A stretch of 64,000 nt of DNA, from IMG/VR virus record IMGVR_UViG_3300042473_001265, positions 62,001-126,000 of that record; one strand, given 5' to 3'. The DNA comes from a virus. Shown here piece by piece: positions 1 to 64,000 of this stretch (position 1 is its first letter; each line of letters opens with the position of its first letter). The translations under genes and the position numbers were made by a program. The notes beneath the pieces were generated by a model that was given only the letters and a program-made list of their open reading frames with translations, had not been told where the DNA came from and did no database searches.

Positions 1-705
1 AGTCAGCGGGCCCATTGCGCTGGAAAGAAGAAGCAAAACGAAAGCGCAGAAATGGAAATGGTGTGTGAAATGTGTGGCCTGTGTGAAACACACGGCGATC
101 ATTCACAGGACAACTTGGATGAAGCATGCTGGGACACACACAAACAAGTTGGTATGAAGAAAAAAAGCAACAAAATGGTTCCCAACTGTGTGCCTAAAAA
201 CGAAGAAAAGGAGACCGCAATGACAGAAAATCAAGATGAATTGGCAAGAATACTGGAACTCAGCACAGGAGTAAGTGCAACAGATCGCGTGGAACTAAAC
301 GAAGAGTTTGATCTAATAGAGTCTATCATTGACAGTCTTGCAGATCGCAATGGGGTAGATGCAGAGACAATATGGGAAGACCTCGACTCACTGACAGATG
401 ATGAGTTGTATGTGTTTGCAGTGACTACGCCAATCATGGAAGATTGGCAAAAGGCCAACAAAAAGGATCGTACTGCCGGCATGAGTCAGAAAGCTGTCAA
501 CGCTTATCGCAGAGAAAATCCCGGGTCCAAACTAAAGACTGCTGTAACTACCAAGCCCAGCAAATTAAAGAAAGGTTCGAAGGCGTCGAAACGTCGTAAG
601 AGCTATTGCAGCCGCAGCCGTGGTCAAATGAAAATGCACAGCATCAGCTGTGCTAAAACTCCGGACAAGGCCATATGCAAAGCACGCCGTAGATGGAACT
701 GCTGA
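1..705 (+). CDS. Basic Cys/Arg-rich conserved phage protein, 5' partial
   Basis: The frame is open to the left edge, so the gene starts outside the window; the first internal ATG is at 52. An N-terminal part has paired cysteines (CEMCGLC), followed by a motif I recall from many T4-like phages (HKQVGMKKK..KMVPNCVPKNE). An acidic middle follows, then a basic C-terminal module with YRRENPGSKLKTAVTT, KPSKLKKGSKASKRRKSYC and the terminal ARRRWNC. The C-terminal module resembles a domain known from phage structural neighbourhoods (DUF6321-like, from memory). The function is unknown; the composition suggests a nucleic-acid or virion-interior protein. It is the first gene of a run of tightly packed genes. 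Confidence 0.75.
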   Translation, partial: SQRAHCAGKKKQNESAEMEMVCEMCGLCETHGDHSQDNLDEACWDTHKQVGMKKKSNKMVPNCVPKNEEKETAMTENQDELARILELSTGVSATDRVELNEEFDLIESIIDSLADRNGVDAETIWEDLDSLTDDELYVFAVTTPIMEDWQKANKKDRTAGMSQKAVNAYRRENPGSKLKTAVTTKPSKLKKGSKASKRRKSYCSRSRGQMKMHSISCAKTPDKAICKARRRWNC

Positions 706-706
706 C

Positions 707-994
707 ATGAGACTGTATGAATTTGCATTCGGTTCCGGCGTGGACGTCAATGAAAATCTTCGCGACTGGTTCAAAGATAAATGGGTACGCTTTGGTCCCG
801 ATGGTAAGATACGCGGCGACTGTGCTAGAGGGTCAGAATCTGAAGGCAAGCCCAAGTGTTTGCCACAGTCCAAAGCACATGCACTGGGCAAGAAAGGTCG
901 TGCAAGTGCAGCAGCCAGAAAACGCAGACAAGATCCCGACGCCAATCGTTCAGGCCCAGCAATAAATGTCAGTACAAAAGGAAAGAAAAAATGA
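707..994 (+). CDS. Small basic conserved phage protein with CTS-like N-terminus (DUF5872-like)
   Basis: 95 residues from the ATG at 707, 1 nt after the previous stop. The N-terminus MRLYEFAF resembles the T4 capsid-targeting sequence of internal proteins (MKTYQEFIAE). The body has WFKDKWVRFGPDGKIRGDC, KPKCLPQSKAHAL and ASAAARKRRQDPD, a pattern I recall from the phage DUF5872 family. The next gene overlaps by 4 nt (ATGA), indicating translational coupling. A virion-interior role is an inference; no enzymatic motif is visible. Confidence 0.7.
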   Translation: MRLYEFAFGSGVDVNENLRDWFKDKWVRFGPDGKIRGDCARGSESEGKPKCLPQSKAHALGKKGRASAAARKRRQDPDANRSGPAINVSTKGKKK

Positions 995-2529
995 ACATAA
1001 ATGATATCATTACAGAATCACAACAAAAATGTCCGCACTGTGGTGGACCTGTGGTGGAATATTCAGAACTAGGCGAGGGCAAAAAAGATGCCTGCTACTA
1101 CAAGGTCAAGGCATCGGCCAAAGTATGGCCCAGTGCCTATGCATCCGGTCGATTAGTTCAGTGTCGCAAAAAAGGTGCTGCCAACTATGGCAACAAGTCA
1201 GAAGGTGTGGCGGAAGGCTTATTAAACGAATTCGCACCAGGTGGAGCTGAAGGTGCTGGACCATATGCATATGGTATAGCTCTAAAAGAAATGGCAAAAT
1301 TGTATGCTGAAGGTGAGTTTGATTTAGTTGACGTCAGCGGCATGGACACAACAAGTCAAAACCAAAGTGATGCCGAAGAAATAAACAGCGTAGCAGATGC
1401 TTTTATCAATCGTGGAATGGAAGCTGGTAGAGAAGCATACCGCATGGTTGACACCATGGTGCAAGAGGACATGGATGAATACCTTGACGGCCAAGGATTC
1501 AATGTTGATGCTGATATCCATGTTGCATACAAAAATGACGTTGACCGTTATAATGCTTCTCCAGAGGGTCAGGCAGGAATCGCTGCGCATGAGGCTCGAC
1601 GAGAAGCCTGGCGGCGGTCAAAGCCGGCCAACCAAGTGATAATACAAGCAATTGATCCCAAAGGCAATTTGCCCATTGACAACACTCGCGTAGTGTTTGA
1701 TGCTAGAGAGTTTAACCTTGAGCCTGGCTTTCTTAAATACTCAATTGAACAAGATATTAAAAAGATCAAAAAGACAGCACCCGGTAGCTTGATTCAAATC
1801 ACCTTGGGCGGCAAACCAACTGATATTCAGGGTATTCTTGACCAATATAAACAGCTCAGCAAGGGGCCACACGATGTGGCGGAAAACTTTGCTGATGGGC
1901 GAAATCCCCAAGACAAGGGCGATGCCAAGCGTCACGGTATCAACACCAAGGCCAGTGTAAGCAGTCTACGCAAAACTGCCAAGCAAGGTGGACGCAAGGG
2001 ACAACTGGCACACTGGCTGGCCAACATGAAATCAGGCCGAGCCAAAAACGAAGGTGTGACAGAAAACACCGAGCCAGAAATGTTGTTCTACGCCAAATTG
2101 CCAGAGGGCACAAAAGTATATGCACGAGTAAAAGATGAACAGCAGTTGGCCAATCTACAACAACAGTATCGCGGCGCTGAAATCAAGACTTTTGATTTTC
2201 AGCGTCCTGATGTGCAGAAATGGCTGGAGGCCCGCAGAATCAATCTACGCAAATTTACACCGGGTATGGTACAAACCATGTATGATGTGATGGAAGCAGC
2301 ACACACCACCAATTTTAACGACGACGACTGGTATGAAATCAATCCTGACACCAAGACCATTGTGAGTCAGCGCGGGCCGCAGGCATATCACATGCCGTTT
2401 GGACAGCGACAGATCACCCTGCCCAATGGCAACATAGTTGTCAGAGGCATGCGAGCCAAAGGCATGGGTCTGGACACCGGACTTGGCAAACCGCAACAGA
2501 AAGAAGACGGTACCTGGGGCGCACTGTAA
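991..2529 (+). CDS. Modular candidate internal capsid protein with zinc ribbon
   Basis: 513 residues; ATG at 991 overlaps the previous stop by 4 nt. The N-terminus MNINDIITES looks like a cleavable leader. A zinc ribbon (KCPHCGG...) and a conserved block (YYKVKASAKVWPSAYASGRLVQC) follow. Modules are separated by V-[AT]-E motifs encoded by near-identical 12-mers (GVAEG at 1204, DVAEN at 1873, GVTEN at 2053). The C-terminal third contains YEINPDTKTIVSQRGP. The repeated hydrophobic-x-Glu motif matches the known T4 gp21 prohead-protease preference, so I infer a polyprotein-like head-interior protein; this is not demonstrated. Confidence 0.65.
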   Translation: MNINDIITESQQKCPHCGGPVVEYSELGEGKKDACYYKVKASAKVWPSAYASGRLVQCRKKGAANYGNKSEGVAEGLLNEFAPGGAEGAGPYAYGIALKEMAKLYAEGEFDLVDVSGMDTTSQNQSDAEEINSVADAFINRGMEAGREAYRMVDTMVQEDMDEYLDGQGFNVDADIHVAYKNDVDRYNASPEGQAGIAAHEARREAWRRSKPANQVIIQAIDPKGNLPIDNTRVVFDAREFNLEPGFLKYSIEQDIKKIKKTAPGSLIQITLGGKPTDIQGILDQYKQLSKGPHDVAENFADGRNPQDKGDAKRHGINTKASVSSLRKTAKQGGRKGQLAHWLANMKSGRAKNEGVTENTEPEMLFYAKLPEGTKVYARVKDEQQLANLQQQYRGAEIKTFDFQRPDVQKWLEARRINLRKFTPGMVQTMYDVMEAAHTTNFNDDDWYEINPDTKTIVSQRGPQAYHMPFGQRQITLPNGNIVVRGMRAKGMGLDTGLGKPQQKEDGTWGAL

Positions 2530-2565
2530 CACCCACAGCCGCAGCAGATTCTCATAAGTAACAGT

Positions 2566-2754
2566 ATGAAAGCCAAAGAAATCATCAGCGGAGCAAAACT
2601 ATGGACTGCAAAGATCCGTATTGAAAACCCACGCTATGTTTCTTTGGTTGATGTAACAACCTGGGCTCCCAACGCAGCAACAGCCCGTAATATCTTTAAA
2701 TCCCAATATAATATTCAAGATTGGCACATCGGGTCAATCAAACAAGTTCAGTAA
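2566..2754 (+). CDS. Small conserved phage protein
   Basis: 62 residues (MKAKEIISGAKLW...). The N-terminus again resembles the short leader of the neighbouring genes. The remainder (IRIENPRYVSLVDVTTWAPNAATARN) is a compact alpha/beta sequence that I recall as widespread in uncultured tailed phages. No catalytic motif is visible and the function is unknown. It lies 36 nt after the preceding gene. Confidence 0.7.
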   Translation: MKAKEIISGAKLWTAKIRIENPRYVSLVDVTTWAPNAATARNIFKSQYNIQDWHIGSIKQVQ

Positions 2755-2772
2755 ACTGCTACTAAATACAGC

Positions 2773-3054
2773 ATGAAACAGTTTGTTCGTGTATTGTGTG
2801 ATGTCAGTTGTGACTGGACAGGTACGCCGCCGGTGTACCGTGTGTATGTGGACGACGAATTGTTTGCTGAACGCACCTGGATCTGGCGTGATCAATATCT
2901 GGAAGAAGCGTTGCAAATTGAAGCTGAGCCCGGTGAATACACCATCACATATCAACTGGACAACACAGACACAGCAGTCATCCATGCTGACAACATGCGT
3001 GTGGATTATGGCACAGGCAAAATTAAAAACAATATATTAAGGATCAGCCGATGA
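2773..3054 (+). CDS. Conserved phage protein, beta-rich
   Basis: 93 residues. The block RTWIWRDQYLEEALQIEAEPGEYTITYQLDN is typical of a small beta-sandwich family seen in T4-like cyanophages and freshwater phages (from memory). There is no known enzymatic activity; an accessory virion role is possible. A TAAATA motif at about 2763, 10 nt upstream of the ATG, could be part of a T4-type late promoter. The stop overlaps the next ATG by 4 nt. Confidence 0.65.
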   Translation: MKQFVRVLCDVSCDWTGTPPVYRVYVDDELFAERTWIWRDQYLEEALQIEAEPGEYTITYQLDNTDTAVIHADNMRVDYGTGKIKNNILRISR

Positions 3055-3248
3055 GAGCAGCTGAATTCGTCAAAGAAGACGCCTCCGGAGGCAGCACCAG
3101 TGCTGGCTCCATTGCCCCTGTGGCCATGCCGCTAGGTGGAACGATCACAAGAACTGGTGGCAGTTTCTTTTCTGGTAAATACACAACGGATCCAACACCC
3201 AATACTCCGAGCTATATGAAAAAAGGAAAGAAACGCCGTGCTAACTGA
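3051..3248 (+). CDS. Small Gly/Ser-rich protein with CTS-like leader
   Basis: 65 residues. MRAAEFVKED is very close to the T4 internal-protein leader (M-K/R-x-x-E-F-x-x-E). A Gly/Ser/Thr-rich segment (GGSTSAGSIAPVAMPLGG) and a basic tail (KKGKKRRAN) follow. The composition fits a DNA-associated peptide packaged in the head (inference). The 3' end overlaps the Dps gene by 11 nt. Confidence 0.65.
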   Translation: MRAAEFVKEDASGGSTSAGSIAPVAMPLGGTITRTGGSFFSGKYTTDPTPNTPSYMKKGKKRRAN

Positions 3249-3678
3249 ACAACTAAAAACCTTGCTTGCAAGCCAATTTGCTTACTATTTAAAAGCTCAA
3301 TACTTTCACTGGAATGTGGAAGGATCAGACTTTGCACAACTACACAAATTCTTTCAAAAAATCTACGAAGATGCCTACAGCGCCGTGGATCCCATAGCCG
3401 AATACATTCGCAGTCTAGATGAATACGTCCCGGGCAGTCTTGCTCGTTATGCTGAATTATCAATCATACAAGATCAAACAAAAGTGCCACGGGCCAAACT
3501 GATGATACAAGAACTGCTGGCCGACAGTGAACCAATGATTGCTCTGTTAAACAGTTGCTTTGCTGAGGCAGAAGCTGAAAACAAACAGGACATTGCCAAC
3601 TTCATGGCTGAACGATTGAGTCAGCAGAACAAATATGCCTGGCAATTGCGCAGTTTCTTAAAGGACGCTAGGGAGTAA
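3238..3678 (+). CDS. dps: Dps/ferritin-like iron-storage protein
   Basis: 146 residues from a GTG start inside the end of the previous gene. The ferroxidase-type pattern is visible: YYLKAQYFHWNVEGSDFAQLHKFF, then EDAYSAVDPIAEYIRSLDE, matching the Dps family H-W-N-V-G...F..LH..F...D.IAE signature. Dps proteins form 12-mers that oxidise and store iron and can protect DNA. Its placement among candidate head-interior genes is notable: it could be a virion component or act in the infected cell. Family assignment is firm; location of action is inferred. Confidence 0.85.
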   Translation: MLTEQLKTLLASQFAYYLKAQYFHWNVEGSDFAQLHKFFQKIYEDAYSAVDPIAEYIRSLDEYVPGSLARYAELSIIQDQTKVPRAKLMIQELLADSEPMIALLNSCFAEAEAENKQDIANFMAERLSQQNKYAWQLRSFLKDARE

Positions 3679-3679
3679 C

Positions 3680-4378
3680 ATGGACGAAATCTACACTATA
3701 ATGCAACGCCTGGCCTTGATTGAAGGCAGCATTACTCCTGCCAGTGTCAAAACTGGGCTGAATGCTCAACAAAAGTCGGTGCCGCAGATGCCGGCCCTGT
3801 ACAAAATGCCCAGCCAGGGTCCTGTGTTGGGCGGCAACCCCAATAAAAAAGTTCCAGGCAGCAGCTACATGGTCGGCTCAGGTGAAGGTGTAGACAATCC
3901 AGAAGATGTGTTGGAAGAAGAGGTCACCATCGAAGACCGGTTAGACAAAGTTAAAAAATCTTTTGCCGAGTATCTTGACAGTGTTGCTGAGGAAAAACAC
4001 GACACGGACTTGAAAGAAAAAGTCAAGAATGACAGTGACATCAAAGAAAAAAATACCAAAGACTCCAGCATCATAGCCAAACAGATTGTTGCTGTTGCAG
4101 AAAATCCAACAGAAGAAGATCCTGTTGTTCAGATGCCCACTGCCCCGGTTCAAGAACCCATCTACACAGAATCAGCACCGGTCAAGACACTGGCCTTGGA
4201 AGACGGTCGTGTGTGCGAAATACACGGCGACGAGCGTCGTGGATTTGAAATACGACACAACGGCCGTTCAATGAAGAGCCGTTTTAAAAATTTAGACCAA
4301 GCACACATGGCATTGGAAATGTATCTGGGGCGTGACAAAGCAACAGACGAGTCAGCAGATTATATAGAGGAAGCATAA
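3680..4378 (+). CDS. Conserved phage protein with charged coiled-coil middle
   Basis: 232 residues starting 1 nt after the Dps stop. The N-terminal block IMQRLALIEGSITPASVKTGLNAQQKSVPQ is a phage-specific motif I recall from uncultured Caudovirales. A highly charged, Lys/Asp/Glu-rich stretch (residues about 75-135) follows, and a C-terminal domain (DGRVCEIHGDERRGFEIRHNGRSMKSRF). The stop overlaps the next ATG by 1 nt (TAATG). Function unknown; context suggests a head-interior or scaffold-like protein. Confidence 0.65.
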   Translation: MDEIYTIMQRLALIEGSITPASVKTGLNAQQKSVPQMPALYKMPSQGPVLGGNPNKKVPGSSYMVGSGEGVDNPEDVLEEEVTIEDRLDKVKKSFAEYLDSVAEEKHDTDLKEKVKNDSDIKEKNTKDSSIIAKQIVAVAENPTEEDPVVQMPTAPVQEPIYTESAPVKTLALEDGRVCEIHGDERRGFEIRHNGRSMKSRFKNLDQAHMALEMYLGRDKATDESADYIEEA

Positions 4379-7300
4379 TGATTTTAAATGAGCTGTATAA
4401 ATTAAACGAGTTGAGTCCAGACACCTTGGCCAGTTACAAAAAAGCTGCTGGTGCCGATGCCACTGCTGCTGATGCGGCCGGTGATTATGCTCGTGGCAAC
4501 AAGAGATTCAAGGGCATTGTCAAAGCAACCAAGAAACAGTTTGCCAACGATACCAAAGGTGTGACAGAAAACCGTGAGTACAGTTCAGTGACCAATGCTA
4601 TCACTCGCAGAATCATAACACAACATCCCGAAGTGTTGGCCAAATACGGCCCCGATGTGGTTGGAATGGCCATTGACGAAATTGCAGACTTCGTAGGCGA
4701 TGTTGACGAAATTGGGTCAAGCGATGTTTCGGGCTGGACCAGTCAACTCATTCGTAGTCTGGCTAGATTTCCTCCGCTAAGAGAGCAAGGTGTGGCGGAA
4801 AAGTTAGGCGATAATAGACCCAAACTAGGCAGCGGTCGCGATCGTGGCAAGAGTGTTCGCAAATGGCGCCAGGACCGTGGCCTGGACGAGTCGGGCATGG
4901 CGGGAGGTCATAATAATTCTAAAACAATAATTACTGAGCCAAACAAACGCATACGAATTGACGAATCCTTGCTGTTGCAAGATCCTGTTTATCGCAGTTT
5001 CAAGCAAGTGGGACGCTATCTTGCCGAACGCCGCATGAGCGAAAAAGAAATTCTACAGGTGTTTGCCGACGCAGAAGCAGGAATGACCAACACAGCAACT
5101 GGCACTAATCGTACCATGCTGGGACGCGGCAAAGACAAGGCCACAGATCTTGCAGCCAGTATCAGAGATTCGGTCAACACGGTGTTGAGCGGTGTACAGA
5201 ATTCTGTGCCTGTGTCAGCAGTTGACACTGCTTATGATCAGGCCACTGATGCCCTGGCTGGCCTGGCCGGCGGACAAAAAGGTGCAGTAATGCAGGCGAT
5301 CAAAAAGTATCGCATGCTGGTAAAGAAATATCCCAAGTCTGCTGGATTTGCCAAAGCAGCATTGGTGGCCATTACAGGCCTGGCCACAGGTGGTGCAAGT
5401 CTTCCAGTCATTGCTGGCCTAACCTATGCCCTGGACGCAGCAATCAAAGGCGAAAAACTAAGCAGTGTGTTTGGCAAAGGTGCAGGTGCAGCAGCATTGG
5501 CCTGGGCAGGTCAATCTATTGCTGGTATGTTTGGGGCAGACCCAGCAGCTGGTGCGGCGGCCGCTGGTACCGATCCAGCTGCCGCGGCGTCTACATTTGT
5601 ACCTGGTCCTGACTTGCCTACATACACTGTGCAAGCCGGCGACACACTGAGTCAGATTGCTCAAGCAAACGGTGTATCGGTACAAGAACTAGTTGGGCTA
5701 AATCCACAATTGGCAGCAGACGCTGGCGCAGTAGGTGGCCAGAATCTCAATCCTGATGTGATATTTCCTGGACAAGAAATCACCTTGCCGCCTGCATCAG
5801 GAGCCGACGTTTATGCCGGCGGCGTGGGTACCAATGCCAACACCATGGCCGACATTGCCAAAGGCAATGTGCCTGACAGTTCTATCACACAAACTGGAAG
5901 CCTGGAACGCCTAGGAGGGGTTGACGCTGCTGATGTGAGTCAAGCTGCTGCTGATCCAGGAAAATATTCTGCTCCTATTGATTACAGTCAATCAGGACCA
6001 ACCAGCACTGACTCACTGGGACAAAAATTAGAATACGGCATTCCTGTCAACGACAAGGGTAGTTTTATTCCACCAAACGCTGGTTTGCCCGCTGACGAAC
6101 TGGCCAGACAAACAGCCGCATATGATGCCTGGAAGGCAGACTTTACCAAACGTTTTCCAAGTGCTGAACTACAGCCAGACGGATCTATGAAAGCTACCAA
6201 ACCAGGCCTAGCGCCCATGTATCCATCAAACTACACACCCGGCAGCGGCGGCAGCGGTTCAATAAGACCAAAAGGATTCACAGAATCTGTCAAGTTAATA
6301 AGATTGCCGGTCAGTCAGTTGATTGACAAAAAAACAACCATCTTGAATTGGAAATTGAACGAAAGCATAGGACGCAAGAGCAAAACTGTGAACTTAACCA
6401 CTGCTGGCGCCTACACAGTGTTTGAAAACGTTGACCGATACCGTAAAGCCATCATGGAACTCAAGGGTGTGCCTGGAAGCACACGCCCGGCATTGTATCG
6501 TCCCGACATGGCGGGTGCTCCAGTTGCACCTGCAGCCAAAAAACCCGGCCTGCTGAGCCGTGGGCTCAGCAAAGTAGGTGGTGCACTGAGCACATTTGGT
6601 CGTCAATTTACTACCAACGTGACCAAAGAAAAACTCAAGATGAACTGGCATCAAAAGGGAAAACCCAGTGATTCAGATCAATTGGCTGCTTGGTTGGTCA
6701 CACAAGGCGTGCCACAAGAAGTGGTAACTTCAGTTTACAGTAAAATGGGTCTACCAGTTGCTGCTGCTACAGTAACAGCTACACCAACAGCACCAACAGT
6801 AGCTACGCCAACAGCACCGACAACTGCTACACCAACAGCACCGACAACTGCTACACCAACAACAGCTACCGCCACTACAACCAAGCCAACAGCACCCGCA
6901 GCAGCAGCTGGCAAATTTCCAGGTGAGGATCCACAAGGTGCTGGCTATGTTGGTCGTAGAGAAGTTGCTCGTCGTCAAGCTGCGCGAGCTGCAGGTGCTG
7001 CTAAACCTGCACCTGCCAAGACTCCTAATTTCAGTGGCCCTACTGGATATTCCAGTGTGAATACCACAGTCAAACAACCAGCAAAACAACCAGCTGTGGC
7101 GGAAGGTGCCATGCCAGCGGCAGTGATTCGAATCAAAGAAAAAATTCGTCAAATGTCCGACGCCGAAAAGAAAGAATACTTCCAAGGCAAGACACGAGAG
7201 CAATTGCAACAACTGGCTCGACGACATGGCTACGGCGAAAATAGCAATGTGTACGCCAAGTATGCTGCACAAGGCCTGAATGAATTTGCTCCCGGTTCAG

Positions 7301-8778
7301 GTGGTGGCGACGACGACATCGGCGATGATCCTTACAAGTATCCCACGCCAGAGTCATATCGTCGCAGTGCGGATTACTTTGGTCAATTTGAAGCAGATCA
7401 TTTTGATCGTGAAGACTTTGATGATGCCACTGGCGTGTTCAAAGGCTACTGGGGTGATAAACAGATCGCCTATTTCAAATTTAATAAGCCAACTCAAACT
7501 GGCGGCGACGACCCGGGTCGGGGCTGGTACTATGAACCCCAGTCAGACAGCAGTGACAACACCGGTACTGGACCTGCAGTTGATCGGTCTGATGAACGCA
7601 AGCAACAAGAGTTAGGCATGATCCGTGCGTTTTTAAAATCTGGCAATCGACCAAATCCAGACAGTCAAATTGGTCGATTGATGAAAAAACATGGCATAGA
7701 GGAAGATCTAAGCCGCAGAGGATTCTTACAAGGCTTAGGTGCAGCAGCCGCTGGTGCTGTTGGCGTTGGCGCTGCTGGTTCTGCTCAAGCACGATCAACC
7801 GATGCGTCACGAAAAGAAGATGCTGAGGCCTTGGCATTACTGGCCAAAGGTATGACTCCTGAACAAGTTGCTAAAAAATTAGGAGTTCCTGGACCAAATC
7901 ACGGGCAGACCCATCATATGGGTGGTCGGTGGGCTTCAATCAATCGGGCTGCGGCGCAGCTTCAACGACAACGAGGCGCTGAGATAAAAGAAGGTGTGTC
8001 AGAGTCAGCAGGCGACGAGTTAGAATCCATGTTGAAGTCTGCTGGACTCCCGATCAGGGCCATACATGAGGCTGCTCCTCGCTCCAACCAGATCTGGACA
8101 GGAAATAAGCCAGCAGCTACATTGCCAACAACAACAGCAGCGGCGGCAGCTCCCAAAAAACCTGGATTGCTAACACCAAATAAATCTAAAGAAGCTGCTT
8201 ACGCAGCAGCAAATAAAGCTAAAGCAGCAGCACCTGCGCCAGCAGCAGCAGTACCTGTAGCTGCACCTGTAGCTGCGCCAGCAGCATCTGTGGCTGCAAA
8301 AGAACCAACACCTGATTCACCAACTGCTAGATATAGCGGCAAGACTGGTGAGTTAACTGCTTACGGCGCAGAATTAGCAGCGAAAGAAAAAGCTGATATA
8401 CAAGCTGCCCAAGCAGCAGCAGCAGCAAATAAAGCTAAAGCAGCACCAGCTGCACCTGTAGCTGCGCCAGCAGCACCAACAACGACTGGCATGTTTCAGC
8501 CGCGAACAACTTCACCAGCAACTAATCCAGCAGGTAAGAAAGTAGATATTGTGCAAGCAGCAAACACTGCCATGGCCGCAGGTGGAAATCCAGAAGCCGC
8601 AGCAATAGCTGCAATGAAGGCTAAAAATCCTAAATTAGCTGCAATGATGGCACAGGCAGGATTAGATGATCAAGGTAATGATATTGCAGCAGCACCTGTG
8701 GCGGAAGATTCTCTTGCTGGCATGAAAAGATTAGCGGGCATTGCGTCTGTTAGCCCATACAACAAACTTGTTAACTGA
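4378..8778 (+). CDS. Giant mosaic protein with LysM domain and internal Tat-like signal
   Basis: 1466 residues. It starts MILNELYKLNELSPD, a leader-like N-terminus. Short modules are separated by V-[AT]-E motifs (GVTEN at 4558, GVAEK at 4789, AVAEG at 7093, GVSES at 7993, PVAED at 8695). A LysM domain lies at residues about 415-472 (YTVQAGDTLSQIAQANGVS...FPGQEITLP) and predicts peptidoglycan binding. Thr/Pro/Ala repeats fill residues about 798-845 and Ala-rich repeats the last 200 residues. At residues about 1111-1138 SRRGFLQGLGAAAAGAVG...AQA reads as a complete twin-arginine signal in mid-protein. I infer a virion polyprotein, perhaps ejected; no enzyme domain was recognised. Confidence 0.75.
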   Translation: MILNELYKLNELSPDTLASYKKAAGADATAADAAGDYARGNKRFKGIVKATKKQFANDTKGVTENREYSSVTNAITRRIITQHPEVLAKYGPDVVGMAIDEIADFVGDVDEIGSSDVSGWTSQLIRSLARFPPLREQGVAEKLGDNRPKLGSGRDRGKSVRKWRQDRGLDESGMAGGHNNSKTIITEPNKRIRIDESLLLQDPVYRSFKQVGRYLAERRMSEKEILQVFADAEAGMTNTATGTNRTMLGRGKDKATDLAASIRDSVNTVLSGVQNSVPVSAVDTAYDQATDALAGLAGGQKGAVMQAIKKYRMLVKKYPKSAGFAKAALVAITGLATGGASLPVIAGLTYALDAAIKGEKLSSVFGKGAGAAALAWAGQSIAGMFGADPAAGAAAAGTDPAAAASTFVPGPDLPTYTVQAGDTLSQIAQANGVSVQELVGLNPQLAADAGAVGGQNLNPDVIFPGQEITLPPASGADVYAGGVGTNANTMADIAKGNVPDSSITQTGSLERLGGVDAADVSQAAADPGKYSAPIDYSQSGPTSTDSLGQKLEYGIPVNDKGSFIPPNAGLPADELARQTAAYDAWKADFTKRFPSAELQPDGSMKATKPGLAPMYPSNYTPGSGGSGSIRPKGFTESVKLIRLPVSQLIDKKTTILNWKLNESIGRKSKTVNLTTAGAYTVFENVDRYRKAIMELKGVPGSTRPALYRPDMAGAPVAPAAKKPGLLSRGLSKVGGALSTFGRQFTTNVTKEKLKMNWHQKGKPSDSDQLAAWLVTQGVPQEVVTSVYSKMGLPVAAATVTATPTAPTVATPTAPTTATPTAPTTATPTTATATTTKPTAPAAAAGKFPGEDPQGAGYVGRREVARRQAARAAGAAKPAPAKTPNFSGPTGYSSVNTTVKQPAKQPAVAEGAMPAAVIRIKEKIRQMSDAEKKEYFQGKTREQLQQLARRHGYGENSNVYAKYAAQGLNEFAPGSGGGDDDIGDDPYKYPTPESYRRSADYFGQFEADHFDREDFDDATGVFKGYWGDKQIAYFKFNKPTQTGGDDPGRGWYYEPQSDSSDNTGTGPAVDRSDERKQQELGMIRAFLKSGNRPNPDSQIGRLMKKHGIEEDLSRRGFLQGLGAAAAGAVGVGAAGSAQARSTDASRKEDAEALALLAKGMTPEQVAKKLGVPGPNHGQTHHMGGRWASINRAAAQLQRQRGAEIKEGVSESAGDELESMLKSAGLPIRAIHEAAPRSNQIWTGNKPAATLPTTTAAAAAPKKPGLLTPNKSKEAAYAAANKAKAAAPAPAAAVPVAAPVAAPAASVAAKEPTPDSPTARYSGKTGELTAYGAELAAKEKADIQAAQAAAAANKAKAAPAAPVAAPAAPTTTGMFQPRTTSPATNPAGKKVDIVQAANTAMAAGGNPEAAAIAAMKAKNPKLAAMMAQAGLDDQGNDIAAAPVAEDSLAGMKRLAGIASVSPYNKLVN
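6770..6895 (+). repeat. Tandem Thr/Pro/Ala codon repeats inside the giant gene
   Basis: The coding sequence contains near-exact repeats of a unit encoding TAPTTATP (core CCAACAGCACCGACAACTGC). It forms a flexible linker and is a likely site of copy-number change. A second Ala-rich repeat (GCAAATAAAGCTAAAGCAGC) occurs at about 8209 and again at about 8425. Confidence 0.7.
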
Positions 8779-8782
8779 TTCC

Positions 8783-9142
8783 ATGAGAGCTAGTGAATTT
8801 GCAATTGTGAAAGAAGGTGCAGTGGAGGATCTTGAAAAAGATCTCGACGATCCTAAGGGTTACAGCGCAATTGACCACATGATGCAGACCATTGCCAGAG
8901 ACCACGGCATCACCGGCAAACAATTGCACGATGCGTTTGTGGCCAAGCATGGCGTGATACCTGACCGGTGGACACGAGATCAACTGCGCGAATTGACTTT
9001 TCTTGGATCAGAATGCACCCGAGACTGTTCGGGACACAGAGCCGGATATGACTGGAGCAAACGCAAAGGACTAAAGCTGGGCAATAGTCCATGGAGTCCC
9101 AGTTTCAACAAAGGCGCTGCACTAGCAGTGGCAGGAAAATAA
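8783..9142 (+). CDS. Conserved phage protein with CTS-like leader and C..DCSGH motif
   Basis: 119 residues from the ATG at 8783, 4 nt after the preceding stop. MRASEFAIVKEG is a capsid-targeting-like leader with a possible cleavage after VKE. A helical domain (ARDHGITGKQLHDAFVAKHG) follows and then ECTRDCSGHRAGYDWSKRKG...SPSFNKGA, a motif I recall as recurrent in phage head-interior or structural proteins, although no activity is known. It closes the first gene block. Confidence 0.65.
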   Translation: MRASEFAIVKEGAVEDLEKDLDDPKGYSAIDHMMQTIARDHGITGKQLHDAFVAKHGVIPDRWTRDQLRELTFLGSECTRDCSGHRAGYDWSKRKGLKLGNSPWSPSFNKGAALAVAGK

Positions 9143-9254
9143 CAGAACACACTACCTTAGGACCTTTGCGTTATATAAGTGTGCGCCGGCTGCTGGCGCA
9201 GTGAACCGAATTCGCTACTCGGCTTACTGGAAGTGAGCTTATTACCAAAATGAG
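9143..9254 (+). other. Structured untranslated block
   Basis: No gene. It contains a strong GC hairpin (TGCGCC...GGCGCA at about 9182-9201) and a second possible fold (CCGAATTCGCTACTCGG and flanks). It lies between the head-interior block and the promoter at 9255, so it may serve as a terminator-like or regulatory RNA region; no U-tract is present. Confidence 0.35.
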
Positions 9255-9282
9255 TTGACATCAACAAAATCCATGTTATAAT
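9255..9282 (+). promoter_or_regulatory. Sigma70-type promoter (TTGACA-16-TATAAT)
   Basis: TTGACA at 9255 and TATAAT at 9277, spacing 16. It is placed 22 nt before the ATG at 9305 with GGAG in between, and should drive the DsbA-like gene and polymerase. Confidence 0.75.
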
Positions 9283-9304
9283 AACTTTTTAATCGGAGTA
9301 TTCT

Positions 9305-9568
9305 ATGACACAACAAAAGACATTCAACGGCGACCAAAAGATCAAACTGACAGCAATCATCAATGAGGGCATGCAAGTGACTCAGGAGATTGAAACACTC
9401 ACCGGCGGTCTCAACGACACCATCAAGGCCATTGCAGAAGAACTTGAGATCAAACCCGGTGTGTTGAAAAAGGCCATCAAATTGGCACACAAAGCTGAAT
9501 TTGGCAAGGCCAAACAGGATCACGAATTGCTGGAAACAATTCTTGAGACTGTGGGCAAGACATTATAA
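9305..9568 (+). CDS. DsbA-like transcriptional regulator
   Basis: 87 residues. The all-helical sequence ...AIAEELEIKPGVLKKAIKLAHKAEFGKAKQDHELLETILETV aligns by pattern with T4 DsbA (89 residues), a double-strand DNA-binding protein near late promoters (helix, ELGI-x-GK, HK, alternating acidic tail). Directly upstream of the polymerase and behind a strong promoter. Assignment by length, pattern and context, not by alignment. Confidence 0.6.
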   Translation: MTQQKTFNGDQKIKLTAIINEGMQVTQEIETLTGGLNDTIKAIAEELEIKPGVLKKAIKLAHKAEFGKAKQDHELLETILETVGKTL

Positions 9569-9643
9569 GTACTGTTTTAAACAGCGAGTCGCTCACGATA
9601 CGAGCATGAATCACGGCCCACCGGCCATAAACGGAGAAAATGA
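9569..9643 (+). promoter_or_regulatory. Hairpin-rich leader of the DNA polymerase gene
   Basis: Three short inverted repeats occur in 75 nt: CTGTTTTAAACAG, GCGAG...CTCGC-like pairing, and GGCC-CACC-GGCC just before the Shine-Dalgarno ACGGAG. T4 gp43 is known to bind a hairpin at its own ribosome site; the last hairpin is placed as such an operator would be. Inference only. Confidence 0.4.
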
Positions 9644-12301
9644 TTGAGTTATGTAGACGCACTGTTTGATCGTGAGCACGATCGCATCCATGTTGTAGAA
9701 CGCCAAGGCGGCAAGAGAGTCTACAAAGAATATCCAGCCAACTACATCTTCTACTATGATGATGCCCGTGGCAAGTTCCGCAGCATCTACGACACACCTG
9801 TGTCAAGATTCAGCACACGCAACAACAAAGAATTTCGCAAAGAAGTTCGCATGCACGGCGGCAAGCAGTTGTATGAAAGCGATATCAATCCCATCTTTAG
9901 ATGCTTTGAAGAAAACTACAAAGATGCTGTTGCCCCAGAACTGCAAACGGCCTTTTTTGACATTGAAGTAGACTTTGACAAAGAGCGCGGGTTTTCTCCC
10001 ACTCACGATCCGTTCAATGCCATCACTGCCATTTCTGTTTATTTGAACTGGCTGGATCAGTTGGTCACATTGGCTGTGCCGCCCAAAAGTATCAGCATGG
10101 CTACTGCACAAGAACTGGTTGCTGAATTTGACAACACATTCTTGTTTGACAACGAAGCAGACATGCTGAAAATGTTTCTGGACCTGATTGACGATGCCGA
10201 TGTACTCAGCGGTTGGAATTCAGAGGGCTACGACATTCCCTACACAGTGAATCGTATCACTCGCATACTCAGCAAAGACGACACACGCAAGTTCTGTCTG
10301 TGGGGGCAGTTTCCCAAACCAAGGCAATTTGAACGCTTTGGTGCTGAACAACAAACATACGATCTGATCGGTCGTGTGCATATGGACTATATGCAGTTGT
10401 ATCGCAAATACACATATGAAGAACGACACAGCTACAGCCTGGATGCCATTGCCGAACACGAGTTAGGCGAGCGCAAGACACAGTTTGAAGGCACACTGGA
10501 TCAACTGTACAATCAACACTTCCGAACATTCATTGCCTACAACAGACAAGATACTGCACTGTTGGACAAGCTGGACAAGAAACTACAGTTTTTGGATCTG
10601 GCCAACACACTGGCACATGCCAACACTGTGTTGCTACAGACCACAATGGGTGCAGTTGCTGTGACTGACCAGGCCATTATCAACGAAGCACACGAGCGTG
10701 GCATGGTTGTGCCCAATCGCAAGCAACAGCTCACTGACGACAACACTCAGGCCGCAGGTGCCTATGTGGCATATCCCAAGAAGGGCATGAGTGAATGGAT
10801 TGGTTCGGTTGACATCAACAGCCTGTATCCATCGGCAATTCGTGCCATGAACATGGGTCCAGAAACTGTGATAGGTCAACTGCGACCCATCATGACTGAT
10901 CGTTACATCAAAGACAAAATGAACGGTGGCGCAAGTTTTGCAGCAGCGTGGGAGGGCCTGTTCGGCAGTTTGGAATACACTGCGGTGATGGAACAACAAC
11001 GCGGCACTGAACTCACAGTGGATTGGCAAGATGGCGAGACCAATGTGTATTCAGCGGCTGAGATGTGGTCCATTGTGTTTGATTCAAATCGTCCATGGAT
11101 CTTGACTGCCAACGGAACCATTATCACTTACGAAAAGAAAGGTATCATTCCCGGTCTGCTGGAACGATGGTATAGTGAACGCAAAGAAATGCAGGCCAAG
11201 AAAAAAGATGCCAAAGACAAAAAAGAAGAAGCATTCTGGGACAAGCGGCAACTGGTCAAGAAGATCAACTTGAACAGCTTGTACGGAGCCCTGCTGAATC
11301 CCGGTTGCAGATTCTTTGACCATCGCATTGGTCAGAGTACCACACTGACAGGCCGTGCCATTGCCCGACACATGGATGCTTACATCAATGAATGTATCAC
11401 TGGCAAGTATGATCATACCGGCGATGCTGTGATATACGGCGACACTGATTCATGTTACTTCAGTGCTTGGCCGGCAATCAAGACCGAAGTAGAGCAAGGT
11501 CGCATGGAGTGGAGCAAGGAAACTTGTATTGCTTTGTATGACTCAATTGCAGATCAAGTAAACGATTCATTCCCGGGTTTTATGGAGCAGGCATTCCATT
11601 GTCCGCGAGACATGGGCGGGTTGATCAAAGCCGGCCGCGAGCTGGTGGCAGATCGTGGCCTGTTCATCACAAAGAAACGCTATGCTGTAAACATCATTGA
11701 CCTTGAAGGCAAGCGATTGGACGTCAATGGTGCGCTGGGCAAGACAAAAGTCATGGGGCTTGACCTCAAGCGCAGTGATACACCCAAAGTGATTCAAGAC
11801 TTCTTGTTGGAGATTTTGAATCTTGCGTTGAGTGGAGCACAAAAAGAAAGCATCATTGAACGCATCCGTGAATTCAAATACGAGTTCATGGATCGACCCG
11901 GCTGGGAAAAAGGATCGCCCAAGCGTGTCAACAACTTGACCAAATATGCAGCAGAAGAAACACGCCAAGGCAAAGCCAACATGCCTGGCCATGTCAGAGC
12001 TGCAATGAACTGGAACAATCTGAGACGCATGAACAGTGACAACTATTCAATGCAGATTGTGGATGGTATGAAAACAATTGTGTGCAAACTCAAGAGCAAT
12101 GCACTGGGTTGGACCAGCATTGGCTATCCCACAGACGAACAACGCTTGCCGGAGTGGTTCAAGGAACTGCCGTTTGATGACGGATTGATGGAGGCCACTG
12201 TGGTGGATCAGAAGATTGACAACCTGTTGGGTGTAATGGAGTGGGACTTGCCCAGTGCAACCAACACAGAAAACACATTCCAAAATTTATTTGAATGGTA
12301 A
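9644..12301 (+). CDS. Family B replicative DNA polymerase (T4 gp43-like)
   Basis: 885 residues (T4 gp43: 898) from a TTG start with ACGGAG upstream; an out-of-frame ATG lies at 9640. Exonuclease motifs: ExoI FFDIEVDF (D106, E108), ExoII WNSEGYDIPY, ExoIII YNRQDTALLDKLD. Polymerase motifs: DINSLYPSAI (residue about 390), KKINLNSLYGALLNP and YGDTDSCYF (residue about 599). All catalytic acids are present, so it should be an active replicative polymerase with 3'-5' proofreading. It works with the sliding clamp encoded at 13323. No split or intein is seen. Confidence 0.95.
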   Translation: MSYVDALFDREHDRIHVVERQGGKRVYKEYPANYIFYYDDARGKFRSIYDTPVSRFSTRNNKEFRKEVRMHGGKQLYESDINPIFRCFEENYKDAVAPELQTAFFDIEVDFDKERGFSPTHDPFNAITAISVYLNWLDQLVTLAVPPKSISMATAQELVAEFDNTFLFDNEADMLKMFLDLIDDADVLSGWNSEGYDIPYTVNRITRILSKDDTRKFCLWGQFPKPRQFERFGAEQQTYDLIGRVHMDYMQLYRKYTYEERHSYSLDAIAEHELGERKTQFEGTLDQLYNQHFRTFIAYNRQDTALLDKLDKKLQFLDLANTLAHANTVLLQTTMGAVAVTDQAIINEAHERGMVVPNRKQQLTDDNTQAAGAYVAYPKKGMSEWIGSVDINSLYPSAIRAMNMGPETVIGQLRPIMTDRYIKDKMNGGASFAAAWEGLFGSLEYTAVMEQQRGTELTVDWQDGETNVYSAAEMWSIVFDSNRPWILTANGTIITYEKKGIIPGLLERWYSERKEMQAKKKDAKDKKEEAFWDKRQLVKKINLNSLYGALLNPGCRFFDHRIGQSTTLTGRAIARHMDAYINECITGKYDHTGDAVIYGDTDSCYFSAWPAIKTEVEQGRMEWSKETCIALYDSIADQVNDSFPGFMEQAFHCPRDMGGLIKAGRELVADRGLFITKKRYAVNIIDLEGKRLDVNGALGKTKVMGLDLKRSDTPKVIQDFLLEILNLALSGAQKESIIERIREFKYEFMDRPGWEKGSPKRVNNLTKYAAEETRQGKANMPGHVRAAMNWNNLRRMNSDNYSMQIVDGMKTIVCKLKSNALGWTSIGYPTDEQRLPEWFKELPFDDGLMEATVVDQKIDNLLGVMEWDLPSATNTENTFQNLFEW

Positions 12302-12305
12302 AGAT

Positions 12306-13289
12306 ATGAAACTAAGCGAACTCATTGCCTACCGCAATCAACTGCTGGAATATGATGTGGCAGATATACAGTATCATGCTCGACATAAATTGGCCGATGT
12401 TGTGCATACTGTGAAAAACAGTGTGATACAGCCGCGATCTTTCACGCAGTCGATAGAAGAAGATTTAAATAATCTAGTTGACATCTTTAATCAATTTGGA
12501 TTGACACTGGACGAGTTGGTAAAAGAACTGGATTCCTTAATTGAAACTGTTGAAAAGACCTACTATAAAGATAGCACAGCACAGTACAACGAAGAGTCTA
12601 CTAGATACGGTCATTTGTCCGACAGCACCAACGCCCAAGTCAACCAACAAATCATTGACCGTAGTCTAGCAATAAGTCCAGAAACTCAACAGATGCTGTT
12701 GGACAGAATAAAATCTTTTGTAGACTGGAAGTATGCTGGATTGATCATTAGACCGGGAAAAGAAACTTTCATTGATGATTTGGTAGCACTGGATCCATTG
12801 TATCTTGTTGACTACAGTCATGCATTGTTGGCACCAGCTCGGAGTAAATTCAATGCTGAGTATCAAAATAGATTAAGAACATACGAAGAATCTCCGGTCA
12901 CAACTGATGTGCTGGCTGCAATACCAGACAATCAACTGGGACTGTGTCTGGCATTTAATTTCTTTGAATTCACACCGATTGAAGTGGTAGAAAACTATTT
13001 GGAAATTATATTTAAAAAACTAAGACCTGGCGGCACACTGGCCATGACATTCAATGATTGCGATCGTGCTCATTGTGTGGCATTGGTTGAAAAAAACTTC
13101 TGTTTTTATACACCAGGAAGGCGTGTCAAAGCCGCAGCCAAGCGACTCAAATATCAACAGCAGTTTATGTGGACCGACAAGCTGAATCTCACCTGGCTGG
13201 AATTGCGTAAACCTGGAACACTCACTAGTCTAAAAGGCGGACAAACATTGGCAAAAATATTACCCAAACCACTTGCAAAATCTAAATAA
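12306..13289 (+). CDS. Two-domain protein with C-terminal methyltransferase-like fold
   Basis: 327 residues from the ATG at 12306. The N-terminal half is helical (MKLSELIAYRNQLLEYDVADIQYHARHKL) and may be a coiled coil. The C-terminal half has the sequence order of a class I methyltransferase (LALDPLYLVDYS-like strand, DVLAAIPDNQLGLCLAFNFFEF, LRPGGTLAMTFNDCDR). A canonical glycine-rich SAM loop is not clear, so it may be degenerate. It sits between polymerase and clamp. The target is unknown. Confidence 0.5.
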   Translation: MKLSELIAYRNQLLEYDVADIQYHARHKLADVVHTVKNSVIQPRSFTQSIEEDLNNLVDIFNQFGLTLDELVKELDSLIETVEKTYYKDSTAQYNEESTRYGHLSDSTNAQVNQQIIDRSLAISPETQQMLLDRIKSFVDWKYAGLIIRPGKETFIDDLVALDPLYLVDYSHALLAPARSKFNAEYQNRLRTYEESPVTTDVLAAIPDNQLGLCLAFNFFEFTPIEVVENYLEIIFKKLRPGGTLAMTFNDCDRAHCVALVEKNFCFYTPGRRVKAAAKRLKYQQQFMWTDKLNLTWLELRKPGTLTSLKGGQTLAKILPKPLAKSK

Positions 13290-13301
13290 ACCATATACAA
13301 T
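13273..13301 (+). promoter_or_regulatory. Promoter of the clamp gene (TTGCAA-17-TACAAT)
   Basis: -35 TTGCAA at 13273, TACAAT at 13296, spacing 17, inside the end of the preceding gene. A good Shine-Dalgarno (TAGGAGA) lies before the ATG at 13323. Confidence 0.6.
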
Positions 13302-13322
13302 ACACTATAGGAGAAATAAAAC

Positions 13323-14045
13323 ATGAAAGATCATTTACTAGACCTGGTTCAACACACACTCGATTTGGGTGTAATTGACTTGGTTAAAATCACAGGCGAC
13401 GACAAAGAAACAGTTATTGCTGCGGTGGCAGAAGACCGTTCGGTAGTAGTGGAAGGCAAGTTTGCTGGACCAGTGGCAGATTTTGTTGGTACCTTTGGCA
13501 TGCCAAATTTAAACAAGTTAAAAATCTTGTTGAATCTTCAGGAATACCGCGAGAACGCCAAACTCAGTATCACACGCAAGACCACAGGCGAACCAGATGG
13601 TATTGCATTTGAAAACGCTGCTGGCGACTTTAAAAACAGCTATCGCTTTATGGCCAGTGGCATGGTGAACGACCAGCTCAAGAACTATAAATTTAAAACA
13701 CCAACTTGGCACATTGAGTTTGAACCAACTGTGGCCAGTATCCTGCGTTTGAAAATGCAAGCACAGGCCAACGCCGAAGAAACCAACTTTCAAGCAAAAA
13801 CCGATGGTACCGACTTGATGTTCTTCTTTGGCGATCACAGCACTCACGCTGGAAACTTTGTGTTTCAACCAAACATCACAGGACAGCTCAAACGAGCATG
13901 GTCGTGGCCTATTGTGACATTCATCAGCATTATGAATCTTGCTGGCGACAAGATTGTCCGGATCAGTGATGACGGTGCAGCAATGATCACTGTGGATTCA
14001 GGACTTGCTGTTTATAACTACATTCTTCCAGCACAGAGCAAGTGA
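13323..14045 (+). CDS. Sliding clamp (T4 gp45-like)
   Basis: 240 residues (T4 gp45: 228). The order of motifs fits the family: an N-terminal helix-strand (DLVQHTLDLGVIDLVKI), DFVGTFGMPNLNKLKILLNL, SYRFMASGMVNDQLKNYKFKTPTWHIEFEPT and the C-terminal strand MITVDSGLAVYNYILPAQ. The clamp tethers the polymerase to DNA and, in T4, couples replication to late transcription. The stop overlaps the DpdA start, linking the clamp to DNA modification. Confidence 0.88.
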   Translation: MKDHLLDLVQHTLDLGVIDLVKITGDDKETVIAAVAEDRSVVVEGKFAGPVADFVGTFGMPNLNKLKILLNLQEYRENAKLSITRKTTGEPDGIAFENAAGDFKNSYRFMASGMVNDQLKNYKFKTPTWHIEFEPTVASILRLKMQAQANAEETNFQAKTDGTDLMFFFGDHSTHAGNFVFQPNITGQLKRAWSWPIVTFISIMNLAGDKIVRISDDGAAMITVDSGLAVYNYILPAQSK

Positions 14046-15604
14046 TGGAACAAGACAATCTAACAGCCAAGCAAAAAGATTACGCCATATTTTTGCCGGC
14101 TATTAGTGGATTCTACGCCACCTTTGTAGGCAAGCAGCGTGATCCAGTAAATGGTCCCTATGTGGAGCCAGGTCGTATGCCCGCAGGTATTCCTGATATG
14201 GAACAACTGAACTGGCTCAACAGCCAGCAAGCATTGTTTCCATATCGGTGGAGTCTGTATTCAGGTGGACACGCCAACTTAGATCTTACCAAACCAGACT
14301 GGTCAGAGGATATGGTTCGTAATCGTGAGCCTGGCACACTCGTGTTAGGCGACTCGGGTGGATTCCAGATTGCCAAAGGTCTGTGGGAAGGCGATTGGAA
14401 AGCCAACTCGGGCTGTGCCAAAGCACAAAAGAAGCGCGAATCTATTCTCAAATGGCTAGACGGTGTTGCCACATACGGCATGACTCTGGATATCCCTACC
14501 TGGGTTATTCATGACAAGAATGCCAGCGACAAGTGCGGTATCAAAACACTGCAAGAAGCAGTTGACGCTACCAAATACAACAACGAATACTTTATGAAAC
14601 ATCGTAAAGGTGTTAAAAATGGTGGCATGAAAGTGTTGAATGTTCTGCAGGGTGCCAGTCATGCCGACGCTGATCGCTGGTACGACCTAATGAAAGACTA
14701 CTGCGATCCTGTCAAGTATCCAGACACTCACTTCAACGGCTGGAGCATGGGCGGACAGAACATGTGTGATGTGCATTTGGTGCTCAAGCGTTTGGTAGCA
14801 TTGCGACATGACAATTTGTTGCAACCAGGTATTCACGATTGGATGCACTTTTTGGGTACCAGCAAGTTGGAATGGGCCGTGCTGCTGACTGTGATTCAGC
14901 GAGCAGTTAGAAAGTATGTGAATCCAGAATTTACCATTTCTTTTGATTGTGCCAGTCCATTCCTGGCCACTGCCAATGGTCAAGTGTATCACGAGATTGT
15001 GCTGCCACACAATGGCAAGTGGAGTTACAGAATGAATCCCATTGCGGATGACAAAAAGTACAGCACAGACACACGCCCGTATGGACAAGCAGTGGTGGCA
15101 GATGGCCTGGTTGATAAATTCGACGAAAGTCCCATCAGCCAACATCTGCAGATGAAAGATATTTGTTATTACAAACCCGGTGACCTAAATAAGATTGGCA
15201 AAGAAGGCAAAACAAGTTGGGACAGTTTCAGCTATGCTTTGTTGATGGGTCATAATGTGTGGTTACATTTGGAATCAGTGCAACGGGCCAACAGAGAATT
15301 TGATGCTGGATCAAGACCCAAAATGATGTGGGACACCAATGGCGATTACACCAAGTTTGAAGACATTGTGGAAGCAATCTTTGCTACACCAGATCGAGCA
15401 GAAGCAGAAGCCATCATTGAACAGTACGATCGTTATTGGATGGACATAGTCGGCACTCGCGGATTCAAAGGCAAGAAGGCCAAAAACGCTCGTTCACAAT
15501 TCAACGCATTGTTCGAAACAGTTGACGACGAGGTCGATGATAATGTACAATCACAACAAGCAATAGACGATCGAATTGCAATTCAAGAAGATTTAGGTTT
15601 ATGA
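14045..15604 (+). CDS. dpdA: DpdA-type 7-deazaguanine DNA transglycosylase
   Basis: 519 residues; I choose the ATG at 14045 (TGATG overlap) over the GTG at 14042. Tgt/DpdA features: LVLGDSGGFQIAKGLWEGD, YGMTLDIPTWVIHDKNA, NVLQGASHADADRWYDLMKDY and FNGWSMGGQNMCDVHLVLKRL. DpdA proteins exchange guanine in DNA for a 7-deazaguanine made by FolE, QueD and QueE, all encoded in this window. The modification protects phage DNA from restriction in known cases. The final base is not predictable from the sequence. Family call strong; DNA rather than tRNA as substrate is inferred from length, phage context and the pathway genes. Confidence 0.85.
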   Translation: MEQDNLTAKQKDYAIFLPAISGFYATFVGKQRDPVNGPYVEPGRMPAGIPDMEQLNWLNSQQALFPYRWSLYSGGHANLDLTKPDWSEDMVRNREPGTLVLGDSGGFQIAKGLWEGDWKANSGCAKAQKKRESILKWLDGVATYGMTLDIPTWVIHDKNASDKCGIKTLQEAVDATKYNNEYFMKHRKGVKNGGMKVLNVLQGASHADADRWYDLMKDYCDPVKYPDTHFNGWSMGGQNMCDVHLVLKRLVALRHDNLLQPGIHDWMHFLGTSKLEWAVLLTVIQRAVRKYVNPEFTISFDCASPFLATANGQVYHEIVLPHNGKWSYRMNPIADDKKYSTDTRPYGQAVVADGLVDKFDESPISQHLQMKDICYYKPGDLNKIGKEGKTSWDSFSYALLMGHNVWLHLESVQRANREFDAGSRPKMMWDTNGDYTKFEDIVEAIFATPDRAEAEAIIEQYDRYWMDIVGTRGFKGKKAKNARSQFNALFETVDDEVDDNVQSQQAIDDRIAIQEDLGL

Positions 15605-16110
15605 TTAGAAAAGATCACGACGATTCGGTAAAGTTCTTTACTGGAACAGAAGTAGAACACACTCCTGCATTGGGAAAGAAAACTCTGTTTGTGGTGGGTG
15701 TGCAGTCAGTGGATGACATTGCTGCACACCTAACAGGCTGCGAACACATCTACTTTGGCGCCAACCAGAGTTTTCCCAACTATGACATCAATGCTCGTGG
15801 TTGGCTAGACTGGGAGAACATGATTGGACCATTCCTAGACCGAGGTTATCTATGCACCCTAGACATAGATGTCAAATCCGTGGAAGGCTTGTTAGAAAGC
15901 GGATTCACCGAACATCACAACTTCATTCCCATGATATCGGTCAAGCTGCCTTACATACGCCAGCTGGGCTACAACGCCACACTCAAACTGGACGACAAAG
16001 ACTTTGCTGCTACCAATCCTGGAGTGTGGTGTCACAGTGTACACAAATTACAAAGTCGCACAGCATTCACTGACTGGGATCAGTACAACAAAGACGAGGT
16101 AGTAAAATGA
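15601..16110 (+). CDS. DpdA-coupled conserved protein
   Basis: 169 residues, ATG overlapping the DpdA stop by 4 nt. Motifs: KFFTGTEVEHTPALGKKTLFVVGVQ, HIYFGANQSFPNYD and FIPMISVKLPYIRQLGYNATLKLDDKDF. The alternating strands and helices look like part of an alpha/beta barrel. I do not recognise a named family but recall similar proteins next to DpdA in other phages. Coupling suggests a role in making or handling the deazaguanine base. Confidence 0.55.
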   Translation: MIRKDHDDSVKFFTGTEVEHTPALGKKTLFVVGVQSVDDIAAHLTGCEHIYFGANQSFPNYDINARGWLDWENMIGPFLDRGYLCTLDIDVKSVEGLLESGFTEHHNFIPMISVKLPYIRQLGYNATLKLDDKDFAATNPGVWCHSVHKLQSRTAFTDWDQYNKDEVVK

Positions 16111-16397
16111 TTAGATGGTTATGGTCAAGAATGATGAAATGGGGTTGGGATTTCAACCACAATCTACAAGAAAACGATGTAGTCTATGCCCTAGGAAGCA
16201 GAGATGATGATAGTATTGAATTGTCAGACCCATTAACCTTTAGAATACAAACAGTGTTGGGCGGCACCTTGATAGAAACCAGTTATTATCATAGGAAATC
16301 AGAGGATCGTCGCTCTAAATTATATATTGTCACACCAGAAGAAAACTTGTCTGAAAGTGTGGGTAAAATTGTAACCATGGAACTACTACAAAAATGA
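16107..16397 (+). CDS. Hypothetical protein
   Basis: 96 residues, overlapping both neighbours by 4 nt. The N-terminus MIRWLWSRMMKWGWDF is Trp/Met-rich and amphipathic; the rest (DDDSIELSDPLTFRIQTVLGGTLIETSYY) is beta-like. Not recognised. Co-translated with the DpdA cluster. Confidence 0.55.
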   Translation: MIRWLWSRMMKWGWDFNHNLQENDVVYALGSRDDDSIELSDPLTFRIQTVLGGTLIETSYYHRKSEDRRSKLYIVTPEENLSESVGKIVTMELLQK

Positions 16398-16867
16398 TAC
16401 AAGCACAACGAGAAGCAATAGATCGCATCGTGGAAAAGGCCGAACGCAAAGTCTGGGTCACATTCCAAAAAGAAGGCATACATAAATACCCTGCGGCGCT
16501 GACAGATCCAGCGTTGGCCACAGGAGATGAATATGATGTATCGTTTTTGGGCCATCCTCATCGCCACATCTTTCATTTCAGGGTGTGGATCGATGTGTTC
16601 CATAATGACCGGGACATCGAGTTCATCCAATTCAAACGCTGGCTCGAAAACCTGTTCCGGCCTAAACATACCGACAATAACAATAATACGGATTCCGTTC
16701 TAAGCCTTGACTACAAAAGTTGCGAGATGATCGCAGATGACATATATATACAGATTGCACAGCGATATCCGGACAGAGCTGTGTGGATTGAAGTATCCGA
16801 AGACAATGAAAACGGCTGCTTGATCAAGTATGAACTTTCTCGTCCTAACCTCTCTTTAAAAATTTAA
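16394..16867 (+). CDS. Hypothetical protein
   Basis: 157 residues, overlapping the upstream stop by 4 nt. The block YDVSFLGHPHRHIFHFRVWIDVFHNDRDIEFIQFKRWLENLF is His/aromatic-rich; resembles small phage proteins of unknown function. A 6-carboxy-tetrahydropterin-type zinc site is not present. Followed by an AT-rich 39-nt gap. Confidence 0.55.
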   Translation: MIQAQREAIDRIVEKAERKVWVTFQKEGIHKYPAALTDPALATGDEYDVSFLGHPHRHIFHFRVWIDVFHNDRDIEFIQFKRWLENLFRPKHTDNNNNTDSVLSLDYKSCEMIADDIYIQIAQRYPDRAVWIEVSEDNENGCLIKYELSRPNLSLKI

Positions 16868-16906
16868 AAATTTTTAAATCTCATCAACCTTTAAAAAAGA
16901 AACATC

Positions 16907-17128
16907 ATGGCCAAACAACTCGTACAAGCCAACCCCAAGTCTACAGCAGCACTGGAAGAACTAGGAACCTTTCTGGAATTTTGTTGCGATTTTGGATATC
17001 GTTACAATGAAGCAGACCTGTATAACTTCAAAAGTTATGCCTGGCAGCAATACAACAAGTTCACGCAGGGTAAAAACGCTCGTGACATGTGGGCCGAAGA
17101 TGCTCGTAGGTTAAACAGAAATATTTAA
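16907..17128 (+). CDS. Small conserved phage protein
   Basis: 73 residues (MAKQLVQANPKSTAALEELGTFLEFCCDFGYRYNEADLYNFKSY...), helical, no motif. The sequence style (a GK-like KFTQGKNARDMWAEDARR end) is one I recall in T4-like cyanophages. Function unknown. Confidence 0.6.
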   Translation: MAKQLVQANPKSTAALEELGTFLEFCCDFGYRYNEADLYNFKSYAWQQYNKFTQGKNARDMWAEDARRLNRNI

Positions 17129-17131
17129 ATC

Positions 17132-17998
17132 TTGGTTACAATATTTTTTGTTCCAGGAATGTTTGGATCAACTGTTGAATTTGTGCTAAGGTCGTATACA
17201 GACAAATTCAACAAGGTCAATGGAGAAGTGTTGTCGGATGGATCTATGCATTCATTTGAAAAAGCGTTTCACCCAACTGATATGGAATCAATAACTCCAA
17301 AATCTGTGGTAGATATATCCACCCCAATATATCCATTTAAAAAACAACATTTTCCTGAAATACTACAAGCGTTTTTGAACAATAAGCTCATACACAACAC
17401 AATAATACTACATGCTGATTCCTTACGAGCAGCCGAACTTAATATTTTATTTCAATATCACAAAATAGCGTTTGGTGAAAAACTAAACCTCGGCCTTGAT
17501 ATTTTTTGTTACAATAATACTCATGACATTGTAAACTGGAATCAAAATTATACTCACTGGGACCAAATGCAGTCATGGGAGTTGCGAGAATGGTTTAGTT
17601 TGTTTTATGTTCCATGGGTGCAGGAATGGATTGAGTCACAACATCAAGCGCCCGATACATATTTAAAAGTGTGCAATACTGATATACTGTATGATACTAA
17701 GAATACTTTCAAACGCATTTTTAAATTTCTTAATTTAACACCGACCGGCGATCTTGATTTGTTTATTGCTGATTGGACAAAAAAACAGCAATACATTGTA
17801 GACGAGTTTGACTTGTTAGATCGTATAGTTGATTGCTCTATTAATAATCAACCACTGGAGTGGCAACCCATTAACCTCATAGCAGAAGCTATTGTGCAAC
17901 AGAGACTACGAGCAGTTGGTTACGAAATACGGTGTGATGGACTAGATACGTTTCCAACAGATTCCAGAACACTTTACAACTTATTGGAGAAATGCTAA
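17132..17998 (+). CDS. Sulfotransferase-like or unknown protein
   Basis: 288 residues from a TTG start, 3 nt after the previous stop. The N-terminus MVTIFFVPGMFGSTVEFVLRSY has the strand-loop-helix look of a nucleotide-binding sulfotransferase (PAPS loop), and YLKVCNTDILYDTKNTFKRIFKFLNL resembles the C-terminal half of that family. The canonical loop is not exact, so this is tentative. More AT-rich than its neighbours. It may decorate a glycan together with the following glycosyltransferase. Confidence 0.45.
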   Translation: MVTIFFVPGMFGSTVEFVLRSYTDKFNKVNGEVLSDGSMHSFEKAFHPTDMESITPKSVVDISTPIYPFKKQHFPEILQAFLNNKLIHNTIILHADSLRAAELNILFQYHKIAFGEKLNLGLDIFCYNNTHDIVNWNQNYTHWDQMQSWELREWFSLFYVPWVQEWIESQHQAPDTYLKVCNTDILYDTKNTFKRIFKFLNLTPTGDLDLFIADWTKKQQYIVDEFDLLDRIVDCSINNQPLEWQPINLIAEAIVQQRLRAVGYEIRCDGLDTFPTDSRTLYNLLEKC

Positions 17999-17999
17999 C

Positions 18000-18401
18000 A
18001 TGGGTGCAAGCAGAGAAAAAGATTTGGCAGACTTTGACCTTGAGCGTTTTGTTGACATGTTCGACGAAGCTATGACCAGTCAAGATCCGCGTGTGATGGA
18101 TGCGCTGCGCGGTCTCATGATGATAGTGCTACTGACTCGTCCTGAAATCAAAACAGAACACAGTCGCAACCATGGACCTCTGAGAAGATTGTTCGAAGAC
18201 ATGAATCATCTAAATAGACGTATGCATGACATGGAAGACAAAGTCAATAACATGGGTCGATCTAGTGATTCGGCTGAAAAATATGCATACACCCATTATC
18301 CTGACAAAAAGTATGCCATGACTGCTACACAGGCAATGGCCGCGCAAATTGATCGAGATGTATTGAACCGAGTACAAGGACTAAATGAACGAGAAGATTA
18401 A
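18000..18401 (+). CDS. Conserved phage protein
   Basis: 133 residues. DLADFDLERFVDMFDEAMTSQDPRVMDALRGLMMIVLLTRPE is a sequence I recall as conserved in many large phages with no assigned role. The middle (NHLNRRMHDMEDKVNNM) is a probable coiled coil. Overlaps the next gene by 17 nt. Confidence 0.65.
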   Translation: MGASREKDLADFDLERFVDMFDEAMTSQDPRVMDALRGLMMIVLLTRPEIKTEHSRNHGPLRRLFEDMNHLNRRMHDMEDKVNNMGRSSDSAEKYAYTHYPDKKYAMTATQAMAAQIDRDVLNRVQGLNERED

Positions 18402-18672
18402 ACAATTTGCCGAACAGGCTAAAAAATATGCTCTTGATGCTATGATTAAAATCACAGACCGAGAACAAGCATTGAAAGTGTATTCGGAATCTTATGATAC
18501 AAAGTTCGCCGAGTTGATTGTGACGGAATGCTTGCGGCAGGTTGAAGAACAATACAAACCTGTGTTGGAAGATGAAGTCATGATGAAGGACACGCATTGG
18601 GGTGGATATGTCCAATGCGGTGTTGATAGTTATGTGGCCATTAGAGAACATTTTTTTGGAGTTGAAGAATGA
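18385..18672 (+). CDS. MNEKI-type small phage protein (paralogue family)
   Basis: 95 residues. It begins MNEKIKQFAEQAKKYA and contains FAELIVTECLRQVEE and the end HFFGVEE. This is the same family as the genes at 59816 and 59989, whose members carry MNERI.ELAEQAG / FAELIV.E / FGVEE. The family is abundant in metagenomic phages; function unknown. Overlaps the next ATG by 4 nt. Confidence 0.7.
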   Translation: MNEKIKQFAEQAKKYALDAMIKITDREQALKVYSESYDTKFAELIVTECLRQVEEQYKPVLEDEVMMKDTHWGGYVQCGVDSYVAIREHFFGVEE

Positions 18673-19871
18673 GAAAACTATTTTATTGTGGTTTGGAGTC
18701 GTATGAAGCAAGGTACACTCTACAACTGACTGAATGGAACCGTCGTGTGTTCGATCGTAGAGGGTTGGATGTAGTTTATGTTCCAGGCAGCACCATTGAC
18801 AACACACAAAGTATCAGCGTGGGACAGGTGTTGGATGCACACGGCCGCAGTTACTTTGGCATGAGCCAAATGATGAATCTTGTGCAAATGATGCGCCGAG
18901 GAGAAGTCACAAGTGAAGATGTGATCTACTTTGAAGACATGTTTCAGCCCGGTATCGAGAGCTTGCCTTATATTCTTGATCAAGTGGATGCGGATCAGCG
19001 TCCTAGGATCTATGTTCGCTGTCTTGCTCAGGCCATTGATCCTGATGATTTTGTTCATGTATGGGGCATGGAAAAGTGGATGGGCCTGTATGAAAAAATG
19101 GTCAATGAGTTTGTGACAGGTGTGCTTGCTACCAACGAAGAAATGGTTGCTCACATGCGTATTGCAGGCTGGACTGCTCCTATCTACAACATCTCAGGCT
19201 TGGCGTTCGGCAAGGCAGAAGTACTGGAACGCATCGGCGGTGCGGAAAAAGTCCGACCATTTGAAGAACGCCCTCGTCGAGTGGGTTTTGCAGCTAGGTT
19301 TGATCAAGAAAAACAACCGGGCTTCTTCATGGATCTGATTGAGATGTACGGTGAACTCACCACGGAGCCTTGTGAGTTTGCCATCTACTCCGGCGGTGCA
19401 TTGCGCAGCAACAATCCTGAATTTGTGACCCGTGCTAGAGCCATGGAAGCAGCCGGCAAGTTAAAAATCTATGACAACATAAGCAAGAATGAATATTATG
19501 ATCATCTCAATGACACTCGTGTATTGTTCAATTGTGCTTTACAGGACTGGGTTAGCAACACCGTCTCGGAAGCTGACACTCTTGGAGCTAATGTGCTCTA
19601 TCCTGCTTATCGTAGCTTTCCTGAAACTTTTGCAAACGATCCTAATCGACTTTATGTTCCCTGGAGCATAGATGATGCTTATCACAAGATGCAAAACTTG
19701 CTGCGTGAACCACATCACAACATGGGCTTGATCAGCGACTGGAACAACGGCACAGTTGATCGTGTGGTTGATATCATTGAAGGCCGCGGCGAACAATGGA
19801 ATCGTGCAGGCAATCGATATCGTGATCATGTGGCACAAGACAAATATCATGTGAGAAAGATCGAATCATGA
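18669..19871 (+). CDS. GT4-like glycosyltransferase
   Basis: 400 residues. The C-terminal half has RPRRVGFAARFDQEKQPGFFMDLIEMYGEL, EFAIYSGGALRS and YDHLNDTRVLFNCALQDWVSNTVSEADTLGANVLYPAYRSFPE, the arrangement of a GT-B fold retaining transferase, including an E-x7-E-like donor site (QDWVSNTVSEADTLG). It overlaps the epimerase gene by 4 nt, so donor sugar synthesis and transfer are coupled. The acceptor (DNA base, virion protein or host surface glycan) cannot be told. Confidence 0.7.
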   Translation: MRKLFYCGLESYEARYTLQLTEWNRRVFDRRGLDVVYVPGSTIDNTQSISVGQVLDAHGRSYFGMSQMMNLVQMMRRGEVTSEDVIYFEDMFQPGIESLPYILDQVDADQRPRIYVRCLAQAIDPDDFVHVWGMEKWMGLYEKMVNEFVTGVLATNEEMVAHMRIAGWTAPIYNISGLAFGKAEVLERIGGAEKVRPFEERPRRVGFAARFDQEKQPGFFMDLIEMYGELTTEPCEFAIYSGGALRSNNPEFVTRARAMEAAGKLKIYDNISKNEYYDHLNDTRVLFNCALQDWVSNTVSEADTLGANVLYPAYRSFPETFANDPNRLYVPWSIDDAYHKMQNLLREPHHNMGLISDWNNGTVDRVVDIIEGRGEQWNRAGNRYRDHVAQDKYHVRKIES

Positions 19872-20827
19872 GCACTGTTGTAGTAACAGGTGCTGCTGGT
19901 TACATTGGTGGCGAAATTGCCCTGTTGTTGAAAGATGCAGGGCACACTGTGGTTGGTATTGATCGCAGACCCTTGTCAAGTCATCTCAAAGACGTTATGG
20001 ACTTTGTACAAGCAGACTTTGACAGCGACGACTCTTATCGCAAGTTGATTTCTGTACGGCCCGCAGCCATTGTACACTGTGCAGGCACCAGCTTGGTTGG
20101 CCCTAGCATTCTGCGTCCCAGTGATTACTACAACAACAATGTGGTCAAGACTCTCAACCTGCTGAACATTGTTATGGCTGCAATGCCGCAAACCAGATTT
20201 ATCTTTAGCAGCAGTGCAGCAGTGTACGGTGACCCTGTTATGACTCCGTGTGATGAAGTTGATCCAAAGGAACCCATAAGTCCCTATGGTCAAAGCAAAC
20301 TGATGGTGGAACAGATCCTGGAAAGTTATCACCGTGCATATGGTCTAGACTATGTGGCATTTCGCTATTTCAATGCGTGTGGCGCAGACAGCCAAGGCCG
20401 GCACGGTCAAGAGCCCGGGGCAACACACATCATTGCTCGAGTGCTGGAAAGCATTCGGGACCGTACAGAATTTGTGCTCAACGGCATTGATTACCCCACT
20501 CCCGACGGAACCTGTGTACGAGACTATGTGCATGTGGAAGATATTGCCCGAGCACACGTCATGGCGCTGGATTCAAAAGTCACAGCAGGCGTATACAATC
20601 TTGGATCCAACAACGGAACCAGCAACAGAGAAATCATTGATACAGCACAACAGGTCACTGGCAGTGCTGCGGTCGTTCAACTTAGTCAGGCACGACCAGG
20701 CGATCCACCCGTACTTACTGCCAGTGCTGCCAAGTTTGGAATGGCTGTGGACGGCGCATGGCAAAAACATACTTTGCATGACATGATTTCGCATGCATGG
20801 ACCTGGTACAATCGATCCCATGTTTGA
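19868..20827 (+). CDS. NAD-dependent sugar epimerase (GalE-like)
   Basis: 319 residues. Rossmann motif GAAGYIGGEIALLLKDAGHTVVGID, the SSSAAVYGD strand with catalytic Ser, and YGQSK (Y-x3-K), plus RYFNACGAD, match UDP-glucose 4-epimerases. It should interconvert UDP-Glc/UDP-Gal or a related pair. It is flanked by a glycosyltransferase and a DegT-like gene with overlapping ends. Confidence 0.9.
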   Translation: MSTVVVTGAAGYIGGEIALLLKDAGHTVVGIDRRPLSSHLKDVMDFVQADFDSDDSYRKLISVRPAAIVHCAGTSLVGPSILRPSDYYNNNVVKTLNLLNIVMAAMPQTRFIFSSSAAVYGDPVMTPCDEVDPKEPISPYGQSKLMVEQILESYHRAYGLDYVAFRYFNACGADSQGRHGQEPGATHIIARVLESIRDRTEFVLNGIDYPTPDGTCVRDYVHVEDIARAHVMALDSKVTAGVYNLGSNNGTSNREIIDTAQQVTGSAAVVQLSQARPGDPPVLTASAAKFGMAVDGAWQKHTLHDMISHAWTWYNRSHV

Positions 20828-21407
20828 TAAGATTCTAAAATTTGAACATGCGCTGGCAGAGTTCACCGGCGCACCTTATGTGATCATGACCGATTGCTGC
20901 ACACATGCCATCGAACTTTGTCTACGCTATGACCGGATACGAAGCTGTAGTTTTACAGCATTTACCTATCTGAGTGTGGCCATGACCATGCACAAACTGG
21001 GCATCAAGTACGGCCTGGAAAACGAAGTCTGGACCGGTGAGTATCACATTCATGACACTCGAATCTGGGACAGTGCTAGACGACTGGAAAAGAACATGTA
21101 TCGACCTGGTGCCATGCAGTGCTTGAGTTTTGGACACGGTAAACCCCTGCATATTGGTCGTGGTGGTGCCATCTTGTTGGATGATCCAGCAGCATACGAG
21201 ATCATGATTCGTCAACGCTATGATGGACGCGACCTAAATACATCACCCTGGCAAGCACAACACACATTTCAAGTTGGATATCACTACAAGCCCACGCCCG
21301 AAGAAGCTGTTCAAGGTCTGGCCATGTTGGAAGGAATCAAGGACCAAGGCTGTGTGCCTGTGCATGTCGCTTACCCAGACCTAAGAACTATTACCATAGT
21401 AGATTGA
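20820..21407 (+). CDS. Minimal DegT/DnrJ-type aminotransferase-like protein
   Basis: 195 residues from the ATG at 20820 (overlapping the epimerase stop by 8 nt). FEHALAEFTGAPYVIMTDCCTHAIELCLRY and SFGHGKPLHIGRGGAILLDDP match the sugar aminotransferase family, with K of GHGKPL at the PLP lysine position. The family is usually about 370 residues, so this keeps mainly the large domain and may be a reduced enzyme or non-catalytic. It probably acts on a nucleotide-sugar made by the adjacent epimerase. Confidence 0.7.
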   Translation: MFDKILKFEHALAEFTGAPYVIMTDCCTHAIELCLRYDRIRSCSFTAFTYLSVAMTMHKLGIKYGLENEVWTGEYHIHDTRIWDSARRLEKNMYRPGAMQCLSFGHGKPLHIGRGGAILLDDPAAYEIMIRQRYDGRDLNTSPWQAQHTFQVGYHYKPTPEEAVQGLAMLEGIKDQGCVPVHVAYPDLRTITIVD

Positions 21408-21432
21408 CTTTGCAGTCTAAATACTATACAAT
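21404..21432 (+). promoter_or_regulatory. Promoter of folE (TTGACT-17-TACAAT)
   Basis: TTGACT at 21404, TACAAT at 21427, spacing 17. A TAAATA late-promoter-like motif lies between the two boxes. CGGAGAAA precedes the ATG at 21473. Confidence 0.7.
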
Positions 21433-21472
21433 CAACAAAAGCAATCCACTGCGTCAACATCGGAGAAAAAGT

Positions 21473-22171
21473 ATGGACACAAGTAAAAATTTAGCACAGG
21501 TGCTTCGCGAACGAATGCAAGCCGACAACAAGCGTTTCTGGGCTGGTGATAACATCAGCGAGTATGTTAAAGATGAGTTTGACAAGAACTATCTTATTGA
21601 AGAGGCAACTGTAGCGTTTGAGGGTGTACTCGATGCACTGTTAATTGATCGTGAGAATGATCCTAATAGCAAAGGTACAGCACGCCGCCTTGCTAAAATG
21701 TACTTCAATGAAATTATGGCAGGTAGATATGAACCAGCACCAGATGCAACCGCTTTCCCAAATGATTCGGCAGACCGTTACGAAGGTATGTTGGTGGTTA
21801 GAAGTGAGCTTCGTAGTATGTGTAGTCATCATCATCAGCCTGTGTCCGGTGTGGCTTATATCGGAATCATTGCTGCTCAAAAACTTATTGGTCTTAGCAA
21901 GTACACTCGCATTGCTCAGTGGTGTGCCCGTCGCGGTACATTACAGGAAGAACTCTGCAATGACATTGCACGAGAAATCTCCAAAGCAACTGAAAGCGAC
22001 AATGTAGCAGTGTATCTTGAAGCGGAACATGGCTGCTGCACCAATAGAGGAATAATGGCGCACAGTAGTCTGACACAGACCACAGTGCTCAAAGGTGCAT
22101 TCAAGGACGACAAAGGAACAAAGAAGGAATTCTTTGACAATATCTTGCTTCAGTCAAGAAACGGTAATTAA
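21473..22171 (+). CDS. folE: GTP cyclohydrolase I
   Basis: 232 residues from the ATG at 21473. Zinc and catalytic residues are visible in SELRSMCSHHHQPVSGVAYIG (Cys, His, His) and in EAEHGCCTNRG. KLIGLSKYTRIAQWCARRGTLQEEL is the family core. It makes 7,8-dihydroneopterin triphosphate, the first step to 7-deazaguanines and folate. QueD (25777), QueE (29481) and DpdA (14045) complete most of the pathway for DNA modification. Confidence 0.93.
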   Translation: MDTSKNLAQVLRERMQADNKRFWAGDNISEYVKDEFDKNYLIEEATVAFEGVLDALLIDRENDPNSKGTARRLAKMYFNEIMAGRYEPAPDATAFPNDSADRYEGMLVVRSELRSMCSHHHQPVSGVAYIGIIAAQKLIGLSKYTRIAQWCARRGTLQEELCNDIAREISKATESDNVAVYLEAEHGCCTNRGIMAHSSLTQTTVLKGAFKDDKGTKKEFFDNILLQSRNGN

Positions 22172-22187
22172 ATTAAAGGAAAATAAT

Positions 22188-22715
22188 ATGACACAAACTG
22201 TACCCAATGTAAAATTTGCATTTCGCGAAGGCGACGAAGCTCCCGAAGATGGCGGTTGCCCGATCGGCGGAGAATTTGTTTTTAAAACAAGCACGGATTT
22301 GTTTGCCAACAAACAAGTGATTGTCTTTAGTCTGCCCGGAGCATTTACTCCCACTTGCAGCACATACCAACTGCCGGGCTTTGAACAAAAGTTTGAAGAA
22401 TTTCGAGCCAAAGGCATTGATGAGATTTATTGCATCAGTGTCAACGATGCCTTTGTAATGAACGAATGGGCTCGATCGCTGGGTATTAAAAATATCAAAG
22501 TCGTCCCAGACGGCGCCGGTACTTTTACCGACGGAATGGGCATGACAGTTGACATGAGTGAGATTGGATTTGGCCTGCGCAGTCGTCGTTATGCGGCAGT
22601 GATCAACAACTGCAAAGTAGAAAAAATGTTTGTGGAACCCGACTCCAGTGCCGCAGATCCAGATCCTTACGGTGTTTCTAGCCCCGAGAGTGTGATGAAG
22701 TACATCGACCAATGA
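22188..22715 (+). CDS. Peroxiredoxin (Prx5/AhpC-TSA type)
   Basis: 175 residues, ATG at 22188 with AAAGGA upstream. [28 protein letters not shown] contains the peroxidatic Cys in the P-x-x-x-T/S-x-x-C context; [19 protein letters not shown] and [12 protein letters not shown] are typical of the Prx5 group. It reduces peroxides at the cost of a thiol donor. The overlap with the ferredoxin gene suggests a joint redox role, perhaps protecting radical SAM and iron enzymes. Confidence 0.88.
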
Positions 22716-23038
22716 CCTATGTTGTAACCGAAGAATGTATTCTTTGCAAACACACTGACTGTGTTGCGGTGTGTCCGGTAGATTGTTTTGTGGAAGGTCC
22801 AAACTTTCTAGCAATCGACCCGGATGGATGTATCGACTGTGCAGTGTGTGTGCCCGAGTGTCCAGTCAATGCTATCTATGCCGAGGATGATGTTCCGGCA
22901 CACTTACAAGCATTTGTGGATATCAATGCAGAATTGGCAAAAAAATGGTCGCCTATAACCAAACGAAAAGATCCACTGCCAGACCATGAAAAATGGACAA
23001 ATGTTCCCAATAAATTAGAACATTTGGATCGCAGTTGA
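22712..23038 (+). CDS. 7Fe-type ferredoxin (FdxA-like)
   Basis: 108 residues, overlapping the peroxiredoxin by 4 nt. [26 protein letters not shown] and [17 protein letters not shown] carry the C-x7-C-x3-C-P and C-x2-C-x2-C-x3-C-P clusters of proteobacterial FdxA (about 107 residues). It carries low-potential electrons; a plausible partner is the QueE radical SAM enzyme or the radical SAM protein at 37581. Confidence 0.92.
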
Positions 23039-23063
23039 CTATAAAATATTCTTTTGTTATAAT
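23035..23063 (+). promoter_or_regulatory. Promoter of the subtilase gene (TTGACT-17-TATAAT)
   Basis: TTGACT at 23035 overlaps the ferredoxin stop; TATAAT at 23058; spacing 17. AGGAGG lies at 23083 before the ATG at 23096. Confidence 0.8.
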
Positions 23064-23095
23064 GAATACTTAACCAACCATATAGGAGGTCCGCA

Positions 23096-25309
23096 ATGAC
23101 CAAAGTATTGAAATTTTTTGCAATTGCCGTGATGGCAATGACCATGGGGCTGGCAGTAGCAGCTGATGTAGTTCGCTATGCGTATATCACTGCCATGGTA
23201 AAACAACCCAATGGCACGGTGATTAACCAACAATGGAAATACACCTACATCAACAACAAGCTTCGAGCCAAGGACCTAATCAGTGCCACAACAGTTGGCG
23301 CCGTGGCATCTGTTGCGCGGCCTGTAACCCCAACTGTGACTCCAGCGGTGACTCCAGCGGTGATCCCAACTGTGCCCAGGCTAGTGTTTGATGCCAATTT
23401 CAACGCGGCCACCTACTACAACAACCCCAACATGGGCACGCCTACAGCAGTGCCCAGTTTTGACCCCAGCTGGTATTTGACCAGTGAGGCTGGCAAAACA
23501 ATCTCAGCCACGGGTGCCAACTATGCCTATGCTCGTGGCTGGACTGGCAAGGGCTCGACCATTATGGTGATGGACACTGGCATTGCTGTGGCTGGCAGTG
23601 AGTTTGCTGGAAAAATCAAATACAGCGTGGACTACACACAGACCAGCATATTGGACACAGTGGGTCACGGCAGCCAGGTGGCAGCCATTGCGGCCGCTGC
23701 TCGTGACGGCAAAGGCATGCATGGTGTGGCCTACGATGCCAATCTGGCCATTGCCAAGATTGGCACGGGTAATAGCGTCAGCATGGCATCAGCTCGTCAA
23801 GCACTGGTGTGGGCACAGCAGTACACAGACATTGTGGTGGCTAACTTGAGTTCCAATGTGAACTATGCCGCTGACTACACCAGATCTGTTTACAGGTTGG
23901 CTGACGGTACTTTTTACAGCAACCATGTCAACTACGGTGGCACCAACTACTACAACTTGGAACGACCAACTGATTGGTCTGCGGTGTTGGGCAAGCAAAT
24001 GGTGCTGGTTGTGGCCGCAGGCAATCAAGGCCTAGGCTATGTGCAGTCGCCTGCGGTGTTTGCGTCTGCTGTGGGCCGAGACGGCCGACTAGTGATGAAT
24101 GGGCAGATGATTATTGCAGGTGGCTGGAACACCACCACCAACTCAGTGGAGGGCAACGGTGCAGGACACATTTGCAAAGTGTCAGTGAATCAGGTGTGTC
24201 AAGACAGTTATCGCACCAAAGACTTCTTCTTGATGGCGCCCAGTGTGGCCATTGAAACTGTGGGTGCAGACGGTGCATATCGAACCAGCAGCGGCACCAG
24301 TTTTGCTGCACCTGCCATATCTGGTGCAGTGGCTGTGGTTCATCAGTTGTGGCCCTACATGAAGGGTGATCAGCTGGCTCAGCTGCTGTTTAAAACTGCC
24401 AATAAAAACATAAAAAACTACAACGCAGATCAAATGGGCCATGGGCTGTTGGATCTCAACAGGGCCACACAGCCAGTGGGGTCGCTGGGCGTTTCAGTCA
24501 CAGGTCGAACAGGCACAGCGCGGCCACTCAGCGGCGGTTTGGCCATTGCTGGTGTGATGGATGCATCAGTGTCCAGCATGCTGTCGGCTGTGTCGGCTGT
24601 TGACAGCTTTGAACGAGACTTCACAGTGAACCTGTCATCTGCTGCTGGCAGCACTGTGCAGCCTGTGGAACACATGCAGCAGACTGCGGGACAAAGTTGG
24701 AGCAGTAAATTTGCAGGTCCTTCAGTCACAGCCCGAGGTGTGACCATCAGTGGCACGGGTGCCAACATCAGTGTGGGAGTCAGCAGCCAAGCATTTGATC
24801 TTCATCGGCAAGCCTTGCAGTATCAAGCCACAGTCACACAAGTGGCACACAATCCTTGGGTCAACTTCTCTGGCATGTGGGGACAAAGTGCAGGCTCCAC
24901 CACTGCTGAATTCAGCATGTTGTACAGCCCAGACGCTTCGGGTGCATGGGCACAGGCAGGTGTTATGAACACTGCGGGCCAATACCAGTACGCCATGGTC
25001 AATCGCGTGTCTGACATTCGCAGTGCCTATGCTGTAGCAGGGTGGAGGAACAACAGTGTGAACTTGTATGCTGGCTTCAAGCCTACTGTGACCAGTGGCT
25101 CAGTCAACTTGACAGTTCCCACCAGTGTTGATGCTGATGGAGTCATGCACTACAGCAACGCAACCAATCAGATCCGTAACCAACGCACTGGTTTTGTTGG
25201 CGCCAGTGTTGACTATGCACCTGTGCGCAATCACAGCCTAAATTTATCAACAACATATGGCCAAGATGGCACAGGCCAAATTGGTTTGAAATACAAGATT
25301 GCTTTATAA
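23096..25309 (+). CDS. Secreted S8 subtilisin-like protease with beta-rich C-terminus
   Basis: 737 residues. A Sec signal peptide covers residues 1-23 (FFAIAVMAMTMGLAVAA). The catalytic triad is intact: D160 (IMVMDTG), H191 (VGHGSQVAAIAA), S402 (GTSFAAPAISGA), with oxyanion N310 (VAAGNQG). Residues about 480-737 are Gly/Ser/Val-rich with alternating strands and end ...GQIGLKYKIAL, resembling an autotransporter-like barrel or adhesive beta domain. A Thr/Pro/Val linker lies near residues 76-93. It is unusual in a phage; roles in surface proteolysis or lysis are possible. Strong promoter and Shine-Dalgarno. Confidence 0.85.
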   Translation: MTKVLKFFAIAVMAMTMGLAVAADVVRYAYITAMVKQPNGTVINQQWKYTYINNKLRAKDLISATTVGAVASVARPVTPTVTPAVTPAVIPTVPRLVFDANFNAATYYNNPNMGTPTAVPSFDPSWYLTSEAGKTISATGANYAYARGWTGKGSTIMVMDTGIAVAGSEFAGKIKYSVDYTQTSILDTVGHGSQVAAIAAAARDGKGMHGVAYDANLAIAKIGTGNSVSMASARQALVWAQQYTDIVVANLSSNVNYAADYTRSVYRLADGTFYSNHVNYGGTNYYNLERPTDWSAVLGKQMVLVVAAGNQGLGYVQSPAVFASAVGRDGRLVMNGQMIIAGGWNTTTNSVEGNGAGHICKVSVNQVCQDSYRTKDFFLMAPSVAIETVGADGAYRTSSGTSFAAPAISGAVAVVHQLWPYMKGDQLAQLLFKTANKNIKNYNADQMGHGLLDLNRATQPVGSLGVSVTGRTGTARPLSGGLAIAGVMDASVSSMLSAVSAVDSFERDFTVNLSSAAGSTVQPVEHMQQTAGQSWSSKFAGPSVTARGVTISGTGANISVGVSSQAFDLHRQALQYQATVTQVAHNPWVNFSGMWGQSAGSTTAEFSMLYSPDASGAWAQAGVMNTAGQYQYAMVNRVSDIRSAYAVAGWRNNSVNLYAGFKPTVTSGSVNLTVPTSVDADGVMHYSNATNQIRNQRTGFVGASVDYAPVRNHSLNLSTTYGQDGTGQIGLKYKIAL

Positions 25310-25701
25310 TGAAACATAGAACTCACATATTTTCGGAAAATATTCCAAGTTCAATTGAGGATAGTTCTGCTCCATGGACAAGTTTGGTAAGAGAAGACTT
25401 CCATGTGGCAGTGTACGAGGACCGTTATCCGTGTACGCCAGGCCACCTGTTGTTTGTGCCCAAGCACAATACTATGTCAGTGGTACTGGATGCATTCAAC
25501 GATGCAATTATACATGGACAGACCATGATTGAGAATGGTCAATGTGACGGATTCAATATTGGTATGAATTACGGCAGTGCCGCAGGACAGACAGTCGAGT
25601 GGCCACATGTTCATTTGATTCCCAGACGGCACGGAGATGTTGAGGACCCAGTGGGAGGTGTACGCAATACCATTCCTGGCAAGGGCAACTACCATAAATA
25701 A
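25309..25701 (+). CDS. HIT-family nucleotide hydrolase
   Basis: 130 residues, ATG overlapping the previous TAA by 1 nt. EDRYPCTPGHLLFVPKHNT and GQTVEWPHVHLIPRRHGD define the HIT fold; the His triad appears as W-P-H-V-H-L-I, with the first His replaced by Trp, a variant also common in phage HIT proteins. Probably hydrolyses a nucleotide adduct or dinucleoside polyphosphate. The substrate is unknown. Confidence 0.8.
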   Translation: MKHRTHIFSENIPSSIEDSSAPWTSLVREDFHVAVYEDRYPCTPGHLLFVPKHNTMSVVLDAFNDAIIHGQTMIENGQCDGFNIGMNYGSAAGQTVEWPHVHLIPRRHGDVEDPVGGVRNTIPGKGNYHK

Positions 25702-25730
25702 AAACATAGCGGTCTTGGTGTCACTCCCGC

Positions 25731-25759
25731 TTTACAAACTCTGCCACCTATGCTATAAT
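25731..25759 (+). promoter_or_regulatory. Promoter of queD (TTTACA-17-TATAAT)
   Basis: TTTACA at 25731, TGC-TATAAT at 25754, spacing 17. A CATAAATA motif at 25693 could be a T4-type late promoter. AGGAGAAA precedes the ATG at 25777. Confidence 0.7.
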
Positions 25760-25776
25760 CACATAGGAGAAAAATA

Positions 25777-26328
25777 ATGGCAAACTCATCAGTGGACTTA
25801 ATCCGTCATTTAGAAGAAAACTTACAAAACACTAGACCAGTGAACTATAGGTACACCAGCACCAAAGAGTATCACGACTCTTTTCCCTGCGCCTATCGAC
25901 AATGGCGTGCTGACAGTCACTGTAATCTAATACACGGCTACAGCTTCAACATGAAGTTTTACTTTGGTACCAATGATCTGGATGCTCGCAACTGGGCTGC
26001 TGATTATGGAGGTCTCAAAGAACTCAAAGGTATATTGGAAAGTCAATTTGATCACACTTTATTGGTGGCCGAGGACGATCCTGAACTGGCGTTTTACAAA
26101 GAAATGGAACGCCGCAAGTTGGCCAAACTGACTATTCTGCCCAAACTAGGCTGCGAAGGTCTGGCTGACCAGCTGTACAAATATGTCAATGGTGTTTACA
26201 TTCCAGACATGTGGGGTCAGGCAGAATCCAAACGCTTGTGGTGCTATCGTGTGGAAGTGCGTGAAACACAAGCCAACATGGCGTTCCGTGAAGGACATCG
26301 TGAGTGGAATGAAGATTTATTTGAATAA
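25777..26328 (+). CDS. queD: 6-carboxytetrahydropterin synthase
   Basis: 183 residues. Family features: zinc His H33 (EYHDSF), HCNLIHGYSFNMKF (C49, H53), FDHTLLV (D92, H93) and LGCEGLADQLYKY (E127). The usual HGH is HGY here, so the third zinc ligand differs; this variant occurs in a phage-rich QueD-like branch as far as I recall. It converts dihydroneopterin triphosphate to CPH4, the substrate of QueE. Own promoter. Confidence 0.85.
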   Translation: MANSSVDLIRHLEENLQNTRPVNYRYTSTKEYHDSFPCAYRQWRADSHCNLIHGYSFNMKFYFGTNDLDARNWAADYGGLKELKGILESQFDHTLLVAEDDPELAFYKEMERRKLAKLTILPKLGCEGLADQLYKYVNGVYIPDMWGQAESKRLWCYRVEVRETQANMAFREGHREWNEDLFE

Positions 26329-26336
26329 GAAACAAC

Positions 26337-27158
26337 ATGAGCGAATACCGTATATCACTGCTGTTGCCCACTAGAGGCCGCAAAGAAGCACTAAGGCGCA
26401 GTATTCTCAGCGCAGTTGATACAGCAGATGACGTTGATTCGTTTCAAGTGTTGATAGGATTTGATGATGACGACACAGCAACAGTTGACTATTTTACAAC
26501 GGAACTGCAACCAGAATTGGAACAACTTGGTGTAAACTACCAAGCGCATGTGTTTGCCCCAATGGGATATATTCGTCTAAACGAATATGTAAATGGGCTG
26601 GCACGACATGCCGATGCCGATTGGTTGGTTTTCTGGAATGATGATGCTGTTATGGAAACCCAGGGCTGGGACACTGTGATAGCTGCGCATACCGGTGAGT
26701 TCAAAGTGCTGGCATTTCACACACACAATGATCATCCCTACAGTATTTTTCCCATTGTTCCACGGAAGTGGGTTGACATGTTTGGATATCTAAGTCCACA
26801 TCAAATCAGTGACGCATGGATCAGCCAACAGGCCTATGTACTTGATATATGGAAGCGTATTGAAGTAAATGTAACGCACGACAGATTTGATTTGACCGGC
26901 AACAACAACGACGAAATTTTTGAAAAGCGGCCCATGTTGGAAGGTAATCCAACTGACCCTAGAGACTTTCATCACAAGTTCTGGCATGATAGACGAGTGG
27001 CAGATTTGATCAAAATGGTTGGATACATGAAATCACAAGGTCTAGACTGCACGTTTGCCGAAGCAGTGTTTGCCGGCAAACAAAATCCGTGGGAAAAATT
27101 AAAAGCCAATGATACGAACAACCAAATGGCTCAATGGAAACCTGTATGGGCGAAATAG
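26337..27158 (+). CDS. GT-A glycosyltransferase-like protein
   Basis: 273 residues. RISLLLPTRGRKEALRRSILSAVDTADD is the GT2-type N-terminus and ADWLVFWNDDAVMETQGWD carries a D-D-A metal site (variant DxD). The C-terminal LTGNNNDEIFEKRPMLEG is seen in phage and bacterial relatives. Donor and acceptor are unknown. Overlaps the methyltransferase frame. Confidence 0.75.
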   Translation: MSEYRISLLLPTRGRKEALRRSILSAVDTADDVDSFQVLIGFDDDDTATVDYFTTELQPELEQLGVNYQAHVFAPMGYIRLNEYVNGLARHADADWLVFWNDDAVMETQGWDTVIAAHTGEFKVLAFHTHNDHPYSIFPIVPRKWVDMFGYLSPHQISDAWISQQAYVLDIWKRIEVNVTHDRFDLTGNNNDEIFEKRPMLEGNPTDPRDFHHKFWHDRRVADLIKMVGYMKSQGLDCTFAEAVFAGKQNPWEKLKANDTNNQMAQWKPVWAK

Positions 27159-27160
27159 TC

Positions 27161-27940
27161 ATGACATCAACACTGGAACAACGCATCAAACAATACTGGA
27201 ACAATCAGCCTTGCAACATTCGACACAGCGGAAATGAAATTGGCAGTTTAGATTTCTTTAAAGAAGTATCGGCTCGTAGATTCCAAGTGGAGCCACATAT
27301 TCCGGAGTTTGCCGGCTTTCATCTCTGGCAGGGCAAACAGGTTTTGGAAATTGGCCCAGGTATTGGATCTGATGCTGCGGAGTTTGCTCGTCACGGTGCT
27401 GACTATTACGGCATAGACTACAGTGAAGAAAGTGTCAAACTTGCTCGTAAACGATTCGAAGTTGAAGAACTCGACGGCAATTTCCACTGTGGTGACGCCA
27501 GCGACCGAGACATGTACATTGGCTTGCCGCAGTTTGATTTGATCTACAGTTACGGTGTTATACATCATTTTCCTGCCATTGATAAAATTATCAACAATGT
27601 GCATCAAGCTCTCAAGCCCGGTGGCGAATTCCGTTTTATGGTGTATGCCCGTGACAGTTGGAAACAGGCCATGATCAATAAAGGTCTAGATCAATACGAA
27701 GCACAGGCCGGGTGTCCCTATGCCAAAAGCTATACCAAAGATGATATTGCAGTGCTGTTGGGATCGCAATTTCACATTGAGCGGTTGCGGCAGGATCATT
27801 GTTTCATGTATAATGTACAAGCATACAAGCAAGGCCGATATGAACTGGAGCCGTGGTTTGAAGCCATGCCTGCTGCAATGAGAGAAGCTGTCAGAGAGTA
27901 TCTAGGCTGGCACCTGTTGGTCAAAGCACGAAAGATTTAA
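27161..27940 (+). CDS. Class I SAM-dependent methyltransferase
   Basis: 259 residues from the ATG at 27161 (an earlier ATG exists at 27134). Motif I VLEIGPGIGSDAAEFARHG, motif II YYGIDYSEESVKLA, HCGDAS and IYSYGVIHHF, ALKPGGEFRFMVYARDSW. This is the UbiE/small-molecule-type family. With flanking glycosyltransferases it may methylate a sugar or lipid; not certain. Confidence 0.85.
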   Translation: MTSTLEQRIKQYWNNQPCNIRHSGNEIGSLDFFKEVSARRFQVEPHIPEFAGFHLWQGKQVLEIGPGIGSDAAEFARHGADYYGIDYSEESVKLARKRFEVEELDGNFHCGDASDRDMYIGLPQFDLIYSYGVIHHFPAIDKIINNVHQALKPGGEFRFMVYARDSWKQAMINKGLDQYEAQAGCPYAKSYTKDDIAVLLGSQFHIERLRQDHCFMYNVQAYKQGRYELEPWFEAMPAAMREAVREYLGWHLLVKARKI

Positions 27941-27943
27941 TAA

Positions 27944-28354
27944 ATGAAATTGCCAAAAAACTTATCCGTAGATTCAGACTGGTCAACAATCGATCTGTCG
28001 TCGGCAGAGTACACATTAGACAGTAACATGACAACGCCCTACACAATCAATACTTCTACAATCAATACTTCTCCATGGAAAAATGTTTCTGGTACAAGCA
28101 GTACCGGTACAGTGAGCATCAGCGAAAATGGTATTGAAATGCAACCCGGTGCTGATATTGTGATTGGCGGCCAGAGTTTGACAAAAACACTGGCTGCCAT
28201 AAACGAACGATTGGCCATTTTACAACCAAACACCCAACTAGAATCAGAGTGGAAAGAATTGAAAGAGCTGGGCGAACGCTACCGCGAAATGGAGCAAGAC
28301 CTGCTGGAAAAAGCCCGAGTCTGGGGTATACTCAAAGCACCAAGCAAGCGATAG
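27944..28354 (+). CDS. Conserved T4-like phage protein
   Basis: 136 residues. The C-terminal part (DIVIGGQSLTKTLAAINERLAILQPNTQLESEWKELKELGERYREME) is a coiled-coil-like block highly conserved in T4-like cyanophages from memory, preceded by a Ser/Thr-rich N-terminus with tandem INTS repeats (nucleotides about 28046-28073). Function unknown; a structural role is likely. Confidence 0.65.
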   Translation: MKLPKNLSVDSDWSTIDLSSAEYTLDSNMTTPYTINTSTINTSPWKNVSGTSSTGTVSISENGIEMQPGADIVIGGQSLTKTLAAINERLAILQPNTQLESEWKELKELGERYREMEQDLLEKARVWGILKAPSKR

Positions 28355-28367
28355 ATGTAACACACCA

Positions 28368-28871
28368 ATGACCGAAGAAAAAAAATCTAATATTGCCAAA
28401 GGTAGAAATAGCTTTGATGCAGATATAGATGGTGCCATTGTTCCGTTCTTCAATCGAAATGTCACGCCGTATGGCACTGAAGCAGGTGGTGCTAAATTTG
28501 AACTGGTTCCTGTTACCAAACAAAAAGACATAATGATCAATCATGCTAGGATGTATGCCCAGCAAGAACATGATAGAATTATGCAGTTGGTTGCTGTGTT
28601 GGAAAAGCAAGCGCAGGATATCAAACGCCGATTGGATGTAACAGATGCAGTGCATGCAGCAGAGTATCAATTTCAAGTGGTGATAGGCAACTGTTACTGG
28701 CTAGCCTGGGACCGCCGCAAAGAAAAAATGCTGCTGGTTCATCATGGACCCAATGACTGGAGTAGTGGGCCGCCCGATAATTATGTGTATCAGTCACAGG
28801 TAAAATACATGGGTGACCATACATGGATGGAAATAACTGAAGGAACAGGCAATGGGAACATATTACCGTAA
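28368..28871 (+). CDS. DUF2452-like protein
   Basis: 167 residues. HARMYAQQEHDRIMQLVAVLEKQAQDIKRRLDVTDAVHAAEYQFQVVIGNCYWLAWDRR matches the DUF2452 pattern. The family is known from animals and phages and has no known activity. Overlaps the next gene by 20 nt. Confidence 0.7.
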   Translation: MTEEKKSNIAKGRNSFDADIDGAIVPFFNRNVTPYGTEAGGAKFELVPVTKQKDIMINHARMYAQQEHDRIMQLVAVLEKQAQDIKRRLDVTDAVHAAEYQFQVVIGNCYWLAWDRRKEKMLLVHHGPNDWSSGPPDNYVYQSQVKYMGDHTWMEITEGTGNGNILP

Positions 28872-29472
28872 CATAACAAAATTCATTGACACAATTGACA
28901 ACGGCCATTGGATCGAAATTGGAGTGGACCGTGGCGAAGGCAGTACCCGATTCTTTGCGGATCTGTGCCAAGCTCGTGGGGTGGATTTTTACGGTGTAGA
29001 TATGGATGCTGAACAAATTAAACGGGCAACCAGCAATTTAATGGTTGACGGAACACTGCCAGATCATGTAAAATTAGCACAGGCCAAGGGCGAAGAATTT
29101 TTACAACAGTTGGACCCAGCAGTTAAAATATCATTGGCATACCTGGACAACTTTGATTGGGATTACTGGTTGGGTGGCGCAGAAGAAGGGTTTGTAGCCG
29201 GTGTCAAACAGAAGTATAGAGATTTAATGAACATTGAGATGACCAACCTAAATAGTCAGCAAACACACCTGTTGCAGGCAATCTTGTTGATGAACAGGAT
29301 GACTGACAACAGCATTATCATATGTGATGACACTTGGTATCATCCGCAAGAAGGTGTTTTCATTGGCAAGTGCTCTGCTGCTATTCCTTTTCTAATGCTG
29401 CAAGGATATAGACATTTGCACAATGATGGATACAGGCAAAACAGCGGCGCAATTTTTGGAAGATTTAAGTAA
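28852..29472 (+). CDS. Class I methyltransferase-like protein
   Basis: 206 residues. HWIEIGVDRGEGSTRFFADLCQARGVDFYGVDMD is a SAM site and SIIICDDTWYHPQEGVFIGKCSAAIPFLMLQGYR resembles the small-molecule O-methyltransferase (Methyltransf_24) end. Part of the run between QueD and QueE; substrate unknown. Confidence 0.75.
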   Translation: MGTYYRNITKFIDTIDNGHWIEIGVDRGEGSTRFFADLCQARGVDFYGVDMDAEQIKRATSNLMVDGTLPDHVKLAQAKGEEFLQQLDPAVKISLAYLDNFDWDYWLGGAEEGFVAGVKQKYRDLMNIEMTNLNSQQTHLLQAILLMNRMTDNSIIICDDTWYHPQEGVFIGKCSAAIPFLMLQGYRHLHNDGYRQNSGAIFGRFK

Positions 29473-29480
29473 AGGATAAT

Positions 29481-30356
29481 ATGTTCGGAACAAACGAAAT
29501 CATTGGCAAGAAGTACTTTAAAGACGCACAAGAAAACACCTTGATGGTGACCAGTATGTTCTTTACCTTACAAGGTGAAGGACCCTATGCTGGCTTGCCA
29601 GCACTGTTTATTCGACTGGCCAAATGCAACTTGGATTGCAGTTTCTGTGACACATTCTTTGATGACGGTGATGTGTTCACCTATGCAGAACTGGAACAAA
29701 AGGCACATGAAACTATTCGCGACTTTTGGGTCAGCAAAGGCAAACCAGTGCCTGAGTGGGCAGTGCGGGATCGCAACGACTATCCCGGAGTTGTTCTGGT
29801 AATGACTGGCGGCGAACCCTTGCTGCAAGACAACATCTCGGGATGGATGAAACGACAGTTGTTGCACTACAAAGCAGTGCAGGTTGAAAGCAACGGCATA
29901 CCTGACACAGATGTGCCTACTGGTGTCACACTGGTGTGTTCGCCCAAATGCATTGAGAAGAATGGCAAGGCTGTCAAGTATCTTGCACCCAGTAAAACTA
30001 TTTTAGACCGTGCAGACTGTTTGAAGTTTGTTGTAACTGCCGATGCGGAATCACCTTACAACACAGTTCCAGACTGGGCATTTGAATGGAAACAGCGCAA
30101 CCCCAACAAGGAAGTTTACTGTAGCCCAATGAACGTCTACAACAGTTTTCCACAGAAGATCAAATTGTTGCGAGCAGAGAAAGGCCAAATAACCATGGCT
30201 GAACGCAGCACTGTGGATGAAGTGATTAGTTTTTGGGAACCAGGGCTGTTGAACTTGGCTGACAACCAACGCAATCATGAATATGTGGGGCAGTTTTGTA
30301 TAGAGAATGGGTTCAAGTTGAACTTGCAGCAGCATCTATACACAAGTTTGGCATAA
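29481..30356 (+). CDS. queE: 7-carboxy-7-deazaguanine synthase (radical SAM)
   Basis: 291 residues. MFFTLQGEGPYAGLPALFIRLAKCNLDCSFCDTFF holds the family Q-G-E-G and the [4Fe-4S] cluster C49-x3-C53-x2-C56; VLVMTGGEPLLQ is the SAM GGE motif. It converts CPH4 to CDG, a purine-like base. With FolE, QueD and DpdA it provides CDG for DNA insertion; no QueC is present here to make preQ0. Electrons could come from the ferredoxin at 22712. Confidence 0.92.
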   Translation: MFGTNEIIGKKYFKDAQENTLMVTSMFFTLQGEGPYAGLPALFIRLAKCNLDCSFCDTFFDDGDVFTYAELEQKAHETIRDFWVSKGKPVPEWAVRDRNDYPGVVLVMTGGEPLLQDNISGWMKRQLLHYKAVQVESNGIPDTDVPTGVTLVCSPKCIEKNGKAVKYLAPSKTILDRADCLKFVVTADAESPYNTVPDWAFEWKQRNPNKEVYCSPMNVYNSFPQKIKLLRAEKGQITMAERSTVDEVISFWEPGLLNLADNQRNHEYVGQFCIENGFKLNLQQHLYTSLA

Positions 30357-30370
30357 CAAAGGAAAACACA

Positions 30371-30760
30371 ATGGGATTTTTTGATAGATTTAAAAAGAAG
30401 CCAGCGCCAGAAACTCCGAAACCCCGGACGGAGAAACCTAAAGCACCAGTCAAAACTGAAAAAGAAATTGCTACAGAAAAAGGACAACCTTGGGTTGCTA
30501 TCTTGAGCATGGACATTGATCCTGACAACTTGCATCAGGGTGCATTTGAACTGGACTGGAATGACAAGTTTGTGGCCAATCTGGTGCGAGCAGGCTATCA
30601 AGGTCGGCCCGATGACAAAGATTCCGACATAGTGGATCGCTGGTTTCAAAATGTTTGCAGGCATGTGGTCATGGAAACCTGGGAACAGGAAATGGCCAAC
30701 AATCCTAGTCGTGTGGTTAAACAACGAGACATCGGCGACGGCAGAACAGAAGTGTCTTGA
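30371..30760 (+). CDS. Conserved phage protein
   Basis: 129 residues from the ATG at 30371. MGFFDRFKKKPAPETPKPRTEKPKAPV is a basic/Pro tail, then PWVAILSMDIDPDNLHQGAFELDWNDKFVANLVRAGYQG and VCRHVVMETWEQE. I recall this in T4-like marine phages. The function is unknown. The stop overlaps the next ATG by 1 nt. Confidence 0.65.
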   Translation: MGFFDRFKKKPAPETPKPRTEKPKAPVKTEKEIATEKGQPWVAILSMDIDPDNLHQGAFELDWNDKFVANLVRAGYQGRPDDKDSDIVDRWFQNVCRHVVMETWEQEMANNPSRVVKQRDIGDGRTEVS

Positions 30761-31383
30761 TGATCTTGTTCAACGGTGACAGCCATACAGCTGGATCTAA
30801 TACAACTGTTGCAGATAGATTTAGTAATTTGGTATCTGCTGCATTTGATGCTGATACTGTTAATCTAGCAAAAATCGGAGCCAGCAACGCTCGAATTTTA
30901 AGAACCACACAGGAATACATTGCCAATAACACAGTGGATTTAATCGTGGTTGGATGGTCTACCTGGGAACGCGAAGAATGGAAATATCAAGATAGTTATT
31001 ACAGTGTTAACTCGTCCGGGCATGACGCATTGCCACCAGCACTGTTAGACCGGTACAAAACATGGGTAATAGATCAAACACCAGACAGTTTAATTGCTAA
31101 ATCGCAAAAGTGGCACGAAGATATTTACAAATTTCATTTGGAATTAGAACAAAAAAATATAAAGCATTTGTTTTTTAATTGCATGTATGATTTTTTTCGT
31201 CCATTGAATGTTTACAACTGGAACAATCAATATATAGGGCCATATGACAATGACAGCAGCTATTACTGGTATTTAAAAAATCAAGGTATCAACGCCGACC
31301 AATGGTATCATTATTGCGCCGACGGTCATGCCCAATGGGCAAGGTTGTTAGTTAATTATATTAAAGAATACAAATTACTATGA
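30760..31383 (+). CDS. SGNH-hydrolase-like protein 1
   Basis: 207 residues from the ATG at 30760 (TGATG). It opens ILFNGDSHTAGSNTT (GDS block I with nucleophile Ser), NLAKIGASNARILRTTQEY (block II G/N) and ends with YHYCADGHAQWARLL (D-x-x-H-like catalytic dyad, DGH). A homologous gene follows directly, and two more lie at 36079 and 36884. The family may deacetylate or esterify glycans. More AT-rich than average. Confidence 0.7.
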   Translation: MILFNGDSHTAGSNTTVADRFSNLVSAAFDADTVNLAKIGASNARILRTTQEYIANNTVDLIVVGWSTWEREEWKYQDSYYSVNSSGHDALPPALLDRYKTWVIDQTPDSLIAKSQKWHEDIYKFHLELEQKNIKHLFFNCMYDFFRPLNVYNWNNQYIGPYDNDSSYYWYLKNQGINADQWYHYCADGHAQWARLLVNYIKEYKLL

Positions 31384-32081
31384 TATTGTATGTAAACGGC
31401 GACAGCCATACCGCAGCAGCAGAAGCAGTCAATCCACATGCATTTGCCATGGACGATGGACCATTGTTTTACATGGGGCGGGCACCACATCCAGAAAATT
31501 TAGCAGTGAGCTGGGGCACACGCTTGAGCAAAGCATTAAGAGCCAGTTTCCACTGCGGTGCCGAGAGTGCCAGCAGCAACACCAGAATACTCAGAACAAC
31601 CAGAGATTGGCTGACCAAAATACGAAACTTTGACGAAGTGTTGATGGTGATTCAATGGAGTACCTGGGAACGCGAAGAATGGTTGATTGACGGTGTGTAC
31701 TATCAAATTGGTGCCAGCGGACAGGACGATGTGCCCGAAGAACATACACAACGCTACAAGGAATTTGTAGTTGGTGTTGATTGGAAAGAAAAAACCAAAC
31801 AAGCACATAATGAAATTTGGCAACTGCATACCGATCTGGAGGGCCTGGGTGTAAATCACATCTTCTTCAATGGCAACAACGATTTTAGTGCAATTACAGA
31901 CCGAAAAGACTGGGGCACCAGTTATATTGACCCATATGATCCTGCAGGCACTTACAGTGCTCGAATACAAGCACAAGGTATCCAAACAGTTACGCCCAAA
32001 TCGTGGCATTTTGGCAGCGATGGCCATAGCTTTTGGAATCGTTTTATGTTACAATATATCAATGCCAACAACAAAGTTTAA
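31380..32081 (+). CDS. SGNH-hydrolase-like protein 2
   Basis: 233 residues, overlapping its paralogue by 4 nt. ILYVNGDSHTAAAEAV, SASSNTRILRTTRDW, VIQWSTWEREEW and WHFGSDGHSFWNRFM match the upstream protein motif by motif. It arose by tandem duplication. Probable Ser-His hydrolase of the GDSL/SGNH fold, likely acting on a glycan or lipid; the substrate is unknown. Confidence 0.7.
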   Translation: MILYVNGDSHTAAAEAVNPHAFAMDDGPLFYMGRAPHPENLAVSWGTRLSKALRASFHCGAESASSNTRILRTTRDWLTKIRNFDEVLMVIQWSTWEREEWLIDGVYYQIGASGQDDVPEEHTQRYKEFVVGVDWKEKTKQAHNEIWQLHTDLEGLGVNHIFFNGNNDFSAITDRKDWGTSYIDPYDPAGTYSARIQAQGIQTVTPKSWHFGSDGHSFWNRFMLQYINANNKV

Positions 32082-32090
32082 AGAGTTATC

Positions 32091-33098
32091 ATGCGTTATG
32101 TGTTAATTGATACAGCCAACATGTTCTTTCGTGCCAGGCACACAGCTTTTCGCGCCAGTGATCCTTGGGAAAAAGTCGGAGTAGCACTGCATACCACCTT
32201 GATGAGTGCCAACAAAGTGGTCAAACGCTTTGAAGCAGATCATGTGGTATTTGCACTGGAAGGTCGCAGCTGGCGCAAAGATCACTACAAACCTTACAAG
32301 GCCAATCGTGCTGTGGCTCGCGCAGCACTGACCGAGGCCGAAGCCGAAGAAGATGCCATGTTCTGGGAAGCATTTGATAACCTGACTAAATACTTGTCAG
32401 AGCGAACCAACTGTAGTGTGATTAGATGCCCCACTGCCGAAGGCGATGACATCATTGCTCGCTGGATCAATCTACATCCCCAAGACGAACACATTGTGAT
32501 CAGCAGCGACACAGATTTTGTGCAGTTGGTGGCCCAAAATGTAAAACAATACAATGGTATCACAGACGAACTTATCACAGTTGACGGTATCTTTGATGCC
32601 AAAGGCCGACCTGTAGTTGACAAGAAAACAAAAGAACCCAAGAAGATTCCAGACCCTGCGTGGTTGTTGTTTGAAAAGTGCATGCGTGGCGACACCAGCG
32701 ACAATGTGTTTTCGGCATATCCAGGAGTGCGCACCAAAGGTACCAAGAACAAGGTGGGCCTAGAAGAAGCATTTGCTGATCGTACAAACAAAGGCTATTC
32801 GTGGAACAATCTCATGTTGCAGCGTTGGACTGACCACAACGGCGAAGAACATCGTGTGCTGGACGACTACGAGCGCAATAGACAGTTAATCGATCTTACA
32901 CATCAGCCGCAGGCCATCAAAGACACTGTGGATCTTGCCATCATTGACCAGGTGTCGCACAAAGATATTGGTCAAGTTGGTGTGAGATTCATGCAGTTCT
33001 GTGGCAAATACGATTTGGTCCGATGCAGCGAAGGTGCCGACAGTTTTGGTCGTTGGTTGAACGAGACATATAAAGGAGTACTAAATGTTAGTGGCTAA
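32091..33098 (+). CDS. 5'-3' exonuclease / FEN (T4 RNase H-like)
   Basis: 335 residues (T4 RNase H: 305). Acidic FEN motifs: LIDTANMFFRARH (D7), EGRSWRKDHYKPYKANR, CPTAEGDDIIARW, VISSDTDFVQLV and MRGDTSDNVFSAYPGVRTKG (helix-hairpin-helix side). It should remove RNA primers during lagging-strand synthesis and degrade flaps. It overlaps the next gene by 14 nt. Confidence 0.88.
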   Translation: MRYVLIDTANMFFRARHTAFRASDPWEKVGVALHTTLMSANKVVKRFEADHVVFALEGRSWRKDHYKPYKANRAVARAALTEAEAEEDAMFWEAFDNLTKYLSERTNCSVIRCPTAEGDDIIARWINLHPQDEHIVISSDTDFVQLVAQNVKQYNGITDELITVDGIFDAKGRPVVDKKTKEPKKIPDPAWLLFEKCMRGDTSDNVFSAYPGVRTKGTKNKVGLEEAFADRTNKGYSWNNLMLQRWTDHNGEEHRVLDDYERNRQLIDLTHQPQAIKDTVDLAIIDQVSHKDIGQVGVRFMQFCGKYDLVRCSEGADSFGRWLNETYKGVLNVSG

Positions 33099-33519
33099 AG
33101 TAATAGCAGATAAACAATATTGGATTTTGCAAGACGACAATCAAAAGGTCGGCAACATCGAAGCATGGAACGGCGGCTATCAGGTTCGCATACATGATCA
33201 AGTAAAACAGTTTAAAACAATTAAACTTGCGGCTCGTGAATCAAACATTGTGTTTGAAAAAGGCGCGGTGCCAACCAAACCAGACACCAGCCAGGTACAT
33301 GGCTTTCCTGTGTCAGGCAGATGTTATAATCCTGTATGGGATGTGGCACATCGCTTGCCGTTGTATACCAAGACTCGCAAAAGCAAAAGTTGGTTTGCTG
33401 CCGGATGGTATTCTATCAAGCGTGGGCGTAAATGGAAGTTGGTACAGGATCCCAAGTTGATTGCACTACAACGCTATCCGTATCAAGGCCCATTCCACAG
33501 CAAAGAAGAAGTAAAATGA
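33085..33519 (+). CDS. Conserved T4-like phage protein
   Basis: 144 residues. VHGFPVSGRCYNPVWDVAHRLPLYTKTRKSKSWFAAGWYSIK...LIALQRYPYQGPF is a block I recall as near universal in T4-like cyanophages; function unknown. Located between exonuclease and MazG with 4-14 nt overlaps, so part of a nucleotide-metabolism operon. Confidence 0.7.
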   Translation: MLVAKVIADKQYWILQDDNQKVGNIEAWNGGYQVRIHDQVKQFKTIKLAARESNIVFEKGAVPTKPDTSQVHGFPVSGRCYNPVWDVAHRLPLYTKTRKSKSWFAAGWYSIKRGRKWKLVQDPKLIALQRYPYQGPFHSKEEVK

Positions 33520-33881
33520 ATCCGTTTAGAGACCAAGAAAAGTTCATGCGAGCATGCGATCAGAAAACTGATGCGTATGCAATTTCTCAGTACAACATGT
33601 ATCTGAATCTGATAGACGAAGAACATGCTGAACTCAAACAAGCAGTTGCCGACGACGACATGACCGAACAGTTGGATGCCTTGATTGATATTTTAGTTGT
33701 GACAATTGGTGCTATTCACAGTGCTGGCTTTGATGGTGAAGGTGCTTGGAAAGAAGTCATGAGTACAAACTTTGCTAAGATTGATCGTGAAACTGGCAAG
33801 GTGCGCAAGCGTGAAGATGGCAAGGTACTCAAGCCCACCGGTTGGACTCCGCCAGATCTCAAAACATATCTTAAAAAATGA
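33516..33881 (+). CDS. MazG-like NTP pyrophosphohydrolase
   Basis: 121 residues from the ATG at 33516 (4-nt overlap). The all-alpha NTPase motif is clear: YLNLIDEEHAELKQAVADDDMTEQLDALIDILVVTIGAIHSAGF (E-x2-E ... E-x3-D). Such phage MazG proteins hydrolyse dNTPs or possibly (p)ppGpp. The single domain is the usual phage form. Confidence 0.85.
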   Translation: MNPFRDQEKFMRACDQKTDAYAISQYNMYLNLIDEEHAELKQAVADDDMTEQLDALIDILVVTIGAIHSAGFDGEGAWKEVMSTNFAKIDRETGKVRKREDGKVLKPTGWTPPDLKTYLKK

Positions 33882-34087
33882 GTATCCATATTCAAAAATT
33901 CATTGAGCGTGTACAGGGTTTTGAAGCCAGAGCCGCAAAAGACTTTACCATGTCAATGAAAGATGCCAAAGATCTACACGCCGATATCACACGACTACTG
34001 TTGACTGTGAATCAACTGCGCGAAATGACTGTTGCTGCCCAACAAAACGACAAAATTTCCATTGAAGTTGGGGGCGGCTCATTCTAA
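33878..34087 (+). CDS. Small helical phage protein
   Basis: 69 residues, overlapping MazG by 4 nt. MSIHIQKFIERVQGFEARAAKDFTMSMKDAKDLHADITRLLLTVNQL is helical and coiled-coil-like; T4-like phages carry similar small proteins of unknown role. A CATAAATA motif follows at 34105. Confidence 0.6.
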   Translation: MSIHIQKFIERVQGFEARAAKDFTMSMKDAKDLHADITRLLLTVNQLREMTVAAQQNDKISIEVGGGSF

Positions 34088-34128
34088 TAACTCCCTATAT
34101 TTGTCATAAATAAAAATGTAGGAGTTTA

Positions 34129-34428
34129 ATGATGTCAAGACCCAAACCCAAAGTTCTTTTAGAACTCACAAACAAAGCCACTTACAAGACAGAACAGGTG
34201 TTGTCTTCGTCCGGCGTGTGGGCGGTATTCTATGATGACACTCCGATCAATCTCAAGACCAGCAACATGCTGGTGCAGACTCCTGGACCCAAATACAAGA
34301 AAGTTTCTTTCTCCAATCCCGGACATGCTCACAATCTTTCAAAGAAGTTAAACGCACAATTCAAGACTGACAAGTTCACTGTGGTGTTGTTGAAGCAGGG
34401 CGATACTGTTCAGCCCAGTGGTGCGTGA
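34129..34428 (+). CDS. Conserved phage protein
   Basis: 99 residues (MMSRPKPKVLLELTNKATYKTEQVLSSSGVWAVFYDDTPINLKT...). Basic, beta-rich: GPKYKKVSFSNPGHAHNLSKKLNAQFKT. A good Shine-Dalgarno (TAGGAG) lies before the ATG pair and ATAAATA 24 nt upstream suggests late transcription. Function unknown. Confidence 0.65.
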   Translation: MMSRPKPKVLLELTNKATYKTEQVLSSSGVWAVFYDDTPINLKTSNMLVQTPGPKYKKVSFSNPGHAHNLSKKLNAQFKTDKFTVVLLKQGDTVQPSGA

Positions 34429-34777
34429 CAAACTAAAATTGACTCAAGCATTGGTAGCAGAGCTGCCAGTAGAGTTCAACGAGTCTGTGGAATCTGCATC
34501 AAGATCCTGGTGGTCAAACATTCGCAAGACCGGCGGCATGAGATTGACTGACCACGGTTACTATGTGTTTAGTCGTGTGTTGGATCTGGCACATTACGGA
34601 ATAGATATCAAGCCAACAGCCAGTCGCATTGTGTTGGCGTTAGATCGCAAACTACAAACTCCTTACTATATAGAAATTGAAAAACGCATACCTGTGAGAG
34701 TATACATGTTTGGCAGCCGCGAAGCAGTGACAGCACAGTTGTATGGTGATTTGGAAAAGTTCTTAAAGAATTATTAA
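34418..34777 (+). CDS. Conserved phage protein
   Basis: 119 residues from a GTG start overlapping the previous gene by 11 nt. Blocks SWWSNIRKTGGMRLTDHGYYVF and YYIEIEKRIPVRVYMFGSREAVTAQLYGDLEKFL. I recall it as a conserved T4-like gene without known function. Confidence 0.65.
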   Translation: MVRDKLKLTQALVAELPVEFNESVESASRSWWSNIRKTGGMRLTDHGYYVFSRVLDLAHYGIDIKPTASRIVLALDRKLQTPYYIEIEKRIPVRVYMFGSREAVTAQLYGDLEKFLKNY

Positions 34778-34778
34778 C

Positions 34779-35579
34779 ATGATTGATACAATCACAATTG
34801 TATTTCAAGACGAATTAGAAACATTAAAAACTCAAGCGCGGAGTTTAGCAGTTTACGGTAAAGACTTGGGTACTATATTTGTAGTGATAAATCAAGACAC
34901 AGATCTAGTGCCCGAAATTGATCGATCCTGGTGGGGTCGTTTTCATGATCATGTTCAAATAATTTCAAGAAATACATTTGGAGATGCATGGGTTCAAAAC
35001 GGTTGGGTAAGTCAGCAGGCATTAAAATTGTTGACCAGCACTTTTAGCAGCAATGATTGGAGCATAATACTTGATGCTAAAACTTTTTTTGTTAACCCTA
35101 TGCCTGAGGTGGAATCTAGGCCGGCTGTAGGCCAGCTGGAGATTTATCCGGTATTTGTGCCCAGTCAAGAGATAGTCAACCGGTTGTTTGGAATTGATCT
35201 TGTAAAACAACTAGGGCCCGGTGGTGTTCCTTTCGTAATCAACAATGGTCAAGCTCGGGAAATGATCAAGTGGATAGAGTCCCACACTCAACAGACATTT
35301 GCCAGCTGGTTCCAAAGTCAAGGCATGCTGACAGAATTTATTTTGTATTCAGGATGGATACAGTATCAGTACGGTGATTTTAATTCGTTGTACAATGTTT
35401 CAAAATCCAATCTGCAGCCGTGTAATCTTTGTCACAGCGAAGTGGCCAGTTTTGATCGTATATTTAAAACAATGGCCAGTGCTACCACAGTTAGTGTACA
35501 TCGCAGAGCATGGACCGAATTGACTCCCGTGCAACAAACACAATATACCAATTTCTTAGCCAGCAGGGGCATTCTATGA
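34779..35579 (+). CDS. DUF6492-like glycosyltransferase
   Basis: 266 residues. TITIVFQDELETLKTQARSLAVYGK is a GT-A start, GWVSQQALKLL and WSIILDAKTFFVNPM carry the D-A-K/T metal site variant (usually DSD), and GPGGVPFVINNGQAREMIKWIE the acceptor half. The AT content is raised. It overlaps the PIG-L gene by 4 nt, so transfer and deacetylation may be consecutive steps. Confidence 0.65.
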   Translation: MIDTITIVFQDELETLKTQARSLAVYGKDLGTIFVVINQDTDLVPEIDRSWWGRFHDHVQIISRNTFGDAWVQNGWVSQQALKLLTSTFSSNDWSIILDAKTFFVNPMPEVESRPAVGQLEIYPVFVPSQEIVNRLFGIDLVKQLGPGGVPFVINNGQAREMIKWIESHTQQTFASWFQSQGMLTEFILYSGWIQYQYGDFNSLYNVSKSNLQPCNLCHSEVASFDRIFKTMASATTVSVHRRAWTELTPVQQTQYTNFLASRGIL

Positions 35580-36082
35580 AAGCAGTATGTGTGGTTGCGC
35601 ATCCTGACGACTGTGTGATCTTTGCTTATAGTTTTATACACAATCATCCAGAATATCATTGGACTATATGTTATGTTACCTATACTGCTACAGACCCACG
35701 AGGACAAGAGTTTGTAAATTTTTGGAACAGGCGCAATTGCGAAACTAAATTTTTAGGATATGTAGACGATTGGCATGATATAGAAAATAAACACATCAGC
35801 TTTGATGAAGGTTCGGCCCGTGCTGATATACAATCAACTATAGCAGATTATGATTTGGTATTGACTCACAATGCCCAGGGCGAGTACGGACACATTCACC
35901 ATGTGTTTGTAAATCAAGCTGTTGGCCCTCATCCCAACCTTGTGACTTTTGCAGGACCTGGGCAAGGCACAGTTAAATATACTATAGAACCGGGTGTGTA
36001 TTCTCTAAACGAGTTTCCATTGCATCGAGACATAGTTGCTGATTTTCACCCCACCATACATGTAAACGAGTATAATTTATGA
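35576..36082 (+). CDS. PIG-L family deacetylase
   Basis: 168 residues from the ATG at 35576. KAVCVVAHPDDCVIFAYSFI is the A-H-P-D-D zinc and catalytic motif; THNAQGEYGHIHHVFVNQAV supplies the H-x2-H-type third ligand. Members (LmbE, MshB) remove acetyl groups from GlcNAc conjugates. It belongs to the glycan cluster. Confidence 0.85.
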   Translation: MKAVCVVAHPDDCVIFAYSFIHNHPEYHWTICYVTYTATDPRGQEFVNFWNRRNCETKFLGYVDDWHDIENKHISFDEGSARADIQSTIADYDLVLTHNAQGEYGHIHHVFVNQAVGPHPNLVTFAGPGQGTVKYTIEPGVYSLNEFPLHRDIVADFHPTIHVNEYNL

Positions 36083-36897
36083 AAAAGAAATTAATGGTAG
36101 CAGGTTGCAGTTTCAGTGCGCCAACAAAAAGCAACGACGGTACCAGCTGGAGTGAGGTACTGGCAGCTAGACTGGGCTGGGACTTGGTCAATCTGGCCAG
36201 ACAGGGCTGTAGCAACGGCGGCATCAGAATCCAAATGGAAGAGATTCGCAAACAACAGCCGGACTTTGCCATTGTCACTCCCACATTCTGGGATCGCATG
36301 GAGATTCCAGCAAACTCAGCACCGTACGACTGGACGCAACCGCCCAGCCGTGGCGAAGGCCCACCACTGGAAAAGCATCTACAAGATCGTACACGCGGCA
36401 ATGGTTACCGGCGAGAAGACGGCCTGAAAAATGTCAACTATGGCAAAGAACCCAGCAATATGATTTGCGAAACCATCTTTACCCTGGCAGAAAATTTTGA
36501 TCATCCTTACAGAATGGCTCGCATCAGCCGAGATGCACAACGCGGCGTACAGGCCTGGATTGACAGCATCTACGACAATGCTTGGAAAAAACAACAGGAC
36601 GAATGGATCATACACGAAGGTATTTTACAAATGTATCACGATGGATTAAAGTTTCTAGTACAGCCTGTGTTGCTGTGGCCATTTGACCATGCCAATGAGC
36701 ACCAATGGCGCAATGCATTTAATAAAGTGATCCCTGATCATTACATCATGCTAGACCAAGCAGAAAGTGTACTTGCTGCTTATAGCCGCTACCCGTTTGT
36801 GGGCGAAGATCCTGGATATCACACCAGCCCTGCAGGACAGGCAGCCATAGCAGACAATTGGTATCGACGTATTACTCAAGACCATGGCATCAGTTGA
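36079..36897 (+). CDS. SGNH-hydrolase-like protein 3
   Basis: 272 residues, overlapping PIG-L by 4 nt. KLMVAGCSFSAPTKSNDGTSWSEVLAARLGWDLVNLARQGCSNGGIR has the block I G-x-S-F and block II G/N of phage SGNH-like proteins; the C-terminus YHTSPAGQAAIADNW gives the H near the end, with S-P-A-G in place of D-G-H. Function probably related to proteins 1, 2 and 4. Confidence 0.7.
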   Translation: MKKKLMVAGCSFSAPTKSNDGTSWSEVLAARLGWDLVNLARQGCSNGGIRIQMEEIRKQQPDFAIVTPTFWDRMEIPANSAPYDWTQPPSRGEGPPLEKHLQDRTRGNGYRREDGLKNVNYGKEPSNMICETIFTLAENFDHPYRMARISRDAQRGVQAWIDSIYDNAWKKQQDEWIIHEGILQMYHDGLKFLVQPVLLWPFDHANEHQWRNAFNKVIPDHYIMLDQAESVLAAYSRYPFVGEDPGYHTSPAGQAAIADNWYRRITQDHGIS

Positions 36898-37603
36898 TCA
36901 CTTGGTTGTGAATGGTTGCAGTTATATGGAAGCATATGCTGCTGGCAATGGCCATGTGGATTTGGCCGAGCGCCTAGGCATGAACACTTCGGAAAGTTTG
37001 GCCATTGGCGGCAGCGCCAACACTCGTATTATTCGCACCACACTCAAACACAGTTACCAGACAACACAGCCGACCTTTTATGTACTGGGAATGACTTTCT
37101 TAAGCCGACTGGAAATACCGATCCTGGAAAATCAGTCTGAGTTTGAAGGACGTTGGACCAATCCGCAGAATCAACAGTTTGCCAAACACTGGCAGTACGG
37201 CTGGGGTGCGGCAGAAACAGATCAATTTGTAGACATCAAATTAAAAAGTGAAATCTACAGCATACTGGATCGCACTGAGGATCTGATGTATAAAATTGTT
37301 TCCATGATTGCTGACTTGAAGCAGCGTGGACACCGTGTGCTGGTGTATCAACAGGCCGACGATGTGTATCAGCATTGCATTCATGACCCTAGGCTTGACC
37401 TGTTCAGGAAAACTACTAACATCTTGGGCGGCTATGCCTGGCTGGCCGTTGAATGGCAACACATGCAAGGTGTTCCGGCTATGAACTACGGCAATACCCC
37501 CATACACCTGGTGCCCGACACAATGAGACATCGTGAGTCCGGGCACCACCAGGTGTTGAACAGCTTTTTAATTGATTATATCAAGCAACAGCAGTTGGTG
37601 TAA
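36884..37603 (+). CDS. SGNH-hydrolase-like protein 4
   Basis: 239 residues, overlapping the previous gene by 14 nt. VDHLVVNGCSYMEAYAAGNGH, ESLAIGGSANTRIIRTTLKH and DTMRHRESGHHQVLNSFL repeat the same scheme (GCSY, GGSANTRIIRTT, S-G-H-H). The phrase N-x-R-I-x-R-T-T is shared with proteins 1 and 2. It overlaps the convergent radical SAM gene by 23 nt. Confidence 0.7.
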   Translation: MASVDHLVVNGCSYMEAYAAGNGHVDLAERLGMNTSESLAIGGSANTRIIRTTLKHSYQTTQPTFYVLGMTFLSRLEIPILENQSEFEGRWTNPQNQQFAKHWQYGWGAAETDQFVDIKLKSEIYSILDRTEDLMYKIVSMIADLKQRGHRVLVYQQADDVYQHCIHDPRLDLFRKTTNILGGYAWLAVEWQHMQGVPAMNYGNTPIHLVPDTMRHRESGHHQVLNSFLIDYIKQQQLV

Positions 37604-38603
37604 CCACGGTTCGGCCACCGCAACTGTTGACACATCCATACAGTCTGCCGGCGGCAATGCTGTCCTTTTTCCAGGTTTCTTCCACTGCATTGAACCACTC
37701 AATACAGTGTTCAAGGCTGTGCTCTAGTGCATTGTTTTCTTTGATCAAGGGCAACAACTGTTGATTGCCGGGATGATTCATTGTGGTCGGATAGAACCCC
37801 AGGAAGCAACAGGGATACACTGTTGCGTCAGCAGCAATATAAATTTCTTTTAGTCGGTTGTGCTGACAAGTGATATTCAAGGGCTGACAATCTTTATCAA
37901 TTTTTACAGTGGCAGGATCAAACCATGTGAGATGACTTTGCAACAAAGGTTTGATGTCGGGTGTGCCTGAATCATACGGTTGGCCGATGTGATGAGTAAA
38001 TTCACCTGTACGAGTAAATGCTGGGCCACGGTTGCGTCCTTCGTCAATGTTTTCAAATCTGGCAAATCCCAACTCTTTGGATAATTTTTTGCAGTCTGTT
38101 TGCTGATGACGATTATGGTCAAATGGAACAAATCTCCAGATGGCATGGCCGCCAGCACGAATAAATGCCGTGGCGTTTTCAATGACTCGATTCCAATCTG
38201 TATCCAAGCGGTATAGACTGTGTGTGTCGGCTAACCCATCCAGTGCAAATCCAATGCGAACGCCGGGTCGTGCCAACGCAGCCCACCAGTCAGGTGTACG
38301 CATACTGCCATTGGTGTTGATATAAACTGGTACTGCTAGATCTGCCAAGTAGTGTACAATTTCTTGAGCATCGCGAGCCAATCCAAAATCCCCGAGATTT
38401 CCATTGAAACTTACACCAGATGTTAGTTGCTGTAAGAAACTCACAGGAAGTATTTGTTTAATGTTGTCCAGGGTTAATTCAGTAACTGGATATCCAGAAT
38501 TAAACTCCAGACCACGATAGTTCCGCATACACATGGGACAACGAGCATTGCAACGGGTAGTTAATTCAATTTGTACTTGACGAATGTCAGAAAGTCTCAG
38601 CAT
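37581..38603 (-). CDS. Radical SAM protein with SPASM-like end
   Basis: 340 residues, the first minus-strand gene. IQVELTTRCNARCPMCMRNYRG contains C-x3-C-x2-C; VSFNGNLGDFGLARDAQEI, YINTNGSMRTPDWW and IGFALDGL are the barrel strands. A C-terminal Cys-rich part (CQPLNITCQHNR, VYPCCFLGF, YGCVNSCGG) fits an auxiliary-cluster SPASM domain. Such proteins modify peptides or act as sugar dehydratases; no substrate peptide gene is obvious nearby. The divergent start faces the RNA region. Confidence 0.8.
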   Translation of the reverse strand: MLRLSDIRQVQIELTTRCNARCPMCMRNYRGLEFNSGYPVTELTLDNIKQILPVSFLQQLTSGVSFNGNLGDFGLARDAQEIVHYLADLAVPVYINTNGSMRTPDWWAALARPGVRIGFALDGLADTHSLYRLDTDWNRVIENATAFIRAGGHAIWRFVPFDHNRHQQTDCKKLSKELGFARFENIDEGRNRGPAFTRTGEFTHHIGQPYDSGTPDIKPLLQSHLTWFDPATVKIDKDCQPLNITCQHNRLKEIYIAADATVYPCCFLGFYPTTMNHPGNQQLLPLIKENNALEHSLEHCIEWFNAVEETWKKDSIAAGRLYGCVNSCGGRTVVTPTAVA

Positions 38604-38845
38604 AAAATATTTATGGATTATAATTGTTGTTTGATATAAAAGATAAATAAATCATAATGAATACCATTCACTCACTCTTGTCCTCTTTGTGTATCTCGAA
38701 CACAGGGCTATCTGCGTCTTTGAGACTAGAACAGTTCCGGATCCCGAATGGTTGGCACAGTTAAAATAATTTAACAACCCAAACTTCAAGGACCCTGGAA
38801 CTAAAAACTCCGGGGTTTTTCATTATGCACTACAAGGAGAACTGT

Positions 38846-38893
38846 ATGACCGCAGAAGAATATTGGAAATGGTTACATGACAATGTACAATAA
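38846..38893 (+). CDS. Micro-protein of 15 residues
   Basis: ATG with a perfect AAGGAG 8 nt upstream, reading MTAEEYWKWLHDNVQ then stop. Amphipathic, with two Trp. It lies between the terminator of sRNA unit 1 and the tRNA promoter; it could be a leader peptide. Short, so only ribosome binding site quality supports it. Confidence 0.4.
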   Translation: MTAEEYWKWLHDNVQ

Positions 38894-38898
38894 AGCAG

Positions 38899-38927
38899 TT
38901 GACACAGATTGCTGACTGTGCTACAAT
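38899..38927 (+). promoter_or_regulatory. Promoter of the first tRNA operon (TTGACA-17-TACAAT)
   Basis: TTGACA at 38899, TGC-TACAAT at 38922. Transcription starts about 38934, just before the conserved leader hairpin. Confidence 0.85.
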
Positions 38928-38936
38928 AGACAATTG

Positions 38937-38959
38937 GCAACAAACGATCGAGTAGTTGC
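38937..38959 (+). promoter_or_regulatory. tRNA-operon leader hairpin (copy 1)
   Basis: GCAAC/GTTGC stem around AAACGATCGAGTA. The same loop occurs at 42760 before the Glu tRNA. A boxA-like AT-rich stretch (38966-38985) follows, as in rrn leaders. Confidence 0.65.
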
Positions 38960-39005
38960 TGTACAGTTCATTAATATAAAATTTAGATAAGTTAATACAA
39001 GCAAT

Positions 39006-39095
39006 GGAAGCGTGGCAGAGTCCGGTTTATTGCAGCAGTCTTGAAAACTGCCGGCTCGAAAGGGTCCGTGAGTTCGAATCTCACCGCTTCCACCA
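39006..39095 (+). tRNA. tRNA-Ser(TGA)
   Basis: Acceptor GGAAGCG/CGCTTCC, anticodon loop CTTGAAA, long variable arm, T-arm GTGAG-TTCGAAT-CTCAC, discriminator A, encoded CCA. Confidence 0.93.
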
Positions 39096-39104
39096 ATGCA
39101 ATTT

Positions 39105-39179
39105 GCGGCCATAGTATAACGGATAATACAGCGGTCTTCTACACCGTGAATGTGGGTTCGATTCCTGCTGGCCGCGCCA
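39105..39179 (+). tRNA. tRNA-Arg(TCT)
   Basis: Acceptor GCGGCCA/TGGCCGC, anticodon loop CTTCTAC, discriminator G, CCA encoded. Confidence 0.93.
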
Positions 39180-39184
39180 AACAT

Positions 39185-39270
39185 GCCCCCATAGACAAAT
39201 TGGTAAAGTCACTCTCCTCAAAAGGGAGTATTTTAAAAAAATCTGAGTTCGAATCTCAGTGGGGGCACCA
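39185..39270 (+). tRNA. tRNA-Leu(CAA)
   Basis: Acceptor GCCCCCA/TGGGGGC, anticodon loop CTCAAAA, A-rich long variable arm, CCA encoded. Confidence 0.92.
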
Positions 39271-39274
39271 ATGG

Positions 39275-39303
39275 TTGACAAAGATCAACAAACAAGTTAT
39301 AAT
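39275..39303 (+). promoter_or_regulatory. Internal promoter in the tRNA array (TTGACA-17-TATAAT)
   Basis: Perfect boxes at 39275 and 39298 directly before tRNA-Leu(TAA). Confidence 0.85.
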
Positions 39304-39311
39304 AGAACAAT

Positions 39312-39398
39312 GCTCTGATGGTGAAATAGGTAGACACAAGAGACTTAAAATCTCTCGCTCGCAAGGGTGTGCCGGTTCGATTCCGGCTCGGAGCACCA
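39312..39398 (+). tRNA. tRNA-Leu(TAA)
   Basis: Acceptor GCTCTGA/TCGGAGC, anticodon loop CTTAAAA, long variable arm, T-arm GCCGG-TTCGATT-CCGGC, CCA encoded. Confidence 0.93.
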
Positions 39399-39441
39399 TT
39401 TAAATAAGTCAGTTAATCAAGTTAAATTAAAGAAAGCAATC

Positions 39442-39615
39442 ATGACCCCAACAAAAACTTTTAAGTTCAGCAAGCGCAACAAAACATTGATGACCTTGCT
39501 GCCATTCAAAGATCAAACCATACGCAATGCGTTCAAGCGCATGATGGTTGATGCACAGCTATGCAGCGGTGTTGTTGTCAAAAGCAGCAAGGATCGTGGC
39601 ACAGATAGCAAGTAA
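39442..39615 (+). CDS. Small basic protein within the tRNA array
   Basis: 57 residues from the ATG at 39442 with AGAAAG upstream: MTPTKTFKFSKRNKTLMTLL.. then RNAFKRMMVDAQLCSGVVV. It has the composition of phage small proteins; I do not recognise it. It sits between two Leu tRNAs. Confidence 0.6.
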   Translation: MTPTKTFKFSKRNKTLMTLLPFKDQTIRNAFKRMMVDAQLCSGVVVKSSKDRGTDSK

Positions 39616-39623
39616 AGATATAT

Positions 39624-39700
39624 GCCCTGGTGGTGAAATTGGTAGACACAGCGGTCTTAGAAGCCGTAAGCTGAGAGTTCGAGTCTCTCCTAGGGCACCA
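39624..39700 (+). tRNA. tRNA-Leu(TAG)
   Basis: Acceptor GCCCTGG/CTAGGGC, anticodon loop CTTAGAA, CCA encoded. It completes a Leu set CAA/TAA/TAG. Confidence 0.9.
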
Positions 39701-39722
39701 AGTATATAAAAGCAATCACACT

Positions 39723-40196
39723 ATGCCAAAATGTTATCAACTGATCGGAGTGCCTGCATCGGGCAAAACCACTTGGTACCGTAACCAAGAGTGGTTGGGT
39801 GAAGATAAAAAAGATCACAAGTATGTGTCCACAGATCAGCATGTGGAAGGATATGCCAATGATCAAGGCAAAACCTACAGTGAAGTGTTTGAGGAATACA
39901 TGCCCACTGCTGTCAAACAGATGCTGATAAATGTTAACATGGCTGCGGCATATCAGTTAGATATTGTTTGGGATCAGACCAGCACCACAGTTAAAAGCCG
40001 TCGAAAGAAGTTTGTTGAGTTGCCCAACTATGAGCACATTGCTGTGGTATTTCGGACACCCGATGCACCGGAACATGCTCGCAGATTAAACAGTCGTCCG
40101 GGCAAGCACATTCCTGATGAAATAGTACAAGATATGATCATCAAATTTGAAATGCCTACCGAAGAAGAAGGGTTTGTTGAAATCTGGCATGTGTAA
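39723..40196 (+). CDS. P-loop kinase (polynucleotide-kinase-like)
   Basis: 157 residues. YQLIGVPASGKTTWYR is a Walker A; STDQHVEGYA, DQTSTTVKSRRKKF and APEHARRLNSRPGKHIPDEIV correspond to the kinase core and the lid R-x2-R of T4 PNK-like kinases. Its position inside the tRNA array suggests RNA 5'-end phosphorylation or repair, as T4 PNK does for tRNA, but nucleoside kinase activity is possible too. Confidence 0.75.
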   Translation: MPKCYQLIGVPASGKTTWYRNQEWLGEDKKDHKYVSTDQHVEGYANDQGKTYSEVFEEYMPTAVKQMLINVNMAAAYQLDIVWDQTSTTVKSRRKKFVELPNYEHIAVVFRTPDAPEHARRLNSRPGKHIPDEIVQDMIIKFEMPTEEEGFVEIWHV

Positions 40197-40203
40197 TACT
40201 GGG

Positions 40204-40689
40204 TTAGGCTCTGGATAGCATTACCAGGCTGAGAAAAAATGCCGGAATTGCAATGGCCACAAAACAAGAAAACACAAGAAATGTTTGTAATATGTCTTCT
40301 TGTGCTTTGCGATTGGCTGCTGCCATTTTTCTTTCAACTTCTGCTCGTTCTTTGTACATACGCACTCGCTCGGACTGCATTTGATCCCAGACATCTTTGT
40401 TGCCGGACCAGATCAGCATTTCTTTAAGTTCTTTTTCAGCGTCCCGCAGTGCTTTGCTGTGCATGGCAGTTTGCAAAGATCTTGAAGCAATTTCTCCATT
40501 GCTCAGCAAAGAAGTAGAATTCATCAGCTTGACATTGGCCACATAAACTTTGTCGCAATTTTGAAAAAATGAACTAAACTGTCCGTATAAGCTGTTGATG
40601 TCTTTGCCCATGGCAATGGCTTTTTTAATGCCGCCAATTGCTTGCTGTGCCGCAGTGAATGCCAGGCCAATTGTCACAGGGTCAATCAT
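40204..40689 (-). CDS. Helical protein with C-terminal membrane anchor
   Basis: 161 residues. A long charged helical region (ALRDAEKELKEMLIWSGNKDVWDQMQSERVRMYKERAEVERKMAAANRKAQ) ends in one TM segment (FLVFSCFVAIAIPAFFLSLVML). T4-like and freshwater phages carry this protein together with a small Cys-containing secreted protein, as here (40686). A spanin-like pair is conceivable but the topology is inverted, so I leave the role open. Confidence 0.6.
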   Translation of the reverse strand: MIDPVTIGLAFTAAQQAIGGIKKAIAMGKDINSLYGQFSSFFQNCDKVYVANVKLMNSTSLLSNGEIASRSLQTAMHSKALRDAEKELKEMLIWSGNKDVWDQMQSERVRMYKERAEVERKMAAANRKAQEDILQTFLVFSCFVAIAIPAFFLSLVMLSRA

Positions 40690-40880
40690 GATCGTAGAAT
40701 ATAAGGTTTAAATTGCTTTTCCCAGCGTCGACACCAAACTTCTCTATTGGGAGCTTGGCCCGACCAACTCCACAGTGTACACACCCATTGTTCATTCTTG
40801 TCTAATTTTTCCGTTGGTGGTGCCACAGCATTTAATGCTGTAGAGCCTGCCAACAACACAAACAACAAAGAATATTTCAT
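40686..40880 (-). CDS. Small secreted protein, partner of 40204
   Basis: 64 residues with a signal peptide (MKYSLLFVLLAGSTALNAVA) and two Cys (WVCTLWSW, EVWCRRWEKQFK) that may form a disulfide. Overlaps the downstream membrane protein by 4 nt. Family recalled from phages; function unknown. Confidence 0.6.
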   Translation of the reverse strand: MKYSLLFVLLAGSTALNAVAPPTEKLDKNEQWVCTLWSWSGQAPNREVWCRRWEKQFKPYILRS

Positions 40881-40926
40881 TTACTATATTTAACTATAGT
40901 ACGATATAATTACAACAGCCGTTTGA

Positions 40927-40955
40927 TTGACTGCAAAGCCACAATCTGCTATAAT
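40927..40955 (+). promoter_or_regulatory. Promoter of the metallophosphoesterase (TTGACT-17-TATAAT)
   Basis: Boxes at 40927 and 40950 with TGC before the -10. AGGAGG precedes the ATG at 40987. Confidence 0.8.
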
Positions 40956-40986
40956 ATAGGTTACAACGCAAGAAAAGGAGGGCAAG

Positions 40987-41589
40987 ATGCCTAGTGTATT
41001 TTTAGTCAGCGACACGCACTTTGGACACATGGGTGTATGCCGCTTTACCCGCAACGATGGTGTCACCAAATTACGCCCGTGGGATAGTGCTGAGGAAATG
41101 GACGAAGCCATGGTCACGGCCTGGAACAAACGAGTTAAACCCACGGACAAGGTATATCACTTGGGTGATGTGGTTATAAACCGCAAAGCATTAAAGACTC
41201 TGGCCAGATTGAACGGCGACAAGGTGTTAATCCGTGGCAACCATGATATCTTCCGTGATGAAGAGTATCGTGAATACTTTCGTGAATTACGGGCGTACCA
41301 TGTGATGAACGGCATGATCCTTAGCCACATTCCTGTACACAGTGACAGCTTGGGGCGTTTTGGCGTCAACATACACGGACATACTCACGCAAATCGTGTA
41401 CGCAAAGCCCGTGGAGTTGATGCTAGAACTGGTGAAATCTTGTACAGCGACGAGATTGATCCACGCTATCATTGTGTATGCGTGGAACAGACTGACTTTG
41501 CACCGATACTGTTTGAAGATGTGATCAAACGCATCGAAGCAGAAGGTGGGTCAGTGGGTTTTCGTAACGGCAATGGTCCTACAATGTAG
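40987..41589 (+). CDS. Calcineurin-like metallophosphoesterase
   Basis: 200 residues. All metal motifs are visible: VSDTHFGHMG, VYHLGDVVIN, IRGNHDIFRDEE, LSHIPVH and NIHGHTHANRV. It belongs to the short YfcE/phage branch; substrates include cyclic nucleotides, RNA 2',3'-phosphates or proteins. Location in the tRNA array, with the P-loop kinase, hints at RNA end processing. Strong promoter and Shine-Dalgarno. Confidence 0.9.
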   Translation: MPSVFLVSDTHFGHMGVCRFTRNDGVTKLRPWDSAEEMDEAMVTAWNKRVKPTDKVYHLGDVVINRKALKTLARLNGDKVLIRGNHDIFRDEEYREYFRELRAYHVMNGMILSHIPVHSDSLGRFGVNIHGHTHANRVRKARGVDARTGEILYSDEIDPRYHCVCVEQTDFAPILFEDVIKRIEAEGGSVGFRNGNGPTM

Positions 41590-41604
41590 GCCTGGAATTT
41601 TAAA

Positions 41605-41682
41605 GTAGCGGTGGCAGAGAGGCCCAATGCAAGGGATTGCAAATCCCTAAAACCGTGAGTTCGAATCTCACCCGCTACTCCA
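41605..41682 (+). tRNA. tRNA-Cys(GCA)
   Basis: Acceptor GTAGCGG/CCGCTAC, anticodon loop TTGCAAA, discriminator T (a Cys identity element), CCA encoded. Confidence 0.92.
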
Positions 41683-41803
41683 GTTAATTCACAGTTGAAT
41701 TTTAAAGAGTAAATAGAGTAGTCAGAGTGCAGGCTCTTTTTAAATCCTGCCTTTGTGTGGTACCGAGCAATGCTCCTGCTTGTATAAGCATCGGTACACT
41801 ATT

Positions 41804-41877
41804 GCGGGATTCGTAAAATGGTATTACCTTAGATTTCCAATCTAAAGTCGGGGGTTCGATTCCCCCATCCCGCTCCA
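41804..41877 (+). tRNA. tRNA-Gly(TCC)
   Basis: Acceptor GCGGGAT/ATCCCGC, anticodon loop TTTCCAA, discriminator T, CCA encoded. Preceded by a hairpin with GTACCGA/TCGGTAC arms (41761-41797). Confidence 0.93.
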
Positions 41878-41906
41878 GTTTTTATGTTGATCGATTTGAG
41901 AAAATT

Positions 41907-42407
41907 ATGCAAACCATTAATCTTGTAAAAGTAAAACAATTCATAGAAGCACAAGGCCCAATGACTCGCATCTATTTGGGTTGCGACAGCGAACGAATCC
42001 GAATCAACAACGAATGGTGGGCCGATTACACACTGGCCATTGTGGTGCATATCAACGGCAACAGCGGATGCAAGATATTTGGCGAAGTGTGCCGCGAGCG
42101 TGACTATGATCAAAAAACTGCACGGCCCAGCATGCGACTGATGAACGAAGTGTACAAAGTTTCTGACATGTATCATCGGCTGGGCGAAGTGCTGAACGGC
42201 CGAGAAGTGGAAGTACACTTGGACATCAATCCAGACGAACGCCACGGATCCAGCTGTGTGATTGCACAGGCCATTGGCTATATAAAAGGAACCTGCAACA
42301 TAACACCATTGGTCAAACCCGAAGCGTTTGCTGCCAGTTATGCTGCGGATCGCTTCAAAGGATTGGCCACTGCACGACATCGTGTTCGAGTCAATGAACG
42401 AGTTTAG
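41907..42407 (+). CDS. YkuK-like RNase H-fold protein
   Basis: 166 residues. MTRIYLGCDSERIRINNEWWADYTLAIVVH, GNSGCKIFGEVCRERDYD, VEVHLDINPDERHGSSCVIAQAIGYIKGT and KPEAFAASYAADRF give the D...D-x-N...S and K-x-x-x-A-S-x-A-D signature of the RNase_H_like (YkuK/DUF458) family. Presumably a metal-dependent nuclease; with the P-loop kinase and phosphoesterase it could serve RNA processing in the array. The stop codon's last base is the first base of tRNA-Ser(ACT). Confidence 0.75.
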   Translation: MQTINLVKVKQFIEAQGPMTRIYLGCDSERIRINNEWWADYTLAIVVHINGNSGCKIFGEVCRERDYDQKTARPSMRLMNEVYKVSDMYHRLGEVLNGREVEVHLDINPDERHGSSCVIAQAIGYIKGTCNITPLVKPEAFAASYAADRFKGLATARHRVRVNERV

Positions 42408-42494
42408 GAAGTGTGGCTGAGTGGCCTAAGGCAGCTGATTACTAATCAGTCATATCGCAAGGTATCGTGGGTTCGAATCCTACCACTTCCGCCA
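42407..42494 (+). tRNA. tRNA-Ser(ACT), unusual A34
   Basis: Acceptor GGAAGTG/CACTTCC, anticodon stem GCTGA/TCAGT with loop TTACTAA, serine-type variable arm, discriminator G, CCA encoded. The anticodon is ACT where GCT is expected. Overlaps the preceding stop codon by one nt. Confidence 0.85.
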
Positions 42495-42500
42495 ATGTTA

Positions 42501-42527
42501 AAAAGGCTACTTTGATAGCCTTTTTTC
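42501..42527 (+). terminator. Rho-independent terminator after tRNA-Ser
   Basis: AAAGGCTA/TAGCCTTT stem and a T-run. Confidence 0.85.
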
Positions 42528-42556
42528 TTGACTTTTAAACAAAAGGCATATATAAT
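42528..42556 (+). promoter_or_regulatory. Promoter of sRNA unit 2 (TTGACT-17-TATAAT)
   Basis: Near-consensus boxes at 42528 and 42551, immediately after a terminator. Confidence 0.85.
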
Positions 42557-42561
42557 ACACT

Positions 42562-42707
42562 ATGATTACGCAAATCACATTCACTGCTAACAACACGCCG
42601 GCCATCTATGAGATAGCCTATGAGCGTGATTGTCCCAGGGGTCTTTGCCATTGTAGTTAACAAAAGTACTACATTCACAAAGACCCGCTAACTAGGCGGG
42701 TTTTTTT
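42562..42707 (+). ncRNA. sRNA unit 2, promoter-to-terminator RNA
   Basis: Transcription should start at about 42563 and end at the CCCGC/GCGGG hairpin plus T7 (42684-42707). The RNA can also form GGGTCTTTG/CAAAGACCC with TGTAGT/ACTACA nested inside, which shares CCC with the terminator, so the two folds exclude one another, as in attenuators. An ORF of 32 codons (ATG 42562, ending CPRGLCHCS) fills the 5' half but would be leaderless; it may be a leader peptide. Confidence 0.6.
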
Positions 42708-42717
42708 ATGGCGCTGG

Positions 42718-42746
42718 TAGACACAAAATCGCATCAGTGCTATAAT
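42718..42746 (+). promoter_or_regulatory. Promoter of the main tRNA operon (TAGACA-17-TATAAT)
   Basis: Boxes at 42718 and 42741 with TGC before the -10. Confidence 0.8.
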
Positions 42747-42759
42747 ACACACATAACAG

Positions 42760-42806
42760 CAGCAAACGATCGAGTAGCTGAAGAGAATTCTTTAAAAATT
42801 TACTAA
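42760..42806 (+). promoter_or_regulatory. rrn-like leader: hairpin plus boxA
   Basis: CAGC/GCTG hairpin with loop AAACGATCGAGTA (second copy of 38937), then TTCTTTAAAAATTTA (42788-42802), very like boxA of proteobacterial rRNA leaders. Order hairpin then boxA as in rrn boxB-boxA. Suggests Nus-factor antitermination of the array. Confidence 0.65.
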
Positions 42807-42830
42807 TATTTTTTCTTGCTACGGCAAGAA

Positions 42831-42964
42831 ATTATATTGAAACACATTTTCAATCTGAATTGACAGATACAAACAACCAAGGGGAGCCGCTGGACTTGAG
42901 CCAGGTTCATCCTGAATTGACAGGAACAAGGTTGTAAGGGGAGCCGAGTGCGTTTCAATATAAT
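42831..42964 (+). ncRNA. Clamped RNA element A
   Basis: ATTATATTGAAAC pairs with GTTTCAATATAAT over 13 bp. Inside, two hairpins TCTGAATTGACAGA and TCCTGAATTGACAGGA share the loop AATTGA, each leading to AAGGGGAGCCG, and ACAACC/GGTTGT pairs around a GCTGG/CCAGG-type hairpin. A short hairpin TTCTTGC/GCAAGAA precedes it. Confidence 0.6.
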
Positions 42965-42970
42965 AAATTT

Positions 42971-43045
42971 GGAGCATTCGTCTATCGGTTAGGACAGTGG
43001 GTTTTCAGTCCACTAAGAGCGGTTCGACTCCGCTATGCTCTACCA
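42971..43045 (+). tRNA. tRNA-Glu(TTC)
   Basis: Acceptor GGAGCAT/ATGCTCT (G1-U72 wobble), anticodon loop TTTTCAG, CCA encoded. Confidence 0.9.
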
Positions 43046-43052
43046 TGTTTTT

Positions 43053-43139
43053 GGATGTGTAGGAAAATTGGTAACCCCAGGAGACTGTAAATCTTCCGTC
43101 GTAATGGCATTGTTGGTTCAAGTCCAACCTCATCCACCA
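43053..43139 (+). tRNA. tRNA-Tyr(GTA)
   Basis: Anticodon loop CTGTAAA, long variable arm, T-arm GTTGG-TTCAAGT-CCAAC, CCA encoded; one acceptor mismatch. Confidence 0.9.
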
Positions 43140-43373
43140 AATATTTCTCGTCAGAGCCCTAATGCAAATCCTGTGGGCGATGAATTAACAAGGCTGCATA
43201 GATGCTTGCAGTATATTGTCGGTGAAGTTCCGACCGGGAAACGAAATCAAGTGGAAAGCAAGAGCCACAAAGTAAACACCGCCGGGTCAGAAAATGTGTC
43301 CGGGACGTATGGGTCGCGCAGCCTATACAAACAACGGTGGGGTAAGAGTCCTCATAACATTTTCACAAATTTA
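43140..43373 (+). ncRNA. Structured intergenic RNA of unknown class
   Basis: 234 nt between tRNA-Tyr and tRNA-Asp. Local hairpins: GTCGG/CCGAC (43220s), GTGG/CCAC around AAAGCAAGAG, CCGGG/CCCGG-like around TCAGAAAATGTGT, and the end GGTGGGGTAAGAGTCCTC. The GTAAGAG loop recalls RNase P RNA but other RNase P landmarks are absent. The frame open over this stretch (43035-43388) covers two tRNAs and is not a gene. Confidence 0.4.
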
Positions 43374-43448
43374 GGTGCGTTCATATAACGGTCATTATCC
43401 TGGATTGTCTATCCAGAGACGGGAGTTCGACTCTCCCACGCATCGCCA
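43374..43448 (+). tRNA. tRNA-Asp(GTC)
   Basis: Acceptor GGTGCGT/ACGCATC, anticodon loop TTGTCTA, discriminator G, CCA encoded. Confidence 0.92.
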
Positions 43449-43455
43449 AGTTAAC

Positions 43456-43533
43456 AGGCCCTTAGCTCATGTTGGTTAGAGCAGCAGACTCATAATCTGT
43501 TGGTGCTGTGTTCGACTCACAGAGGGCCTACCA
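43456..43533 (+). tRNA. tRNA with CAT anticodon, Ile2-like
   Basis: Acceptor AGGCCCT/AGGGCCT, anticodon loop CTCATAA, CCA encoded. The body resembles E. coli tRNA-Ile2 (GGCCCCTTAGCTCA..) more than elongator Met, so C34 may be converted to lysidine by host TilS. Elongator Met is at 48810. Confidence 0.8.
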
Positions 43534-43539
43534 AGTTTT

Positions 43540-43712
43540 GGTTAGTTGGAAATGAAAGTAACCCAAAGGGAGCGCTCTGAACAGGCGCTGCTTAGTACGC
43601 CTTACAAAAGTAATTGTCCTGACTGTTCGACCCAAGAGGTGTTTACCCGTAGATTAAGTTCCTACGCTCTCGCTCAAGGGATGTCGCTGTGTCGCAACAG
43701 CACTAACCACCA
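43540..43712 (+). ncRNA. CCA-ended tRNA-like RNA (element I)
   Basis: A 173-nt unit. GGTTAGT at 43540 pairs with ACTAACC at 43702, followed by A and CCA exactly as in the neighbouring tRNAs, and a T-arm-like hairpin GCTGT-GTCGCA-ACAGC abuts the acceptor strand. The inside (AGCG..CGCT and other hairpins) is not a tRNA body. Could be a tRNA-like RNA or an intron-bearing tRNA. Confidence 0.5.
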
Positions 43713-43715
43713 AGT

Positions 43716-43768
43716 TTAAGAGTTCGTCTAGAAACCGGTAAATTGTAGTTTGGTCTACAAGCTCTTAA
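43716..43768 (+). ncRNA. Small clamped hairpin (element K)
   Basis: TTAAGAG/CTCTTAA closing stem, inner TTGTAG/CTACAA hairpin, 53 nt. Function unknown. Confidence 0.4.
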
Positions 43769-43777
43769 TTAGTTTAT

Positions 43778-43870
43778 GGTGTCATAGGATGTAACGGGGT
43801 GCGGTTTGCCTCAACCTTGAATGATCATCAAGGTTTTCTTGCGTGGGTTCGAATCCCACATGATGCCCCA
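43778..43870 (+). tRNA. Aberrant tRNA-like gene with His-type acceptor
   Basis: An 8-bp acceptor including G-1:C73 (GGTGTCAT/ATGATGCC then CCA), normally a His identity feature, and a good T-arm GTGGG-TTCGAAT-CCCAC. The anticodon arm is an 8-bp helix AACCTTGA/TCAAGGTT with loop ATGATCA, giving GAT at the anticodon position, not GTG. The D-arm is enlarged. Identity undetermined; a true His tRNA lies at 48723. Confidence 0.5.
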
Positions 43871-43941
43871 AATTTGCAGTTTTTGTCTGGAGTAATATTC
43901 CTGGACACGGATAAAAACAGAAATGTTCTGCGCCAAGTTAT

Positions 43942-44011
43942 GCCCTGGACTGTGTTGCGAGTCAGATTTGAAGCTGAACGTAGACAGGTTTAATTCCTGT
44001 TAGGGGCGCCA
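43942..44011 (+). tRNA. Degenerate 70-nt tRNA-like gene
   Basis: Acceptor GCCCTGG/TAGGGGC with one mismatch, GCCA end, T-arm ACAGG-TTTAATT-CCTGT (atypical loop), and an anticodon arm TCAG/CTGA with an 8-nt loop ATTTGAAG. The D-arm is reduced. Possibly a decayed or non-standard decoding tRNA. Confidence 0.45.
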
Positions 44012-44015
44012 AGTT

Positions 44016-44237
44016 TTGTTAGAGTGTTAGCAAGAGAAAGTCACGCTGTCTAGGTTTCTTCGAAGGACCAAAACAGTAGAAGGTTGCGGGTTCGATGCCC
44101 GGCTGATCGCTTGAGTGGGATCGGCATACATGACGGCGTATCAACTGGACCGGTATCCCAAGTAACTTACCGACTCCCGCTCGAGCTTGTTAATTCGGGT
44201 GAATGGCAGCAATAACGTGGTGCTGCTACTCTAACAA
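44016..44237 (+). ncRNA. Clamped RNA element J
   Basis: TTGTTAGAGT pairs perfectly with ACTCTAACAA (10 bp) around 200 nt that include a T-arm-like GCGGG-TTCGATG-CCCGG and other hairpins (GATCGCTTGAGTGGGATC; GCAGCA..TGCTGC). Confidence 0.45.
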
Positions 44238-44246
44238 ATTCAATAT

Positions 44247-44336
44247 GCCAGCGAGACTTGGAGTCCGAGGGGTCTTATATGCCCTTTCCGCCAGATTAGC
44301 GGCTTTGAGAGAGTTCGATTCTCTCCGCTGGTACCA
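44247..44336 (+). tRNA. Atypical long-variable-arm tRNA, anticodon TAT
   Basis: Acceptor GCCAGCG/CGCTGGT, anticodon stem GGGGT/GCCCT with loop CTTATAT, a class II variable arm CCGCCAGATTAGCGG, T-arm GAGAG-TTCGATT-CTCTC, CCA encoded. TAT is an Ile anticodon but class II tRNAs are Leu/Ser/Tyr, so the charging identity is unclear. The D-arm is short. Confidence 0.6.
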
Positions 44337-44343
44337 GATCGTG

Positions 44344-44372
44344 TTGGATAAACTTTTTATCAGTTTATCCAA
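44344..44372 (+). terminator. Hairpin before promoter, possible terminator
   Basis: TTGGATAAAC/GTTTATCCAA stem of 10 bp, loop TTTTTATCA; followed by AAAACAATTT rather than a T-run, so termination is uncertain. Confidence 0.4.
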
Positions 44373-44378
44373 AACAAT

Positions 44379-44407
44379 TTGACAAGCAAAGATGTTTGTC
44401 ATACAAT
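44379..44407 (+). promoter_or_regulatory. Promoter of element B (TTGACA-17-TACAAT)
   Basis: Boxes at 44379 and 44402. Element B begins about 14 nt after the -10. Confidence 0.85.
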
Positions 44408-44420
44408 AGATACTTACTTG

Positions 44421-44526
44421 ATATTGTTGAGCACATTAGCCTGACTGAAACGGGCATCGAGTACGTGGGGCGTGAAAGAAGGTTCGATTCCTTCATACTC
44501 AATTTCAGTGGTGTGTTCAACAATAT
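44421..44526 (+). ncRNA. Clamped RNA element B with T-arm hairpin
   Basis: ATATTGTTGA/TCAACAATAT closing stem continuing as GCACA/TGTGT; nested CTGAAA/TTTCAG and GAGTA/TACTC helices; tip GAAGG-TTCGATT-CCTTC, a canonical T-loop. No anticodon arm. Own promoter. Confidence 0.6.
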
Positions 44527-44547
44527 AAAGTTTGGTAAAATTAGGTG

Positions 44548-44576
44548 TTGACAAGTTCAACAGTTGATGTTACAAT
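44548..44576 (+). promoter_or_regulatory. Promoter of the large structured RNA (TTGACA-17-TACAAT)
   Basis: Boxes at 44548 and 44571. The predicted start is about 44583. Confidence 0.85.
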
Positions 44577-44582
44577 AAGATT

Positions 44583-45475
44583 CCGGGGCAGTTTAATGTC
44601 CTACTAGGCAGCTTGCTGTCTAGTGAAGAATAACTGTGGTGACACAGCCAAAGGAGGTATGCCTACATAACTCCGCCAGCAACGGTTCGTTTAGACAAGC
44701 CTGCTCAGACTCGCGAGAGTCCCTTCACTGATAAGACCGGTGGAGGTAACAATGACGCTGGATGTTGTGGAAAGAACGTCGGCTTACCGGCCCGCAAGGG
44801 TAACCGGAGCAGATGGAAAGTAACAGGTGGTGCTGACTTCACAACAAAACCAGTCCAGTTAATTGGCATGAGAAAGGGTAGTGTATCGGTCCGAGGGGTT
44901 GCACCCAAGGGCTTGTATGCAGTTTGAGTGGTCAGTGGAGGCTGTCGAAAGGCGGGGTCAACACAGATCGCAAAAGACGTCTGAGTAGTTCGCAAGACAA
45001 AAGGAACGTGGTGTGTTGTATTGTGTAGAGCAAAACTTTATGCAGCAACTGAGTCAGCACATCGCAGTAGGTTCGTTATAGCTCAATTGGTAGAGCAACT
45101 CCCTGTTAAGGAGTAGGCAGACGGTTCAAATCCATCTAACTATTAAAAAGCAAAGACTGACTCGGTCGTATGTGAAAAGCATCTAATACTTGGCTCGCAA
45201 GAGAATCAAGTCAGACGTAACTCGCAAGGTGAAATCTGTTTATGCAGGAAGTTTCGTAACTGTTTAGCGACAGTGAATGGCTCTAAAGGTCAACGGGATA
45301 GAAAGCGTAGAATAGCATATGGCGACAAGACTACTGCCTGTCTTTAAAAACGGCGATGCTGGCAACAGACCAGGAAACCTGCAAGGGTCTTGGTGGAAGT
45401 CGGAAGAAAGCGGTCTCGCAAGGATCGTAATAATGTCCGAGGTGTTGTTGGGTAAGCATGTATTCTCAGTGCTCC
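44583..45475 (+). ncRNA. Very large structured RNA, GOLLD-like candidate
   Basis: About 0.9 kb without a convincing reading frame but with dense hairpins: CTACTAGGCAGC/GCTGTCTAG, ACTGTG/CACAG, GGAGGTATGCC..., GACTCGCGAGAGTC, GCTTACCGG/CCGGTAACC-type pairs, ACTGCC/GGCAGT-like arms. A tRNA-Asn-like domain is embedded at 45072-45143. GOLLD RNAs (giant ornate RNAs of lake metagenomes and phages) are known to be of this size and to lie among tRNAs; the match is by size, context and style, not by alignment. Confidence 0.5.
45072..45143 (+). tRNA. tRNA-Asn(GTT)-like domain inside the large RNA
   Basis: Canonical D-arm TAGCTC-AATTGGTA-GAGC, anticodon stem ACTCC/GGAGT with loop CTGTTAA, T-arm GACGG-TTCAAAT-CCATC. 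The acceptor has mismatches and no CCA is encoded, so charging is doubtful. A regular tRNA-Asn is at 47554. Confidence 0.6.
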
Positions 45476-45477
45476 AC

Positions 45478-45538
45478 TATTCTAAAACACATTAAGCTGA
45501 TGCGGGCTGCAATGCCGCAGATAGTGTGTTTCAGAATA
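45478..45538 (+). ncRNA. Clamped RNA element C
   Basis: TATTCTAAAACACA/TGTGTTTCAGAATA (13 of 14 pairs, one A.C) enclosing TGCGG/CCGCA. The smallest member, 61 nt; may also be the 3' end of the large RNA. Confidence 0.55.
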
Positions 45539-45552
45539 GATAAATAAACTAC

Positions 45553-45628
45553 CGCGGGAAGGGTCCGGTCACCGGCAGGGTCTCATAAGCCTTCGCAATC
45601 CTTGGTTCAAATCCAAGTCCCGCTACCA
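45553..45628 (+). tRNA. Initiator-like tRNA-fMet(CAT)
   Basis: Position 1 C faces U72 in CGCGGGA/TCCCGCT, an unpaired end as in bacterial initiators (C1.A72 in E. coli); anticodon loop CTCATAA; T-arm CTTGG-TTCAAAT-CCAAG; CCA encoded. Confidence 0.75.
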
Positions 45629-45646
45629 ATAACAAATCATCGGTGG

Positions 45647-45675
45647 TTGACACAGAATGATAAATAACATACAAT
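45647..45675 (+). promoter_or_regulatory. Promoter of sRNA unit 3 (TTGACA-17-TACAAT)
   Basis: Boxes at 45647 and 45670; a TAAATAA late-like motif lies in the spacer. Confidence 0.85.
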
Positions 45676-45681
45676 AGGATT

Positions 45682-45868
45682 TATGATGAACACTAATATT
45701 TTTAGCCCCATGCATCGCGTAACGACCCAGGCTCAGCCGTGGTCACGCGGTTTTGGCCGTGTCAAGAATATTACAGCGAATCACAGGGTCCGAGAAGAAA
45801 GCAGTTGCGCATAACAGCAGTAACCGACAAACTTCAAGGACCCTGGATTAAAAACCCAGGGTTTTTTT
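45682..45868 (+). ncRNA. sRNA unit 3, promoter-to-terminator RNA
   Basis: The transcript from about 45682 ends at CCCTGG/CCAGGG plus T7 (45841-45868), preceded by AACTTCAAGGACCCTGGA as in unit 1. A 43-codon frame (ATG 45683, MMNTNIFSPMHRV...) would be leaderless; coding is possible but no ribosome site exists. The two shared terminator blocks define a family. Confidence 0.55.
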
Positions 45869-45884
45869 ATTTTAGCAAGGAACA

Positions 45885-46055
45885 ATGACAGATAAAAAGA
45901 TTAAGCAAGCAGAGTGGACGGCAACGCATACACTGACTAAAGAACAGTTCAAGCAATTGATCCGTAAAAAGGTCGAACGTGCCGCACAGCATCACCGAGC
46001 AGCAAAACAGCGAGAGACTGCCCAAGGGCCGTCGCAGATCGCAAAGTGTGAATAA
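45885..46055 (+). CDS. Small basic helical protein
   Basis: 56 residues from the ATG at 45885 (AAGGAAC upstream): MTDKKIKQAEWTATHTLTKE.. QFKQLIRKKVERAAQHHRAAKQ. Highly charged single-helix type. Not recognised. Confidence 0.55.
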   Translation: MTDKKIKQAEWTATHTLTKEQFKQLIRKKVERAAQHHRAAKQRETAQGPSQIAKCE

Positions 46056-46160
46056 GAGCAGCAATGCCCAGGAAACGAGGTCCTGACAACGCACTTAAAA
46101 CAAGTTGTAAACGGGCGGCCTGTGGGATGAAACTCCTTTTGTGGAGCGAAAAATCACAGC

Positions 46161-46228
46161 GTATTAAAGCACACTTCCGACAGCAGGCGGAGGTGACAAG
46201 GTCCATTCGGGTGAGTGTGCTTTAATAC
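46161..46228 (+). ncRNA. Clamped RNA element D
   Basis: Perfect 14-bp stem GTATTAAAGCACAC/GTGTGCTTTAATAC around a 40-nt body with TTCCG/CGGAG. A mini-copy ACACATTGGCAACAGTGTGT follows at 46229. Confidence 0.6.
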
Positions 46229-46269
46229 ACACATTGGCAACAGTGTGTTAGAAAATACGGGCAATCAGA

Positions 46270-46980
46270 TCAGGTCTTTTTGCCCACATCAATCAACAGA
46301 AGTCTTCTGGTCCAATATCCTGTATTTGCTGATGCATGCATGGTGTCTCGGGCATTCCAAGTGAACACGTCTCCGGCTGACCATGTTATGTTACACATGT
46401 CAAATTGAAACATTTGTCCCGGTTGCTGATCTTCTAAAAAAATTAGAAATCTATCATGTGATGGATCCGACACAAGTTGTTTTTCGTCAGCATGATAGTC
46501 ATTGTGCCGAACTCGGTCCAGATGCAAAGGAAATATTTGACCAGGTTTTTGTATGTTTAATTTTGCTCGACTGACGGCCAGGTGAGCCGGATCTAGCCCA
46601 ATGGCATTCAAAAATTCAGAGACAACAAATTTTAGAATTGGGTCTTGTAATTTTACTTCCATGTGAGAATTTTTTGTTAGTAATTCGTCAAACTCGGAAT
46701 CGTACACCCATTGTCTCAGTGTCTCCGGTGGTATGTTGTCTACATTGAATGTTTTTGGATTTTCGGCCATCAGTTCAAAATATTTACTGTTGACCGAAAA
46801 CGCCTGGAAGGCATCATCATTGTTGTATGTAATTTTTGACAGTGCCTTTAGACTTTTTGCCATTGAGTTTTTGACATTGCATATCGGCAACACTGAAGTC
46901 AATGGTTGATATTCCGGGTGTCTTTGATGAACAAGTTGGTGTAAGAAAAAGTTTTTCATGTCACCAGTACTTATTGGCAA
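46270..46980 (-). CDS. 2-oxoglutarate/Fe(II) oxygenase-like protein
   Basis: 236 residues on the minus strand. FPLHLDRVRHND (H-x-D), GQMFQFDMCNITWSAGDVFTWNARDTMHASANTGYWTRRLLLIDV (second His, then Arg-Arg) fit the double-stranded beta-helix family. N-terminal half helical. Probably a hydroxylase of a small molecule, sugar or nucleotide. Isolated between RNA elements; overlaps no other gene. A related fold occurs at 54657. Confidence 0.65.
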   Translation of the reverse strand: MPISTGDMKNFFLHQLVHQRHPEYQPLTSVLPICNVKNSMAKSLKALSKITYNNDDAFQAFSVNSKYFELMAENPKTFNVDNIPPETLRQWVYDSEFDELLTKNSHMEVKLQDPILKFVVSEFLNAIGLDPAHLAVSRAKLNIQKPGQIFPLHLDRVRHNDYHADEKQLVSDPSHDRFLIFLEDQQPGQMFQFDMCNITWSAGDVFTWNARDTMHASANTGYWTRRLLLIDVGKKT

Positions 46981-47001
46981 TTTGTATTGAATTTTTAAAA
47001 T

Positions 47002-47077
47002 GTATCGCTAGCTCAACTGGCAGAGTTCTGGTCTCCAAAACCAGCGGTTCGGGGTTCGAATCCCTGGCGGTACGCCA
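47002..47077 (+). tRNA. tRNA-Trp(CCA)
   Basis: Acceptor GTATCGC/GCGGTAC, anticodon loop CTCCAAA, discriminator G, CCA encoded. Confidence 0.93.
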
Positions 47078-47082
47078 AACAT

Positions 47083-47159
47083 CGGTCCTTAACTCAATCG
47101 AATAGAGTGCCAGTCTTCGAAACTGGAAGTTGGGAGTTTGAATCTCTCAGGGCCGGCCA
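47083..47159 (+). tRNA. tRNA-Arg(TCG)
   Basis: Acceptor CGGTCCT/AGGGCCG, anticodon loop CTTCGAA, CCA encoded; TTTGAAT T-loop. Confidence 0.9.
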
Positions 47160-47165
47160 AAAAAC

Positions 47166-47241
47166 GGGGGATTAGCTCATTTGGGAGAGCGGCTGCTTTG
47201 CAAGCAGTAGGTAATCAGTTCGATCCTGATATCCTCCACCA
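47166..47241 (+). tRNA. tRNA-Ala(TGC)
   Basis: Acceptor GGGGGAT/ATCCTCC with G3-U70, the Ala identity pair; anticodon loop TTTGCAA; CCA encoded. Confidence 0.93.
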
Positions 47242-47248
47242 AATTTAT

Positions 47249-47322
47249 TGGGGGTTAGTGTAGCGGCAACACTACAGACTTTGACTCTGTCATCACTGGT
47301 TCGATCCCAGTACCCTCTGCCA
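47249..47322 (+). tRNA. tRNA-Gln(TTG)
   Basis: D-arm GTGT/ACAC, anticodon loop CTTTGAC, weak first pair (U1.U72) as usual for Gln, discriminator G, CCA encoded. Confidence 0.88.
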
Positions 47323-47329
47323 AAATAAT

Positions 47330-47406
47330 GCCTCCATAGCTCAGTTGGTTAGAGCATTCGCTTGATAAGCGAAAGGTCCGTGATTCGAGTTCACGTGGCG
47401 GCACCA
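47330..47406 (+). tRNA. tRNA-Ile(GAT)
   Basis: Anticodon stem TTCGC/GCGAA, loop TTGATAA; acceptor GCCTCCA/TGGCGGC with one mismatch; CCA encoded. Confidence 0.9.
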
Positions 47407-47414
47407 AATATATG

Positions 47415-47443
47415 TTGACACTGTTGGTCAACTGCTATATAAT
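47415..47443 (+). promoter_or_regulatory. Internal tRNA promoter (TTGACA-17-TATAAT)
   Basis: Consensus boxes at 47415 and 47438 before tRNA-Ser(GCT). Confidence 0.88.
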
Positions 47444-47452
47444 AGAGATAAC

Positions 47453-47544
47453 GGAGAGTTGGCCGAGTGGTCGAAGGCAGCAGGTTGCTAACCTGTCGGG
47501 TCAAGTAATTGGCTCCAAGAGTTCGAATCTCTTATTCTCCACCA
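47453..47544 (+). tRNA. tRNA-Ser(GCT)
   Basis: Acceptor GGAGAGT/ATTCTCC, anticodon loop TTGCTAA, long variable arm, CCA encoded. Confidence 0.93.
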
Positions 47545-47553
47545 ATGGTTTAT

Positions 47554-47629
47554 TCCTCAGTAGCACAGCGGTAGTTGCGCTTCACTGTTAATGAAGATGT
47601 CGTACGTTCGATCCGTACCTGAGGAGCCA
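47554..47629 (+). tRNA. tRNA-Asn(GTT)
   Basis: Acceptor TCCTCAG/CTGAGGA, anticodon loop CTGTTAA, discriminator G, CCA encoded. Confidence 0.93.
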
Positions 47630-47636
47630 ATTTTTA

Positions 47637-47710
47637 GCCCTACTAGTACAATGGCAGTACACTGGTTTTGTAATCCTGTGATGGCAGTTCGATTCTGTCG
47701 TGGGGCACCA
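47637..47710 (+). tRNA. tRNA-Thr(TGT)
   Basis: Acceptor GCCCTAC/GTGGGGC, loop TTTGTAA in a weak anticodon stem with two T.T mismatches, CCA encoded. Confidence 0.8.
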
Positions 47711-47719
47711 TCTTTTTAT

Positions 47720-47789
47720 CCCGGTTGTAGTGTAATGGTAACACAGGTCCGTATACAACCAATGAAGGTTCGATTCCTTCCTCCGGGGC
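47720..47789 (+). tRNA. Degenerate tRNA-like gene, no CCA
   Basis: D-arm GTGT/ACAC and T-arm GAAGG-TTCGATT-CCTTC are intact, but the anticodon arm cannot form five pairs and the acceptor is partial (CCCGG/CCGGG). Likely a decaying tRNA or a tRNA-derived RNA. Confidence 0.5.
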
Positions 47790-47797
47790 TACTCAAT

Positions 47798-47875
47798 GCG
47801 TCTTTAGCTCAGCTGGATCAGAGCACTGGTTTACGAAGCCGGGGGCCGGGAGTTCGAGTCTCTCAGGACGCACCA
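47798..47875 (+). tRNA. tRNA-Arg(ACG)
   Basis: Acceptor GCGTCTT/AGGACGC, anticodon loop TTACGAA (A34 to inosine by TadA expected), CCA encoded. Confidence 0.92.
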
Positions 47876-47882
47876 AAAACAG

Positions 47883-47911
47883 TTGACAACATTCTGCAAT
47901 TGTTGTATAAT
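47883..47911 (+). promoter_or_regulatory. Internal promoter before tRNA-Lys (TTGACA-17-TATAAT)
   Basis: Consensus boxes at 47883 and 47906. The leader to 48019 holds a hairpin TCAACCCAGA/TCTGGATTGG and a 7-codon frame (ATG 47934). Confidence 0.85.
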
Positions 47912-48019
47912 CAAAACTTAAACGAAAGACTATATGAAGCGAACAGCTAAAATGTAGTGTCAACCCAGATCCCATGTCGGTCTGGATTGGCACTCGAAAG
48001 ACAATTCACGACTGAGTAT

Positions 48020-48095
48020 GGGATCATAGTGAAATGGTTATCACAGCAGACTTTTAATCTGCCAATTCCCGGTTCGAGTCCGGGTGGTCCTACCA
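48020..48095 (+). tRNA. tRNA-Lys(TTT)
   Basis: Acceptor GGGATCA/TGGTCCT, anticodon loop CTTTTAA, CCA encoded; its CCA is shared with the 5' strand of element E. Confidence 0.92.
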
Positions 48096-48193
48096 TATAA
48101 AAACACATTAGAAAACATAGGCAGACCTATGGGGTCCTGAGCAGAAACTCAGGAGCGTAGTTTATTGTAAAACAATAGTGTGTTTCTATATGG
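48093..48193 (+). ncRNA. Clamped RNA element E
   Basis: CCATATAAAAACACA/TGTGTTTCTATATGG (one A.C mismatch) enclosing three hairpins: CATAGG/CCTATG, TCCTGAG/CTCAGGA and ATTGT/ACAAT. The first three bases are the CCA of tRNA-Lys. Confidence 0.65.
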
Positions 48194-48244
48194 TAAAACT
48201 ATTTGAGTTCAATGGTCACACGCCCTTGCTTGAATTAGAAGTTG

Positions 48245-48370
48245 CCATAGTTGAATACATTCATCATTGGTTGACCCGACAGTCTGCTTGGTTAGCAGGG
48301 CGGACGCAACGAAGTAGCTTAACTAGCACGATGAAAAAGCCCTTTACGCCGAGAGTGTATTCAACTATGG
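48245..48370 (+). ncRNA. Clamped RNA element F
   Basis: Perfect 15-bp CCATAGTTGAATACA/TGTATTCAACTATGG around about 95 nt with a CTGC-TTGGTTA-GCAG hairpin. The frame 48178-48399 that crosses it is not credible. Confidence 0.6.
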
Positions 48371-48479
48371 TCAGTATTGGTAGATCCCGGACCAACTAGG
48401 TTGCTAGTCACAACACATAGGGGATGGGCAATCGCCAAGAAGTCGCAAGAGCAGGCTTGACCGCCAGAGGGTAGCGACG
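48371..48479 (+). other. Unassigned spacer between RNA elements F and G
   Basis: No gene or canonical tRNA found. Short inverted pieces (ACTAGGTTGCTAGT; GGCAATCGCC) suggest more folded RNA. Confidence 0.35.
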
Positions 48480-48592
48480 CCATATAAGAACACATTCAAC
48501 GGTTAGTGGATACCTAGCAACTGGACGCAGGTGCTATCCCAAAGAGCAGGCATGCCGCCGTAAAGCTAGGAAACGAATGTGTTCTTATATGG
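48480..48592 (+). ncRNA. Clamped RNA element G
   Basis: Perfect 18-bp CCATATAAGAACACATTC/GAATGTGTTCTTATATGG with an internal CCTAGC/GCTAGG helix enclosing a GC-rich multiloop. The longest uninterrupted clamp of the family. Confidence 0.65.
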
Positions 48593-48598
48593 TCAGAT

Positions 48599-48723
48599 CA
48601 TATAAAAACACACTAGCATAGAGTGACGAGCCCGTTTAGCGGCGGGTGTTATGGGTTGCTCGAATGCCATCCTCGGGCGAGGAGCTAGCAAGGCGGTTCG
48701 ACTCCGTAGTGTGTTTCTATATG
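48599..48723 (+). ncRNA. Clamped RNA element H with T-loop
   Basis: CATATAAAAACACACTA/TAGTGTGTTTCTATATG (one A.C), internal CTAGC/GCTAG, GAGC/GCTC and CCTCG/CGAGG helices and a T-loop-like CGG-TTCGACT-CCG beside the 3' clamp strand. Ends at the first base of tRNA-His. Confidence 0.65.
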
Positions 48724-48799
48724 GTGTAGTTAGTGTCAGCGGTCAGCACTACGGATTGTGATTCCGTCAGCATGGATTCGAATTCCATACTATACCCCA
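48723..48799 (+). tRNA. tRNA-His(GTG)
   Basis: G-1:C73 plus GTGTAGT/ACTATAC, anticodon loop TTGTGAT, CCA encoded. Confidence 0.92.
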
Positions 48800-48809
48800 C
48801 AGCAGTTCT

Positions 48810-48884
48810 GGAAGTATAGCACAGCGGTAGTGCAGCAGCTTCATACGCTGCGGGTCAGTAGTTCGAATCTACTTACTTCCACCA
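48810..48884 (+). tRNA. tRNA-Met(CAT), elongator type
   Basis: Acceptor GGAAGTA/TACTTCC fully paired, anticodon stem GCAGC/GCTGC with loop TTCATAC, CCA encoded. Confidence 0.88.
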
Positions 48885-48885
48885 C

Positions 48886-48961
48886 ACCAAGATAGCTCAG
48901 TTGGTAGAGCAGCGGATTGAAAATTCGTGTGTGGGCGGTTCGATCCCGTCTCTTGGTACCA
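48886..48961 (+). tRNA. tRNA-Phe(GAA)
   Basis: Acceptor ACCAAGA/TCTTGGT, anticodon loop TTGAAAA, CCA encoded. Confidence 0.92.
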
Positions 48962-48971
48962 GTTAACATAT

Positions 48972-49047
48972 GCGGCTGTAGCTCAGTTGGTAGAGTACTT
49001 GCTTGCCAAGCAAGACGTCACCGGTTCGAACCCGGTTAGCCGCTCCA
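48972..49047 (+). tRNA. tRNA-Gly(GCC)
   Basis: Acceptor GCGGCTG/TAGCCGC, anticodon loop TTGCCAA, discriminator T, CCA encoded. Confidence 0.93.
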
Positions 49048-49053
49048 TTTTTT

Positions 49054-49128
49054 GCATCCTTAGCTCAGGGGTAGAGCGTCTCCCTTACAAGGAGAGGGTC
49101 CGCGGTTCGAAACCGTGAGGATGTACCA
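49054..49128 (+). tRNA. tRNA-Val(TAC)
   Basis: Acceptor GCATCCT/AGGATGT, anticodon loop CTTACAA, CCA encoded. Confidence 0.92.
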
Positions 49129-49143
49129 ATTTTAAAGGTGTGT

Positions 49144-49293
49144 ATGAAACTATTTGAAGCAACAGTAAGAGTAAACGGTCGAGAGTTCTTGGACAGGGTT
49201 GGTGCCAACGATGCACAAGAAGCTCGTTTGTTACTGCAACAACGGCATGGACCCAGGGCAGTGCCTTACTTGCCAAAAATGATTCCCAGTTAA
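49144..49293 (+). CDS. Small protein between tRNAs
   Basis: 49 residues (MKLFEATVRVNGREFLDRVG.. then AQEARLLLQQRHGPRAVPYLPK). The beta-hairpin plus helix layout resembles many short phage proteins that start MKLFE; not assigned. A weak AAAGG lies upstream. Confidence 0.6.
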   Translation: MKLFEATVRVNGREFLDRVGANDAQEARLLLQQRHGPRAVPYLPKMIPS

Positions 49294-49295
49294 TT

Positions 49296-49369
49296 CTCAG
49301 TATGGTGAAATGGTATCACTCTTGGTTTGGGACCAAGGAGCGTAGGTTCGATTCCTGCTACTGAGACCA
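49296..49369 (+). tRNA. tRNA-Pro(TGG)
   Basis: Acceptor CTCAGTA/TACTGAG, anticodon loop TTTGGGA, CCA encoded. Confidence 0.92.
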
Positions 49370-49390
49370 AATATAAAATAAATAAAAGTT

Positions 49391-49745
49391 AAGACTGTAT
49401 GAAGTAGACAGAAAAGGATTCAAGACGTGGGTTCGACTCCCACCATCTCCACCTAAGTGTATGAGGTATATTTAGGTGGGGATGACCAGGCTATCGATTG
49501 GGTCACAAGTAAAGAAATGGACAGTCCGGCAATGTAGAAGCCGTTAGGGTCGGAGTATTTCGGCCGTAGACACAAAAACCGTAAATGCAAACGCAAATAC
49601 AGGTGAAGTAACTGTTTCAGGTAAGAACGTCAAGTTCTCTGCTCGTACAGCACAACGCCACTCCTTAGCAGTCTAAACACTGCTTTGAGCAACTATGCTT
49701 AGAAACAGAAAATAGTAAATAGGACCTTCGGGTCCTATTTTTTTG
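49391..49745 (+). ncRNA. ssrA: Circularly permuted (two-piece) tmRNA
   Basis: The acceptor piece comes first: AAGACTGTATGAAGTAGACA..., T-arm GTGGG-TTCGACT-CCCAC and CATCTCC-ACC (49444-49453). A 24-nt spacer follows, then the coding piece from 49478 (GGGGATGACCAGG), whose GGGGATG pairs with CATCTCC to rebuild the acceptor stem; in the precursor the helix extends to 13 bp across the spacer. The resume triplet is GCA at 49587 in the context AAATGCAAACGCAAA; the tag begins ANANTGEVTV, runs 29 residues, ends SLAV and stops with TAA at 49674. CCA is not encoded. Ends at the terminator at 49718. Confidence 0.88.
49718..49745 (+). terminator. Terminator of the tmRNA
   Basis: AATAGGACC-TTCG-GGTCCTATT stem followed by a T-run. 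Confidence 0.9.
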
Positions 49746-49772
49746 ACTTATTTGTAATGCGGCATATATAAT
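49743..49772 (+). promoter_or_regulatory. Promoter of the Ala/Lys-rich protein (TTGACT-18-TATAAT)
   Basis: Boxes at 49743 and 49767, beginning in the T-run of the tmRNA terminator. Confidence 0.8.
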
Positions 49773-49834
49773 GTTGTACAACAATCCGTTGTACTGTTAG
49801 ATATATATATTTTTTTAAACAAAAGGACAATTTC

Positions 49835-50077
49835 ATGAAACAACTTATCGCTATTATCGCTGCCGTGGCTGCTGCCACTGCATTTGCCCAGGCTCCTGCT
49901 GCTAAACCAGCTGCACCTTCTAATATTACACCTGCTGCTGCACCTGCGGCTGCACCTGCTGCTGCTGCGCCAGCTGCCAAGAAAGAAGAAGCCAAGCCAG
50001 CTGCTAAACCAGCTGCCAAGAAAGAAGAAGCCAAGCCAGCTGCTAAAAAAGAAGAAGCTAAACCAGCTGCCAAGTAA
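49835..50077 (+). CDS. Secreted Ala/Pro/Lys repeat protein
   Basis: 80 residues. Signal peptide MKQLIAIIAAVAAATAFA, then APAAKPAA and three or four near-exact repeats of KKEEAKPAAK. Burkholderiales genomes encode many such PAKKEEAK-type exported proteins, which supports the host guess. Function unknown, perhaps periplasmic spacer or surface charge. AAAGGA precedes the ATG. Confidence 0.8.
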   Translation: MKQLIAIIAAVAAATAFAQAPAAKPAAPSNITPAAAPAAAPAAAAPAAKKEEAKPAAKPAAKKEEAKPAAKKEEAKPAAK

Positions 50078-50095
50078 AACTGTTGCAGTTCGCTA

Positions 50096-50124
50096 AACCC
50101 GCCCCGGGCGGGTTTTCTTTTGGG
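50096..50124 (+). terminator. Rho-independent terminator
   Basis: AACCCGCC/GGCGGGTT stem then TTCTTTT. Confidence 0.85.
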
Positions 50125-50248
50125 TGTCTGCCGGTCAATTTAGCCAGAAAACCAGTGTAAACTGCTTGTTTTCTAAGTTGTTGCAGTGACCACCAATAAA
50201 TACTTGAGTGGCAATTCTGCCCGTTCATACTTACAAAGGAAATACACA

Positions 50249-51088
50249 ATGAAAAAAGCATTAGTCGCAGTGGCAATTTTGGCTGCATTAGGTACAGCTC
50301 ACGCCCAGTTCAAAATTGGCGGAAAACTTGCATACGACATCAAGCGGGCCGACAACTCATCGACCACCATGTCCCCAATGGACACCAGCAACATCAACTT
50401 CACTGCTACGGAATCCATCGGCAATGGCATCACTGTCAAGGCCTATGCAGAAATTCAACCTGGTGGAAACGGCACTGCCACCGAAGGCAACGACCTGTAT
50501 ATTGATGTTGCAACTCGTGTTGGTTCAGTCAAGGTCGGTCAAGTTGAATCCGCCAATGGTATCATTGGTCTAGGCCTAGGCGATGCACCAGTTATGGGCC
50601 AAGACGGAGTCGTATTGGGCGCCAAATCCAATGTGCAATCCGTCAGCTATACAACACCCACAGTGTCGGGAATTGCATTCAAAGTCAGCAACACTCGAGC
50701 CATCAACAACACCGGCACAAACAAAAACTCATTTGGTGCAACTTACACAGTTGGCCCAATCAGCAGTGCTGTTGACTACAACCAAACTACCGAGCGTGTT
50801 CGTGCCAGCGCCAAAGCCACTGTAAAAGGCATCACAGTTGGTGCGGGTGTCAGCCGCAATGAACTCAATGTTGCCGACTCCTATGTGGTAGGTGCTTCCT
50901 ACACCATGGGTGCTGTGACTGTGGGTGCTGCATATTCCGACGGCAATGGCACTGCCAAAGAAGTTGGTGCTGAGTATGCATTGAGCAAGAGAACTTCGGT
51001 TCAATTGGCAGTGGCACAAGTTAACAGCAATACAACTGCTGCCAACAACACTGACACATATCGTGTTCGTGTATCACACTCGTTCTAA
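50249..51088 (+). CDS. Outer-membrane porin (Burkholderiales type)
   Basis: 279 residues from the ATG at 50249 with AAAGGAAA upstream. Signal peptide MKKALVAVAILAALGTAHAQ, then amphipathic strands (FKIGGKLAYDIKRAD, INFTATESIGNGITVKAYAEIQ, VGSVKVGQVESANGIIGLGLG) ending in YRVRVSHSF with the C-terminal Phe required by BAM. The scheme matches Gram-negative porins, slightly short (about 330-380 is usual). ATAAATA at 50193 may be a late promoter. Its own terminator follows. A phage-encoded porin is rare; it could change host permeability or mask a receptor. Confidence 0.85.
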   Translation: MKKALVAVAILAALGTAHAQFKIGGKLAYDIKRADNSSTTMSPMDTSNINFTATESIGNGITVKAYAEIQPGGNGTATEGNDLYIDVATRVGSVKVGQVESANGIIGLGLGDAPVMGQDGVVLGAKSNVQSVSYTTPTVSGIAFKVSNTRAINNTGTNKNSFGATYTVGPISSAVDYNQTTERVRASAKATVKGITVGAGVSRNELNVADSYVVGASYTMGAVTVGAAYSDGNGTAKEVGAEYALSKRTSVQLAVAQVNSNTTAANNTDTYRVRVSHSF

Positions 51089-51105
51089 TCCAACACGATT
51101 GGACA

Positions 51106-51134
51106 CAAAGGCTACTTCGGTAGCCTTTTTTTTT
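51106..51134 (+). terminator. Terminator of the porin gene
   Basis: AAAGGCTAC-TTCG-GTAGCCTTT then T-run; very similar to the terminator at 42501. Confidence 0.9.
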
Positions 51135-51210
51135 GGCCGTTTGTGTGCAGTCGATATAAATAACATCAGCAACGCCAACAATCTGTTGACGTCGGATCAC
51201 CAATTGACGC

Positions 51211-51240
51211 TTGACATAGCAATGTCTTTACTGTTATAAT
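51211..51240 (+). promoter_or_regulatory. Promoter of the transport operon (TTGACA-18-TATAAT)
   Basis: Boxes at 51211 and 51235. A TATAAATAA late-type box lies at 51154. GACAT-AGCA-ATGTC in the spacer is an inverted repeat and a possible operator. Confidence 0.75.
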
Positions 51241-51308
51241 ATAACAGAACGCCTACCGTAAGTAGAGTTCTTCTACAAGCAATCTCCCTGAATACAGTAA
51301 AACTGCCA

Positions 51309-52445
51309 ATGGTTTATTACAACATCAATGGAATAAGATTTGACAATCCGTTCACGGCGTTCCTGCACGGGTCCATACACGATCCACATACATTTCCAAA
51401 ATTTGATTTTTACGACCATGAGTTTTCTGCCATTGATTGGACCATAGAACCAGCAGAAAGTTTTCAAACACTGTGTGACCGACGAGCACATCAACTGAGA
51501 AACAGATACGACAAACTCATACTGGCGTTCAGCGGCGGCACTGACTCGGTCACTATATACAACACTTTTTTACGCAACAACATACACATAGACGAGATCT
51601 ATATTTGTTACGCACGATCCGGCGTCGACAATTTGATGCCAGAAAAAGCAGTGACCTGGCTGTTGGAAAATCATCCAGACAAGACTACAAAAATCAATAT
51701 AAAATCAATTCATACTCACGACGATATTCTTGGATATGAACAACAACTGTCGTCGGAAGATTACATGGTAAACGATGGAAAAAATCTCAGACATCAGTTG
51801 ATCAAATACTGCCGGCCTGTGCTGCATCAATACAATTTTGATCAATCCTACCACAGTTATAACTATTGCACCATTGTGGGGTTTGAAAAACCGCATTTGA
51901 TTCAGCGCAAAGACGGCTATTACTTTGGATTTTTAGACCGCGTATTTTCTGGGTCATTGAACCGCAGCGACCTAGAGTTCTTTTTTATATCTCCTGACCT
52001 GCCAGCCTTGCATGCCAAACAGTGTCACATGATGTTGAACTATTGTTTACGAACCAACACCACCTTGGCAGAATTAGAAAAACCAGAAAATTACTATTTA
52101 AAATGTGCAGTGCAAGGCCGAGACCCAGATGTGATACCGGGGATCAGTCAAATGGAAAAACAGATCAATGCCGAGCACGACAGTATAGTAAAATCAATTG
52201 ATTTTTCAAAAGAAATCTCTGATCTGGTATTGCACCAATTATCAAAAAATTCCACAAGTCTGCCATTGCTGTCGGGACTACAGCGTCAATCTTCGGCTGT
52301 GAAAAAATACATCGATGGCTGGCATATTTTGCAAACGGACCAGACTCTAAAATCTTACATGGTGCGGATGGGGCTGTTGTCTTCAGATCGACAATCAGTG
52401 CAGTCATATCATGCAGTCAGTTCGCGGGAGTACAAAATTAGATGA
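51309..52445 (+). CDS. PP-loop ATP pyrophosphatase-like protein
   Basis: 378 residues. YDKLILAFSGGTDSVTIYNTFL is the SGG-x-D-S PP-loop shared by asparagine synthetase, QueC, TilS and PAPS reductase. The rest (HQYNFDQSYHSYNYCTIVGFEKPHLI..) resembles the Asn-synthetase-like branch found in phages more than QueC; the QueC zinc Cys quartet is not visible. It adenylates a carboxylate or amide substrate. It overlaps TctA by 4 nt, so it is in one operon with the transporter. Confidence 0.65.
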   Translation: MVYYNINGIRFDNPFTAFLHGSIHDPHTFPKFDFYDHEFSAIDWTIEPAESFQTLCDRRAHQLRNRYDKLILAFSGGTDSVTIYNTFLRNNIHIDEIYICYARSGVDNLMPEKAVTWLLENHPDKTTKINIKSIHTHDDILGYEQQLSSEDYMVNDGKNLRHQLIKYCRPVLHQYNFDQSYHSYNYCTIVGFEKPHLIQRKDGYYFGFLDRVFSGSLNRSDLEFFFISPDLPALHAKQCHMMLNYCLRTNTTLAELEKPENYYLKCAVQGRDPDVIPGISQMEKQINAEHDSIVKSIDFSKEISDLVLHQLSKNSTSLPLLSGLQRQSSAVKKYIDGWHILQTDQTLKSYMVRMGLLSSDRQSVQSYHAVSSREYKIR

Positions 52446-53767
52446 TAGAGTTACTGTATCTATTACCAATCATACTGCTTGGCATAGCCAGCGGCATTGT
52501 GATCGGCGTATTTCCCGGAGTAGGACCTGCATCAGGAATAATGATCTTGTATCCTGTTTTGCTCGGGTTGCCGGTGGTGGATTTGTTTGTATTTTATTCA
52601 GTGATGATGTCTTCAGTGCAGTACTACAGCAGCATACCATCTATTGTGTATGGCATAGCCGGAGAAATCACCAGTGTGCCAGCGGTGCAGTATGGCCATG
52701 ATGAATTCAGGCAAGGGCGTGGTGCAGAACTACTAAGCGCCACGGCCACATCCAGTCTGATAGCATCGGTTGTGGGTGTTGTGATTTTTTATGCAGCCAC
52801 ACAGTACATTGATTTTATGAAGTACTTTATCAACAACACTCCAAGATTGATATTGTTAACTGTGCTTGTTGTGTTGATCAGTGTGGCCAGCAAACAAAAG
52901 ATCCTGGCACTGACATTTGCAATTATAGGACTGACGATTGGACACATTGGGTACGATGTTTTGAGGCGCGAACATTTTTTATCCGCAGCAGATTTTCTGC
53001 CCAGTGGCATTCCGTTTGTACCGGTGTTCATTGGATTTCTAATGTTGCCAGAGTTATTTCATCATGCAAGGCATACCTTATCCGGTGTTGACATCAATTC
53101 GAATGAGTTTGGTATTCGTACTCGGCTAGCAAATTTATTAAAATTTCCACCGGTGCTGTCATCCCTGCGTGGATCCGTGATAGGTGCTGTGATGGGCCTG
53201 GTGCCTATGATAGGAACATCTGTGTCGTCAATGGTTGCAGCAGTGGTGGAAAAAAAGATCAACAACAACAATCAACGAATAGTGGTTTCTGCAGAGGCTG
53301 CCAACAATTCAGCTGCCATCACTGTGTTGATACCATTGATATTTCTAGCATTGCCTATTATTCCATCCGAAGCAGTGATCATGGCCTTGGCCGAACGCAG
53401 CGGATTTGGAATCAACAACAGTTTCAATTTGATAGCATCACTGGCTGGACCATTGATTGTGATACTGTTACTGGTCAATGTGGTCAATTGGTTGGTTGCC
53501 GGAATGTTTTATCAAAGTATGATTTCCCTCTACATTCGGTTGAACAAGATAATTTATCCCATCCTGATTGCAGTAAGCGTGGCAGTGTGTGTTTCAGAAG
53601 GAATGGCCAACCACCAACTGGGTCTGTATCTGTTGTTGACTGCCATGTCGGTATGTGTTGGGGTTTTTGTCAAAGAGTTTTCTGTTCGCGTCGCACTGAT
53701 ATTTGGCATGCTTTTGTCAACGTCAGTATCATCGGAAATTTTCCGATTTGTATTATTCAACTTTTAA
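52442..53767 (+). CDS. TctA-family tricarboxylate transporter membrane subunit
   Basis: 441 residues, about ten hydrophobic segments. GIASGIVIGVFPGVGPASGIMILYPVLLGL is the TctA N-terminal signature, and ITSVPAVQYGHDEFRQGRGAELLSATATSSLIASVVG its second conserved block; the mirrored copy appears near residue 250 (SVIGAVMGLVPMIGTSVSSMVA). Bacterial TctA has about 500 residues. It would import a carboxylate with the binding protein at 53777; no small TctB subunit is seen. Confidence 0.82.
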   Translation: MIELLYLLPIILLGIASGIVIGVFPGVGPASGIMILYPVLLGLPVVDLFVFYSVMMSSVQYYSSIPSIVYGIAGEITSVPAVQYGHDEFRQGRGAELLSATATSSLIASVVGVVIFYAATQYIDFMKYFINNTPRLILLTVLVVLISVASKQKILALTFAIIGLTIGHIGYDVLRREHFLSAADFLPSGIPFVPVFIGFLMLPELFHHARHTLSGVDINSNEFGIRTRLANLLKFPPVLSSLRGSVIGAVMGLVPMIGTSVSSMVAAVVEKKINNNNQRIVVSAEAANNSAAITVLIPLIFLALPIIPSEAVIMALAERSGFGINNSFNLIASLAGPLIVILLLVNVVNWLVAGMFYQSMISLYIRLNKIIYPILIAVSVAVCVSEGMANHQLGLYLLLTAMSVCVGVFVKEFSVRVALIFGMLLSTSVSSEIFRFVLFNF

Positions 53768-53776
53768 GGAGAAATT

Positions 53777-54598
53777 ATGAGTAAATTTTCTAAGTTTTTC
53801 ACAGCAATTGCATTTGCTGTTGCATCTGCTGCCGCAGTGGCCGACACCTATCATTTCAATTACTATTATCCACCCGGTGGCGGCACTGAAGTATGGTCAA
53901 TGCCGGTGATCGAAGGTCTTCGGAACAAGGGCCACACAGTCAAACAAGAATTTTTCAAGTCATGCCATGATGCATTGATCCGGGCAAAAACTCAAGAAAA
54001 TTCATTTGTTGTCATGAGTGGCGGAGATATGCAGGATGCAGCAGGTCTTTGCCCAGCACAAAAAGATTATCCCGCATTTAAATTTGTCACTAATCTGGCC
54101 AGCACAACACACTATCTGTGTACTTCGCCTGCAAAAACAAACATTGCCCTGACAGATCTTACTGGCACACAAAATTATAAAGTGGCCATAACGTCTGGAC
54201 CTGTTACCCTGCCACCGTGGACCAATCTTGTGGCTAATAGTTCCCCAAAACTGAATATTCGTACTATTCCATATGAAGCCAATGCTGCTGCAAGAGCTGC
54301 TGTGATTGCAGGAACTGATGTTGATATGATCTTCATTGCCAATGGTGTTGAAGCTGTGGTCAGTGCCGGCGGTAAATGTATTGCAGCATCCACAGCAAAG
54401 AATCATTATGGTTTGCCATTCCTGGGACAGTTTGCCCCGAGCAAGTACACCAATCACTATGTGACTATAGATCTGTGGGGCATGAGCACAGTGTCCAAGG
54501 ACACAGTGTCCGCATTGACTGAAATTTTAAAATCAACTGCTTTCAAAGAATTCCTGGCCAAAAGACCATCAACAGTGCATCTGGGTCTGGGACAATAA
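53777..54598 (+). CDS. TctC/Bug-type periplasmic solute-binding protein
   Basis: 273 residues. Signal peptide MSKFSKFFTAIAFAVASAAAVA; mature FNYYYPPGGGTEVWSMPVIEGL has the strand and PxGGxxD-like ligand loop of Bug proteins, and YKVAITSGPVTLPPWTNLVAN, IPYEANAAARAAVIAGTDVDMIF the second domain. Slightly shorter than typical (about 300). Located 9 nt after TctA with AAGGAG; a terminator follows. Very common in Burkholderiales, so probably host-derived. Confidence 0.82.
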   Translation: MSKFSKFFTAIAFAVASAAAVADTYHFNYYYPPGGGTEVWSMPVIEGLRNKGHTVKQEFFKSCHDALIRAKTQENSFVVMSGGDMQDAAGLCPAQKDYPAFKFVTNLASTTHYLCTSPAKTNIALTDLTGTQNYKVAITSGPVTLPPWTNLVANSSPKLNIRTIPYEANAAARAAVIAGTDVDMIFIANGVEAVVSAGGKCIAASTAKNHYGLPFLGQFAPSKYTNHYVTIDLWGMSTVSKDTVSALTEILKSTAFKEFLAKRPSTVHLGLGQ

Positions 54599-54608
54599 TT
54601 CTGTATCA

Positions 54609-54643
54609 CAAAATAAATAGGCTCGTTGCAGCCTATTTTTTAT
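54609..54643 (+). terminator. Terminator of the transport operon
   Basis: AATAGGCT-CGTTGC-AGCCTATT stem then T-run. Confidence 0.88.
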
Positions 54644-54656
54644 AAGGAAAACTTCT

Positions 54657-55268
54657 ATGATTGAACAATTAATTTATTATCCTGCCTTGCCTGCAATACC
54701 CGACGGATTGCTGGACACCGCAGATGCGTACAATCGTGACGAATTACTGGGCAGAGCGTTTGATCGTTCTGCTAGTAAAGATGGCGTGTCTATACCAAAC
54801 ACAACTTATTGGCGGCATCCTGTTAGTGAAAAAATCTGTGACTGGGTTAAAGAAAATATTGGTTCGGATTATACAGATCTTGGTATTAGCTTTCATGGAA
54901 AACCGGGCGGCGTTGCACTGCCACACACTGATAAAAGTCGCAACTGGACATTGATGTGGTTACTAGACGAGGGCGGTCAGGCCGTCGACACTGTATACTG
55001 GCAAGAAGGAAATCATCCGGTGATCAGAAACACCCACCCTTCGGGCCCTGATTCATATGATATGAAATGGGCCGCTCCTACTTCATATGACAATCTTAAA
55101 GAAGTTGGCCGAGCACGATTGAAACGCGGCCGTTGGCACTTGCTATGTGCCCAGGCTCTACACTCTGTTGAAGGGTTTACAACAGGTCCACGAAAATCAT
55201 TGCAAATTGGATTTTGGGACAAATCAGAATCAATCAAACGGTTCAAATCAATATCAACTACCATGTAA
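54657..55268 (+). CDS. 2OG-Fe(II) oxygenase-like protein
   Basis: 203 residues, AAGGAAA upstream. ISFHGKPGGVALPHTDKSRNWTLMWLL (H-x-D) and LLCAQALHSVEGFTTGPRKSLQIGFW (distal His, Arg) suggest a jelly-roll Fe(II)/2-oxoglutarate dioxygenase; related to a phage group of unknown substrate. Compare 46270. Confidence 0.65.
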   Translation: MIEQLIYYPALPAIPDGLLDTADAYNRDELLGRAFDRSASKDGVSIPNTTYWRHPVSEKICDWVKENIGSDYTDLGISFHGKPGGVALPHTDKSRNWTLMWLLDEGGQAVDTVYWQEGNHPVIRNTHPSGPDSYDMKWAAPTSYDNLKEVGRARLKRGRWHLLCAQALHSVEGFTTGPRKSLQIGFWDKSESIKRFKSISTTM

Positions 55269-55293
55269 TACACTAGTACTACTTTTTGAGCGG

Positions 55294-55322
55294 TTGACTG
55301 ATATTTGCTCTTTTGCTACAAT
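55294..55322 (+). promoter_or_regulatory. Promoter (TTGACT-17-TACAAT)
   Basis: Boxes at 55294 and 55317, TGC extended, for the gene at 55353. Confidence 0.8.
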
Positions 55323-55352
55323 ATACACATACCGCAACAAAAGGAGTCATTG

Positions 55353-55667
55353 ATGTCATCAGCATTACCCGGCAACGGGCAAGAACAATACAACAAGGAA
55401 TTGCTGTGCAAGGACTGCAAGCATGTACGAGTAGATTGGCTGGCACGTCTGATCAAAGCGTCCAGACAGTTCAGTTGCACTCTGCCTGAAAGTTGGATAC
55501 CACCCGATTACGATCCAGTGATCGGGTTGACCAAAGAAGGATACTTCCAAAGTGCCATAACAATGAGGAGTCCTTGGAATAAAACATGTGGCGCGGCTGC
55601 AACAAAATGGTTGCCACGCAAAAAAAAGCACTTGTTTTTAATGTTGCGAAAAGTTCACACCAATTGA
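55353..55667 (+). CDS. Small four-cysteine protein
   Basis: 104 residues from the ATG at 55353 (AAGGAG). LLCKDCKHVR plus SCTLPE and KTCGAAATKW give Cys spaced as in a small zinc ribbon/treble-clef domain. A recurrent phage and bacterial family of unknown function. The C-terminal tail is basic (RKKKHLFLMLRK). Confidence 0.65.
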   Translation: MSSALPGNGQEQYNKELLCKDCKHVRVDWLARLIKASRQFSCTLPESWIPPDYDPVIGLTKEGYFQSAITMRSPWNKTCGAAATKWLPRKKKHLFLMLRKVHTN

Positions 55668-55692
55668 CAGCAAACACATTTCTTGTTATAAT
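55663..55692 (+). promoter_or_regulatory. Promoter of the MoxR gene (TTGACA-18-TATAAT)
   Basis: Boxes at 55663 and 55687; overlaps the previous stop. Confidence 0.82.
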
Positions 55693-55721
55693 AAACGCAT
55701 TAACCACTTAAAAGGATTTTC

Positions 55722-56807
55722 ATGTCAGATTCACGCACTGTTACTTCGACCCAAGCTCGTAAAAGTTTGCTACGAGCATTCCGAGCCAAACGTCCCTTGT
55801 TCTTGTGGGGTCCTCCAGGCATTGGCAAAAGCGAATTGGTAGAAGGCATCACTGAAGAACTGGGCGGACTCATGATCGATCTGCGCCTGGGCCAGATGGA
55901 GCCCACTGACATTCGTGGTATTCCGTTCTACAACAAAGAACTGGGCAAGATGGATTGGGCTCCACCAATTGAACTGCCCGATGAAGAAATGGCCCGGGAC
56001 TACCCCATTGTGGTGTTGTTCTTGGACGAACTGAACAGTGCCGCACCCAGTGTTCAAGCCGCGGCCTATCAACTTATTCTGAATCGACGCATTGGCAAGT
56101 ATCGCCTGCCTAAAAATGTGGTCTTGGTGGCCGCAGGCAATAGGGAAAGCGACAAAGGTGTCACTTATCGTATGCCCACACCGTTGGCAAATCGTTTCAT
56201 TCACCAGGAAATGAAAGTGGACTTTGCATCGTACCAGACCTGGGCAGTGCAAAACAACATCCACAAGGATGTGGTGGGTTATTTGAGCTTTGCCAAACAG
56301 GACCTGTATGACTTTGACTCCAAGTCCAGCTCACGAGCTTTTGCTACACCGCGTACCTGGACTTTTGTAAGCGAGCTGTTGAGCGAAGATGACGGCGATG
56401 CCGACACATTGACCAACCTGATTGCAGGCACTGTGGGCGAAGGTCTTGCTGTGAAGTTCATGGCACACCGCAAGATCAGTGCTAGACTGCCCAATCCAGA
56501 AGATATCTTGAGCGGCAAAGTCACCACACTGGATGTCAAAGAAGTCAGTGCCATGTACAGCCTGGTGATCTCCATGTGCTACGAACTCAAGGATGCAGTG
56601 GCTCGTAAGATTCCGGACAAAGAATTCCATGCCATGTCCGACAACTTCCTGGGCTACATGATGAAGAACTTTGAAACAGAGTTGACTGTGATGGGTGCTC
56701 GTATTGCCCTGACCACATACAACCTGCCGTTCCAGCCCACCAAGCTGAAGAACTTTGACGAGTTCCATCAGCGTTTTGGCAAGTACATCCTGCAGGCTTC
56801 GGCCTAA
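55722..56807 (+). CDS. MoxR-type AAA+ ATPase
   Basis: 361 residues. Walker A LFLWGPPGIGKSELVEGI, Walker B IVVLFLDELNSAAPSVQAAAYQLIL, sensor 1 VVLVAAGNRESD and TYRMPTPLANRFIHQEM place it in the MoxR group. MoxR ATPases act with VWA-domain proteins as chaperone or metal-insertion machines; the partner is at 58117. Own promoter and terminator. Confidence 0.88.
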   Translation: MSDSRTVTSTQARKSLLRAFRAKRPLFLWGPPGIGKSELVEGITEELGGLMIDLRLGQMEPTDIRGIPFYNKELGKMDWAPPIELPDEEMARDYPIVVLFLDELNSAAPSVQAAAYQLILNRRIGKYRLPKNVVLVAAGNRESDKGVTYRMPTPLANRFIHQEMKVDFASYQTWAVQNNIHKDVVGYLSFAKQDLYDFDSKSSSRAFATPRTWTFVSELLSEDDGDADTLTNLIAGTVGEGLAVKFMAHRKISARLPNPEDILSGKVTTLDVKEVSAMYSLVISMCYELKDAVARKIPDKEFHAMSDNFLGYMMKNFETELTVMGARIALTTYNLPFQPTKLKNFDEFHQRFGKYILQASA

Positions 56808-56813
56808 TTTGGC

Positions 56814-56846
56814 AGTGGGGGCAGTGGCAACACTGCCCCCTTTTTG
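56814..56846 (+). terminator. Terminator after the MoxR gene
   Basis: GGGGGCAGTG-GCAA-CACTGCCCCC then TTTTT. Confidence 0.92.
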
Positions 56847-56869
56847 CTTATACAATACAAGGATTCCAA

Positions 56870-57196
56870 ATGAGATTAATGTTAGAAGATATCCATGGTA
56901 ATTCAAAACCAGCAAAGCTAGGAGGATGGCTGTGGGGCAAAAGAATTACTATTTCGCCAAACTCATACGACGAAGGCAGAAAAAACTTCACCGAGTTGCA
57001 TGACTTTTTTACCCAGTCTTTTGGACCTGGCATTGATATTCAAACACTTGAAACCCTGAATCCTCGCCCGTTATGTAACTGGATTTATCAAATTGAATCC
57101 AAATACGGAAATCATCGCTTTTTTGTAAAAGAGCGAAAAGACCTAGACTGGTTTTTACTAAAGTATAATGACAAGCTGAATAATTGGTCACGATGA
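56870..57196 (+). CDS. Hypothetical protein
   Basis: 108 residues (LEDIHGNSKPAKLGGWLWGKRITISPNSYDEGRKN...). Mixed alpha/beta with aromatic-rich C-terminus (NHRFFVKERKDLDWFLLKYND). Not recognised. Overlaps the next ATG by 4 nt; similar in style to the two following genes, which may be distant paralogues (shared F-F/FxLKY ends). Confidence 0.55.
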   Translation: MRLMLEDIHGNSKPAKLGGWLWGKRITISPNSYDEGRKNFTELHDFFTQSFGPGIDIQTLETLNPRPLCNWIYQIESKYGNHRFFVKERKDLDWFLLKYNDKLNNWSR

Positions 57197-57516
57197 AATA
57201 CATTGTAACTGATATGGACCGACGCCACAGCCACCATGCTAGTTTTAACTACATGTTGGAGTTTTCCAAATCTGTTTGGCACTGCACTGGCGTGCTGGAT
57301 TTTGACCGTGCCAGGCGCTGGATGAATCGCACATACGGATGGAGTCAAGAGGTAGACACTCGCATTGCGATCAAGCGTAGTAATGCTGTGCTACAAGATG
57401 CAGATATAAACCTGCACTGGGCATATTCGACCGTGTACAAAGACTATCGCATCTACTTAAAAGGCAACGAAGAACTGGCGTTTTTTCAGCTGGCTCATGT
57501 GCAAAGTAACAGTTAA
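57193..57516 (+). CDS. Hypothetical protein
   Basis: 107 residues from the ATG at 57193. HSHHASFNYMLEFSKSVWHCTGVLDFDRARRWMNRTYGWSQEVDTR; ends YKDYRIYLKGNEELAFFQLAH. Possibly related to the neighbours at 56870 and 57497. No motif known. Confidence 0.55.
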   Translation: MKYIVTDMDRRHSHHASFNYMLEFSKSVWHCTGVLDFDRARRWMNRTYGWSQEVDTRIAIKRSNAVLQDADINLHWAYSTVYKDYRIYLKGNEELAFFQLAHVQSNS

Positions 57517-57787
57517 AAAGAATCTAATCATCTTTCACACGCCCAGTGACTGGTCAGAAATCTACAGTAAGATTTTACAAGACTTTGGTATGGGCATGGC
57601 AGTAAGGACTCGACTGCTGCGCGAGCTGGGGTTTGTATATCGACATCATCAAGGACTAGTACCACACGAAGTCGACAGTCCTTATGAACCCAAAATGCAC
57701 TATGAGAACCAGGTTCACTTGGACTTTTATAGTGAGGCTGCACAGAGTTGGTTCCAACTAAAGTACTTAAATTTAGGTAGTATTTGA
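57497..57787 (+). CDS. Hypothetical protein
   Basis: 96 residues, overlapping the previous gene by 20 nt. VKKNLIIFHTPSDWSEIYSKILQDFG and LDFYSEAAQSWFQLKYLNLG; third of three consecutive proteins with an F-x-LKY-like end. Function unknown. Confidence 0.55.
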   Translation: MCKVTVKKNLIIFHTPSDWSEIYSKILQDFGMGMAVRTRLLRELGFVYRHHQGLVPHEVDSPYEPKMHYENQVHLDFYSEAAQSWFQLKYLNLGSI

Positions 57788-57815
57788 GTATTACTTTTTG
57801 AGTTGCACTTTTTGG

Positions 57816-57844
57816 TTGACCAAAAATGCCCGATTTGCTATAAT
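57816..57844 (+). promoter_or_regulatory. Promoter (TTGACC-17-TATAAT)
   Basis: Boxes at 57816 and 57839, TGC extended. Confidence 0.8.
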
Positions 57845-57874
57845 ATACACATAGACAGCAACAAGGAGCCCCAG

Positions 57875-58056
57875 ATGACTTACACCGTTCAAGAACTTGC
57901 CCTGCAATACGCCGAAAAACTGGTTGCTTATCACGAAGCACAGAAAAGCGATTGGTCGGACAAGGAGCGTCAAGTCCGTCGTACCGTGACGAAATGTACC
58001 TTGCACAAAACTCTCTGAATGCTGCCTGCGAACGTGCAGCCGAACTGAGCTTGTAA
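57875..58056 (+). pseudogene. Frameshifted small phage gene
   Basis: The first frame (MTYTVQELALQYAEKLVAYHEAQ...KERQVRR, stop at 58018) loses sense after about 57985, while the -1/+2 frame continues DEMYLAQNSLNAACERAAELSL to TAA at 58056. The joined sequence reads like one intact protein of about 60 residues (..KERQVRRYRDEMYLAQNSL..). A missing base, programmed shift or sequencing error is possible. Confidence 0.6.
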
Positions 58057-58060
58057 GCGT

Positions 58061-58089
58061 TTGACCATTAATTCAATTTGTGCTATAAT
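58061..58089 (+). promoter_or_regulatory. Promoter of the VWA gene (TTGACC-17-TATAAT)
   Basis: Boxes at 58061 and 58084, nearly the same as at 57816, with the shared downstream TATACACATA. Confidence 0.82.
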
Positions 58090-58116
58090 ATACACATAAC
58101 GCAACAAAGGAACACC

Positions 58117-59394
58117 ATGAGCAAAGCAGGTACCACAGCAGACAGCAAAGACAGCGACAAGTTCAAAGATCTTGTTGGCCCAACTGACCCTAAAATTGAT
58201 CGTGAAGTTCGTGAGATTTTGATCACTGCACGGGTCGGACTGTTGCTGAAGGCCAGTTTCTTTGGCAACATGGCAACTCGCCTTACACTGGTCAACGCTG
58301 ACAAGTGGTGCCCTACTGCCGCAACAGACGGTCGTAATTTCTATTACAACAGCCGTTTTATCAAAATGCTTCGACCCAAAGAAGTTGAATTCTTGTTTGG
58401 CCACGAAGTGTTGCATTGTGTATATGATCACTTCGGCCGTAGAGGCGACAGAGATCCACAGTTATGGAACATTGCTGACGACTACTGTGTCAACGGCGAC
58501 TTGAAAAAACACAATGTTGGCGAGTTCATTACCAGTGTACCTTGCCTGTACGACAAAAAATACGAAGGCATGAGTGCCGAAGAAGTGTACGACATCCTGT
58601 ACCAAAACGCAGACAAGATTGACATTGGTTCATTGCTGGACAAAATGATCGACCAGCACTTGGATGGTGAAGGCGATGGCGATGGCGACGGCAAAGATGG
58701 CAATGGTCGTCCCAAGCTCAGCGAAGAAGACCGTCGGCAAATCAAAGACGAAATCAAAGAAGCCATGTTGTCTGCTGTGGCAGCAGATGCTGATGGTGCT
58801 GGCAATTTGCCCGCAGGTGTACAGCGTATTATTCGTGATCTCACTGAGCCGCAGATGAACTGGCGCGAACTGTTGCGTATGCAATTGGAGAGCACTATCA
58901 AAAGTGACTACACCTGGATGCGAGCAAGCCGTAAAGGCTGGCACATGGATGCAGTGATGCCGGGCATGAAACTGGATCCCATGATTGATATTGCACTGTT
59001 TATTGACGCTTCGGGTTCCATGGGTGAGGACATGCTCAAAGACATCCTGAGCGAAACAGCCGGCATCATGGAATCGTTCCCTGCATATCGTATCCATGTT
59101 GCAAGTTTTGATACCGAAGTGTACAATCCACAGCAATACAATTCAGAAAATTTAGAAGACATCACTGAATACCAGATCAAGGGCGGTGGAGGCACAGACT
59201 TTGATTGTGTGTTTGACTACCTGAAAGAGAACGACATTGAACCCAAGCGACTGGTGGTGTTCACAGACGGTTACCCTTACGGTAGCTGGGGTGATGAGAA
59301 CTATGCAGACACTGTGTGGATCTTGCATGGTACCACAACTATTGTGCCACCTTGGGGACAGCATGCCTACTATGATGAGGAGAAAAAGAAATGA
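58117..59394 (+). CDS. VWA-domain metallopeptidase-like protein (MoxR partner)
   Basis: 425 residues from the ATG at 58117. The N-terminal half contains FLFGHEVLHCVYDHFGRR, an H-E-x-x-H zinc motif followed by WNIADDYCVNGDL; a low-complexity Asp/Gly stretch (GEGDGDGDGKDGNG) links to a C-terminal VWA-like domain with the MIDAS motif DIALFIDASGSMGEDML and FTDGYPYGSW. This is the DUF2201-type layout. It should work with the AAA+ ATPase at 55722 on a metal- or protein-maturation task. Overlaps the next gene by 4 nt. Confidence 0.85.
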   Translation: MSKAGTTADSKDSDKFKDLVGPTDPKIDREVREILITARVGLLLKASFFGNMATRLTLVNADKWCPTAATDGRNFYYNSRFIKMLRPKEVEFLFGHEVLHCVYDHFGRRGDRDPQLWNIADDYCVNGDLKKHNVGEFITSVPCLYDKKYEGMSAEEVYDILYQNADKIDIGSLLDKMIDQHLDGEGDGDGDGKDGNGRPKLSEEDRRQIKDEIKEAMLSAVAADADGAGNLPAGVQRIIRDLTEPQMNWRELLRMQLESTIKSDYTWMRASRKGWHMDAVMPGMKLDPMIDIALFIDASGSMGEDMLKDILSETAGIMESFPAYRIHVASFDTEVYNPQQYNSENLEDITEYQIKGGGGTDFDCVFDYLKENDIEPKRLVVFTDGYPYGSWGDENYADTVWILHGTTTIVPPWGQHAYYDEEKKK

Positions 59395-59819
59395 TTGTTA
59401 GACTAGAACAGGACGAAAACGGCGATTTAGTTCTGCCACTCAGCGACGAACTGTTGCAGTCAGTTGGTTGGCGAATTGGTGACACTGTTGTGTGGAAGGA
59501 CAACGAAGATGGTTCCTGGACCATGAGCAAAAAACCCAAGACCAAAATTGTGCTGGTGGATACTTTGGTATCATACCGCATGAGGTATGCTGTGGAACTG
59601 GCAGAAGACTCGCCAGAATCATGGGCCAGAGACACTGTGACCATGGAACAGGCTGTAGAGTTCAGCCAGGAGTGCCTGGGCGAGCAGATTGTGTCACACA
59701 GAGTGATTACTGAAGCTGAATTTTTACAACAGTTTGACAAGGACAACGGTTATCTTGCAGGCTGGACAGCGGACAAAAAGTTTGATTCAGCACTGACTAG
59801 GCTGGAGATAGCAAAGTGA
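59391..59819 (+). CDS. Protein with AbrB-like N-terminus
   Basis: 142 residues. MIVRLEQDENGDLVLPLSDELLQSVGWRIGDTVVWKDNEDGSW has the SpoVT/AbrB swapped-hairpin pattern, typical of small DNA-binding or antitoxin proteins. The C-terminal half (VSYRMRYAVELAEDSPESWARDTV) is a conserved phage domain. No toxin gene is next to it. Overlaps VWA by 4 nt. Confidence 0.65.
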   Translation: MIVRLEQDENGDLVLPLSDELLQSVGWRIGDTVVWKDNEDGSWTMSKKPKTKIVLVDTLVSYRMRYAVELAEDSPESWARDTVTMEQAVEFSQECLGEQIVSHRVITEAEFLQQFDKDNGYLAGWTADKKFDSALTRLEIAK

Positions 59820-59992
59820 ACGAACGAATTTTAGAACTTGCCCGCGAAGCTGGACTGCTGGTCCACAATCCAACAGGCGTTCCGACTAAGCTAGAAAAGT
59901 TCGCCCAGTTGATTGTACGGGAATGTGCTGAGATTTGTCTAGAAGCAAATGACCATAAAAATATCTTACAACATTTCGGAGTTGAAGAATGA
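59816..59992 (+). CDS. MNERI-type small phage protein
   Basis: 58 residues from a GTG start overlapping the previous stop by 4 nt. (M)NERILELAREAGLLV, KFAQLIVRECAEIC and the end HFGVEE define the family; a direct paralogue follows and one lies at 18385. Function unknown. Confidence 0.75.
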   Translation: MNERILELAREAGLLVHNPTGVPTKLEKFAQLIVRECAEICLEANDHKNILQHFGVEE

Positions 59993-60204
59993 ACGAACGA
60001 ATTCAAGAACTTGCTGAACAGGCCGGACTGTATGTGGATCTCGACGGTACGCCGTGGCCGCGAGCCATGTCAGCCGAAGAATCTGAAGCAGCCTATAAAA
60101 AGTTTGCCGAGTTGATTGTGCAGGATGTGTTAAATGAAGTGCTACAGGCAATGGATGATGGAATGGACGTCTACTACACAGTGGCAGATAAATTTCGGAG
60201 TTGA
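59989..60204 (+). CDS. MNERI-type small phage protein, paralogue
   Basis: 71 residues, overlapping the former by 4 nt. MNERIQELAEQAGLYVDLDG and KKFAELIVQDVL; the C-terminus runs into DKFRS where paralogues have FGVEE, because the nucleotides GGAGTTGAAGAATG are read in another frame: a local frameshift relative to the family. Confidence 0.72.
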   Translation: MNERIQELAEQAGLYVDLDGTPWPRAMSAEESEAAYKKFAELIVQDVLNEVLQAMDDGMDVYYTVADKFRS

Positions 60205-60207
60205 AGA

Positions 60208-60327
60208 ATGACACACCATGATTGGTTATTACTAATGTGCCTGGCGATTGGATGGCTACAGGGTCTGTATATTGGATGGTTAGTGTGGCGTAGACCACAA
60301 TTGAAATATCACGGAGTTGACCCATGA
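60208..60327 (+). CDS. Small membrane protein
   Basis: 39 residues: MTHHDWLLLMCLAIGWLQGL.. YIGWLVWRRPQ, one TM segment. The ribosome site is the GGAG in the conserved GGAGTTGAAGA upstream. Unknown function. Confidence 0.55.
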   Translation: MTHHDWLLLMCLAIGWLQGLYIGWLVWRRPQLKYHGVDP

Positions 60328-60392
60328 TTGAACTATTGGCCCTTGTGTGTGTAATTGGTCCCACTGTAGTTGTCTACTACTTGGGCAAATAA
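60324..60392 (+). CDS. Very small membrane peptide
   Basis: 22 residues (MIELLALVCVIGPTVVVYYL-GK), ATG overlapping the previous stop by 4 nt, preceded by GGAGTTGA. A single TM span. Confidence 0.5.
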   Translation: MIELLALVCVIGPTVVVYYLGK

Positions 60393-60412
60393 TATTTTTT
60401 TGGAGTTGAACT

Positions 60413-60589
60413 ATGATTAAACTTTGGTTGGCGTTTGCCGTTATTGCTGTTCTCATACACTTCGGCATCACTGCTGTTAGAAAGATGGACGGCAAGGAAC
60501 AATTGGCCTTGACAAAAAGCATAGGCTATAGTATACTTGTGTCACTGGCAGTGGTCATGGTAATGACAGTGCTGGTAATTTTATTTTAA
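60413..60589 (+). CDS. Small two-TM membrane protein
   Basis: 58 residues with two hydrophobic segments (LWLAFAVIAVLIHFGI; ILVSLAVVMVMTVLVILF) separated by RKMDGKEQ. GGAGTTGA upstream. Could be holin-like, but this is not supported by context. Confidence 0.55.
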   Translation: MIKLWLAFAVIAVLIHFGITAVRKMDGKEQLALTKSIGYSILVSLAVVMVMTVLVILF

Positions 60590-60598
60590 GGAATCATA

Positions 60599-60685
60599 AT
60601 GATTAGTGATTTTTGGATTAGGCCCTTGTATTTTGCTTTGGGCTTTTGGGTGTGTGTTTTACTTTTTTCTACTGGAGTTATCTAA
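60599..60685 (+). CDS. Very small membrane peptide
   Basis: 28 residues (MISDFWIRPLYFALGFWVCV..LLFSTGVI), AAGGAATC upstream, stop overlapping the next ATG (TAATG). Confidence 0.5.
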   Translation: MISDFWIRPLYFALGFWVCVLLFSTGVI

Positions 60686-61485
60686 TGAATCGTGTTATTA
60701 AACTTTCTATCGTGGCTGCGGCTGTGGCTCTTACCAGTGCTTGCACTCGCATTGAAACCGGCGAGGTTGGTGTTCGAGTTGGCTTTGACAAACAGGTAAA
60801 ATCTGGCGAACTGTTGCCAGGCTCGTTCAATCAAACCTTGATCGGTGATGTGCTGACATTTCCAATCAAGGATGTTAATGTGAGCTTGGAGAACATGACT
60901 CCTGTGGCCAAAGACAATTCGACCATGAAAGACTTTGATGCTGTTGTGGTCTACAACATCAACCCACAGCAAGTGGCTGAACTATACAGCACCAAGAACA
61001 AGAGCTTTCATGCTGAAAGCAAAAGTGGCGACACTCTTGTGATGTATAACTACATTGTGCAGAATGCTCGTAATGCTATCTACAAGGCCGCTCGCAAGTA
61101 CGAAGCCTTGGACATGGCCGATGCTCGTAGCGACATGGAAAACTTCATCAAGGAAGAAATTGTTCGTAATCTCACCGAAGAAAAACTGGACGGTTCGATC
61201 ACTATCAGTCAGGTGCTGATTCGTAATATTGTGCCAGCAGACTCAGTTGTGGCCAGTGCCAACGAACTGGTCAAGGCCAAAAACGAACTCAAACAGAAAG
61301 AAGTCGAAGTCAAAACTGCCGAAGCTGAAGCTCGACGTATGGCAGCACTGGCCAACAACAGTGCCAGTTCTATTGCGTTCATGCAGGCACAGGCCATGTT
61401 GAATATTTCAGAAGGTATCAAAGCAGGTCGAGTGCAGACCATTGTTGTGCCCAGCAACTTCAACGCACTCATGATGAACAAGTAA
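60685..61485 (+). CDS. SPFH/prohibitin-like lipoprotein
   Basis: 266 residues from the ATG at 60685 (TAATG with GGAG upstream). A lipobox ends the signal (VAAAVALTSAC). The SPFH/Band 7 domain is clear: GEVGVRVGFDKQVKSGELLPGS, DFDAVVVYNINPQQVAELYS, then a coiled coil (ELVKAKNELKQKEVEVKTAEAEARRMAA). Homologues occur in many large phages. Prohibitin-like proteins organise membrane proteases; the role in infection is open. Confidence 0.82.
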   Translation: MNRVIKLSIVAAAVALTSACTRIETGEVGVRVGFDKQVKSGELLPGSFNQTLIGDVLTFPIKDVNVSLENMTPVAKDNSTMKDFDAVVVYNINPQQVAELYSTKNKSFHAESKSGDTLVMYNYIVQNARNAIYKAARKYEALDMADARSDMENFIKEEIVRNLTEEKLDGSITISQVLIRNIVPADSVVASANELVKAKNELKQKEVEVKTAEAEARRMAALANNSASSIAFMQAQAMLNISEGIKAGRVQTIVVPSNFNALMMNK

Positions 61486-61486
61486 C

Positions 61487-61672
61487 ATGCTCTGGACTCT
61501 AGTACTATTCGCATATGTTGGTATGATGAGTGACAAGGATTCCATGGCGCTGACTTCAGTGCCTGGATTCCGAACTCAACAAGAATGTGCGGCGGCCGGC
61601 AAAGCTGCTGAAAAGATGGCCGCTGGAACAACCAAGGTAATGAAATTTACCTGTGTTGAAGTTACTAAATGA
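61487..61672 (+). CDS. Small secreted two-cysteine protein
   Basis: 61 residues. Hydrophobic N-terminus (MLWTLVLFAYVGMM), then FRTQQECAAAGKAAEKM and MKFTCVEV; a disulfide between the two Cys is likely. This pattern is common in proteobacterial and phage small exported proteins. Directly behind the SPFH gene. Confidence 0.6.
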   Translation: MLWTLVLFAYVGMMSDKDSMALTSVPGFRTQQECAAAGKAAEKMAAGTTKVMKFTCVEVTK

Positions 61673-61689
61673 ACAAGTAAGGATCGGCC

Positions 61690-61917
61690 ATGTACAAAAC
61701 AGTTTACAAAGAAGTTGAAGTTGATGTCGACTTGCACGACTTCGACACTGAAGATCTGATTGATGAATTAGAAGAACGCGGAGAACTACCCGCCAGCACT
61801 GGACCATATGATTCTAATGAGCTAGTGCAAAAAATCTGGATGGCTCGCCGAAACGGAAAAGACTATCAATCCCTCTTGGATGATTTGATCTATGCTGTAA
61901 CCGGCCGAATTGTGTAA
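61690..61917 (+). CDS. Conserved phage protein
   Basis: 75 residues. VEVDVDLHDFDTEDLIDELEERG and ELVQKIWMARRNGKDYQSLLDDLIY; acidic, known to me from phages and some bacteria with no assigned role. Stop overlaps the next start. Confidence 0.65.
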   Translation: MYKTVYKEVEVDVDLHDFDTEDLIDELEERGELPASTGPYDSNELVQKIWMARRNGKDYQSLLDDLIYAVTGRIV

Positions 61918-62159
61918 TGGCGACACTGGCCGAATACTTTGCCGAACACAGGCCTACTGCACAATATCACATCGGCGATCGCGTAGAAGGATTGTTTAAC
62001 AAAAAAATTCCCTGGGTGGGCACTGTGGGCAGTGATGTCATGCGCAACGAGATTGAAGGTCCAATGGTCAGTGTGCATTTGGACCTTCCGCTACGGGTCG
62101 ACGGCGTAGTGTATCAATATCTTAGAGTCAAATATAAAGAGTTACGACTACGGTCGTAA
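61917..62159 (+). CDS. Small beta-rich protein
   Basis: 80 residues. YHIGDRVEGLFNKKIPWVGTVGSDVM and GPMVSVHLDLPLRVDG suggest a small SH3-like barrel. Overlaps the previous stop by 1 nt. Function unknown. Confidence 0.6.
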   Translation: MATLAEYFAEHRPTAQYHIGDRVEGLFNKKIPWVGTVGSDVMRNEIEGPMVSVHLDLPLRVDGVVYQYLRVKYKELRLRS

Positions 62160-62220
62160 CTGCAATAAATCTGCGGGCCATGCCCCTCAGCAGATAATTA
62201 ATACAACAATAGGAAACACA

Positions 62221-62388
62221 ATGGAAATCCAACCCAAAGATACTAGCCGCGGCCATTTTTATGTTAGTCTTGCAAAGAGTGCTATTCGTATTGTGGCAGG
62301 CGGCTGTTTGATTACAGGTAATTTGCTAATGGCGGGTGTTTGCTTTATAATGGCAGAAGTGCTAGGCATTGTGGAGGAACTAGTATAA
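62221..62388 (+). CDS. Small membrane protein
   Basis: 55 residues with one TM hairpin (IRIVAGGCLITGNLLMAGVCFIMAEVLGI). AGGAAA upstream; stop overlaps the next ATG by 1 nt. Confidence 0.6.
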   Translation: MEIQPKDTSRGHFYVSLAKSAIRIVAGGCLITGNLLMAGVCFIMAEVLGIVEELV

Positions 62389-63200
62389 TGAAGAAAACCA
62401 ACAAACCCACTTTGAAAGAAGTAACCAAAACACGCTACCACAAAAAATTCACTTACTACACCAACGATTCCATAATTGGTCGTAGTCTAAGATTGTATGG
62501 CGAATATGGTCAGTCGGAAATTGATTTTTTACTTTCCATCATCAACAATATACAAAACAAGCCTGTGGTAGTGTATGATGTGGGTGCCAACATTGGTGTT
62601 CATGCCACTGCATTTGCCAGCACTGGTGCTGAAGTTCATTGCTTTGAACCCAATCCGTTGAACTTTGCCATGCTGAAACAGAATACCAAAGGACTTGCCA
62701 ATGTCACTTTGCACAACCTAGCAGCTACCAATGTGGCCGGTGACATTTTGATTCAGACATTTGATCCTGAAATTGTGGGCAACTACGGCGAGATGCTGAT
62801 CAACAACGAGACCGGAGTCAGCGCACAGGCAGCACGGTTGGATGATACGGATATACCGCTGCCAAATCTGATTAAAATTGATGCCGAAGGTTCTGAACTG
62901 GGTGTTATACAGGGCTGTCTTGAAAGCATTAAAAAGAACTTGCCATTGATCTACTACGAAGCACAGGAGTCTCCGCACCTGGACAAGATCTACCGCATGC
63001 TGACCGACATTGGCTATCACTTGTACTGGGGGTGTATTCGCAATTACAATCCTGACAATTTTAAAACCAACGCCGACAACATCTTTGGAAACAGTGCATT
63101 GTTCAGTGTGGTTGCTGTTCCTCCTGGATGGGCCGCTGTGGAAGGATTAGACCCTGTGATTGACGCCAATGACAGCTGGCGGCGCTTTTTATCTGAATGA
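62388..63200 (+). CDS. FkbM-family methyltransferase
   Basis: 270 residues from the ATG at 62388. VVVYDVGANIGVHATAFASTGAEVHCFEPNPLNFAML (SAM site), LIKIDAEGSELGVIQG and NLPLIYYEAQ are FkbM hallmarks. The family O-methylates sugars and natural products, so this may belong functionally with the glycan genes at 17-38 kb. Confidence 0.88.
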   Translation: MKKTNKPTLKEVTKTRYHKKFTYYTNDSIIGRSLRLYGEYGQSEIDFLLSIINNIQNKPVVVYDVGANIGVHATAFASTGAEVHCFEPNPLNFAMLKQNTKGLANVTLHNLAATNVAGDILIQTFDPEIVGNYGEMLINNETGVSAQAARLDDTDIPLPNLIKIDAEGSELGVIQGCLESIKKNLPLIYYEAQESPHLDKIYRMLTDIGYHLYWGCIRNYNPDNFKTNADNIFGNSALFSVVAVPPGWAAVEGLDPVIDANDSWRRFLSE

Positions 63201-63224
63201 TCAATTTGCTCTAATTGGCCAAAT

Positions 63225-63260
63225 AAGCAGTGAAAAACATTTTCACTGCTGTTTTTTTTA
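63225..63260 (+). terminator. Terminator after the FkbM gene
   Basis: AGCAGTGAAAA/TTTTCACTGCT stem then a T-run. Confidence 0.9.
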
Positions 63261-63272
63261 TTAAATATCTGT

Positions 63273-63476
63273 ATGGAAAATAAAGAAATTACCATTGCTG
63301 ACTTGAATCTGTTGAAAAACATCATAGATCTTGCCAGTACCCGCGGCGCATTTCGTGCAGCGGAAATGAAAGAAGTAGGCGAAGTTTACAACAAACTCAC
63401 TGCCTTTTTAGAAGCTGTAGTAGCACAAGCCAAGGCCCAGGAAGAATCCCAGGCCAGTCAAACACAAGGAGAGTAA
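63273..63476 (+). CDS. Conserved T4-like small protein
   Basis: 67 residues: EITIADLNLLKNIIDLASTRGAFRAAEMKEVGEVYNKLTAFLEA. This helical block is widespread in T4-like cyanophages; function unknown. Immediately before the next conserved gene. Confidence 0.7.
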   Translation: MENKEITIADLNLLKNIIDLASTRGAFRAAEMKEVGEVYNKLTAFLEAVVAQAKAQEESQASQTQGE

Positions 63477-63478
63477 CA

Positions 63479-64000
63479 ATGGCATTTATGAAACACGTTG
63501 GTAAACACGGTGATCGCAAGGTCTGCATCGTATACCGTCAGGTCCCCGGAGATGATCACATGTGTCTAGTGATTTATCCAGAAACTCTACACGCACACTG
63601 GCAAGATGCTGTGCAAAAAGTTTTAGAAAGCGACATTGGACAAGCTGCTGAAGAATTTGCAGATGCATTGCATCGCAGTTATCTTCCAGATGGTCGCCCA
63701 ATCCTCGAAACATTGCATGTGGAACGAATGATAAAGAAAATTCGCACTGCCGATGTGCTGGTTACACCAACTGGTGCAGCAAAACTTCGTTTAGATGAAC
63801 TGAACAAAATGCTGAACGAAATGAAACAAGGCGATGCAGCCATCAAAAGACTGGCAGAGAATGACGCCAGTCGCGGTATGGTTGCTCCTGATGTCAAACG
63901 CAAGGCCGAAGCAGAATACAAAGCAAGTCAAGCAGCCAAGGCTGCACCTGGTTACACTGCTCCACCTGTGTTGCGAGCCGGTGAAAATGGTGTGTTGAGT
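63479..64000 (+). CDS. Conserved T4-like phage protein, 3' partial
   Basis: Starts at ATG 63479 with AAGGAG and runs off the right edge (174 codons visible). MAFMKHVGKHGDRKVCIVYRQVPGDDHMCLVIYPETL is a strongly conserved start in T4-like marine phages by memory, and the following coiled part has DELNKMLNEMKQGDAAIKRL. Paired with the small gene at 63273. Function unknown. Confidence 0.75.
   Translation, partial: MAFMKHVGKHGDRKVCIVYRQVPGDDHMCLVIYPETLHAHWQDAVQKVLESDIGQAAEEFADALHRSYLPDGRPILETLHVERMIKKIRTADVLVTPTGAAKLRLDELNKMLNEMKQGDAAIKRLAENDASRGMVAPDVKRKAEAEYKASQAAKAAPGYTAPPVLRAGENGVLS

Follow-up and report, generated by a model that had tools for sequence, protein, structure and literature searches.

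The tmRNA locus and its parts

The window, the whole 64,000-nt stretch analysed here, spans bases 62001-126000 within a virus record of 340,172 bases (G000, a phage of ~340 kb). Its source is a giant lake-type phage, with a DNA polymerase nearest to those of Sinorhizobium phage Phosso, Agrobacterium phage Atu_ph07 and Rak2/CBB-like jumbo phages. ARAGORN places 30 tRNA genes at 39.0-49.4 kb of the window, and a two-piece tmRNA gene follows the last of them:

49296-49369, + strand: tRNA-Pro(TGG), final tRNA of the array, adjoining the tmRNA on its upstream side (ARAGORN, Rfam)
49393-49453, + strand: tRNA-like 3′ piece, first in the gene (RF04321 alignment and acceptor analysis of relatives)
49427-49443, + strand: T-arm GTGGG-TTCGACT-CCCAC, part of the 3′ piece
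49444-49450, + strand: acceptor 3′ strand CATCTCC, then A-CC; CCA is encoded without its last A
49454-49477, + strand: intervening segment of 24 nt between the acceptor strands, expected to be removed
49478-49484, + strand: acceptor 5′ strand GGGGATG, beginning the coding piece; 7/7 pairs with 49444-49450, including a G3.U70 wobble
49527-49565, + strand: two neighbouring hairpins 5′ of the resume codon (CGGC/GCCG, 49527-49543; GGTCGGA/TTCGGCC, 49548-49565; RNAalifold, 16 relatives)
49587-49676, + strand: tag frame, from resume codon GCA (49587) through ANANTGEVTVSGKNVKFSARTAQRHSLAV to stop TAA (ARAGORN; RF04321 end; ~90 viral contigs)
49608-49646, + strand: conserved tag core VTVSGKNVKFSAR (dN/dS 0.24-0.32, versus at least 1 in head and tail)
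49624-49638, + strand: possible RNA hairpin AGAAC-GUCAA-GUUCU within the core (82-100% of distinct sequences preserve the pairs, mostly through invariant bases or G-U)
49717-49740, + strand: intrinsic terminator, ending the tRNA/tmRNA array

The permuted-tmRNA model RF04321 (tmRNA_permuted) matches positions 49393-49676 over its full length (model positions 1-213), scoring 89.4 bits against a cut-off (GA) of 47, with a window-wide E of 7e-16. ARAGORN's independent prediction is likewise a permuted tmRNA, with a 29-aa tag. These results bear out a preliminary description of this DNA, which had proposed a phage-borne, circularly permuted tmRNA inside a tRNA array, its two halves rebuilding a 7-bp acceptor stem, and had suggested a covariance-model run for permuted forms as a check. 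Among three clade models, beta_tmRNA (RF01850) scores best, yet its 67.4 bits fall below the cut-off of 84; two relatives exceed that cut-off (L287 and L290, at 118 and 110 bits). Because the whole piece folds with z = -4.8, and pairing and tag are kept in ~90 relatives, the match to a tmRNA is far beyond chance. On the sequence, the locus is almost certainly a genuine permuted tmRNA gene. Two-piece tmRNAs in phages are not new, with 53 such phages reported (PMC9004378).

The same array contains a GOLLD RNA (RF02032, 197 bits) at window positions 45008-45472, with a tRNA-Asn gene within it; phage tRNAs with a GOLLD RNA around or close to them are already known. Immediately 3′ of the tmRNA are genes for a Gram-negative porin (PF13609, window 50186-51088) and a TctA transporter (PF01970, window 52442-53767), and other phages of our set carry small outer-membrane-like genes at this position (clusters C27 and C31). 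The window also encodes a secreted-looking, Ala/Lys/Pro-rich protein of ~80 aa with repeats (49835-50077) and a subtilase-family protease (PF00082, 23096-25309). A search for the host through the downstream porin returned no plasmid match; we infer a Burkholderiales host solely from the beta-like RNA and the Porin_4 and TctA genes.

Conservation of the RNA among relatives

The tag core of this phage defines a family, here called F1, with 90 genes, 77 of which could be parsed into two acceptor strands. All 77 have a fully paired (7/7) acceptor stem, in 12 compensated versions, and all share G1-C72, G2-C71 and G3.U70. Our parser demanded pairing and slightly favored G1 and G2 in its scoring, but position 3 earned nothing, so the invariance of G3.U70, the identity pair of alanyl-tRNA synthetase (AlaRS), is an unforced result. 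The segment between the two pieces is hypervariable and spans 24-160 nt in relatives, a lack of conservation and a variation in length that fit its removal. Two-sided changes among 16 relatives support the two hairpins 5′ of the resume codon (RNAalifold). More broadly, the resume region and the pseudoknot-region helices, on which the preliminary description had staked its assignment, are conserved in related phages.

Phage tmRNAs are under-reported in existing annotation: ARAGORN misses 37 of the 90 F1 genes, whereas RF04321 is passed by all 13 relatives checked, including 10 of 10 checked genes that ARAGORN had missed. Many phage tmRNAs (L122, L127, L161, L171 and others) have a T-loop without the usual UUC but with intact stems, and such genes are often missed by ARAGORN; the non-canonical loops seen include TGCAACT, TGCGAAT, GGCAGTG and AGAATTC.

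The F1 core occurs together with 12 different acceptor stems and with either of two unrelated types of PK1. Comparing an RNA-body tree with the tag families gives at least six changes between F1 and other tags, from a short alignment too weak to separate gain from swap. One locus (L301, tmRNA at 381-744, - strand) has the F1 gene neighbourhood with a canonical ANDEQFALAA tag, reflecting either the ancestral state or a tag exchange in nature.

Long tags fall into conserved phage families

We scanned 2.9 million viral contigs with a DNA pattern for V-T-V-[ST]-G-K-x-x-K-F. It matched 89 viral stretches, all in tag context, with a resume codon on the 5′ side and [LF]AV or similar plus a stop on the 3′ side. 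The architecture head-VTVSGKNVKFSAR-tail-[LF]AV thus recurs in ~90 viral contigs; in this phage the tag ends ...SLAV, a small hydrophobic, degron-type terminus before TAA. Across 85,000 bacterial and archaeal species, scanned for the F1 core only, the pattern gave four chance matches and no tmRNA.

To avoid selecting on the tag, we also scanned with the RNA segment upstream of it (GATGACYGTNAATCAAGCAAA...TAAATGCA), which returned at least 152 phage tmRNAs. Among the matches listed, tag length is bimodal, with at least 72 tags of 10-14 aa, at least 80 of 23-35 aa and none of 15-22 aa; the proportion of short and long tags should not be taken as a census, because the 152 are a minimum and some loci were already known from the core scan. 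The short tags listed are mostly host-like ANDxxxALAA, and sister phages combine the same upstream and resume sequences with short ANDERFALAA-type tags. The preliminary description had singled out the 29 residues as atypical. The length is indeed unusual, but the notable feature is the phage-specific, selected core.

The long tags among the matches listed form a few conserved families: F1, F2 (ANANTFEYFQVDFDISA-MNDEQFAIAA), F3 (ANADTFDFSAMSFTGNTVRGA-ANESRFALAA) and one more (TTEAEVMTFVWDLP-ANESRYALAA). F1 tags mostly end in AV, while F2 and F3 mostly retain an AA end. Since an insert precedes a canonical degron in several long families, the tags look modular. An independent sample based on the T-arm indicates that long tags also occur in other phage tmRNA types (3 of 40 distinct permuted tags and 9 of 26 distinct standard ones).

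We considered whether the tag was copied from another phage protein, and a six-frame search of the 340-kb record gave nothing above shuffled controls. Comparison with solved structures produced weak matches to short repeat proteins. None of the matching stretches passed alone, and we judged these matches meaningless. There was no tblastn match to the tag in 50,697 cultured-phage records.

Selection on the tag core

Using the Nei-Gojobori method on the tag-blind set of 29-aa tags, we obtained a dN/dS of 0.32 over the 13-codon core (codons 8-20) and of 0.24 over VTVSGKNVKF, whereas the head reached 4.7 and the tail 1.2; pS in the core was ~0.25-0.35. By these codon comparisons, the core is under purifying selection, and the head and tail are not. 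Core positions outside the putative RNA stem (V1, T2, V3, S4, G5 and V8) still have a dN/dS of 0.22 (pS 0.35), which argues that the peptide itself is constrained.

Phage Clp proteins and the ClpX tag-contact loop

SmpB (PF01668) is absent from this phage and from 32 related records, so host SmpB would be needed. The phage also lacks its own Lon (PF05362), and SspB and Lon were both rejected as phage-encoded tag readers because both are absent from it. It does encode a set of Clp proteins, a kind of gene already known in phages (positions are those of the record):

329873-330463: canonical ClpP, with catalytic Ser/His/Asp aligned
327656-328231: second, divergent ClpP
304216-305424: ClpX (NCBIfam equivalog, 509 bits, cut-off 359)
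49656-51929: ClpA-like protein (TIGR02639, 784 bits, below the cut-off of 993)

Two further F1 phages (G008 and G009) have the same Clp set, an association with F1 tags for which genome size is a confounder and many F1 records are fragments. Phage ClpX also accompanies short ALAA-type tags (G048, G058, G059, G060, G065 and isolate Phosso), so a phage Clp system does not require a long tag. Many T4-like phages with short tags (cluster C30, e.g. L296) have a divergent ClpP-like gene ~1-2 kb downstream of the tmRNA.

In E. coli ClpX, H230 and T199 touch the ssrA tag at its end, and KM rises strongly in H230A (PMC7652416). The ClpX of this phage retains its four zinc cysteines, GYVG and the IGF loop, and its RKH loop reads RKV; the loop is RKT in G008 and RKQ in G009. 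H230 is lost in 41 of 81 phage ClpX sequences. It is replaced (V, T, Q or S) in all four AV-tag phages with ClpX (this phage, G008, G009 and G052) and kept as RKH in 3 of 3 records G059, G060 and G065, all with short tags. Strict co-evolution of loop and tag fitted the first three phages and was broken by G048, G058 and Phosso, where an altered H230 accompanies ALAA tags. The pattern in these sequences is compatible with ClpX and tag changing together; a match between them is not established.

Proposed function of the long tag

The tRNA-like halves, the acceptor stem with G3.U70, the conserved helices, the resume codon, the open tag and the terminator together point to a functional two-piece tmRNA. 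The reading we favor, held with about even confidence, is that the RNA works in trans-translation with SmpB taken from the host, and that its modular tag would combine a C-terminal degron with an inner, phage-specific, putative recognition element. Host tRNA-processing enzymes would trim the precursor, host AlaRS would charge it, and host SmpB would be loaded onto it. The 29-aa tag would then be added to proteins on ribosomes stalled during infection, while mRNAs are being cut. The preliminary description had proposed retagging of host proteins or ribosome rescue when host mRNA is destroyed; either role may apply, and both would depend on SmpB from the host. The tag itself would have a variable head, the selected phage-specific core and, at the C-terminus, the small hydrophobic degron [LF]AV. 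The core most probably serves as an additional recognition element, read by whichever protease disposes of tagged proteins; this would plausibly be ClpX/ClpA with ClpP from the phage itself, or else another host protease. By analogy, long mollicute tags, which are read by Lon rather than ClpXP, offer a precedent for such an element.

Alternatively, this could be an ordinary host-type tmRNA whose long tag is tolerated length drift, with host ClpXP reading the C-terminal residues only and the core having no role. The C-terminus does remain [LF]A[VA]-like while head and tail drift freely, and common ancestry within one jumbo-phage lineage accounts for much of the similarity. We nevertheless consider drift rather unlikely, given the core dN/dS of 0.2-0.3 at a pS of ~0.25-0.35, the lack of 15-22-aa tags in the bimodal lengths of the matches listed, and the persistence of the core while the acceptor stem took 12 forms and PK1 two unrelated ones.

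The tag might also re-address quality control in jumbo phages, with the core and AV end forming a phage-specific degron read preferentially by phage ClpX/ClpA and ClpP, so that disposal is separate from the host's. We regard this as unlikely.

The core could instead be conserved for RNA structure, the added in-frame hairpin helping folding, resumption or stability and the peptide being a by-product. The AGAAC/GUUCU stem is retained, with all N/G/S replacements pairing via G-U, and core lysines use AAG almost exclusively (124:6, or 95%) compared with 11:75 (13%) for other tag lysines. F2 and F3 reading frames also fold better than synonymous recodings (mean z of -1.6 and -1.2), although F1 reaches only -0.4. 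In consensus folding, two-sided changes are nearly absent from F1 and no fold emerges for the F2 reading frame, and the amino-acid constraint outside the stem is strong. Part of the core's conservation may be at the RNA level, although RNA structure as its exclusive explanation is quite improbable. Since consensus folding is backed by few compensatory changes in F1 and by none in F2, we rank the peptide above the RNA and treat the core as doubly constrained.

A tag serving evasion or sorting seems more doubtful again: an AV rather than AA end would make a poor host ClpXP substrate, freeing ribosomes while the product is spared or sent elsewhere. Most F1 tags do end in AV, and E. coli ClpXP depends most on the final two alanines, a change to either of which raises KM (PMC7652416). 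However, ClpXP still degrades AAV-type endings, more slowly (PMC9382460), and the long families F2 and F3 mostly retain AA. Finally, a decaying or non-functional acquired gene, as the sub-threshold beta_tmRNA score and the odd T-loops of some relatives might suggest, is scarcely credible beside compensatory acceptor changes, an invariant G3.U70 and purifying selection on the tag core.

Relation to known systems

RF04321 merges the alpha, beta and cyano permuted types (PMC11915505). The phage gene shares its gene order, T-arm, acceptor, D-region and resume codon, and differs in being phage-borne and in its 29-aa rather than the usual 10-aa tag. From the betaproteobacterial tmRNA (RF01850, ANDxxxALAA tags) it differs by the inserted core, the AV terminus and its score below cut-off. 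Methylophilales phage Melnitz and about 50 other phages with two-piece tmRNAs are likewise aquatic carriers of a permuted gene, although the Melnitz tmRNA is alpha-type, unlike the one described here (PMC9004378). The jumbo phages Sinorhizobium Phosso and AP-J-162, Agrobacterium Atu_ph07, Bacillus G and the Lak phages encode ClpX/ClpP, as here; Phosso has a permuted tmRNA too, but with a short, canonical tag (ANDNVSTKVALAA). Genes for tmRNA and SmpB are known from huge phages (PMC7162821). Among long ssrA tags of mollicutes, mf-ssrA of Mesoplasma florum is read by Lon (PMC9382460). Such tags, longer and with a changed protease assignment, serve as a working analogue with no sequence kinship claimed; they are cellular and used because ClpXP is missing, whereas this phage lacks Lon but has ClpX/ClpP.

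What is new here is the conserved long phage tag, phage two-piece tmRNAs as such being known; a literature text search (VTVSGK with tmRNA) found no report of a conserved long tag core or of such families. Short tags, conserved for host ClpXP, are the norm among tmRNAs. The existence of several long, selected, phage-only tag families, most with a module before the degron, suggests that phages have repeatedly rewritten the fate of the rescued protein. The purpose of phage tmRNAs is an old question, which these long tags make directly testable.
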